Source: Bryobacteraceae bacterium (GTDB lineage Bacteria; Acidobacteriota; Terriglobia; Bryobacterales; Bryobacteraceae). Taken from it: a stretch of 33,158 nt of DNA. Position 1 is the first letter of the stretch. Each line of letters starts with the position of its first letter. Shown here piece after piece: positions 1-33,158 of the stretch. Location: the NCBI GenBank assembly GCA_030041495.1, contig JASHNT010000053.1, forward strand, positions 1 through 33,158, given 5' to 3'. A program made the position numbers and the translations under genes. Under the pieces are notes generated by a model. The model saw only the letters and a list, made by a program, of their open reading frames with translations. It searched no databases and was not told the origin of the DNA.

Positions 1-115
1 GATAACGGATTCGCCGGCCGCTTCCGTATCTCTCCCTGGCGCCGCGGCCGGCGCCTGTGCGCTTCTACTTATCTCTTACTGTAGCACCGTGGGCTTCGCG
101 TACAGATCGGGTGAA
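1..115. other. Window edge, no supported gene
   Basis: This is the sequence downstream of the minus-strand penicillin-binding protein. I see no gene I can support. One plus-strand frame is open from the edge to a TAG at 82-84, but it is too short to judge. A GC-rich hairpin is visible, with arms 38-44 and 49-55 and a 4-nt loop. It has no T tract on either side, so I do not call it a terminator. Confidence 0.4.
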
Positions 116-2641
116 TCACTTAAAGATGTCGCCCAGACGCTGCCAGAATCCTTTTTTCTCAGGCTTCGGCGGCGTGGGCTGGGCAGGGGAGACTGGAATC
201 ACGCGGGAGGCTCCGGGATCGCCGACGTGAGCGTCGGCCACGGGGCGAACGTCGCCGGAGGCCGGTTGCGATTGCACCGGCTCCCATCCGGCGACCTGGG
301 TGGCGCGTCCATCGCCGTGCAGATGGCAGGCGGTCACCGGCTGGGTTCCGGCGATGAAAACCTCGCTGCGGATGTGCGGGCAGCGCGGCGTGGCGAGCTC
401 ACCGGTGTCCGCGTCGATATCCACGGTGACGATTCCATCCGGCGCTTCGAAGGGCTGCACGTCGCGATATTCGCGATGCTGGTGCGCGCGCTTCATGAAA
501 TCCACCCAGATCGGCAGAGCGCTATCGGCGCCTTGCAGCTTGAAATCGCGATGATCGTCGAAACCCACCCAGACCACGCAGATCAGCTTGGAAGTGAAGC
601 CGGCGAACCAGCCGTCGGCTTTGTCGGTTCCGGTTTTCCCGGCGGCGCAGGCATACAGATCCGCGGGGCAACCGGGCAGCCGAAACCCGCGAGCCGCGAC
701 CGAGGCTCCGGTACCTGAGCGCAGCACCTCTTCCATCATGCTCACGACCAGATAGATGGCGCGCTGATCGACCACCTGGGACTGCTTGGGGATGGCCGAA
801 AAAATGGTGGTGCCCTGGCGGTCGCGAATGTTCTTGATGAAATCGGTGTCGAGCAGCTTTCCGCCGCTGGGAAAAATCGTGTAGGCGCGGGCGATTTCGA
901 GCGGCTCAACGTCATAAGTACCCAGCGCGATGGCGGGGGTGGGCTTAATGTCGTCGTTGAAACCGACGCGGTGCGCCAGCGCGGCCACCTTGTCGTATCC
1001 CACCGCCTCGGCGACTTTCACCGCGGGCACGTTCAAGGAATGCGCGAGGGCCTCACGAAGGGTGACGGGAGCGTAGCGGAAATCTTCGAAATCGGCGGGG
1101 GTCCAGGGCGGCTGCTGCTCGAACCAGAAGGTGGTCGGCTCATCCACCACGGTAGAAGCGGGGGTCAGCACCGGTTTGCCGTCAGGATTGTCGAGCGCAG
1201 TCTCCATGGCCGCGGTGTAGACGAACGGCTTGAAGGACGATCCGGGCCCGCGCTTGGCGAGGGCGTGATTCAACTGGCTAGCTCCGTAATCGCGCCCGCC
1301 AACCAGCGCCTTCAACTCGCCGGTTTCCGCGTCCATCACGATCATGGCGACCTGCGCCCGCGGGAATTCGTCGGCGCCATATTTCTTGTTGCGGCGATGC
1401 CAGGCCTGATCGGTCTCGACGATGCCCTCTTTCACGGCTTCTTCGGCGTCGTGCTGGAGATTCATGTCGAGGGTGGTGTAGATGCGGTAGGAGTCGTTCT
1501 GAAAATCGCGATCCTGGAACTTGTCGAGCAGCTCCTCTTTGACCAGATCGACGAAGTAGGGGGCTTCGCTGGCCTGGGTGGTGCCGCGCGTGACACCGAG
1601 CGGAGAGGCGATTGCAGCTTCGTACTCGGCGGTGGTGATCTGGCCGTTCTCACGCATGTTCTTCAGAACCAGATTGCGGCGCTGCCGGGCTTGCTCGGGA
1701 TGGCGGAACGGATCCCACTGATCGTTTTGGATGCGGCCGGCGAGCATGGCCGCCTGGGGCAGAGTCACCTGGCTCAGGTCCTTGCCGAAGTAGACCTGGG
1801 CGCCTTCGCCGAGGCCGTTGATGCTGAAGCTGCCCTGGTTGCCAAGATAGATCGAGTTGGCGTAATACTCGAAGATCTGTTTTTTGGTGAATTTTTGCTC
1901 AAGGTGCAGGGTGATCAATAATTCCCGGAGCTTGCGGTTCCAGCTCTTTTCGGTGGAGAGGCAACAGGTGCGCGCCAGTTGCATGGTCAGCGTGGAGCTG
2001 CCCTGCGCGTAGCGGCGATCTTTCACGTCGACAAAAGCGGAGCGGATGACGCCGAAGGGATCGACGCCGGGGTGCTGAAAAAAGCGCTTGTCTTCAGCGG
2101 AGAGCACGGCGTCCACGACCACCTTGGGAATTTCGTCGAAGTGGACGATGCGGCGTTTTTCACGCTTGCGGTCAAAGAGGTTGGTGATGAGCTCTGGCTC
2201 AAGCAGATATTCGGTGCGGTCGGTGTGATCGGCGAGGGAGATGATCTCGCTCACCTTGCCGCCAGAGATCTTGATGACCGCGCCTTCCTGATCGTAGGCG
2301 TCGGGGCCGGGATTGACTTCGATGCCGTCGGGGCGGACGCGATACCATCCGGCACGGCTGCGGTTGGATTCGGAATAATCGCAGCGGCGCAGGTATTCGG
2401 CGATCTCCTCGGCGCGGGCGGGCTCGCCGAGAAGCACGGGGCGGGGAGCGGCGTAGACGACGCTCATGTTGGAGAATCCGTTGCGCAGTTTTTCGTCGGT
2501 GAGGTTGGCGAGCTGCACGTAGAAATACGTAAACGTGGACAGGCATGCCACCAGCAGCACAGCGGCGCTGATCAGCGCGACGCGGCCCGCGCGGGTCATT
2601 AAGAGGCGCGTCAGGAAGGTCTTTTGCAGCTTAATGGGCAA
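116..2641 (-). CDS. Bifunctional class A penicillin-binding protein (PBP1B-like)
   Basis: Inner-membrane peptidoglycan synthase that polymerises lipid II and cross-links stem peptides. The 841 residues open with a short cytoplasmic tail and one membrane helix (about 19-44). A small domain at about 60-125 resembles the UB2H segment of PBP1B. The GT51 glycosyltransferase follows, with catalytic Glu183 in the EDKRFF motif and a QGSSTLTMQLA motif near 213. The usual family form of that motif is QGGSTITQQL. The transpeptidase has SSFK with Ser468, SLN at 535-537 and KTGT at 669-672, so all three active-site motifs are intact. The C-terminal 60 residues are Pro/Ala-rich, and the last 10 include a KKGFWQRLGDIFK-like tail. 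The start codon used here is TTG, with an AGGAT-like ribosome site about 7 nt upstream. An in-frame ATG at 2599 is the alternative. It lies 24 nt downstream of the small membrane-protein gene and is probably cotranscribed with it. Confidence 0.95.
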   Translation of the reverse strand: MPIKLQKTFLTRLLMTRAGRVALISAAVLLVACLSTFTYFYVQLANLTDEKLRNGFSNMSVVYAAPRPVLLGEPARAEEIAEYLRRCDYSESNRSRAGWYRVRPDGIEVNPGPDAYDQEGAVIKISGGKVSEIISLADHTDRTEYLLEPELITNLFDRKREKRRIVHFDEIPKVVVDAVLSAEDKRFFQHPGVDPFGVIRSAFVDVKDRRYAQGSSTLTMQLARTCCLSTEKSWNRKLRELLITLHLEQKFTKKQIFEYYANSIYLGNQGSFSINGLGEGAQVYFGKDLSQVTLPQAAMLAGRIQNDQWDPFRHPEQARQRRNLVLKNMRENGQITTAEYEAAIASPLGVTRGTTQASEAPYFVDLVKEELLDKFQDRDFQNDSYRIYTTLDMNLQHDAEEAVKEGIVETDQAWHRRNKKYGADEFPRAQVAMIVMDAETGELKALVGGRDYGASQLNHALAKRGPGSSFKPFVYTAAMETALDNPDGKPVLTPASTVVDEPTTFWFEQQPPWTPADFEDFRYAPVTLREALAHSLNVPAVKVAEAVGYDKVAALAHRVGFNDDIKPTPAIALGTYDVEPLEIARAYTIFPSGGKLLDTDFIKNIRDRQGTTIFSAIPKQSQVVDQRAIYLVVSMMEEVLRSGTGASVAARGFRLPGCPADLYACAAGKTGTDKADGWFAGFTSKLICVVWVGFDDHRDFKLQGADSALPIWVDFMKRAHQHREYRDVQPFEAPDGIVTVDIDADTGELATPRCPHIRSEVFIAGTQPVTACHLHGDGRATQVAGWEPVQSQPASGDVRPVADAHVGDPGASRVIPVSPAQPTPPKPEKKGFWQRLGDIFK

Positions 2642-2665
2642 GGGCGATCCTGGATGCGGGCGGTA

Positions 2666-3124
2666 TCACTTCTTGGATTCCTCGAGCGCCCGCAGCTCCG
2701 TCCAGATATCTTCGTGCGGCCGCCAATCGGGAGTCTCTCCGCCGTCGAGCTGCAAATTGTCCACTCTCAATGTGCCGTGGCCGTAGGGGCAAATATATTC
2801 GGTCTTGGGCCTTCCGACCAGCAGAATGTGCGACCAGGACCCGCGGCCGACGGGCATGCGGAGGCGGCGCAGGCAGGTGCGGCAGCGGGTGCGCGAATCC
2901 CACAGGATCAGCCACACCGTTCCGGCGGCCAGCAGCGACAGCGCGAGCATCGAGAAGCCGTAGCCGAGGACGTTGTGCGGAGGCGTGGCGCGCGAAAAGG
3001 GAGTGGGACCGACGTACTGGTAGATGTCCGCGCTTTTGAACAGGAGCACGACGGCCTTGCGGAGCAACAGGAGGATGGCGCCCGCAACTGTCAGTTTCGC
3101 GACTAAATATGCCCAGTACCGCAT
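2666..3124 (-). CDS. Small membrane protein with a Cys-rich cytoplasmic module
   Basis: I do not recognise this 152-residue family. Two hydrophobic segments are visible, about 4-30 and 53-76. They are followed by a CRTC pair near 80 and a YICPYGHGTL motif near 110. The Cys-x2-Cys plus Cys/His arrangement could bind a metal such as zinc; that is inference. The C-terminus is acidic and charged. A GAGG ribosome site stands about 9 nt before the ATG. The gene is the first of a two-gene minus-strand unit with the PBP, 24 nt apart. A role near cell-envelope synthesis is therefore possible, but only from context. Confidence 0.75.
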   Translation of the reverse strand: MRYWAYLVAKLTVAGAILLLLRKAVVLLFKSADIYQYVGPTPFSRATPPHNVLGYGFSMLALSLLAAGTVWLILWDSRTRCRTCLRRLRMPVGRGSWSHILLVGRPKTEYICPYGHGTLRVDNLQLDGGETPDWRPHEDIWTELRALEESKK

Positions 3125-3209
3125 ATCTATTATCCTCAGGTCTCTACCCAGCTTGGACGCTATCCAGGCGGCTCCGGTTCCCGTACCTGAGTCTAGTGTG
3201 GCACAGTCC

Positions 3210-3271
3210 GGGGAGCGGGAGGGAAGCGGGCGGAGCGGCCGGGCGGGGGTGGGTGCGCATGGTAGGGAGGG
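3210..3271 (+). promoter_or_regulatory. G-run cluster, potential G-quadruplex
   Basis: The plus strand of the divergent spacer carries runs of three or more G separated by 1-4 nt from 3210 to 3230. More runs follow at 3241-3253 and 3264-3271. The first block alone meets the usual G3+N1-7 rule for a four-stranded structure. It lies between the start of the membrane-protein gene on the minus strand and the DUF72 gene on the plus strand. A 6-bp hairpin (3291-3296 with 3300-3305) sits between it and the DUF72 ATG. Any effect on transcription is inference. Confidence 0.4.
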
Positions 3272-3313
3272 TGCGTGTCCGGCGTACGCCGGCTACGGTG
3301 TAGCCTGCTAATC

Positions 3314-4033
3314 ATGGCAACCTTATTCGCAGGCACCTCCGGATTCGCTTACCCGGCCTGGAAGCCGGACTTCTATCCCGCTAAACTTCCGCAAAAGGAT
3401 TTTCTCAAGCACTATGCCACACGTGAAAACGCGGTGGAGATCAACTATACGTTCCGGCAATTGCCGTCGGCCTCGACGCTAGAAAACTGGATCAAGGCCA
3501 CTCCGGAAGGATTCGTCTTTGCGTGTAAGGCGCATCAGCGCATCACTCACATCCTGCGCCTGAAGGAAGCCGAGTTCACGCAAATCTTTTTCAAGGCCAT
3601 CGATCCGCTGCGAGTCACCAAGCGGCTGGGACCGGTGCTATTCCAGTTGCCTCCGAATTTCAAGGCCGATCCGGCGGTGCTGGCCGGGTTCCTCGAAAAG
3701 CTGCCGGCCGATATCCGCTGTGCTTTCGAGTTCCGCAATGCGTCGTGGCTTGTGCCGGAGGTGTACGGATTGCTCGAAAAGCACGGCGTCGCGCTGTGCC
3801 TGGCGGAATCGGAGAAATTTGAAGTTCCCGAGGTGCTGACGGCCGGATTCGTCTACGTGCGGCTGCGGAAGCCGGACTATTCGCCCGAAGATCGAGCCGA
3901 AATCGCGCAGCGGGCCCGACGCATGCTCGAATCCGGGCGCGACGTGCACGCTTTCTTCAAGCACGAGGAGACCCCCGCGGGAGCGCTATATGCGGAGGAG
4001 CTTCTGCGGCAGATTCACGCCTCCGGAAGCTAG
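3314..4033 (+). CDS. DUF72 family TIM-barrel protein
   Basis: The N-terminus FAGTSGFAYPAWKPDFYP is the hallmark of DUF72 (YecE-like) proteins, predicted TIM barrels of unknown function. Further family motifs are the VEINYTFRQLPS segment near 40, the VFACKAHQRITH segment near 65, GPVLFQLPPNF near 100 and AFEFRNASW near 130. The length of 239 residues is normal for the family. I placed the start at the ATG at 3314 because the family begins right there. An upstream in-frame ATG at 3275 would add 13 residues unlike the family. The gene stands alone. No catalytic function is established for the family and I assign none. Confidence 0.9.
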   Translation: MATLFAGTSGFAYPAWKPDFYPAKLPQKDFLKHYATRENAVEINYTFRQLPSASTLENWIKATPEGFVFACKAHQRITHILRLKEAEFTQIFFKAIDPLRVTKRLGPVLFQLPPNFKADPAVLAGFLEKLPADIRCAFEFRNASWLVPEVYGLLEKHGVALCLAESEKFEVPEVLTAGFVYVRLRKPDYSPEDRAEIAQRARRMLESGRDVHAFFKHEETPAGALYAEELLRQIHASGS

Positions 4034-4052
4034 CCATGCCAGACAACCTCGC

Positions 4053-4090
4053 GTTGAAGGCAACCGGGTGTGTTGAACGCAACCGGGTGT
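4053..4090. repeat. Tandem 19-nt direct repeat
   Basis: Two adjacent 19-nt copies, 4053-4071 and 4072-4090, begin GTTGAA and end CCGGGTGT. They differ at one base (4059 versus 4078). They lie between the DUF72 stop and the next gene and end 15 nt before a TATAAT hexamer. They could be a regulator binding site or a neutral duplication. Confidence 0.7.
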
Positions 4091-4105
4091 TGAGCGCGGG
4101 CGTCT

Positions 4106-4111
4106 TATAAT
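4106..4111 (+). promoter_or_regulatory. Putative -10 box for the exported Ig-like protein
   Basis: A perfect TATAAT hexamer. It overlaps the first in-frame ATG of the downstream reading frame (4110), which argues that translation starts later, at 4140. No convincing -35 hexamer is visible at the normal spacing. The tandem 19-nt repeats lie in that position instead. Confidence 0.4.
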
Positions 4112-4139
4112 GAAGTTCTTTGCGATGGCTTCAGGTCAC

Positions 4140-5867
4140 ATGAAATTACTCAAACTAGTTTTGCCCTTGGCGCTCGGCGTAGGAGCCGTATGGGGTCAAC
4201 CTGCGGTTACCAACGTGGCGAATGCCGCGAGCAACCTCCCGCAGGGGTTGCCGAATTCGGGGATTGCGCAAGGCTCGATCTTTATCGTACAAGGGACGGG
4301 CCTAGGCCCCAGCACCCTCACCTTCGCGCAGAGCGGTTTTCAGAGCCAGAATGCGGGTGGAAGCAGCATTAGTATCACGGTCAACAACGTTACCGTCAAT
4401 GCGCTGATGTACTACGCTTCGGCCACGCAGCTTGCGGCCCTCCTCCCGTCGGGCACTCAGACCGGTTCCGGCACCTTGACGGTCACCTACAACGGATCGG
4501 CGAGCTCCACCTTTACGGTTCAAGTTGTCTCCAACAACATTGGGGTCTTCAGCTTTTCCCAAGATGGCGAAGGACTCACGATCGCGACTTATCCGGATTA
4601 CAGTCTGGTCTCGGCCGTGCCTGGAACGGGAACATTGGCGGACACGTGCACGCCTGGCCAGGCTCCTCTGTATTGTCCCGATACCTACACCGGGGCGGCG
4701 CGGCCCGGGGATGTGATCACTTTATGGGCGACGGGGCTGGGCGCCGTGACCGGCGGCGATAGCACAAATTCGCTCGGCCAGACGAACTCAATCGCCATGA
4801 CCCTTTGGATCGGCGGCGTCTCCGTGCCGATCACTTATCAAGGGCGTTCCGGCTGCTGCATTGGCGAGGATCAGATCAACTTCACGATGCCCAGCGGCGC
4901 GGGTTCGGGACAACCGGGCGCTATTCCCGGGGGGTGCGCGGTGCCTGTAGTGCTCCAGATCGGGGACCTGGTGAGCAACACCACCGTGATGCCGATCACC
5001 GCGAGCGGCCGCTCGTGCACGCCGCTGAACCCGGCGCTCACCAGCTCCGCCGTGCAGGCCCTCACAACCGCGACCGGGCCATTTATTTACGGGTCCGCTC
5101 AGATGGGGCGCGAGCTTGTATCGGCGTCCGCCGGCCTGGTTTTCTCGGATTACGCTGAATTGGCATTTGGACAAGTCTCTGAGACGTACAACAACATCAT
5201 CGCCAACACACAGCCGCTGGTGCTGTCGTCGTTCGATGTTCCCCCTCCGGGCACCTGCCTGACCTACAATTACGGGCTAACGGGAAACCCGGCCCTGATC
5301 ACTTATTTGGGGGGCGCCAACGCAGGCCAGATCAACCTGGTCGGTCCGAGTGGGCCAGTTTCCTTGATCGATCACGGAGGAACACCGAGCCTATACTATC
5401 CGACGTCCCTGGGCTCGGAGGCACCCTATTTTTCGCTCGGCTCCTACTCGGTGACCGGCGGAGGCGGCCCTGACGTTGGCAGCTTTGCGATCCAGTTCAA
5501 CATCATGCAGTCGCCCACCTGGCAGAATTCGGACCAAAACCGGCTCGAGACCAGTACCGTGACGCGCGCCAATGGGATGACGATTAACTGGACCCAGGGA
5601 TCGTCCGATTACAACGTGCTGATTACCGGCTCCAGCTTTACCGACGACACGGGGCAAACTGGAGCCGCCTTTGCCTGTTTGGTCCCTTCCACGCTTGAAA
5701 CCTTCACGGTTCCAGCCATCGCCATGCTGGCGCTTCCGGGCACTCCGTACACCGAGGTCGATTTCAAACCGGCTCTGCCCGCCCAAAGCTTTTCGGCGAG
5801 CGGTATGGCCTTGGGGATCATGAACTTCGCCTATCAGACCTCCGTGGTCGGGGTGCAATTCCAGTAG
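4140..5867 (+). CDS. Exported Ig-like protein, Solibacter TIGR03437 type
   Basis: 575 residues beginning with a clear Sec signal peptide (MKLLKLVLPLALGVGAVWG, cleavage before QPAV). The first 270 residues are of the type seen in Solibacter and relatives. They begin with the phrase VTNVANAASN, followed by GSIFIVQGTGLGPS, a beta-rich Ig-like segment, PGDVITLWATGLGAVTG and DQINFTMP. This module is normally C-terminal in larger proteins of these bacteria; here it is N-terminal. The last 300 residues are Gly/Ser/Thr-rich and beta-like, and I do not recognise them. Few charged residues are present, as expected for a secreted or surface protein. The start at 4140 is preferred over ATGs at 4110 and 4125 because it opens the signal peptide and follows a TATAAT box. 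A TonB-dependent receptor lies 106 nt downstream. Function is unknown; adhesion or surface display is a guess. Confidence 0.8.
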   Translation: MKLLKLVLPLALGVGAVWGQPAVTNVANAASNLPQGLPNSGIAQGSIFIVQGTGLGPSTLTFAQSGFQSQNAGGSSISITVNNVTVNALMYYASATQLAALLPSGTQTGSGTLTVTYNGSASSTFTVQVVSNNIGVFSFSQDGEGLTIATYPDYSLVSAVPGTGTLADTCTPGQAPLYCPDTYTGAARPGDVITLWATGLGAVTGGDSTNSLGQTNSIAMTLWIGGVSVPITYQGRSGCCIGEDQINFTMPSGAGSGQPGAIPGGCAVPVVLQIGDLVSNTTVMPITASGRSCTPLNPALTSSAVQALTTATGPFIYGSAQMGRELVSASAGLVFSDYAELAFGQVSETYNNIIANTQPLVLSSFDVPPPGTCLTYNYGLTGNPALITYLGGANAGQINLVGPSGPVSLIDHGGTPSLYYPTSLGSEAPYFSLGSYSVTGGGGPDVGSFAIQFNIMQSPTWQNSDQNRLETSTVTRANGMTINWTQGSSDYNVLITGSSFTDDTGQTGAAFACLVPSTLETFTVPAIAMLALPGTPYTEVDFKPALPAQSFSASGMALGIMNFAYQTSVVGVQFQ

Positions 5868-5919
5868 CGAATCGGCTCCCGTTCATTCCTGAATCTGGCC
5901 CGCCTATCTTGATTGAATG

Positions 5920-5945
5920 CCCGCCTGCCGAATAAGGCTGGCGGG
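5920..5945 (+). terminator. Hairpin between the Ig-like protein and the receptor
   Basis: Ten-base arms 5920-5929 and 5936-5945 pair with one mismatch around a 6-nt loop. Only a short ATTT follows, so an intrinsic terminator is possible but weak. It lies 29 nt upstream of the receptor ATG and could instead fold in the receptor leader. Confidence 0.35.
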
Positions 5946-5973
5946 ATTTGCCAAGGCGAAGGAAAATCGTAAG

Positions 5974-8751
5974 ATGAAGCTTCGCGTTTTGGCTGCCCTG
6001 GCTCTCCTGCCCGTTCCGGTGTGGGCGCAAGCAGCCGGCGCGAGTTCCGGAGCCATCCACGGCTCGGTTCTGGATCCATCCGGAGCTTCTATCCCGAACG
6101 CGGCGGTTGAAATTCGCAACCCCGTCTCCGGCTACAGCCAGAAGGCGCAAACCGACACCGCCGGAGCATTCCACTTCGATAACGTTCCGTTCAATCCCTA
6201 CCACGTTCGCGTCACCGCCAGCGGATTCCAGGCTAGCGAGAGCGATACGGAAGTGAAGTCGACGGTCCCCGTTCAACTGGAGCCGATTACGCTACAGGTG
6301 GGCGCAGCCAAGGAGACTGTGAACGTGGTGGAGGCGGGCGATCTGATCGAGACCAATCCGGTGACGCATACCGATGTCGATCGGGCGCTGTTCGACAAGC
6401 TCCCGATCGAGAGTTCGACTTCTTCGTTGAGCTCGCTGGTGACGCTGGCATCGCCGGGAGTGACTGCGGATTCCAACGGGCTGTTTCACGGCCTGGGCGA
6501 TCACGCCTCCAACTCCTTTTCCGTGGATGGCGAACCGATTACGGATCAACAAAGCAAGGTCTTTTCCAATCAGCTTCCTTCCGACGCCGTGCAATCCATG
6601 GAGGTCATCGAAGGCGCGCCGCCCGCGGAATACGGCGACAAAACCAGCCTGGTGATCGTGGTGAATACACGCTCCGGGCTTGGCGCGACCCAGCCGCACG
6701 GCGATTTCACCAGCAGTTTCGGCACGTTCAACACCTACAACGAAGCCGGCGATTTTCTGATGGGCGGGAAATCCTGGGGGAATTTTATTTCGGTCAATGG
6801 GATGGACACCGGACGGTTTCTGGACACTCCCGAATTCAAAGTGATGCACGATCAGGGCAACCAGGGGAACCTGTTCGACCGGGTGGACTACAAACCGACC
6901 GTGGCGGATAGCATCACGCTCAATTTCGGCTACACCCGTTCCTGGTTTCAAACCCCCAATTCCTACGATGCACAGGACGCCACGGCCTGGTCCGGACCGC
7001 TGTGCGGCACTCTGTTTGATTATTCGGCCTCGTGCAACGGTTTGGGCCCGAACGGTCAGCCGGTGGGCGCGCAGGATCAGCGCTCGCAAATCCGCACTTT
7101 CAACCTCTCGCCCAGCTACACGCACCTGATCAATGCGTACACTGTGTTCACGTTTGGCGCGTACGCGCGGCAGGATCAATACAACTACTATCCCAGCCGC
7201 GACCCGTTTGCCGATCTGACGCCCGACCTCCAGCTTCAAACCGTAGGCCAGAGCCGCCGGCTGACCGATCTGGGATTGCGCAGCGACGTCTCCTATGTGA
7301 AAGGCGTGCACAACATCAAGATCGGCGCGAATTATTCGGATACGATTCTCAGTGAAGACGACCGCCTGGGGTTGGTGGATCCGGCGTTGAACGCTGTATG
7401 CTTGAACGCCAACGGCACCGCGGACCTGAATCCGCTGCTCACCAATCCGGCGGCATGTACCGGCGCGCTGCAGCCTAACCCGGCCTTCAATCCGTTGCTG
7501 GCCTGTTACGATCTGACGCGCACGGCTCCGTTGCCCGCTTCCGACGGCTGCCCCAATCCGACCAGCGGAGAGTACGCTTTCCTCGGTCACGCGGATATTC
7601 GTGAAATCGCTTTGTACGCCGAGGACACCATCAATCTGCACAATTGGACTTTCAACCTGGGCATACGCGGCGATATCTATCGCGGCATCACCAGCGCCAA
7701 CCAGGCCGAGCCGCGCCTGGGGATCTCGTATAACGTAAAGCCGACCCACACGGTGCTGCGCATTTCCTACGCGCGCACTCTGGAGACCCCGTTTAATGAG
7801 AATCTGGTGCTGGCGAGTGAAGGCTGCGCCAATCCGGTGGTCAACGCGATCATGACCTCCACGGTGAGCCCCTGCGTGACAACGGCGGCGCTAAGTCCGG
7901 GTTGGCGCAATGAGTTCCACGCCGGCTTGGAGCAGGCCTTCGGACGCTATTTCGTGGTGGACGCCGAATACATCTGGAAATACACGCACGGCGCGTACGA
8001 CTTCAGCGTGCTGGGCAACACGCCCATCACATTCCCAATCGAATGGGACAGCTCCAAGATTCCGGGCTACGCGATCCGCGGGACCATGCCCAACTTCCAC
8101 GGGCTGACGGCGTACGTAGTGATGTCCGGCGTGGCCGCGCGATTCTTCGAGCCGCAGATTTCCGGCATCGGCGCGACGCCTACGGGAAGCGAGGTGTTCC
8201 GCATCGATCACGATGAAGCCTTTAACCAGACCACGAATGCACAATATCAGCCGTGGAAGAATGGACCCTGGTTCAGCGTGAATTGGCGCTATGACAGCGG
8301 CATGGTGGCGGGAGCCGCGCCCTGCGCTGGAGGGAACTGCGCCAACGGACCTTTAGGCTCGGTCTCGCTCATCGATGCGTCGATTCTCTCTCCGGACCAG
8401 CAGTATCAGGCGGGGCTCTCCTGCGGAGGCGTGTACGCTACTCCGACCACCCCCATCAGCCCCAATAGCATCTGCCCCGCGGCGATGTATGGCTCGAAGT
8501 ATCTGAGCATCCCCACGCCGGGTACCGAGAATGACGATCATAATCCCAACCGCGTGGCCGGCCGCAATCTTTTCGACGTCGGTATCGGCGACGACAACCT
8601 GTTTCACGGCGACAAGCGCAAGTGGAGCGCGCGGCTGACCATCGTCAACATCACTGACAAAGAAGCGCTTTACAATTTCCTTTCCACCTTCAGCGGCACG
8701 CACTACGTTACGCCGCGGACGTTTACGGGCATGATCGGCTTCCATTTTTGA
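5974..8751 (+). CDS. TonB-dependent receptor, Oar-like
   Basis: An outer-membrane beta-barrel receptor of 925 residues. The signal peptide MKLRVLAALALLPVPVWAQ is followed by a carboxypeptidase-regulatory (Ig-like) domain at about 22-105 with the typical GSVLDPSGASIPNAAVEI and DTAGAFHFDNVPF motifs. The plug region (about 120-240) contains NSFSVDGEPITDQQSK and EVIEGAPPAEYGDKTSLVIVV. The remainder is a barrel with many aromatic alternating strands. The protein ends in GFHF, the aromatic C-terminus expected for barrel insertion. Acidobacterial relatives are often 1,000-1,200 residues, so this is a short member. The ATG at 5974 opens the signal peptide and has an AAGGAAAA site upstream. The ATG at 5917 would add 19 unsuitable residues. 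The ligand cannot be read from sequence. Confidence 0.93.
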   Translation: MKLRVLAALALLPVPVWAQAAGASSGAIHGSVLDPSGASIPNAAVEIRNPVSGYSQKAQTDTAGAFHFDNVPFNPYHVRVTASGFQASESDTEVKSTVPVQLEPITLQVGAAKETVNVVEAGDLIETNPVTHTDVDRALFDKLPIESSTSSLSSLVTLASPGVTADSNGLFHGLGDHASNSFSVDGEPITDQQSKVFSNQLPSDAVQSMEVIEGAPPAEYGDKTSLVIVVNTRSGLGATQPHGDFTSSFGTFNTYNEAGDFLMGGKSWGNFISVNGMDTGRFLDTPEFKVMHDQGNQGNLFDRVDYKPTVADSITLNFGYTRSWFQTPNSYDAQDATAWSGPLCGTLFDYSASCNGLGPNGQPVGAQDQRSQIRTFNLSPSYTHLINAYTVFTFGAYARQDQYNYYPSRDPFADLTPDLQLQTVGQSRRLTDLGLRSDVSYVKGVHNIKIGANYSDTILSEDDRLGLVDPALNAVCLNANGTADLNPLLTNPAACTGALQPNPAFNPLLACYDLTRTAPLPASDGCPNPTSGEYAFLGHADIREIALYAEDTINLHNWTFNLGIRGDIYRGITSANQAEPRLGISYNVKPTHTVLRISYARTLETPFNENLVLASEGCANPVVNAIMTSTVSPCVTTAALSPGWRNEFHAGLEQAFGRYFVVDAEYIWKYTHGAYDFSVLGNTPITFPIEWDSSKIPGYAIRGTMPNFHGLTAYVVMSGVAARFFEPQISGIGATPTGSEVFRIDHDEAFNQTTNAQYQPWKNGPWFSVNWRYDSGMVAGAAPCAGGNCANGPLGSVSLIDASILSPDQQYQAGLSCGGVYATPTTPISPNSICPAAMYGSKYLSIPTPGTENDDHNPNRVAGRNLFDVGIGDDNLFHGDKRKWSARLTIVNITDKEALYNFLSTFSGTHYVTPRTFTGMIGFHF

Positions 8752-8788
8752 TCTTCCACTTTTGACCTGGCGTTTTCGATCGAATCTG

Positions 8789-8797
8789 TGCTATCCT
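8789..8797 (+). promoter_or_regulatory. Putative extended -10 promoter of the his operon
   Basis: TGn followed by TATCCT (8792-8797) fits an extended -10 element. The same TGTGnTATCCT string occurs upstream of the radical SAM gene on the other strand. A start site about 7 nt downstream would fall near 8804, so the leader ATG at 8806 would be almost leaderless. A TTGACC at 8762-8767 is 24 nt from the -10, too far for a normal -35. Confidence 0.4.
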
Positions 8798-8805
8798 ACG
8801 CTTTC

Positions 8806-8862
8806 ATGTTCGCTGCGCGTCATCCTCACCATCCGCATCATGGCCATGCCGTGACGGGCTGA
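8806..8862 (+). CDS. hisL: His operon leader peptide (six His codons)
   Basis: A short frame, ATG to TGA, encodes MFAARHPHHPHHGHAVTG. Six of the ten residues at positions 6-15 are histidine (codons 8821-8847). Directly downstream lie a terminator hairpin and the first gene of a histidine operon. This is the hallmark of a leader peptide used for ribosome-mediated attenuation. With scarce charged tRNA-His the ribosome stalls inside the His run. With ample tRNA-His it reaches the stop codon and lets the terminator form. No Shine-Dalgarno sequence is visible before the ATG, and the putative transcription start lies only about 2 nt upstream. Initiation may therefore be leaderless. The gene is too short for routine annotation and is likely missed. 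His-run frame, terminator and operon agree, so confidence is high despite the size. Confidence 0.88.
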   Translation: MFAARHPHHPHHGHAVTG

Positions 8863-8902
8863 CGCGCGCGATCCTCCGATTTTGTGCACCTTGGACAGCC
8901 CG
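8855..8902 (+). promoter_or_regulatory. Anti-terminator pairing of the his attenuator
   Basis: Segment 8855-8861 (CGGGCTG), which includes the first two bases of the leader TGA, is perfectly complementary over 7 nt to 8896-8902. The latter covers the 5' arm of the terminator. The two structures are mutually exclusive. A ribosome stalled on the early His codons leaves 8855-8861 free to pair. A ribosome at the stop codon covers it, and the terminator folds. The pairing is read by eye; no folding energies were calculated. Confidence 0.7.
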
Positions 8903-8927
8903 CCGGAAACGGTGGGCTTTATTTTTT
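8897..8927 (+). terminator. His attenuator, rho-independent terminator
   Basis: Arms 8897-8905 and 8910-8918 pair over 9 bp with one G-U pair around a GAAA tetraloop. TTATTTTTT (8919-8927) follows immediately. This is a textbook intrinsic terminator placed between the His-rich leader frame and hisI. The hisI ribosome site (GGAG, 8931-8934) lies just past the T tract, so termination would prevent expression of the whole operon. Confidence 0.9.
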
Positions 8928-8938
8928 ACTGGAGATTT

Positions 8939-9313
8939 ATGGATCTGGACTTCACTAAACTCGACGGCCTTGTCGCCGCGGTCATACAGGATGCCACCAG
9001 CGGCCGCGTCCTGATGGTCGGCTTCATGAATCAGGAGGCGTTCCGCAAAACTGTGGAAAGCGGTTACGCGACGTTTTACAGCCGCTCCCGCAGCAAGCTG
9101 TGGCTGAAGGGCGAAAGCTCCGGCCATCGTCTGGTGGTGAAGGAGATCTCCACCGATTGCGATAAGGACACGGTGCTGTTGAAGGTGGACGCGCTAGGAC
9201 CGGGGGTCTGCCACGAGGGTTACCAAAGCTGCTTCTTCCGCCGCCTGGAAAACGGTGAATGGAAGGTGACTGAGGAGCGGGCGTACGACCCCGCGACCGT
9301 GTATGGGAACTGA
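8939..9313 (+). CDS. hisI: Phosphoribosyl-AMP cyclohydrolase
   Basis: Cytosolic enzyme of histidine synthesis that opens the adenine ring of phosphoribosyl-AMP to give ProFAR. The 124 residues are the stand-alone HisI form, without the HisE pyrophosphohydrolase domain. Visible family motifs are [10 protein letters not shown] near 28, [21 protein letters not shown] near 43-63 and [29 protein letters not shown] near 73-101. They supply the Cys and Asp residues that bind zinc and magnesium. The ATG at 8939 has a GGAG site 4 nt upstream. An in-frame ATG at 8882 would begin upstream of the attenuator hairpin and is rejected. It is the first enzyme gene of the operon and starts 11 nt after the attenuator T tract. 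hisG follows after 1 nt. Confidence 0.96.
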
Positions 9314-9314
9314 C

Positions 9315-10184
9315 ATGAAATTGAAACTCGGCATTCCCAAAGGGTCGCTCGAAAATGCGACCGTCGATCTATTCCGGCGCGCCGGTTTCCAGATCACCAC
9401 CAGCTCCCGTTCATATTTCCCGGGCATCGACGATCCGGAGATCGAGTGCATGTTGATTCGCGCGCAGGAGATGGCTCGTTACGTCGAGGACGGTGTGCTG
9501 GACGCCGGCCTTACGGGCCGCGATTGGGTGGAAGAAAACGAGGCCCAAGTGCAGACCGTCGCGGACCTCATCTACGCCAAGCAGAGCTTCGGCAAAGTGC
9601 GCTGGGTGCTGGCGGTGCCGGAGTCTTCGCGGTTTCAGTCGGTAAAGGATCTGGAGGGCAAGGTGATCGCCACGGAGTTGGTGCGCGCGACCGAGCGCTA
9701 TCTCAAAGCCAACGGCGTGACGGCGAAGGTCGAGTTCAGTTGGGGCGCGACCGAGGTCAAGCCTCCAGTGCTGGCGGACGCGATCGTCGAGGTAACGGAG
9801 ACCGGCTCTTCTCTGCGAGCCAACAAGCTGCGCATCGTGGAGACGGTGCTCGAATCGAACACGCAGTTGATCGCCAATGCGGACGCGTGGGGTTCAACCT
9901 GGAAACATCGCAAGCTGTGTGACATCAAGATGCTGCTGGAGGGCGCGATCGCCGCGATGGGCAAGGTGGGTTTGATGCTCAACGTGGAAAAGAAGCATCT
10001 GGACGCCGTGCTGCAAGTGCTTCCGGCATTGAAGAAGCCGACCATCTCTCCGCTGAGCGATGGCGATTGGCTGGCGCTGAACACGATTCTCGATGAATCG
10101 ACCGTGCGCTCCATCATCCCGCGGCTTAAAGACGCCGGAGCGCAAGGTATCGTCGAATATCCGTTGAACAAAATCGTAATGTAA
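9315..10184 (+). CDS. hisG: ATP phosphoribosyltransferase, long form
   Basis: Catalyses the first committed step of histidine synthesis, joining ATP and PRPP. The 289 residues match the long form, with a C-terminal regulatory domain that binds histidine for feedback inhibition. The C-terminal domain is recognisable from about 215 ([13 protein letters not shown]) to the end ([11 protein letters not shown]), so no HisZ partner is required. N-terminal motifs include [12 protein letters not shown] at 4-15 and [10 protein letters not shown] near 60. The PRPP loop [13 protein letters not shown] lies near 160. The ATG at 9315 begins directly at the family N-terminus. The ATG at 9303 would add four residues inside hisI. 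The hisG stop overlaps the hisD start by 1 nt (TAATG). Confidence 0.96.
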
Positions 10185-11437
10185 TGATCCGGTTACTGGA
10201 ACACAGAGACGCGAGCGTTCTGCTCTCACGCAAGGCGGTGCGCCTCGCAGAGGCCGAGCGTACGGTCGCCCCGATTCTTGAAGCCGTGCGCACGCGCGGC
10301 GACGCGGCGCTGCTCGAATACGCGCGTAAGTTCGACGGCTTCGAAGGCTCTTCCGTACGCATCCAACCGCACGGCGAGCTAGACCCGGCTTTCGAGCGTG
10401 CCGTGTTCACGGCCGCGGCGAATATTCGCGACTACGCGAAGTTCCAACTTCCGCAGGAACGTTTCGTGGATTATCCGGACGGACGGCGGCTCGGCCACAT
10501 CGTCCGGCCTCTGGATTCGATGGGCGCGTACACGCCGGCGGGCCGCTATCCTCTGCCTTCGACATTGCTGATGAACGTGATTCCAGCGCAGGTGGCCGGA
10601 GTAAAGACGACGTGCGTGGCCTGTCCGCGGCCCAGCAAGGAGATTTTGGGATTAGCGGCGTGGCTGGGCGTGACGCATTTCTTCCAGATGGGCGGCGCGC
10701 AGGCCATCGCCGCGCTGGCCTACGGAACCGAAACGGTGCCACGAGTCGAGCGCATCGTCGGGCCGGGGAATATTTACGTTGCGGCGGCGAAGAAACTCAT
10801 CGCGGGAGAAACCGGCATCGACTTTGTCGCGGGGCCGACGGAGATCGTCATCATCGCCGCCGAGGGCAATCCCAAATGGATCGCGGCCGACATTCTGGCG
10901 CAGGCCGAGCACGATGTGGACGCGTCGGCAATCCTGCTGACGACTTCGCAAAGGCTGGCGGAAGCCGTCGCGGCGGAAGTGGAACGGCAGCTCGAGGTAC
11001 TGCCGACGGCTAATGTTGCGCGGCCCTCGATCGACGCCAACGGAGCCATCGTCATCACCGCGAGCTTGGAGCAAGCCGTTGAATTCTCCAACAGCCTGGC
11101 CCCGGAGCATCTCGCGTTGCACGATCCTTCGCTGCTGCCGTCGATACAAAATGCGGGTTCGGTATTTTTAGGGCCGGTGAGTCCGGAAGCCGCGGGCGAT
11201 TATGCCTCCGGCCCCAATCACGTATTGCCGACCTCGGGAGCGGCCCGCCTACGAGGAGGCCTCTCTTCGGCCGATTTCGTCAAAGTCATCTCGGTGCAGG
11301 AATTGCAGCCGGCGGCGCTGGCGCGCCTGGCGCCGGCGATCACCACGCTGGCTCGCGCGGAGGGACTGGAGGCGCATGCGCGGTCTGTCGAAGCCCGGCA
11401 GGGCGGAGCCGTTGGAAATGAGGCGCGCCAATCATGA
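10184..11437 (+). CDS. hisD: Histidinol dehydrogenase
   Basis: Zinc- and NAD-dependent cytosolic enzyme that oxidises histidinol to histidine in two steps, the last reactions of the pathway. The 417 residues contain YTPAGRYPLPS near 116, NIYVAAAKKLI near 196 and AEHDVDA near 241. Expected zinc ligands are Gln240, His243, Asp339 and His398. The catalytic Glu308-His309 pair lies in LAPEHLALHD. Everything needed for activity is in place. The ATG overlaps the hisG stop by 1 nt. The TGA overlaps the hisC ATG by 4 nt (ATGA), indicating translational coupling. The C-terminal tail after 400 is short and not conserved. Confidence 0.96.
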   Translation: MIRLLEHRDASVLLSRKAVRLAEAERTVAPILEAVRTRGDAALLEYARKFDGFEGSSVRIQPHGELDPAFERAVFTAAANIRDYAKFQLPQERFVDYPDGRRLGHIVRPLDSMGAYTPAGRYPLPSTLLMNVIPAQVAGVKTTCVACPRPSKEILGLAAWLGVTHFFQMGGAQAIAALAYGTETVPRVERIVGPGNIYVAAAKKLIAGETGIDFVAGPTEIVIIAAEGNPKWIAADILAQAEHDVDASAILLTTSQRLAEAVAAEVERQLEVLPTANVARPSIDANGAIVITASLEQAVEFSNSLAPEHLALHDPSLLPSIQNAGSVFLGPVSPEAAGDYASGPNHVLPTSGAARLRGGLSSADFVKVISVQELQPAALARLAPAITTLARAEGLEAHARSVEARQGGAVGNEARQS

Positions 11438-12486
11438 TCGAGCCTCGCGAAGCCGTGCGCCGCATGGCGCCCTATTCGCCGCCCGCGGGCGGGCGCGAGG
11501 GAAAGCTGCGGCTGGACTTCAACGAGAACACCGTCGGCTGTTCCTCCGCGGTGATCGAGGCGCTGCGTGCGTATCTGACCGCGGATCATCTGTCCATTTA
11601 TCCCGAATACGCCGCGGCATTGCGCGACCTTGCGGCAGTTTTCAACGTGGCGGGCGACGAATTCACACTCACGAACGGCACCGACGAGGCGATCCAGCTT
11701 CTGGTGAACACGTTCGTGGGCGATCGCGGCGAGGTGTTGGTCATGCATCCTTCCTACGCGATGTACAGGTTCTACACCCAGCTTGCAGGCTCCCCAGTGC
11801 GCGAGATCGAGTATCCGGCGGATTTGCAATTTCCTCTGGACAAGTTTCTCGCCGCGATCGGGCCGGCCACGCGCGGCATTCTGATCGCGAATCCCAACAA
11901 CCCCACCGGAAGCGCGATCGGAACGGAGGAGATCCGCCGGATTCTTGACGCCGCTCCGGACGCCGTGGTGCTGATTGACGAAGCCTACTTCGATTTTTTT
12001 GGCGTGACCGCGCTCGATTGGATCCGGGAACGGCGCAACCTGTTTGTCAGCCGCACGTTTTCGAAAGTCCATGGGATGGCGGCGATGCGATGCGGCTGCC
12101 TGTTTTCTTGCGCGGAGAATATGCAATGGATTCGCAAGGCGCAATCGCCTTACAGCGTGAACTCCCTGGCCGTGGTCGCCGCGCGGGCCGCCGTCAGGGA
12201 CACGGAATACGTCCAGCAATACGTCGCCGAAGTGTTGGAGTCCCGCGAGCTAGTCTATCGGGGCCTGGAGCAGTTGGGGATTCCCTTTTTTCGGAGTCAG
12301 GCCAACTTCGTGCTGATGCGTCTGGGCGGCCGCGCGATTCCGATTCGCGATGCGTTGCGCGGGCGCGGAGTGCTGGTGCGCGACCGCAGCTACGAAATCG
12401 CGGGGTGTGTGCGGGTCACGTTGGGGCCGCGAGCGGCAACCGGACGCTTCCTGACTGAGCTGGAGAAATTATGGACTCAGTCATAG
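11434..12486 (+). CDS. hisC: Histidinol-phosphate aminotransferase
   Basis: PLP-dependent fold-type I aminotransferase that converts imidazole-acetol phosphate to histidinol phosphate with glutamate as amino donor. The 350 residues carry the usual motifs. LDFNENTVG near 28 is a variant of the LDxNENPxG motif, and NPNNPTG lies at 153-159. DEAYFDF begins at 182 with the PLP-binding Asp, and the Schiff-base Lys is Lys211 in TFSKVHGMAAMRCG. The substrate-phosphate Arg is likely in the SQANFVLMRLG to GCVRVTLG region near the C-terminus. It overlaps hisD by 4 nt and the downstream HAD gene by 16 nt, an unusually deep overlap for this operon. Confidence 0.94.
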   Translation: MIEPREAVRRMAPYSPPAGGREGKLRLDFNENTVGCSSAVIEALRAYLTADHLSIYPEYAAALRDLAAVFNVAGDEFTLTNGTDEAIQLLVNTFVGDRGEVLVMHPSYAMYRFYTQLAGSPVREIEYPADLQFPLDKFLAAIGPATRGILIANPNNPTGSAIGTEEIRRILDAAPDAVVLIDEAYFDFFGVTALDWIRERRNLFVSRTFSKVHGMAAMRCGCLFSCAENMQWIRKAQSPYSVNSLAVVAARAAVRDTEYVQQYVAEVLESRELVYRGLEQLGIPFFRSQANFVLMRLGGRAIPIRDALRGRGVLVRDRSYEIAGCVRVTLGPRAATGRFLTELEKLWTQS

Positions 12487-13151
12487 TCTTCGATATGGAT
12501 GGTGTTCTGGCCGAGGTCACCGGTTCCTACCGCGCGGCCATCATCGAGACGGTCGCGCACTTCACTGGCCAACGCGTGTCGCACGATTTCGTGCAGCAGT
12601 ATAAGAACGCCGGCGGCTGGAACAATGACTGGGCGCTGTCGCAAAAAATTGCCGCGGACCTGGGTGTCGCGGTGGACTACGATGCAGTGGTCGATTATTT
12701 CAATCGCATTTTTCTGGGCGAAAACGGGAATGGATTGATCGGCCGCGAATCCTGGATTCCAGGCCCCGGGTTGCTGGACCGTCTGCAAGCGCGCTTCGAT
12801 CTGGCGATCTTCACCGGCCGGCTGCGCTATGAGCTGGATATCACTCTCGCGCGCTTCGCCTCCGGTCTGCGTTTCGATCCCATCATCTGCGCCGAACACG
12901 TCGCGAATCCGAAACCCGCTCCGGACGGCTTGCTGGCCATCCAGCGCATGAAGCCGGGACGTAAGTTATGGTACGTCGGCGACACGGTCGATGACGCGCG
13001 CGCGGCCAGTGCCGCGCAAGTGCCGTTCATCGGGGTCATCGCGAAAGGCCACTCGCGAGCCGCCGAGCTGGCCGAGCTGTTCCGTCAGGAAAAAGCCGCG
13101 GGCGTGGTCGAGAACGTCAATCAGATCGAATCGGTATTGGGGGCGGCATGA
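12471..13151 (+). CDS. HAD-IA hydrolase, candidate histidinol-phosphate phosphatase
   Basis: A 226-residue haloacid-dehalogenase-fold phosphatase embedded in the his operon. All four HAD motifs are present. The first is DMDGV with nucleophile Asp8 and acid/base Asp10, and the second is TGR with Thr115. Lys148 lies in NPKPAP, and GDTVDD spans 170-175. A helical cap occupies about residues 15-95 (class C1). Histidine synthesis needs a phosphatase that makes histidinol. This operon's hisB is dehydratase-only and no hisN or PHP-type hisK is present, so this enzyme is the best local candidate. That assignment is inference from context and chemistry. The substrate could instead be a side product, with the enzyme acting in phosphate-ester repair. 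It overlaps hisC by 16 nt and hisB by 4 nt, so it is clearly part of the operon. Confidence 0.85.
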
Positions 13152-13735
13152 GGAAAGCCGCGCTGGAGCGCAACACGAAAGAGACGCAGATTCGCGGAAG
13201 TCTGCGGATCGAAGGCCGGGGAACGTACAACATTTCCACCGGAATCCGTTTCCTGGATCACATGCTGGAATTGTTCGCCAAGCATGGCGGGTTCGACCTG
13301 ACTCTGCAGGCTCAGGGCGACCTGGACGTGGACCAGCACCACACGGTGGAGGATTGCGGCATCGTGCTCGGGCAGTTGTTTTTACAGGCTCTCGGCGACC
13401 GCCGCGGCATCAATCGAGCCGGCTACTTCGTGCTTCCCATGGATGAAACGCTCGCGGTGGTTGCAGTCGACCTGGGGGGACGGCCGGCGCTGGTCTACAA
13501 GGACCTGGTGAAGACGCGGCTGGTGGGCGACCTGCAAACCGAGCTGCTGGAGGATTTCTTCGGAGGGTTCGTCAACCACGTGGGCGGAAATCTGCACGCG
13601 AAAGTACTCTACGGCCGGTCCAATCACCACAAGATCGAAGCGATCTTCAAGTGTTTCGCGCGCGCCATGCGCTATGCGTGCTCGAAAGACGCGCGGCTCA
13701 AGAAGCAGTTGCCTTCGACCAAGGGGCTGTTATGA
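13148..13735 (+). CDS. hisB: Imidazoleglycerol-phosphate dehydratase
   Basis: Manganese-dependent cytosolic enzyme that dehydrates imidazole-glycerol phosphate to imidazole-acetol phosphate. At 195 residues it is the monofunctional form, without the N-terminal phosphatase of enterobacterial HisB. Metal-binding motifs are [13 protein letters not shown] at 35-47, [10 protein letters not shown] at 62-71 and the later HVGGNLHAK and SNHHKIEA segments. Start and stop both overlap the neighbours by 4 nt (ATGA on both sides). The absence of a phosphatase domain is what makes the preceding HAD gene interesting. Confidence 0.96.
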
Positions 13736-14325
13736 TCGCGGTGCTGGATTACGGAGCGGGTAATCTTCAAAGCGTCCGCAACACTTTGGATTCGATCGGC
13801 GCGAAGTATGAGCTGACGCGTTCCGGCGAAGGGCTGCGGCGAGCCTCGAAAATTATTCTTCCGGGTGTGGGGCACTTCGGGCAGATCATGCGGGCTCTCG
13901 GCGAGTTGGACGTCCGTGAGACGCTGACCGGCCGCATCCGCTCCGGAGTGCCGTTCCTGGGCATCTGTCTGGGATTGCAGGCGCTGTTCACGTCGAGCGA
14001 GGAGGCGCCCGAAGAGGATGGACTGGGAATCTTCCGGGGAACTGTCGCGCGCTTTCAAGGCAAGCTGCGCATTCCGCACATGGGCTGGGATCAAATCGAG
14101 CCGGTGCGCGAATCGCGGCTACTGCGCGGGCTCGGCCAATCGCCCTATTTTTATTTTGCCCACAGCTACTACTGCCCGGTTGTCGCGGCGTCGGCGGCCA
14201 CTTGCACTTACATGGTTCCGTACACAGCCGTGCTCGAGCAGGACAATGTCTTCGGCGTTCAATTCCATCCCGAGAAATCGGGCGAACTGGGCCAAATCGT
14301 CGTGCGTAATTTCATCGAGGCTTGA
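13732..14325 (+). CDS. hisH: Imidazole glycerol phosphate synthase, glutaminase subunit
   Basis: Class I glutamine amidotransferase that releases ammonia from glutamine and channels it to HisF. The 197 residues include [13 protein letters not shown] at the N-terminus and PGVGHFG near 44 (oxyanion region). The nucleophile is Cys79 in GICLGLQ. The His179/Glu181 pair lies in [11 protein letters not shown], completing the catalytic triad. HSYY near 144 is also typical. The start at 13732 overlaps the hisB stop (ATGA) and begins exactly at the family N-terminus. A longer frame from 13651 would run inside hisB. hisF follows after 3 nt, consistent with the obligate HisFH complex. Confidence 0.95.
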
Positions 14326-14328
14326 GGC

Positions 14329-15096
14329 ATGCTGGCGAAGCGCATCATTCCCTGCCTGGACGTCACCGCCGGCCGCGTGGTCAAGGGCGTGAATTTCGTG
14401 AACCTGCGGGACGCGGGCGATCCAGTGGAGCTCGCGGCGCGCTACAACGAGCAAGGCGCCGATGAGCTGGTCTTCCTCGACATTACGGCCTCCAGTGACG
14501 ATCGCGACACCATGGTGGAGGTGGTGGCTCGCACGGCGCGCCAGGTGTTCATTCCTCTGACCGTCGGAGGAGGGATTCGCTCCGTCAGCGACGCCAGGAG
14601 CATTCTGCACGCGGGCGCGGACAAAGTCAGCGTAAACACGGCCGCGGTCCGCCGCGCTGAGTTGATCTCGGAATTAAGCGCCGAATTCGGAGCGCAGGCG
14701 GTGGTTTTGGCCATCGATGCCCGCCGGCGCAAGGATCGCGAGGGTTGGAATGTCTTCACACGCGGCGGGCGGCACGATGAGGGAATCGACGCCGTGGAAT
14801 GGGCCCGCCGCGGGGAGGAGCTGGGAGCGGGAGAGATTCTGCTGACTTCCATGGATACCGACGGCGTGCAAACCGGGTTCGACTGTCCTCTAACCCGCGC
14901 GGTGCGCCGGGCAACCAGTATTCCGGTGATCGCGTCGGGCGGGGCAGGGAAGGCGGAGGATTTCTTCGAGGTGCTCTCCAGCCAGGGGGCGGGGGCCGAT
15001 GCCGCCCTGGCGGCGTCTATCTTCCACTACGGCACCTATACGGTCGCCGATCTCAAGAGCTTCCTTCGCGGGAGGAACGTTCCGGTCCGGTCATGA
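14329..15096 (+). CDS. hisF: Imidazole glycerol phosphate synthase, cyclase subunit
   Basis: TIM-barrel partner of HisH. It uses channelled ammonia to convert PRFAR into imidazole-glycerol phosphate and AICAR, the latter feeding purine synthesis. The 255 residues have the catalytic Asp11 in IIPCLDV and Asp129 in VLAIDAR. The duplicated half-barrel pattern is visible, with LVFLDIT near 46, TVGGGIRS near 77 and VIASGGAG near 200. A GAGG ribosome site overlaps the end of hisH. The TGA overlaps the hisA ATG by 4 nt. Confidence 0.96.
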
Positions 15097-15782
15097 TTTT
15101 TCCGTGCATCGATCTCATGGACGGCAAGGTCGTCCAACTGGTTCAAGGGCGTGATAAGGCGCTCGAAGGCGACGCGCCGCTCGCAATGCTGCATAAATTC
15201 TCGGCTTTTCCGGAAATTCAGGTGATCGATTTGGATGCCGCGATGGGAAAAGGAGAAAATTCGGCGTTGGTGGAGATGCTCGCCTCACGGGCCCGTTGCC
15301 GGGTGGGCGGAGGAGTGAGGGACACTGCGCGAGCGCGCAGGCTTTTGGATCAAGGCGCGCATCGGGTGATTGTCGGAACCGCGGCGTTCACGCCGGCTCT
15401 AAAAGAAATCGCCGCGGAAACGGGACCGGAACGATTGCTGATCGCGCTGGATTCGAAGAACGGACGCATTGTTGTGAAAGGCTGGCAGGAAGCGACCGAA
15501 TTTACGGCGGAGCAGGTGATCCAGAGGCTGGAGCCGTATTGCTCCGGCTTCCTGTGCACTTATGTCGACAAGGAAGGGATGATGCAGGGCACGGATTTGG
15601 AGTGGTTTCGGCGTCTGCGCGCCGCGACGCGGCACGAGATCACGGCGGCCGGAGGCATCACCACCATGGATGACGTCCGGGCACTGCATGAAATGAACAT
15701 CCACGCGGCCCTGGGGATGGCTCTGTACACCGGCCGGCTTCCGCTGGAAAAGCTAGAGAGCTTCGCAAAAAGCCTCGAATAA
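15093..15782 (+). CDS. hisA: ProFAR isomerase
   Basis: TIM-barrel isomerase that converts ProFAR to PRFAR, a paralogue of HisF. The 229 residues begin [19 protein letters not shown] with catalytic Asp7. The second acid is Asp120 in [10 protein letters not shown]. Phosphate-binding half-barrel motifs are RVGGGVRD near 70 and [10 protein letters not shown] near 196. The segment [16 protein letters not shown] replaces the more common T-x-I-x-x-D-G-T-L-x-G-x-N pattern, so this is a somewhat divergent member. The start at 15093 overlaps hisF by 4 nt. A longer open frame from 14799 is an out-of-frame run through hisF. It is the last his gene. Its 3' end overlaps the convergent amidotransferase gene by 30 nt. 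Confidence 0.93.
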
Positions 15783-16367
15783 AGCGCGCTCCTGCGCAAA
15801 AATGTCCTCGGGGTGCCATTGCACGGCGATGGCGAAGCGGCGACCGGCTCGCTCGAGAGCTTCGATGACGCCATCGGCGGCGCGAGCCGAAATCGAGAGA
15901 TCGCGGCCTACTGAACCAACCGCTTGATGATGCCGCGAGTTGACGCTTCGCGTGCCGGCGCCCAGGATCTTTGCAAGCTGCGTCCCGGGCGCAACCGAGA
16001 CGTTGTGGGGTGCCCGGTGTCCCGCGATATCCTGCATCAGAGTGCCGGCCGTGTGGGCGACGTTAAACAACTGCATGCCTCGGCAAATGGCGAGTACGGG
16101 TAGATCGCGATGCAGGGCCTCGCGGAGGAGACGCAATTCCATGGCGTCGCGTTCGCAGTCTGGTTCGTCAGTCGCTGGTTCGCGCTCCGCTCCGTAGATG
16201 GATGGATCGACGTCGGTGCCGCCGGTGAGCACCAATCCCATGCCACTCAGGGATTCGAGCGGAGAAACGGGCGTTAGAAACACCGGCTCGATTCCGGCGT
16301 TGCGGAACGCGTCGGCATAGGGCGCGATCTTTTTCTCGTAGCGAAATGTTAGGACGGCGCGTTTCAG
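15753..16367 (-). CDS. Class I glutamine amidotransferase, PuuD/peptidase C26 type
   Basis: A 204-residue gamma-glutamyl hydrolase-like protein of the family that includes PuuD. The LVLTGGTDVDPSIYG segment at 46-59 is diagnostic. The catalytic triad is Cys95 in LAICRGMQLFN with His185 and Glu187 in AVQWHPED. The family usually runs to about 230-260 residues, so it is somewhat short. No ATG, GTG or TTG lies near the expected N-terminus. The frame before MKR-AVLTFRYEKK has only a CTG, which overlaps the TGA of the upstream radical SAM gene as CTGA. I take that CTG as the start. The ATG at 16553 would add 62 residues read in another frame of the SAM gene. It could cleave a gamma-glutamyl bond made or used by the neighbouring enzyme, but the substrate is unknown. 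Confidence 0.82.
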   Translation of the reverse strand: MKRAVLTFRYEKKIAPYADAFRNAGIEPVFLTPVSPLESLSGMGLVLTGGTDVDPSIYGAEREPATDEPDCERDAMELRLLREALHRDLPVLAICRGMQLFNVAHTAGTLMQDIAGHRAPHNVSVAPGTQLAKILGAGTRSVNSRHHQAVGSVGRDLSISARAADGVIEALERAGRRFAIAVQWHPEDIFAQERALFEAFCEAL

Positions 16368-18085
16368 AGGACTTTTAACTCGGTGTGTGCGGGCTGCCCG
16401 CTGTTCAAAGCTCCGGCTGCGACGCCGATCATTTTCCCCGGCGCTGGCTTCCCGGAGAAGATCGCGGTTGGGCGGGGGAGGCAGTGCTCGAACTGAGGTG
16501 GCGCGGGCGAGGTCGGCGTCTGCGGCCGTCGAACGAAAAGCTTCCCCGCCCACAGATCGAGCGGCCGAGGAATCGCGGAAACATCCCGTCGCATTAGCCC
16601 GTGCACGACTTTTTTGACTAGCCCTGCGACGGAGATCAGGGCTCCGATGAATGGATACTGCTTCATCGTGACGGTACGATTGCCGTACTCGCGCTTCAGC
16701 ACCCGCCGCAACCAGAATTTCGGCACCGGCGCTATGTTGTAAAACGCAAGCGTGAGATTCAATTCCGTCGGCATGTACGTGACGTAAGAAGCAAGCGTGA
16801 TCTTCGCATCTGGGTTTGTGAAGCCGGCCTCTTTACCCATTTCGTGAATCGTGGTTCCGGGCAGCAGAGTTAGAGAATTTATCGTGAAGGTGTAGGGCGG
16901 CTTTAGTCCGGCCACAAGGCGCAGGGTGTCTTTCAGCTCTTCGGGGTGCTCCCAGGGGTTATCGACGATCAGGTCATACTGAACCGGCGCCATCTTTGCT
17001 CGATGCTTGTGAACGATCTTCGATCCGGCGAAGATCTTTTCGTCATGGAGCGGCCGGACAAAAACTTCCTTCATGATGCGCGGGTTTCCGGATTGGATCC
17101 CGATGCGCAGCTTGACCATCCCGGCGCCGATCAGTGCTTCGAATTTACGCTCCTCGACAGATGCGGGGATTACGCCGGTCACGAAAAAAGGAATCCGGAT
17201 TCCCGCTTTATAGGTGTTGGAAAAATCCTGAATAATTTCGAAGGGAAGAAACATGAACGCGTCGTCATCGATGACGACGTTGCAAATATGCGGATAACGG
17301 CCAAGAATATAATTGACTTCCGCGACAAAAAACGCAGCCGAATGCCGGCGGAATTTGCGGTAACCGGAATCCAACCCGATCAAGACATCGTTCGAGCAGA
17401 AAGTGCACTTATAGGGACACCCCTGGCTGAACATGGTCCAAAGCTTCGCGCCGTAATACTTCTTCATGAGCGCCAGGTCCATGCGCTTCAAGGCGCCCTG
17501 GTCGTTCACGAAGTGCTGTTCAAACTCGAAGTCCATGAAGGGGAGCTCGTCCAGGTTCTCGACCAGCTTTTCGCCCGGATTGCGATGGATGCGGTCGCCG
17601 TCCCGGAACCAAAATCCCGGAGTATGGTGAAAATCTCTTCCCGCATCGATGGCCTGGACAACGCGAAGGAAGCTGATCTCGCCCTCACCCAAGCAGATGC
17701 CATCGGCGATCTTGATTGCGTCCTCGGGATAACTGGTGGGGTGAATCCCGCCCCAGACCACCGGAACACCGAGTTCTCTCTGCAGCCGGCGAGTTACCAG
17801 GGCAGCCTGGTCAGCTTGATGAGTCCAGACGCTGAGGCCGATGACAGCGCTGTCCTTGCAGATGGCGAACAACTGCTGGTAGACGGAGTCCGGCAGATCG
17901 TCGTTATAAAAATGGGTTTGAAAACGTTGGCGAGTCTGCCCCCAAAAATCCGTCGCGCGCAGGAAAATGAGATGGACCTGAAATCCGTAACGCTTGAGTT
18001 GTGCGGCGATGCGCCTGGGGCCGATACAGTAGATGTCGTCAGTGAAGCTTATAAGGCTGATGGTGGTGTGGGCCCGTTCGCGCAT
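16364..18085 (-). CDS. B12-binding radical SAM protein
   Basis: 573 residues. The N-terminal cobalamin-binding-type domain (about 5-150) has SVWTHQADQAA and VVWGGIHPTSYPE but lacks the DxHxxG motif, as in many class B members. The radical SAM core has CPYKCTFC, with Cys223, Cys227 and Cys230 for the 4Fe-4S cluster. Barrel motifs continue at VIDDDAFMF and KLRIGIQSGNPRIMKEVF. The last 90 residues are Pro-rich and unconserved. The family includes C-methylases and ring-forming enzymes; the product here cannot be predicted. I start at the ATG at 18085, where the domain begins and which lies downstream of a putative promoter. An ATG at 18208 would include about 41 low-complexity residues. By eye the gene is less GC-rich than its neighbours. 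It is coupled by a CTGA overlap to the amidotransferase. Confidence 0.88.
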   Translation of the reverse strand: MRERAHTTISLISFTDDIYCIGPRRIAAQLKRYGFQVHLIFLRATDFWGQTRQRFQTHFYNDDLPDSVYQQLFAICKDSAVIGLSVWTHQADQAALVTRRLQRELGVPVVWGGIHPTSYPEDAIKIADGICLGEGEISFLRVVQAIDAGRDFHHTPGFWFRDGDRIHRNPGEKLVENLDELPFMDFEFEQHFVNDQGALKRMDLALMKKYYGAKLWTMFSQGCPYKCTFCSNDVLIGLDSGYRKFRRHSAAFFVAEVNYILGRYPHICNVVIDDDAFMFLPFEIIQDFSNTYKAGIRIPFFVTGVIPASVEERKFEALIGAGMVKLRIGIQSGNPRIMKEVFVRPLHDEKIFAGSKIVHKHRAKMAPVQYDLIVDNPWEHPEELKDTLRLVAGLKPPYTFTINSLTLLPGTTIHEMGKEAGFTNPDAKITLASYVTYMPTELNLTLAFYNIAPVPKFWLRRVLKREYGNRTVTMKQYPFIGALISVAGLVKKVVHGLMRRDVSAIPRPLDLWAGKLFVRRPQTPTSPAPPQFEHCLPRPTAIFSGKPAPGKMIGVAAGALNSGQPAHTELKVL

Positions 18086-18116
18086 ATAAGTGCCGCTGGC
18101 GGCTAACGCTGAACCG

Positions 18117-18127
18117 AGGATAACACA
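18117..18127 (-). promoter_or_regulatory. Putative extended -10 promoter of the radical SAM gene
   Basis: Read on the minus strand this is TGTGTTATCCT, an extended -10 with hexamer at 18122-18117. It is the same pattern as the his promoter (TGTGCTATCCT). Transcription would start near 18110, about 25 nt before the ATG at 18085. No clear -35 is seen. Confidence 0.38.
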
Positions 18128-18232
18128 GTGAGCGTCGAGGCCCGCCCGCAATCCAGAGCGCTGCAAGCGCGAGCTACTTCCAGCGGAGGCAGGGGGAGGG
18201 TCAGTCAAAGATCCGAGGACGCTTCTTAACGG

Positions 18233-18640
18233 TTACGTCAATGCGATCCACAGGGCACCACAGTAGGAGAAATTGGGATGTGTTCCGGCTCCCTCCTGGT
18301 TTTGGAGCCGTACAAGTTTTCCTTTGCCGTCCCAGCAAAGAGAGCAGAATGGGCCATCCCATCGCTCACCTTTGGCTACCCAGTAGACGGTGCCGTCGAA
18401 TTCCAGGCTGTCAGCGATCCCGCGTTCTTCTTTGAGTGATCGGAGCTCAGATTTTAGGCCTTCGATTTCGTCCTTGGCGTCGACCAAAGCATCCTTTGAG
18501 TCTGTGATGTGATCGTAGATTTCGCCGATCCGACCGGAAATCTCATCCGGCTTGACTGCTCCCGCCTTGAGACCCTCCCGAAGCATGCGCGTCAACTCGG
18601 CCGCAGACCGGAGGCCGCTCAACCCGGTGGCGATGTCCAT
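18233..18640 (-). CDS. Coiled-coil protein with C-terminal Cys module
   Basis: A 135-residue soluble protein. Residues 1-35 are helical (MDIATGLSGLRSAAELTRMLREG). Residues 40-78 form a charged heptad-like coiled coil (DAKDEIEGLKSELRSLKEER). The C-terminal part has VYWVAKGERWDGPFCSLCWDGKGKLVRLQ and a later FSYCGALW. Short proteins of this layout occur widely in bacteria, usually with Cys-x2-Cys and a second Cys pair. Here only one Cys is visible in the second position, so any zinc site may be incomplete. No function is known. It is encoded upstream of the radical SAM gene in the same orientation, 147 nt away, and has no strong ribosome site. Confidence 0.7.
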   Translation of the reverse strand: MDIATGLSGLRSAAELTRMLREGLKAGAVKPDEISGRIGEIYDHITDSKDALVDAKDEIEGLKSELRSLKEERGIADSLEFDGTVYWVAKGERWDGPFCSLCWDGKGKLVRLQNQEGAGTHPNFSYCGALWIALT

Positions 18641-18803
18641 ATAGCGCCATTCTAGAACGAAACTGGGGGCGCGTCCGCCTCTACGTTAGGCGGGCGGTCA
18701 GCGCGAACTGGGTGAGCCACCGGCGCTCGGCGCTCGCTAGCCTCGGGGGCCAAGAAGCTTGAGCGGCCGAGAAAGAGGGGTTCGGATTACGGGCGAAAAA
18801 GAC

Positions 18804-18893
18804 TGGCGGAGAGGGAGGGATTCGAACCCTCGTTAGAGTTTCCCCTAAACACGCTTTCCAAGCGTGCGCCTTCAGCCGCTCGGCCACCTCTCC
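18804..18893 (-). tRNA. tRNA-Ser(GGA)
   Basis: On the minus strand the acceptor stem GGAGAGG (18893-18887) pairs with CCTCTCC (18814-18808). It is followed by the discriminator G and an encoded CCA (18806-18804). The D arm (GCCGAGCGGCTGAAGGC) has the serine-type form. The anticodon arm CACGC TTGGAAA GCGTG gives anticodon GGA, reading UCU and UCC. A long variable arm (TTTAGGGGAAACTCTAA) and the TTCGAAT loop confirm a class II tRNA. A short T tract (TTTTT) begins 4 nt after the CCA. Confidence 0.97.
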
Positions 18894-18895
18894 TT

Positions 18896-18982
18896 GCTTG
18901 AACCGCGCACAACGCTTTCGCTGTGCGCTCCGCTTGAACCGCGCACAACTCCGGAGCGGGCAAGCTCCTTCGCTGTGCGCTC
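18896..18982. repeat. Duplicated hairpin element upstream of tRNA-Ser
   Basis: An 18-nt string beginning GCTTGAACCGCGC occurs at 18896-18913 and again at 18932-18949 (36-nt period). A 14-nt string TTCGCTGTGCGCTC occurs at 18917-18930 and 18969-18982. Within each unit GCGCACA pairs with TGTGCGC: arms 18905-18911/18922-18928 and 18941-18947/18974-18980. The second copy has an inner 5-bp stem (18953-18957/18964-18968). It lies between the end of an exported-protein gene and the tRNA, both on the minus strand. It may terminate the former, or be a REP-like repeat. Confidence 0.75.
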
Positions 18983-19009
18983 AGGCCCTAATTGGGGAAC
19001 GTGCAGTAC

Positions 19010-19717
19010 TCAGTTTACCGCAGGCAGGCGGAACAAGTAATCCCGGATGTGCAGATAATTCTCGGACCAGCGCGCGGGAGTGGGACGGTCGCAGAAATCG
19101 AGCAGCTTGTTGCGCTCTTCCTGCTCGAGCGGGGCTGCCAAAGCGAAATCCTGCGCGGCATTGCGGAGCTGAAGGCGTACCATCGGGAGCGGAGGACTGG
19201 CAGCAACCAACGGGCACAGATAGCTCCCAGGAGGCAGCGCAGAATCGGGCACCCTGGCAGCCATCACGCGAGCCTCCATCGGATACGTCGCCCAATCGCC
19301 GTCGATCAAAAGCTCCGGCTCGATCTTGATCCGCATCATCGGCGCATCGGCCGGGGTCCACACGTCTATCCACAGGATTTCGGCGCCGGAGCTCTTATGC
19401 GGCAGCTCCACCGGCTCGAGCGCGTCTTCGGTTTCGCGGTACATCGTTACCTTGAGGACCTTCTCGGGATTCTCTCCCACGAACAGCCACCACTCTTTAT
19501 CCGGTGGAGCCTGGACCACCATCTGAAACGAAGTAAATCCGTTGCGCACCAGAGCGGGGGAAAGGATTTCCCGAGGCGTTTCGGGTGCGGTCACTTGGCC
19601 TGAAGCATCGATCCGGGCGAATTCCGAATACACGCTCAGGGGTTGGGCGTTAATAGATGGGGCGATGGCTGCGGCGCTGGCGACCGCGAAGCAGCACAGC
19701 CGGAGCCTCAGATTCAC
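19010..19717 (-). CDS. Exported protein of unknown function
   Basis: 235 residues with a Sec signal peptide (NLRLRLCCFAVASAAAIAPSINA, cleavage before QPLSVYSEF). The mature part is beta-rich, with LVRNGFTSFQMVVQAPPDKEWWLFVGENP and an ILWIDVWTPADAPMMRIKIEPELLI segment. The latter recalls the 'fixed-phrase' beta-sandwich at the N-terminus of some glycoside-hydrolase-like proteins, but I cannot assign a family. I chose the GTG at 19717 because it opens the signal peptide. It also lies just after a TTGCGA/TACAAT promoter. An ATG at 19747 would lie inside that promoter and add ten residues. The gene is divergent from rbfA with starts only 18 nt apart. Confidence 0.7.
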   Translation of the reverse strand: MNLRLRLCCFAVASAAAIAPSINAQPLSVYSEFARIDASGQVTAPETPREILSPALVRNGFTSFQMVVQAPPDKEWWLFVGENPEKVLKVTMYRETEDALEPVELPHKSSGAEILWIDVWTPADAPMMRIKIEPELLIDGDWATYPMEARVMAARVPDSALPPGSYLCPLVAASPPLPMVRLQLRNAAQDFALAAPLEQEERNKLLDFCDRPTPARWSENYLHIRDYLFRLPAVN

Positions 19718-19724
19718 GTCTGCT

Positions 19725-19752
19725 ATTGTACAAATGTGGCCGCACATCGCAA
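19725..19752 (-). promoter_or_regulatory. Putative promoter of the exported protein, overlapping the rbfA start
   Basis: On the minus strand TTGCGA (19752-19747) and TACAAT (19730-19725) are separated by 16 nt. Transcription would begin about 7 nt on, near 19718, practically at the GTG start, so the mRNA may be leaderless. The element overlaps the first codons of rbfA on the opposite strand, so the two genes could interfere with each other. Confidence 0.4.
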
Positions 19753-20092
19753 TGAAAGGGTCGCGGAGAACCTGCGCGAGGAATTAGACGAACTTATTGC
19801 CTATGAGCTTTCGGACCCCCGGATCGGCGAAGCATCGGTGGCGGAAGTCCTGATTTCTCCAGATTTTCGCCATGCGCACGTGCGCTTGACCCTGGGGGGA
19901 CCGGCCGAGGAGCAGACCGCTACGTTGGAGGGGCTCCAACACGCTAAGCCATTCTTAAAGCAGCAGTTATCGAGGCGCCTCCAACTCCATCACATGCCTG
20001 AATTGCACTTTGAGGCGGCTCTTCCGGCGGAATTGGCGGCGAAAGCAGGCCAAATTCTTAAGCGCATCCGGCGCGGCCGTCCCAAAGAGTAA
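19736..20092 (+). CDS. rbfA: Ribosome-binding factor A
   Basis: Small KH-fold protein that binds the 30S subunit during late maturation of 16S rRNA. The 118 residues contain the family start NERVAENLREELDELIAYELSDPRIG and VLISPDFRHAHVRLTLGG. The characteristic KPFLKQQLSRRLQLHHMPELHFE segment lies near 68-90. The start is a GTG at 19736, because upstream in-frame residues are unlike RbfA and run through the divergent gene. Normally rbfA sits with infB, nusA or truB; here it stands without them, preceding hemE by 140 nt. No terminator with a T tract is visible after it. Confidence 0.9.
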   Translation: MAAHRNERVAENLREELDELIAYELSDPRIGEASVAEVLISPDFRHAHVRLTLGGPAEEQTATLEGLQHAKPFLKQQLSRRLQLHHMPELHFEAALPAELAAKAGQILKRIRRGRPKE

Positions 20093-20232
20093 AAAAACTC
20101 CCGCACGAACCCAAAAATTAAGGCCCCGGGAGGGTCCGCTGTGCTAACGTGAGGTGAAGGCACCCCTGGGGTGAAGGTTCGCCCCCCAACTCAAATCAGA
20201 ACGTTTAGGCATAGGAGTAGATTGAACTTATC

Positions 20233-21270
20233 ATGCGTGTGGCTCCCATGAACAGCCGCTTTCTCGAAGCCTGCCGGCGCCGGCCCACCGATGTCCGGCC
20301 CGTCTGGTTCATGCGACAGGCCGGGCGCTATCTCAAGCAGTATCGCGAGATCCGGGCTAAGCACGGAATGCTGGAAATTTGCAAGCGGCCGGACCTGGCC
20401 GCGCAGGTCACGCTGCAGCCGGTGGAGATTCTGGACGTCGATGCGGCGATCATTTTTGCCGACCTGCTGTTGCCCGTGGAGCCGATGGGATTGAAGCTGC
20501 GCTTCGCGGCAGGCGAAGGGCCGGTGATCGACAATCCGGTGCGGACCTCCAGCGACATTGACAGCCTCTCGATTTCGAATACGGATGAGCTGGGGTATGT
20601 GGGCGAATCGATCCAACTGGTGAGCAAGGCTCTGGCCGGGCGCGTTCCGGTGATAGGATTCGTGGGCGCTCCGTTCACCATGGCCAGTTACATGATCGAA
20701 GGCGGTCCGTCACGCCATTTCATTCGCACCAAGCAGATGATGTATCGCGATGAGACTCTGTGGCGGCGGCTGATGGGCAAGCTGGTGGACGTGCTGGGCG
20801 CGTTCGGAGTGCTGCAGGTGGCCGCAGGTGCGCGCATCATTCAGGTGTTCGATAGCTGGGTGGGCGCGCTGGGTCCCGACGATTACGTGCGCTTCGTTGC
20901 GCCGTATTCGCGCGCCCTGATTGAGCGGATCCGCTCCGCGGGTGTCCCGGTGATCCACTTCGGCACCGGCGCCGCGGGGTTCTTCCGGGAGCTGCATGCA
21001 GCCGGAGGCGACGTGATGGGCGTGGATTGGCGCATCAACATCGACCAGGCGTGGATGGATATCAGCTACCGCTCGGCGGTGCAGGGAAACCTGGATCCGG
21101 CCGCGCTATTCGCTCCGATTCCCGAGCTGCGCATGCGCGTGCATGAGTTGCTGCGGCGCACAGGCTCGCGCCCCGGGCATATCTTCAACCTCGGCCACGG
21201 CATCCTTCCGGAAACTCCGGTGGAAAGCGTCAAGGCGTGCGTCGAAATCGTGCGCGAATTTAAGCTGTAA
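20233..21270 (+). CDS. hemE: Uroporphyrinogen decarboxylase
   Basis: Cofactor-free cytosolic enzyme that removes four carboxyl groups from uroporphyrinogen III to form coproporphyrinogen III in haem synthesis. The 345 residues match the family length. The signature RPVWFMRQAGRYL at 22-34 contributes the substrate Arg residues. The catalytic Asp77 lies in IIFADLLLPVEPMG. Further family motifs are FVGAPFTMASYMIEGG near 140 and FNLGHGILPETPVE near the end. Two possible ATGs exist (20233 and 20248). An AGGAG at 20213-20217 lies 15 nt before the first, which is long, so the second start is not excluded. hemY follows 23 nt later, forming a haem pair. Confidence 0.96.
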   Translation: MRVAPMNSRFLEACRRRPTDVRPVWFMRQAGRYLKQYREIRAKHGMLEICKRPDLAAQVTLQPVEILDVDAAIIFADLLLPVEPMGLKLRFAAGEGPVIDNPVRTSSDIDSLSISNTDELGYVGESIQLVSKALAGRVPVIGFVGAPFTMASYMIEGGPSRHFIRTKQMMYRDETLWRRLMGKLVDVLGAFGVLQVAAGARIIQVFDSWVGALGPDDYVRFVAPYSRALIERIRSAGVPVIHFGTGAAGFFRELHAAGGDVMGVDWRINIDQAWMDISYRSAVQGNLDPAALFAPIPELRMRVHELLRRTGSRPGHIFNLGHGILPETPVESVKACVEIVREFKL

Positions 21271-21293
21271 GCGCGGACTTACACTATAAGACT

Positions 21294-22667
21294 GTGGAAC
21301 AGGTGGTCATTGTAGGGGGGGGCATTGCCGGACTCTCCGCGGCTTATGACTTAGCCAAGGCGGGCGCTGCCTACACCTTGATTGAAAAAGAGCCTCGCGT
21401 GGGCGGAGTAATCCAGACCACGGTGCGCGACGGCTGCGTGATCGAAGGCGGTCCGGACAGTTTCATCTCGCAAAAGCCGGAAGCGCTGGCGCTGATCAAG
21501 GAGCTGGGGCTGGAGCAGGAAGTCATCGGCTCCAATGACGCGACTCGCGTGACGTACATTTTGCGCCACGGCAAACTAGTGCGGCTGCCGGAGGGCTTCC
21601 GGATGATCGTGCCGACGCGCGTGTGGCCGCTGCTGAAATCGCCGATCGTCGGCTGGGGCACGAAGCTGCGGATGGGCTTCGAGCTGTTCCGCCGTCCGGT
21701 AGAGTTGCCGGATCGGTCGGTGGCGGATTTCGTCGCCGATCATTTTGGACACGAAACCCTCGACTATATTGCCGAGCCGCTGCTCTCCGGAGTCTACGGC
21801 GGAGATCCGCGCGAGATGAGCGTGACCAGCGTACTGGGTCCGTTTGTCGAGATGGAAAGGAAATCCGGTAGCCTGGGTCGAGCGGTGTTGAAAGCGCCCG
21901 CGACGCGCGCGGCAACCGGCGGGAGTAACGCGAGCTTGTTTCGCACTCTGAAAGGCGGACTGGCGACGCTGACGGAGAAGTTGTCGCAGGGACTCAATTT
22001 GCGGCACGGGGCGGCTGAGACTGGCGAACGGACCGGATCCGGATTCCGGCTGAGAGTCAATGGCGGCTGGATGGAAGCCTCGAGCGTGATTCTGGCTTGT
22101 CCGGCGTGGGCCGCCGCGGGGCTGATGGCGACGCTGGATGGGACGCTCAGTTCGCTGCTCGGCTCCATTCCGTATACTTCTTCCGTCACCGCGGCCCTGT
22201 GCTACGACGCTGCGAAATTCGACGGCCAACGCGCCGGCCACGGCTTTCTGATTCCACGCGTGGAGCGCTCGCGCATGGCCGCATGCACTTTTGTCGGAAG
22301 CAAGTTCGATCATCGTGCTCCCGCGGACAAAATTCTTCTGCGCTGCTTTTTCGGAGGCGCGGGCGACGATGCGGTGTTGGACGAATCCAACGACACCTTG
22401 GTCGCACTGGCTCGCGAGGAGCTGCGCATGATTCTGGGGTTGACGGCGGAGCCGCTGTTTACCTCGGTGACGCGCTGCCCTCGCTCCATGGCGCAATACA
22501 CGGTCGGGCATGCGGAGCGGCTGAAGCAGATTCAGGCGCGAGCGGCCGCGATTCCGGGGCTGTATCTTGCGGGCAACGGATACACCGGCATCGGCATTCC
22601 GGATTGCATCCGCATGGGGCGAGCCGCGGCGGCAAACGCCATCAAAAACGCGGCGGTTACTTCTTGA
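21294..22667 (+). CDS. hemY: Oxygen-dependent protoporphyrinogen/coproporphyrinogen oxidase
   Basis: FAD enzyme, membrane-associated in most bacteria, that aromatises the porphyrinogen in haem synthesis. The 457 residues open with the FAD-binding VVIVGGGIAGLSAAYDLAKAG. They continue with EKEPRVGGVIQT and the IEGGPDSFISQKP segment that follows the second family motif. YIAEPLLSGVYGGDPREMSV near 160 and LYLAGNGYTGIGIPDCIRMG at the C-terminus are diagnostic for the HemY (often annotated hemG) type. The start is a GTG at 21294. A TATAAG at 21285-21290 stands just upstream and might give a leaderless transcript, but cotranscription with hemE 23 nt upstream is simpler. Its 3' end overlaps the convergent exported-protein gene by 11 nt. 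Confidence 0.95.
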   Translation: MEQVVIVGGGIAGLSAAYDLAKAGAAYTLIEKEPRVGGVIQTTVRDGCVIEGGPDSFISQKPEALALIKELGLEQEVIGSNDATRVTYILRHGKLVRLPEGFRMIVPTRVWPLLKSPIVGWGTKLRMGFELFRRPVELPDRSVADFVADHFGHETLDYIAEPLLSGVYGGDPREMSVTSVLGPFVEMERKSGSLGRAVLKAPATRAATGGSNASLFRTLKGGLATLTEKLSQGLNLRHGAAETGERTGSGFRLRVNGGWMEASSVILACPAWAAAGLMATLDGTLSSLLGSIPYTSSVTAALCYDAAKFDGQRAGHGFLIPRVERSRMAACTFVGSKFDHRAPADKILLRCFFGGAGDDAVLDESNDTLVALAREELRMILGLTAEPLFTSVTRCPRSMAQYTVGHAERLKQIQARAAAIPGLYLAGNGYTGIGIPDCIRMGRAAAANAIKNAAVTS

Positions 22668-23208
22668 TGGTGACGCGAACACCGTCCGGGCGCAGATCGA
22701 TGCGGTCGATGTTGGAATCCATCTCGAACGACTCGTCGATTTTGGCGCCGGGATAGAGCGGCCTGAAAAAGGTGCTGATCAAAAGGTCCAGCGGGCGGCC
22801 TTCCAGGCTCGCTCCGCCGATTTCGACACGCGTCAGATACACCGTGCAGGTTCCATTCGCCGAGACCAGGCGCACGGAGACTTTGAGCAGCCGTTCGCCC
22901 TGGAACATCTTGGCGATCATGCCGGGAGTCTTGCCGCGAGCCTGCTCCAGCTTGACGAAATCGACCAGAGCGGAGCCGGTCGCGGCGCCCTGGCCCAGCG
23001 TGATTTTCGGATCACGAAGGCCCTGCGGGACAGTCTTGGGGATTTCGTCGCGAATCCAGGCGTCGATTTCGGCGGGGGAGAAGGTGACCGTTTCGCCGCG
23101 GCGCCATTGCTCCTTGGAGAACTTCTCCATCTTGGCGTCGGCGCTTTGAAGTGGGGACTCGGCCGCAAGCAGCAGCGGCGTCGAAAGCGCCAACAGGAGC
23201 AACCGCAC
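22657..23208 (-). CDS. Exported protein of the Lpt operon
   Basis: A 183-residue protein whose N-terminus MRLLLLALSTPLLLA is a signal peptide ending near AAESP. The mature part has FSPAEIDAWIRDEIPKTVPQGLRDPKITLGQG, ATGSALVDFVKLEQARG, RVEIGGASLEGRPLDLLISTFF and a C-terminal MDSNIDRIDLRPDGVRVTIKK. Alternating beta strands with a conserved-looking ridge resemble LmeA/DUF2993-type lipid-handling domains only loosely, and I do not assign a family. I start at the GTG at 23208, 2 nt after the LptB stop, because it opens the signal peptide. A frame starting at 23256 would run into lptB. Tight coupling to lptB suggests a role in envelope lipid transport, which is inference. Confidence 0.75.
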   Translation of the reverse strand: MRLLLLALSTPLLLAAESPLQSADAKMEKFSKEQWRRGETVTFSPAEIDAWIRDEIPKTVPQGLRDPKITLGQGAATGSALVDFVKLEQARGKTPGMIAKMFQGERLLKVSVRLVSANGTCTVYLTRVEIGGASLEGRPLDLLISTFFRPLYPGAKIDESFEMDSNIDRIDLRPDGVRVTIKK

Positions 23209-23210
23209 GG

Positions 23211-23984
23211 CTACGACCCCTCGTTCGCGGGAACCTGCCACCTTCCGCTTTGCCACTCCAGGTTGAAGTTTTCGCCAAGGTAGACGCGGCGCACTTCGGG
23301 GTCGCTGCCCAATGCCTCGGGCGATCCGGAACGAAAGATGCGGCCTTCGTTGATGATGTAGGCGCGGTCGGTGACGGCGAGAGTCTCGCGCACGTTGTGG
23401 TCGGTCACCAGGATGCCGATGCCGCTCTGCTTGAGGTCCCAGATGATCTTCTGGAGCTCCAGCACCTGGATCGGGTCGATGCCGGAAAACGGCTCGTCGA
23501 GCAAGAGGAAGCTGGGTTCGATCACCAGGCTGCGGGCGATCTCCGTCCTGCGCCGCTCCCCGCCGCTGAGCACGTAGCCTTTGCTCTTGCGGACCTGCTC
23601 CAGCCCGAGCTGCGCGATCAACTGATCCATCCGTTCCCGGCGCTGGCGGCGGTTCAGGTCGCGGCGAGAAGCCTGAAGGATCGCCATCAGGTTGTTCTCG
23701 ACGGAAAGCTTGCGGAACACCGAGGCTTCCTGCGGCAGGTAGCTGATGCCCTTGCGCGCACGCTGATACATCGCCAGCGGAGTGATGTCGGTTTCATCCA
23801 GCATCACGCGGCCGGAGTCGGGCGAAATCAGGCCGACGATCATGTAAAACGAAGTCGTCTTGCCCGCGCCGTTGGGGCCGAGCAGACCGACAACTTCGCC
23901 CTGCTTGACCCAGACAGAGACGTTATCGACTACTTTGCGTCCGCGATAGGACTTGGTTATTTCGACGGTCTGGAGGGTACGCAC
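23211..23984 (-). CDS. lptB: LPS export ABC transporter ATPase LptB
   Basis: Cytoplasmic ATPase of the LptB2FG transporter that extracts lipopolysaccharide from the inner membrane. The 257 residues carry the Walker [10 protein letters not shown] at 36-44 and the Q-loop Gln85. The signature LSGGE spans 139-143, the Walker [13 protein letters not shown] is centred on Asp163-Glu164, and the switch His196 lies in TDHN. The [22 protein letters not shown] stretch and the ERRRTEIAR signature extension are typical of LptB rather than of general importers. The C-terminal 15-20 residues extend beyond the usual end. The gene starts 5 nt after the LptC/LptA fusion gene and ends 2 nt before the exported protein. 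The lptF/lptG permease genes are not in the window. Confidence 0.96.
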
Positions 23985-23989
23985 GGGAG

Positions 23990-26305
23990 CTAATGTTTTT
24001 TGCGGATGACGCTTTGGGCCGGGTCGCTTTGGTCACCCTTGACGATGAAGGTATCATCGTTGGTCCACCAGGTCAATTGCTCCCCCGTCGCTTTTTCGTT
24101 TTTGGCGCTGTCCACTAGTTCCGGCTTGCCGCCCTCGAGGATCACCTTGCCTTCGTCCGCGTAGTATTCGGCGTGTTCGCTGGAGCTGGTCCGGCGGCGC
24201 GCCGGCTTGCCGTTCTCAGGCGGCTGGTTGCTGAAAACCTTGACTGCGCCGTCGGCGATGGCCTTGTCGAGAGAAGAACTGGAATCGGCGTCCTTCAGAT
24301 AGGCTCGCAATTCCTTGGAGTCGACGCGCATATCGGGACGCTGAAGCTCGACGCCGCCCTGATAGACGGCCAAGCGGGTGTCATCGGAGTAAACCAAATC
24401 CGGGGCTTTCACTACTGTGTATATCGATGCGCCGGATTTGGAGTTCGTTGCGGCTTTCGCCGATTTGCCGTCCTTGCTCTTGTCATCCTTGCCCTTGTCG
24501 ACGAACTGGCTGACGGTGTTGCCGTGGGCTTCCAGAACGTGACGCTTGCGGTCGATGTCGAGGCGGTCCGCGCTGACTCGATTGGAGCCCTGCCACATGC
24601 GGGCCGGCGCTCCGGGCTTGCCTTCATAACGGATCTTCTGATCGGGGCCGTGACCGGTGGATATCATGCGCTGCGCGCGAGCCTCCAACACCTCATCGGT
24701 GTCCAGCATCGCCGAAGATTTTCCGTCTTTGTCAGGCTGGCGTGTGGAGGCCACGTTACCTTCCGCCGTGAAATCGCCGGATTTCTGATCGATCACGATG
24801 CGATCCGCGTTGGTCGAGCCGGAGGGGTCCGACAGGCGGGCTTTGCCCAGCAGCGTCATGACGTCGGCCTTCTGATCGAGGGTAGCGGAGTCGGCTTGCG
24901 CTTGCCGGTCGCCTTCCTGATAACGGAAATCGGTCTTCTGCTCGACGCTTGCGAGTTCGCTGGTTTTGGGATCGAACGTGGCGAGGATATCCTTGCTGGA
25001 GGTGATGGCCGGTGGAGGCATCGGCTGCTTGGGGGTCGCGGGTTTGTCTGTGCGGGTGGTGGCGTTGATGGAGCGGAAAGACTGGACGCGGTTGTCCGGG
25101 CCGTAGACGATCCAGACTTTGTCGCCTTTCAACTCGCGTTTGGGTTGGTCGGGGCGGAGAGGCAGAAAATCGAGGGTCGCCAGGCCGTCGGTTTCCGCGT
25201 TGGCGATGTCCTTGCCGCCGGGCTGCATCTTCATGCGGATCGTCTCGCTGCGCAGCACGCGGGTCTCAGCGGAGGAGCCGGGCGCGGCCACGGGAACAGA
25301 CTCGGCGACGCTGTTGCCGGTGGTGACGGTGCTCAGCAAGGTGCTCTCGCCGTTGGCGACCTGGAACTCCATGTCCATTCGGTCGCCGGTGGCGGTGGTT
25401 TTTCCGGAGGCGGAGGTCGAAACCAGCTTCGCGTTGGGCGAGCCTTCAATGTGACGCACCGCCATATGCTCGCCGAAATCCAGGCCGAGGTGGTCCGCGG
25501 AAAAATCCACTTCACGGCCGTTCTGTTCTTGGACGCCCTTCCCGTTCTTGGTGTCGACGCGCTTGATCTCCCCGTGATCCAGCACAACTTCCGCAGCTCC
25601 GGCATCCATCGTTAGGCCTTCGCGCGAGAGCTTGGACCAGCCCACCAGTTCTACTTTCGAATCGCGTTCAAAATAATACGCTTCGGCAGCTTCGATGTGC
25701 ATGGGTTTGGAATCGGGTGTTTTGCCGGTCCAATCCAGAATGGCGTTATGGAGCAGATGGAGTTGACGGGAGTTGGGATCGTAATCCGCGCCAATGGCGG
25801 AACCGGTGCCCTGATCGAACTCGAACTGGGCTTCGCGGTCGGTGGACGCGTGGCCGCTCTCTTTATCGAAGTGCACTCCGGAGGTATGGATCTTGAGAAT
25901 CCGGCCGTGCTGCGGACCGTCCGCGGTGACGCCGAGGGTGATGTCGGCGGGAGCGTCGGAATACAGCGATTTGGTGGATTTGTCGAATTCGCCCTTGTCG
26001 CTTTGGATCAGGTCGTATTCGGAGCCGTCTTTGTGATAGAGCCAGAGCTTCAGACCGTCCAGCTCCACGCGGGAAGGGTCATGCAGATCCCGCATATTCG
26101 TGGCGCAGATTTTGAAGGTTTCCTTGGCGCCGTCGGCTTCCGTGTAGCACCAGGAGGAAGCGGCGGAATCGGTGCCGGCCGCCAGCGATCCGGGAGCCGC
26201 GAGCGCGTCGCGGAACAGCGTGCTCCGATGTTTCCAATAGGTGTTGCCGACGAAGGCAACAATCCCAAGAATGGCCGCCAAAATCACGTACCGGCCGAAG
26301 CGCAT
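23990..26305 (-). CDS. LptC-LptA fusion with multiple predicted OstA-like repeats
   Basis: 771 residues. An N-terminal helix (about 6-24) anchors the protein in the inner membrane. A periplasmic LptC-like segment follows at about 50-235 ([25 protein letters not shown]). At least four further LptA/OstA-like beta-jellyroll segments appear at about 436-520, 540-600, 628-695 and 708-757. Two more divergent ones appear at about 265-330 and 350-415. Repeated phrases have the pattern 'hydrophobic-x-A-D-x-x-x-x-D'. Examples are [39 protein letters not shown] and [18 protein letters not shown]. Lys/Asp-rich linkers (near 600-625) separate repeats. Usual LptC and LptA are about 190 and 180 residues, so one chain could span the periplasm. 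An AAGGAAGAG site lies 9 nt before the ATG. lptB follows 5 nt later. Confidence 0.85.
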
Positions 26306-26568
26306 AGAAAAGAACTCTTCCTTTATGGTACTTCAGACGCCACGGAGGGAGAACGATTTACGTGGAATTCTGTTTGCCGGCGCAGGCACGGGTTGGTAGA
26401 ACCCCGCGGCTGCGTCTAAAACCGCCCTCGCGAATGGGTGGGCTGGTATCAGAATCGCTTTTTCCGGACATACTCGGTCAGGCATAAGTAGGTTGGAAGA
26501 ATCCCTTTTGTTTCAGCGAATTGGAGCTGGAGCGAAAGCCCGGTGGCGGAGTTGGCTACGCCCGGCGT
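26306..26568. other. Intergenic region, no gene seen
   Basis: Both neighbours are on the minus strand, so this holds the leader of the LptC-LptA gene and the 3' region of the exported-protein gene. Apart from the AAGGAAGAG ribosome site next to 26305 I see no frame, repeat or clear terminator. A TACCAT/ATAAAG stretch some 20-30 nt before the ATG could be a -10 but has no -35. Confidence 0.5.
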
Positions 26569-27375
26569 TCACTTCGTGGCCGCGTGGCTTGAGTCTTTTT
26601 CGTTCTCGCAAACGGTCTCGATCAGTTCGGTGTCGGCCATCAAAGTGTACGGTAGCGTCACGGTCCAGGGCCGCGAGTACATCTTAGGATCTGCAATGGT
26701 GATCTGCAGATCCATGTGACCGAAGTCGCGGCGCGTGAAGCGCTCCGTCACGCGGCCGGATTCGGTTTGTGGATGGCCCTTGAAGGTATCGAGCCAAGCC
26801 CGGCCATTGAAGCCGACCGTGTCCACCACCAGAGAATCGCCATCCCACTTACCCACCGAGTAGCCGAGCCAGCTCGGCTGCGGGTCTTTAGGGAGCGGGC
26901 GGCCATCGAGGAACACCTGGCGGAAGATCGAGTTCGACGAAGTCTCGTAGAGCAGCACAACCAATTGAGGCGTCTGCACGATCTTGAACGGATGGAGAGC
27001 GTCTCCGGAGTTGGACGTATCGATACGCGGAACGCCGGGGGGCATGCAGTGCGCCATGGCGTCGCCCTTGTGATCGTTATTCTCGCGCTCATTGACGATC
27101 GCCTTGGCCGCGGGCAGCATGGGCACGCCGTTCGGCTCGATATCGTTCGCCAGATCCTTGAAGTAGTCCGAATTCGTGGTCCAGATGCCTTGCAGGTTCG
27201 GTTTGCCGTCGGCCATCCGCGGCGTGGGAGCCTTCAAGTTGGGCTTGCCGTCCGCCGTGCGAGGAATCCCGGGAGTCGGATAGTTGATCCACTGCGGATA
27301 CGCGAGCGAAGCAGCGGCGGCGAGCAGAATGAGTCGGGCGAGCATGACTTTATTGTCCGACAGGCTTGCCGTCAT
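26569..27375 (-). CDS. Exported protein of the acidobacterial 'YPTPGIPRTADGKP' family
   Basis: 268 residues with a signal peptide (LARLILLAAAASLAYPQ) followed by WINYPTPGIPRTADGKPNLKAPTPRMADGKPNLQGIW. This duplicated 'TADGKPNL' opening occurs in a large paralogous exported family of Solibacter-like bacteria. Later motifs are VVLLYETSSNSIFRQVFLDGRPLP, GYSVGKWDGDSLVVDTVGFNGRAWLDTFKGHPQTE and VTERFTRRDFGHMDLQITI. ELIETVCENEKDSS lies near the C-terminus. No biochemical role is established for the family. The ATG at 27375 overlaps the TGA of the upstream dehydrogenase (ATGA), which suggests coupled translation. The ATG at 27345 directly before the hydrophobic stretch is an alternative. Confidence 0.78.
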   Translation of the reverse strand: MTASLSDNKVMLARLILLAAAASLAYPQWINYPTPGIPRTADGKPNLKAPTPRMADGKPNLQGIWTTNSDYFKDLANDIEPNGVPMLPAAKAIVNERENNDHKGDAMAHCMPPGVPRIDTSNSGDALHPFKIVQTPQLVVLLYETSSNSIFRQVFLDGRPLPKDPQPSWLGYSVGKWDGDSLVVDTVGFNGRAWLDTFKGHPQTESGRVTERFTRRDFGHMDLQITIADPKMYSRPWTVTLPYTLMADTELIETVCENEKDSSHAATK

Positions 27376-29198
27376 TGTCCGATTGGCCTACCGTCCAGGA
27401 CAAAAACCATCAGCTTGGGGAAGATGGTGTTCGGTCCGGCCTGGGGCGGAGGAGCGCCGGGCTCGACATTGCGGCCAACGACGATTCCCTGACCGCCGGC
27501 GACGGCGATGTACTGTTTGCCGTCGAGCTCATAGGTGATGGGCGGTCCCATGCCGCCGGCCAGGCCGGTTTTGACGTCGAGCAGCTTCTCGCCTTTATCC
27601 GCCGAGTACGCGACCAGGCGTCCATCCGGGATCACTTGAATTACGAGATTGCCCGCGGTGGTAACGGTGCCTCCACCGATCGAGCCTCCGCCAGGAGCCT
27701 GCCAGCTCTGCTTCTGCGTAGCCGGGTCCCAGGCGATTAACGCGCCGGTGGGAGATCCGGCGGCAACCTCGGGTCCGATGGCGGGCGGAGGGGGCAGCGT
27801 CGCGGCGGGAGGCGGTGCAAGACCGATGCCATCCTTGGGTGGAGGTCCGCGCCTCACGCCGATATTGCTGCGGCCGGGCTTCCATTCATAGTTTTCGTCG
27901 ATGGCGAATACGGAGCTGCTGGAAAGCGAGGAGGGGATGTAGACCAAGCCGGTGGCCGGATTGAACGACATCGGCGACCAATTGTGTCCGCCGCCGGGTC
28001 CGGGCATAATCTGAATCGTCTCATCGCCGTAGTGCGCTTCGGGATTGATGAAGGGGCGGCCGGTGCGCTCATCAAGGCCGCGCGCCCAAGTGACTTTTAC
28101 GAAAGGCTCGCCGGAGATGAACTGGCCGGTGACGCGGTCGATGACATAATAGAAGCCGTCCTTGTTGGCCTGCATCAGGACCTTGCGGGGCTGGCCCTTG
28201 ATGGTGATGTCGGCGAGCAGCAATTGCTGCACGCTATCGAAATCCCAGGAATCGCCGGGGACGGGCTGATAATACCACTTGAGCTCGCCGGTATCGGGTT
28301 TGACGGCGAGAATCGAGGCGACGTAAAGGTTGTCCTTGCCCTTGGAGTGACGCAATGGCTCGGGCCAAGGCCCGCCGTTGCCCGTGCCGACGTAGATGAG
28401 ATCGGCCTCGGGATCATAAGAGATGGAATCCCACAGCGAGCCTCCGCCGCCGAGTTTCCAGAAATCGCCGGACCAGGTTTCGGCGGCTTTCTTGAGCGCG
28501 GGGTTTTCGTAGGGCTTGGATGGGTCGCCGGGGACGGTGTAGAAGCGCCAGGCCCGCTGGCCGGTGCGGGCGTCGTAGGCGTCGAAGAAGCCGCGAATGG
28601 GGAGCTCGGAGCCGGCGACGCCGATGATCACTTTGCCTTTGGCGATGCGCGGAGCCATGGTGACGGTGTAGCCGTCCTGCGAATAAGAGATGCGCGACTC
28701 CCATACCGGATGGCCGGTGCTGATATCGAGCGCGACCAGGCGGCCGTCGATGATCGGCGCGATCACCAGGTTCTGATATAGAGCGATGCCGCGCTGGACC
28801 ACTCCGCAGCAGATGTAGGGGCGGGTTTTGTCTTGATTGACCTCGGGGTCCCAGTGCCATTTTTCCTTACCGGTACGGGCGTCGACGGCGTAGACGATGC
28901 TCCAGTTGGTGATGCTGTATATAGTGCCGTTGAAAAACAGCGGCGTGGCTTCCTGATTGCCGCCTCCACGGCCGATTTCGTAGGACCAAGCCAGGCCGAG
29001 GCGGCTTACGTTCGATGCGTTGATCTGGTTGAGCGGACTGTAACGAGTCTCGCCTTGCGTGAATCCGTAAGTGGTCCACTCCGAGCCGTTCTTGGCGGCG
29101 TTGCGGAGCGAGTTATCGTCGACGACGCGGGCGGTCTGTGAGTAGGCAGGCGCGATCGCGAGCGTTGCCGCCATCAAGGCTAGGGCTTTCGTGGCCAT
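27372..29198 (-). CDS. PQQ-dependent alcohol dehydrogenase-like quinoprotein
   Basis: A periplasmic eight-bladed beta-propeller dehydrogenase of 608 residues with a signal peptide (MATKALALMAATLAIAPAYS). The vicinal disulfide Cys130-Cys131 (YICCGVV) that stacks over PQQ is present. Trp256 in GGGSLWDS fits the floor of the PQQ pocket. Metal ligands by alignment with methanol dehydrogenase are Glu198 (GSE), Asn274 (GTGN) and Asp319. Two residues on there is another Asp (Asp321, sequence SWDFDSV). This Asp-x-Asp pattern marks lanthanide-using enzymes such as XoxF. Blade motifs include LVALDISTGHPVWE and ILAVKPDTGELKWYY. There is no C-terminal cytochrome domain, so electrons must leave to a separate carrier. 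A GGGGAGGAAACC ribosome site precedes the ATG. Its stop overlaps the downstream exported-protein start. Confidence 0.9.
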   Translation of the reverse strand: MATKALALMAATLAIAPAYSQTARVVDDNSLRNAAKNGSEWTTYGFTQGETRYSPLNQINASNVSRLGLAWSYEIGRGGGNQEATPLFFNGTIYSITNWSIVYAVDARTGKEKWHWDPEVNQDKTRPYICCGVVQRGIALYQNLVIAPIIDGRLVALDISTGHPVWESRISYSQDGYTVTMAPRIAKGKVIIGVAGSELPIRGFFDAYDARTGQRAWRFYTVPGDPSKPYENPALKKAAETWSGDFWKLGGGGSLWDSISYDPEADLIYVGTGNGGPWPEPLRHSKGKDNLYVASILAVKPDTGELKWYYQPVPGDSWDFDSVQQLLLADITIKGQPRKVLMQANKDGFYYVIDRVTGQFISGEPFVKVTWARGLDERTGRPFINPEAHYGDETIQIMPGPGGGHNWSPMSFNPATGLVYIPSSLSSSSVFAIDENYEWKPGRSNIGVRRGPPPKDGIGLAPPPAATLPPPPAIGPEVAAGSPTGALIAWDPATQKQSWQAPGGGSIGGGTVTTAGNLVIQVIPDGRLVAYSADKGEKLLDVKTGLAGGMGPPITYELDGKQYIAVAGGQGIVVGRNVEPGAPPPQAGPNTIFPKLMVFVLDGRPIGQ

Positions 29199-29214
29199 TG
29201 GTTTCCTCCCCGGG

Positions 29215-29239
29215 GAAAAGAGCTTTTCATGATTCTATA
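29215..29239 (-). promoter_or_regulatory. Putative promoter/operator of the quinoprotein gene
   Basis: On the minus strand TATAGAAT (29239-29232) could be the -10, placing the start near 29225. The 14-nt near-palindrome GAAAAGAGCTTTTC at 29215-29228 overlaps that point and might bind a regulator. No -35 is evident and the divergent gene starts at 29284, so a shared control region is possible. Confidence 0.3.
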
Positions 29240-29283
29240 CCGAAGTTCATTCGCCCGTGAGTTACGATGGCTCGGAGGGGGCT

Positions 29284-30603
29284 ATGAAGGGGTTCGCGCT
29301 GGCGGCGGCATGGGTGTGGGCGTGGTCAGGGAGCATGGCGGCGGCGACGCCGGTTACCTTCGACAAGGATGTGCTCCCGATCCTCCAGAAGAATTGCCAG
29401 AGCTGCCACCGGCCGGGTGAGATCGCCCCGATGCCTTTCCTGAGTTATCAAGATGTCCGGCCGTACGCCAAAGCGATCAAAGCAGCGGTACTGACGCGCA
29501 AGATGCCGCCTTGGTTCGCCGACCAGAGCTATGGCCACTGGTCTAACGCTCCCACACTGACCAGCGCGGAGGTTCAGACGCTGGTCGAGTGGGCGGATGA
29601 TGGAGCGGCAGAGGGTGATCCTCGCGATAAGCCTGCTCCCGTGGCTTGGCCGGAAGGCTGGACCATTCGTCCCGATTTAATTGTTCGGATGCCGAAGCCG
29701 TTTCATGTTCCCGCAAAGGGAACCGTCGAATTGACCACGGTGGTGCTGCCGACCGGCCTGACAAAAGATACCTGGGTCACGTCGATCGAGGTGCGCCCCG
29801 GCAATGCGAGGGTGGTGCATCACGTAGCGGTCTCCTTCGTTCCGCACGATCCGGCGGTGAATTACGGGGAACCGGAAACTCCGGTGGTTCTACGTGATGC
29901 CAATGGCGATCAGATTGGGCCGCGCGTGGCGGCCGAGAATTTTTCGGCGCTCGAAGCAGTGTTCCTGCCGGGAAGCGCGCCGATGGATTTTCGCAGTTAC
30001 AACGCGGGGAAATTGATCCCCGCCGGCTATGACATATTGCTCCAGATCCACTACACGGCCGATGGCGAGGAGACGGAGGATCAAACCCAAGTTGGGTTCA
30101 CCATCGCGAAGGAACCGCCGGCGAAGCGGTTTGTGACGCTGGCGCCGGCGGCTCCGCGCGATGAACAATCGTTCCGGATTCCGGCGGGAGATCCGAGTTG
30201 GGAGACGTCGACTGAGGTCGAATTCAAACAGAACGCCGAGATCGTTTGGTTCGCGCCGCACATGCACCTGCGCGGCAAGGACATGACGTACACGCTGGAG
30301 CTTCCGAACGGAGAAAAACAGATCCTGCTGCGCGTGCCCAAGTACGATTTCAACTGGCAACTGGGATACAACGCGGAGCGGCCCGTTGAAGCGCGCAAGG
30401 GGGCGAAGCTTGTGGCCGTGGCGCACTTCGACAACTCGGCCAACAACAAGTTCAATCCGAATCCGAACAAAGACGTGTTCTGGGGCGACCAGACTTGGGA
30501 AGAAATGATGGTGGCGTGGTTCGGTGTTCTGGTCGATCGCTCGGCCGATCCGCGCAAGGTGGTCCGCTATAGCCGCAGACAAAACGCCGTTCCACGCGGA
30601 TGA
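29284..30603 (+). CDS. Exported cytochrome c/copper monooxygenase-like fusion
   Basis: 439 residues with a signal peptide (MKGFALAAAWVWAWSGSMAA). Near the N-terminus CQSCH (38-42) is a single haem c site inside TFDKDVLPILQKNCQSCHRPGE, as in planctomycete/acidobacterial cytochromes. The rest resembles the two beta domains of copper type II ascorbate-dependent monooxygenases. Candidate copper ligands are His179-His180 in RVVHHVAVSF, His256 in LLQIHYTAD and the His-Met-His pair (326-328) in WFAPHMHLRGKDM. Whether the copper sites are complete cannot be told from sequence. It is probably a periplasmic redox protein. The ATG at 29284 has a GGAGGG site and opens the signal peptide. The ATG at 29257 adds nine residues. 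It is divergent from the quinoprotein gene. An SDR gene follows after 16 nt. Confidence 0.85.
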   Translation: MKGFALAAAWVWAWSGSMAAATPVTFDKDVLPILQKNCQSCHRPGEIAPMPFLSYQDVRPYAKAIKAAVLTRKMPPWFADQSYGHWSNAPTLTSAEVQTLVEWADDGAAEGDPRDKPAPVAWPEGWTIRPDLIVRMPKPFHVPAKGTVELTTVVLPTGLTKDTWVTSIEVRPGNARVVHHVAVSFVPHDPAVNYGEPETPVVLRDANGDQIGPRVAAENFSALEAVFLPGSAPMDFRSYNAGKLIPAGYDILLQIHYTADGEETEDQTQVGFTIAKEPPAKRFVTLAPAAPRDEQSFRIPAGDPSWETSTEVEFKQNAEIVWFAPHMHLRGKDMTYTLELPNGEKQILLRVPKYDFNWQLGYNAERPVEARKGAKLVAVAHFDNSANNKFNPNPNKDVFWGDQTWEEMMVAWFGVLVDRSADPRKVVRYSRRQNAVPRG

Positions 30604-30619
30604 CGTAAAATGCGAATTC

Positions 30620-31369
30620 ATGACCACACCCTTTCGATTGGACGGGATGCGCGCGCTGGTGACGGGGGGCGCGAGCGGGATCGGCGAGGAGATTTGCAAG
30701 GTATTGACCGCGGCCGGCGCGTCCGTCATCATCGCCGACATCGACCAGCGCGGCGCGGAGGCCCTGTCATTGAAGTTGCCGGGTTCCTCGGTGGCGGTGG
30801 TCGATGTTGCGGATGAGGATGCGGTGAACCGGATGTTGGCTTCGATTGCGAAGCTCGACATTTTGGTGAACAACGCGGGCATCGGGCTGGTGGGCAACAT
30901 CGAAGAGACAGAGCATGACGGTTTTCAGAGGCTTTTCCGGGTCAACGTGGAAGGAGTGTACCTGGTCACGAAAGCCGCGATGCCGAAATTGCTGGCGTCG
31001 CGGGGATGCATCGTGAATCTGGGGTCTGTCGCCGGCTTGGTGGGATTGAAACGGCGCTTCGCCTACTGCGGAACCAAGGGCGCGGTAATCGCGATGACCA
31101 AGCAAATGGCGCTGGATTACGCGGGAAGGATTCGAGTGAATGCGGTGTGCCCGGGAACGGTGGACACTCCGTTCGTCGATGCGTATCTCGCCAAATATCA
31201 CGCGCACGAGATCGAAAGAACGCGGGCGGAGCTGCACGCGCGGCAACTGGTGGGGCGCATGGGCAGGCCGCAGGAGGTCGCGTACATGGTGCTGTACCTG
31301 TGCTCGAAGGAAGCTGAATTCGTGACCGGCTCTTGCCCCACCATCGACGGCGGATTGACCGCGGCATAA
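30620..31369 (+). CDS. SDR family oxidoreductase (NAD-type)
   Basis: 249 residues of the classical short-chain dehydrogenase family. The dinucleotide motif TGGASGIG spans 15-22. An acidic residue at the end of the second strand (Asp40 in VIIADIDQ) favours NAD over NADP. NNAG lies near 84. Ser136 and the Tyr149-x3-Lys153 pair (AYCGTK) complete the active site. The C-terminal FVTGSCPTIDGGLTA is typical. I start at the ATG at 30620 because the family begins there. The frame upstream to 30524 runs through the cytochrome gene. It is 16 nt after the cytochrome gene and 18 nt before a second SDR, so these are likely cotranscribed. Substrate unknown. Confidence 0.92.
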   Translation: MTTPFRLDGMRALVTGGASGIGEEICKVLTAAGASVIIADIDQRGAEALSLKLPGSSVAVVDVADEDAVNRMLASIAKLDILVNNAGIGLVGNIEETEHDGFQRLFRVNVEGVYLVTKAAMPKLLASRGCIVNLGSVAGLVGLKRRFAYCGTKGAVIAMTKQMALDYAGRIRVNAVCPGTVDTPFVDAYLAKYHAHEIERTRAELHARQLVGRMGRPQEVAYMVLYLCSKEAEFVTGSCPTIDGGLTAA

Positions 31370-31387
31370 CGACCCATTGGACAAGAC

Positions 31388-32116
31388 ATGGCGGATTCGC
31401 TCAGAGATCGGGTAGTGGTGGTGATCGGCGCTTCGAGCGGTATTGGCCGGCAGATCGCGGTGTTGTTCGCGCGCGCGGGAGCGAAGGTGATGGCCTCGGC
31501 GCGAAGAGAGGCGCGATTAAAGGATCTGGCGATGGAGATGGCGTCGGCCGGCAGCGCCATCGCGATTCATCCGGCGGATTCGACCAAGGCCGCGGATATG
31601 GAGGGGCTGATGGCCGCGGCGCGCCAGAAGCTGGGCGAAGTCGACGTCATGGTTTACGCGACCGGCGACAACACTCCCGACCGGCACCTGAAGCGGCTGA
31701 CGCCGCCGGTTTGGGATGCGATGGTAAGCGTGAACCTGAACGGCGCGTATTACGCCACCCAGGCGTTGCTGCCTTCGATGCGCGAGCGGCGCAGCGGGCA
31801 TTTGATCTACATCGCTTCGGTTTCAGCCTTGTGGTCCGATCCTTCCGGCGCGGCGTACCAGGCGGCCAAGCGAGGATTGCTCGGCCTGGCGCACGCGGTG
31901 CGATTTGAGGAAAAGGAAAACGGCATCCGCACCAGCGTAGTTTGTCCGGGGTTGACCGAAACCGAAATTCTGGTGAAGCGGCCAGTGCAGCCCACGCGGG
32001 AGACGCTGGACAAGGCTCTGCAGCCGATCGATGTTGCTGAAGCTGTATTGGCGGTCGCCAAGATGCCGCCGCGCGCGACCGTCACCGAACTACATCTGTG
32101 GCCGACGCTGCTGTGA
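31388..32116 (+). CDS. SDR family oxidoreductase (NADP-type)
   Basis: 242 residues with the coenzyme motif GASSGIG at 14-20. A basic Arg39 (SARRE) suggests NADP binding. Catalytic Ser144 and Tyr157-x3-Lys161 (AAYQAAK) are present. The central motif, usually N-N-A-G, is changed to Y-A-T-G at 90-93, a variation that occurs in several subfamilies. The gene lies 18 nt after the first SDR. Its TGA overlaps the ABC ATPase GTG by 4 nt (GTGA). An oxidoreductase this tightly tied to an importer may act on what the importer brings in; that is inference. Confidence 0.92.
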   Translation: MADSLRDRVVVVIGASSGIGRQIAVLFARAGAKVMASARREARLKDLAMEMASAGSAIAIHPADSTKAADMEGLMAAARQKLGEVDVMVYATGDNTPDRHLKRLTPPVWDAMVSVNLNGAYYATQALLPSMRERRSGHLIYIASVSALWSDPSGAAYQAAKRGLLGLAHAVRFEEKENGIRTSVVCPGLTETEILVKRPVQPTRETLDKALQPIDVAEAVLAVAKMPPRATVTELHLWPTLL

Positions 32117-32853
32117 GCGCGGGGGTCGCCGTCCGCATCGAGAACGTGCGGCGTGCGTTCGATACCAACGTGGTGATCGCGCGCATGAACCTGCGCATCG
32201 AAGCGGGTGAGTTTTTGGCACTGCTGGGTCCGTCGGGTTGCGGAAAATCGACGCTGCTGCGCATGATCGCGGGCCTGGACCAGCCGGATGCGGGGACCAT
32301 TGCGACCGAGCCGGTAGCAGGACGCTTCCAACGAGCGTTTGTATTTCAGGATGCGCACCTGCTGCCGTGGCGCAATGTGCTCGATAACGCCGCGCTTCCG
32401 TTGGAGCTGATGGGCGTGGAGCGTGAGGAGCGGGGGGCGAAAGCCCGCGCCGCGCTCGAGAAAGTGAATCTCGCGGAAGCGAACGATCGCTATCCGGCGC
32501 AGCTTTCCGGAGGCATGCGCATGCGCGTGTCGCTGGCGCGGGCGCTGGTGACGGAGCCGCAACTGTTGTTGCTCGACGAGCCGTTCGCGGCTCTGGACGA
32601 GATCACGCGATTCCATCTGGACGTGCAGCTTCGCGAGCTGTGGCGTGAGCGCAGGATGACGGTTGTGTTCGTGACGCACTCGATTTCGGAGGCGGCGTTC
32701 CTGGCGGATCGCGCGGTGGTGATGGGAAAGCGCGGCGGGAATATCAGTCTGGACCGGAGCATGGCTCTGCCGGAAGCGAGAACGAATGAGCTGCGGGCCG
32801 ATCCGCGATTGGGGCTCGTGATGAAGATGCTGCTGGGGGCAATCGAGGAATGA
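32113..32853 (+). CDS. ABC transporter ATPase, nitrate/sulfonate/taurine type
   Basis: 246-residue cytoplasmic ATPase of the SsuB/TauB/NrtD group. The Walker A GPSGCGKST begins at 39. Gln79 is the Q-loop residue, in VFQDAHLLPWRNVLDN, a stretch typical of this group. LSGGM lies at 131-135, the Walker B LLLLDEPFAALD with Asp155-Glu156, and His189 in VTHS. I start at the GTG at 32113, which overlaps the SDR stop. An upstream GTG at 32098 would lie inside the SDR gene. The stop overlaps the permease ATG (ATGA). Substrate class cannot be read from the ATPase; thiamine-precursor, sulfonate or nitrate-type uptake are options. Confidence 0.93.
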   Translation: MSAGVAVRIENVRRAFDTNVVIARMNLRIEAGEFLALLGPSGCGKSTLLRMIAGLDQPDAGTIATEPVAGRFQRAFVFQDAHLLPWRNVLDNAALPLELMGVEREERGAKARAALEKVNLAEANDRYPAQLSGGMRMRVSLARALVTEPQLLLLDEPFAALDEITRFHLDVQLRELWRERRMTVVFVTHSISEAAFLADRAVVMGKRGGNISLDRSMALPEARTNELRADPRLGLVMKMLLGAIEE

Positions 32854-33158
32854 GAGCGCTGCGCGCGGCCCTGCCCCCACTGATTCCTTTCTTCGCCATC
32901 ACGGCGGCAATCGAGCTGCTGGTGCGGGAAGGATGGGTGCGGGCGTATCTGGTTCCGGCTCCGTCGTCCGTATTTGTGGCGATATGGCAGAGCCGGGATG
33001 AGCTGGCGCAGGCGATGCTCGAAACCGCCGGCAGCACGGTAATCGGGTTCGCGCTCAGTACGCTTGTGGGAATTGCAGCGGCGGTTGCTCTCTCATCGTC
33101 GCGATGGGTGCAGAAGGCCTTCTATCCCTATGCCGTGTTCTTCCAAACCGTGCCGATC
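32850..33158 (+). CDS. ABC transporter permease, partial
   Basis: The first 103 residues of a permease, open to the right window edge. The N-terminus MRALRAALPPLIPFFAITAAIELL holds a membrane segment. LVPAPSSVFVAIWQSRDELAQAMLET is followed by a second membrane segment (TVIGFALSTLVGIAAAVALSSS) and the AFYPYAVFFQTVPI stretch before the coupling region. The -LVPAPSSV- and -FYPY..F.QTVPI- motifs match SsuC/TauC-type permeases. The ATG overlaps the ATPase TGA. An AGGA run lies within the preceding codons. Confidence 0.9.
   Translation, partial: MRALRAALPPLIPFFAITAAIELLVREGWVRAYLVPAPSSVFVAIWQSRDELAQAMLETAGSTVIGFALSTLVGIAAAVALSSSRWVQKAFYPYAVFFQTVPI

Follow-up and report, generated by a model that had tools for sequence, protein, structure and literature searches.

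The window analyzed here, a stretch of 33,158 nucleotides that is part of a 6.1-Mb draft genome, contains a histidine biosynthesis operon preceded by a very short, histidine-rich open reading frame (ORF) and a hairpin. This arrangement raises the question of whether translation of the short ORF governs transcription of the operon behind it. From sequence and comparison we regard it as very likely that the region is a ribosome-mediated transcription attenuator of the his operon in a Bryobacterales-like (Acidobacteriota) bacterium.

All features of the window described below lie on the forward strand unless stated otherwise. The initial annotation had placed hisI behind the terminator at the head of the operon, and this is confirmed: an ATG at 8939 opens the first structural gene (8939-9313), encoding a phosphoribosyl-AMP cyclohydrolase that matches NF000768 (NCBIfam, E = 3.7e-45) and PF01502. 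It is followed by hisG (9303-10184, with its start at 9303 or 9315; TIGR00070, E = 2e-53), hisD (10184-11437; TIGR00069), hisC (11434-12486; TIGR01141, 0.25 bit below the cut-off), a HAD hydrolase gene (12471-13151; PF13419/PF00702, with TIGR01548 below its cut-off), hisB for imidazoleglycerol-phosphate dehydratase (13148-13735; NF002111), hisH (13651-14325; TIGR01855, matching from residue 29 of the ORF, about 13735) and hisF (14329-15096; TIGR00735). The gene order after the attenuator is therefore hisI-hisG-hisD-hisC-HAD-hisB-hisH-hisF. From its position between hisC and hisB, the HAD hydrolase is a candidate histidinol-phosphatase. None of the eight operon ORFs scanned (8939-15096) is hisA or hisE, which may sit elsewhere in the genome. 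Upstream of the leader, a TonB-receptor-like gene on the same strand ends at 8751.

The leader ORF (8806-8862) runs from an ATG at 8806 to a TGA at 8860-8862 and encodes the 18-residue peptide MFAARHPHHPHHGHAVTG. Six of its 18 codons specify histidine (codons 6, 8, 9, 11, 12 and 14), and sequence and ribosome-mask folding point to the stretch they span, 8821-8847, as the proposed sensor region. An intrinsic terminator, the attenuator proper, follows at 8897-8927, in which AGCCCGCCG (8897-8905) and CGGTGGGCT (8910-8918) form a 9-bp stem that includes one G-U pair and is closed by a GAAA loop, with a T-rich tract running to 8927. The last leader codons overlap segment 2, CGGGCTG (8855-8861), which is the exact reverse complement of segment 3, CAGCCCG (8896-8902); the latter overlaps the 5' arm of the terminator, so that segment 2 is the 5' half of an antiterminator. 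The initial annotation had read the frame with its six histidines, the terminator and the 7-nt complementarity in just this way, and all three are borne out by the sequence. The minimum-energy fold adds a helix that it lacked, between segment 1, GCGCGTCA (8815-8822), and TGACGCGC (8860-8867), which forms without a ribosome and corresponds to the 1:2 helix of textbook attenuators; the window thus holds all three alternative helices of a textbook attenuator, the 1:2 helix being one that is not strong in every relative. Overall, positions 8806-8927 fold at -52.1 kcal/mol against a mean of -38.6 for shuffled sequences (z = -4.3), and none of 200 shuffles is equally stable.

From these parts we infer the point at which transcription begins, a translated leader on which ribosomes stall, termination, and a response to histidine, in the following sequence of events. 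The first ribosome would load on the leaderless 5' end at the leader AUG. When His-tRNA is plentiful, the ribosome would reach the stop codon at 8860-8862 and cover segment 2 (8855-8861), leaving segment 3 (8896-8902) to form the terminator, and transcription would end before hisI. When His-tRNA is short, the ribosome would wait on the His codons at 8821-8847, segment 2 would pair with segment 3, and this pairing would pre-empt the terminator so that RNA polymerase reads into hisIGDC-HAD-hisBHF.

If this arrangement is functional, it should recur in relatives. From 588 confirmed loci we took the best 80 as a named set, of which 75 have a hisI match together with hisG; L017, L029 and L033 were left out for want of a hisI match (their sequences begin within 75 nt of the hisG match), as were L063 and L070, with no hisI in the available flank. 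A histidine-rich short ORF precedes hisI in 70 of these 75 testable loci, counting L030, which has a complete leader and terminator and two unread bases in hisI, and L035, whose hairpin lacks a T tract. A leader with at least four His codons is absent in the other five (L048, L052, L059, L064 and L080); L080 has three His residues, as judged by eye. In L048 and L059 the promoter box is followed almost at once by the terminator, and the leader is seemingly deleted, through either a real loss or an assembly error. When the 75 loci and the window were scanned for terminators, L030, L035, L052 and L059 had none by the criterion used, leaving 72; removal of L048, L064 and L080, which have fewer than four His codons, gave the 69 loci (68 and the window) used in the pairing, promoter and mask tests below. 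A GC-rich, T-tract hairpin therefore lies between a leader of at least four His codons and hisI in 69 of 76 loci of the named set, window included, and L030 adds one more leader with a T-tract hairpin. The His cluster recurs in the 69, as does a hairpin 20-47 nt downstream of the stop codon; the leader peptides otherwise diverge strongly, as seen in MFVARHHRHHHHHHFGAIRAHA (L002), MALRTVAHHPHHHTRRAIF (L022) and MIRTVTHHRHHHSSHRAECQRADA (L073). The CAT and CAC codons are mixed, 222 to 182 in the leaders as against 57 to 139 in hisI. A His cluster that is kept while the flanking residues change, with its two codons mixed, is as expected for selection on the residue, and in this sense the His codons are conserved among relatives, a point that the initial annotation had proposed to check.

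The proposed switch also demands that the tail of each leader match the arm of its own terminator. Leader lengths differ too much for a trustworthy alignment, so instead of counting paired columns we computed the duplex between each leader tail and its own terminator arm and permuted the tails against the arms of other loci. Over the 69 loci the own duplexes sum to -1454 kcal/mol, whereas the permutation mean is -1282 (sd 22; 0/5000 permutations as good), an advantage of 172 kcal/mol. Relatedness among the loci is partly controlled, through a non-redundant set of 28 loci in which the sums are -608.5 and -526.9 (sd 14; 0/20000). Real tails average -21.1 as against -15.4 for shuffled tails; 65 of the 69 beat the mean of their own shuffles, with p at or below 0.05 in 44 and above it in 25, while pairing in L013, L028, L056 and L071 is no better than that of their own shuffles. 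Similarly, 53 tails pair better than the mean over the tails of other loci and 16 do not. Matching pairs can be read by eye in L073 (GTCAGCGGGC in the leader, GCCCGCTGAC in the hairpin), L079 (CGGCAG and CTGCCG) and L077 (GCCGGG and CCCGGC). Tails and arms thus co-vary among relatives, which is the comparison that the initial annotation had put forward.

To follow the switch itself, we folded the RNA of the 69 loci with a mask of 13 nt, beginning at the first A-site base, in place of the ribosome. On average the 5' arm of the terminator pairs upstream with a probability of 0.85 when the ribosome is at its best His position and of 0.25 when it has reached the stop codon, a drop that partly reflects the shorter RNA remaining there. 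This probability is at least 0.5 at the best His position in 69/69 loci and below 0.5 at the stop codon in 61/69; the change is in the expected direction in all 69, and 65 loci combine a value of 0.5 or more at that His position with a fall of at least 0.3 by the stop codon. In the window the corresponding values are 0.99 and 0.44, and ribosome positions from codon 8 to codon 13 keep the arm paired at 0.65-0.99. Here the antiterminator excludes the terminator, and its 5' half is computed to be free with the ribosome at the His codons and covered with the ribosome at the stop, except that a ribosome on codon 14, the last His, leaves the arm mostly free (0.41), which we count against the model. 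The claim that two exclusive folds exist and that ribosome position sets the switch between them is nevertheless supported by mask folding across the 69 loci.

Two further results of the folding are counted against the model. In the window the finished terminator is the favored state at equilibrium wherever the ribosome stands (0.81-0.98), so the choice would have to be kinetic, made while RNA polymerase moves. Textbook attenuators likewise switch kinetically. Without a ribosome, the antiterminator has a mean probability of 0.67 over the 69 loci (0.46 in the window), from which a strong protector helix does not appear to be general. The region of the stop codon pairs with the 5' part of the leader at a probability of at least 0.3 in 45/69 loci, and the 1:2 helix is not strongly conserved.

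An extended -10 element, TGC-TATCCT (TGCTATCCT; 8789-8797, hexamer 8792-8797), ends 8 nt before the leader ATG. The pattern TGnTAnnnT lies 7-10 nt 5' of the leader start in 49 of the 69 loci; over all start codons of this DNA the figure is 73 of 57706. The choice of leader start codons, scripted here and in the phylum sample and made by hand for the TAnnnT count given below, favored a -10 box, which makes the spacing statistic slightly circular, though it is far above background. Shine-Dalgarno-like 4-mers stand upstream of 5/69 leaders and 25/69 hisI genes. Since most loci have a -10 box at a distance of 7-10 nt from the start codon, the leader ORF is probably leaderless; judging from this spacing, its transcript probably starts at the AUG or at most two bases earlier. 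Pyrimidines make up 80-86% at the three positions preceding the leader start codon in the named set, so the A of the AUG is often the first start purine there, a pattern that fails for many leaders of the phylum sample described below. Among 37 leaders of that sample (those known before L107 and L110 were added), 32 show TAnnnT at a distance of 7-10 nt from the start, a spacing shared by 1.05% of all start codons of these loci. Five or six bases of TTGACA are matched another 16-19 nt upstream in 23 of the 32, and many promoters of the sample look TTGACA-type. L107 and L110 carry a TAnnnT box at the same spacing. Neither a promoter directly before the start codon nor the distribution across the phylum was part of the initial annotation.

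Leaderless genes are not rare in the phylum, amounting to 13.3% on average in three Acidobacteria genomes according to a passage of PMC3160421. The genome to which the window belongs has 32 sites of the form TATACT-N7-9-ATG compared with 15 for a reversed control pattern, and 14 of the 20 sites inspected lead into ORFs longer than the stretch inspected; this excess and the long ORFs suggest that leaderless mRNAs are common in this genome. Some of the ORFs at such sites have N-termini resembling export signals.

The promoter-like box also bears on a trivial explanation, in which the short frame is histidine-rich by chance and the hairpin is the terminator of the TonB-receptor-like gene that ends at 8751. 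That gene is on the same strand, and by eye there is no second T-tract hairpin between 8751 and 8939. The box, however, stands between the gene and the leader, and conservation and co-variation over the loci refute a chance frame as far as sequence can, which leaves this explanation vanishingly improbable. The parts of the attenuator, their conservation, the pairing with its co-variation and the position of the promoter are established by sequence and comparison.

We then asked how widely such leaders occur in Acidobacteriota. Of 198 genomes searched, 126 have hisI, and from these 60 loci were hand-picked, one to several per family and not at random: 28 operons beginning with hisI, 26 beginning with another his gene, two at a contig edge (L097 and L129) and four with a lone hisI (L108, L116, L123 and L141). 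One of the loci, L082, is apparently the same contig as L003 of the named set (both 38375 nt). A His leader precedes 27 of the 28 operons of this hand-picked sample that begin hisI-hisG, L104 being the one without. The initial annotation had made its reading depend on relatives keeping the frame and the terminator before hisI, and with this count beside the 70 of 75 named loci, the frame is indeed kept. Among the 26 operons of the sample that start with another his gene, 12 have a His leader: ten were found just upstream of the first matched gene, directly before hisG or hisD, and extension of the search to 4 kb upstream added L107 and L110, where the leader lies about 1 kb upstream of hisG, before hisZ. 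No leader was found within 4 kb upstream of the remaining 14 of these 26 (330 nt in the case of L098). The hisG-, hisD- and hisZ-first variants occur in other families of the phylum. The comparison indicates that the trait is common and independent of gene order, yet missing from several families.

Two of the loci in which no leader was found carry genes for YerC/YecD regulators, related to TrpR, beside hisG (L099, 3136-3450, forward strand; L133, 10780-11124, reverse strand), which possibly act there in place of an attenuator. In L122 and L126, short ORFs upstream of hisG (MTHSEPNQALRTSSLGLSTGIIVVGLVLIIGVGVTGPA is discussed below for another operon; here they are MDFVEKYFIKYCFIKSSLHRN and MIGKIEYYIKYCLTKTCLH) stand just downstream of a promoter-like box and are by eye rich in Tyr, Ile and Cys rather than His; they are possibly leaders for another signal.

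The specificity of the arrangement can be gauged in the same 60 loci (1,629,256 nt, both strands). In 27 of them a short ORF with at least four clustered His codons, together with a terminator, is found no more than 500 nt upstream of a his gene; the rest of that DNA has four such pairs, two of the four being the hisZ-hisG leaders of L107 and L110, which leaves two. This distribution bears on the proposal that the product of the short ORF is a functional His-rich micropeptide, perhaps metal-binding, whose gene merely lies beside the his operon, and that the hairpin is an ordinary terminator. Peptides with 4-9 His do recur at the same place, and a trans-acting leader peptide, peTrpL, is known from passages of PMC7298713. 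A micropeptide would sit poorly, however, with sequences that diverge apart from the His residues and vary in length, with C-terminal codons that track complementarity to the terminator arm, and with an ORF-terminator unit that is all but confined, in these loci, to the regions before his operons; we consider it highly improbable.

By the criterion of our script, no T-tract hairpin is present in L101, L135, L103, L112, L115, L119 and L132, a number to be read as an upper bound on missing terminators, since the finder missed hairpins such as that of L090, in which five T can be read. Several of the leaders without one by this criterion precede hisG-first operons. Such loci would suit a control at the level of translation or of Rho, in which leader translation would uncover or mask the beginning of the first gene and the hairpin would be no true terminator, at least where it lacks a T tract; mycobacterial polycysteine short ORFs (sORFs) are described, in a passage of PMC9031893, as controlling downstream translation. 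Given that 69 of the 76 named-set loci, and L030 in addition, have a T-tract hairpin whose 5' arm co-varies with the leader, this alternative has a slim chance compared with ribosome-mediated transcription attenuation.

Ten further loci were chosen on purpose for tandem and hisD-first cases; of these, L170, L177 and L178 have a leader, L171-L175 have none, and L176 and L179 lie at a contig edge. Tandem His leaders, each with its own T-tract terminator, precede hisG in L111 and L170, which share a genus label. In L124, which bears another family label, hisG is preceded by a pair of His-rich ORFs and a pair of hairpins, the first hairpin without a clear T tract.

Leaders for other amino acids may also exist in the genome of the window. 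Upstream of ilvB, on the minus strand of L146 (G000:C12), a short ORF rich in branched-chain residues, MTHSEPNQALRTSSLGLSTGIIVVGLVLIIGVGVTGPA, is followed by a hairpin with a T-rich tail and is a probable branched-chain amino acid attenuator, as read from its sequence. No obvious leader was seen by eye upstream of a trpE match (L142) or of two leuA-like matches (L143 and L144).

Placement of the uncultured, Bryobacterales-like host in Acidobacteriota is well supported. A HisG tree of 81 proteins puts the window together with L039 (Terriglobia bacterium) and L002 (Bryobacterales bacterium; 89% identity) at a support of 96/84, and most of the best 80 named contigs are labelled Acidobacteria, Bryobacterales or Bryobacteraceae, which supports the initial guess of an acidobacterial host. 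Five contigs of metagenome-assembled genomes (L029, L046, L047, L057 and L072) are labelled Actinobacteria, Acidimicrobium, Acidimicrobiaceae or Ferrithrix and have a G+C content of 46-52% as against 61% for the window. In the HisG tree they make up a fully supported clade (100/100) that falls within Acidobacteriota next to the window trio, with nesting support of 83/73 and 84/90; a His leader is present in four of them, and the sequence of L029 begins at hisG. Either these are mislabelled bins or the operon and its attenuator moved between phyla. As to other labels, L003 is titled Bordetella parapertussis, which is wrong, and those of L052 (Chthoniobacterales) and of L069 and L079 (Armatimonadota) within the Acidobacteriota HisG tree are unexplained.

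These observations can be drawn together in a broader, tentative scenario, which we hold to be possible but on balance rather doubtful. The leaderless His attenuator would be ancient and widespread in Acidobacteriota, would have outlasted changes in gene order (hisI-, hisG-, hisD- and hisZ-first operons) and may have moved with the operon into Acidimicrobiia. Its default, without a ribosome on the 5'-terminal AUG, would be the antiterminator, so that the switch would read 70S loading as well as His-tRNA, and it would have been duplicated in series in at least two lineages (L111/L170 and L124). If so, duplicated His attenuators could give a steeper or a two-threshold response to one amino acid, and the tandem pairs offer a way to ask what two like sensors in series do. 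More immediately, the analysis suggests a likely function for these His-rich short leader ORFs and a candidate histidine-responsive control element for the phylum, and it provides many natural variants of one probable leaderless attenuator with which to test how RNA polymerase is coupled to 70S initiation on a 5'-terminal AUG.

How does this element relate to known ones? Across the window, the sole Rfam match at the gathering level is a tRNA gene (18807-18893, reverse strand), with no his leader. At E <= 5, positions 8760-8960 gave eight chance-level matches, none to a his-leader family. A T-box or metabolite riboswitch was considered as well and rejected, no such Rfam family appearing at gathering or at E <= 5. 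The covariance model of the Rfam His_leader (RF00514) does not match, so we do not file the element in that family; by function it is classed as a ribosome-mediated transcription attenuator. The initial annotation likened the element to E. coli his attenuation, which is apt as to the logic but not as to membership of the Rfam leader family (no match at E <= 5).

With the hisL leader of E. coli and Salmonella the element shares a short His-rich ORF and alternative antiterminator and terminator folds before a his operon. The enteric operon starts with hisG, whereas that of the window starts with hisI; the enteric leader has a 5' UTR and a ribosome-binding site, whereas the acidobacterial one is probably leaderless; and the 1:2 protector helix does not seem to be general among the acidobacterial relatives. 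In E. coli the default without a ribosome is termination, while many of the relatives here are predicted to be antiterminated. The enteric leader peptide has 18 amino acids with seven consecutive His, according to a passage of PMC3896937.

The leaderless feature is not new in kind, since leader peptides whose transcript starts at the AUG are described in passages on trpL of S. meliloti (PMC7298713) and on leuL, trpL, ilvL, thrL and metL of Streptomyces lividans (PMC8079986); these sense amino acids other than histidine and belong to different phyla. For S. lividans eight leader peptides are listed, none of them a His leader (PMC8079986), and a 2005 paper reports that histidine operons of Actinobacteria have no conserved RNA element upstream (PMC1262725). 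The leaderless mycobacterial polycysteine sORFs (Canestrari et al. 2020, cited in PMC13236596), which PMC9031893 and PMC9094748 describe as sensing cysteine, likewise use a run of one codon in a leaderless short ORF to sense that amino acid; they differ in sensing cysteine, in belonging to Actinobacteria and in being described as controlling translation of downstream genes (PMC9031893). In bacilli, His leader peptides occur upstream of hisZ and hisS, as passages of PMC2965389 and PMC4833913 report; they share the run of His codons in a short ORF, and L107 and L110 also stand before hisZ, although the bacilli belong to Firmicutes. The mgtCBR leader of Salmonella has two short ORFs and two attenuators in series for two different signals (PMC3641672); the L111/L170 and L124 arrangements share the serial attenuators, with the difference that an acidobacterial pair would sense one signal twice. 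For Acidobacteria, among other groups, PMC4833913 notes a peak, near structural genes, in the occurrence of short leader genes.

The initial annotation had called such control poorly documented in this phylum, and in agreement with this no report of a his attenuator in Acidobacteria is found among the matches listed, in a literature with few subscription papers. The Lyubetsky and Gelfand groups have reportedly carried out comparative work that may touch Acidobacteriota. His attenuators and leaderless leader peptides are each known from other bacteria; the present element, very likely a His attenuator and with a probably leaderless sensor ORF, is apparently widespread in Acidobacteriota.
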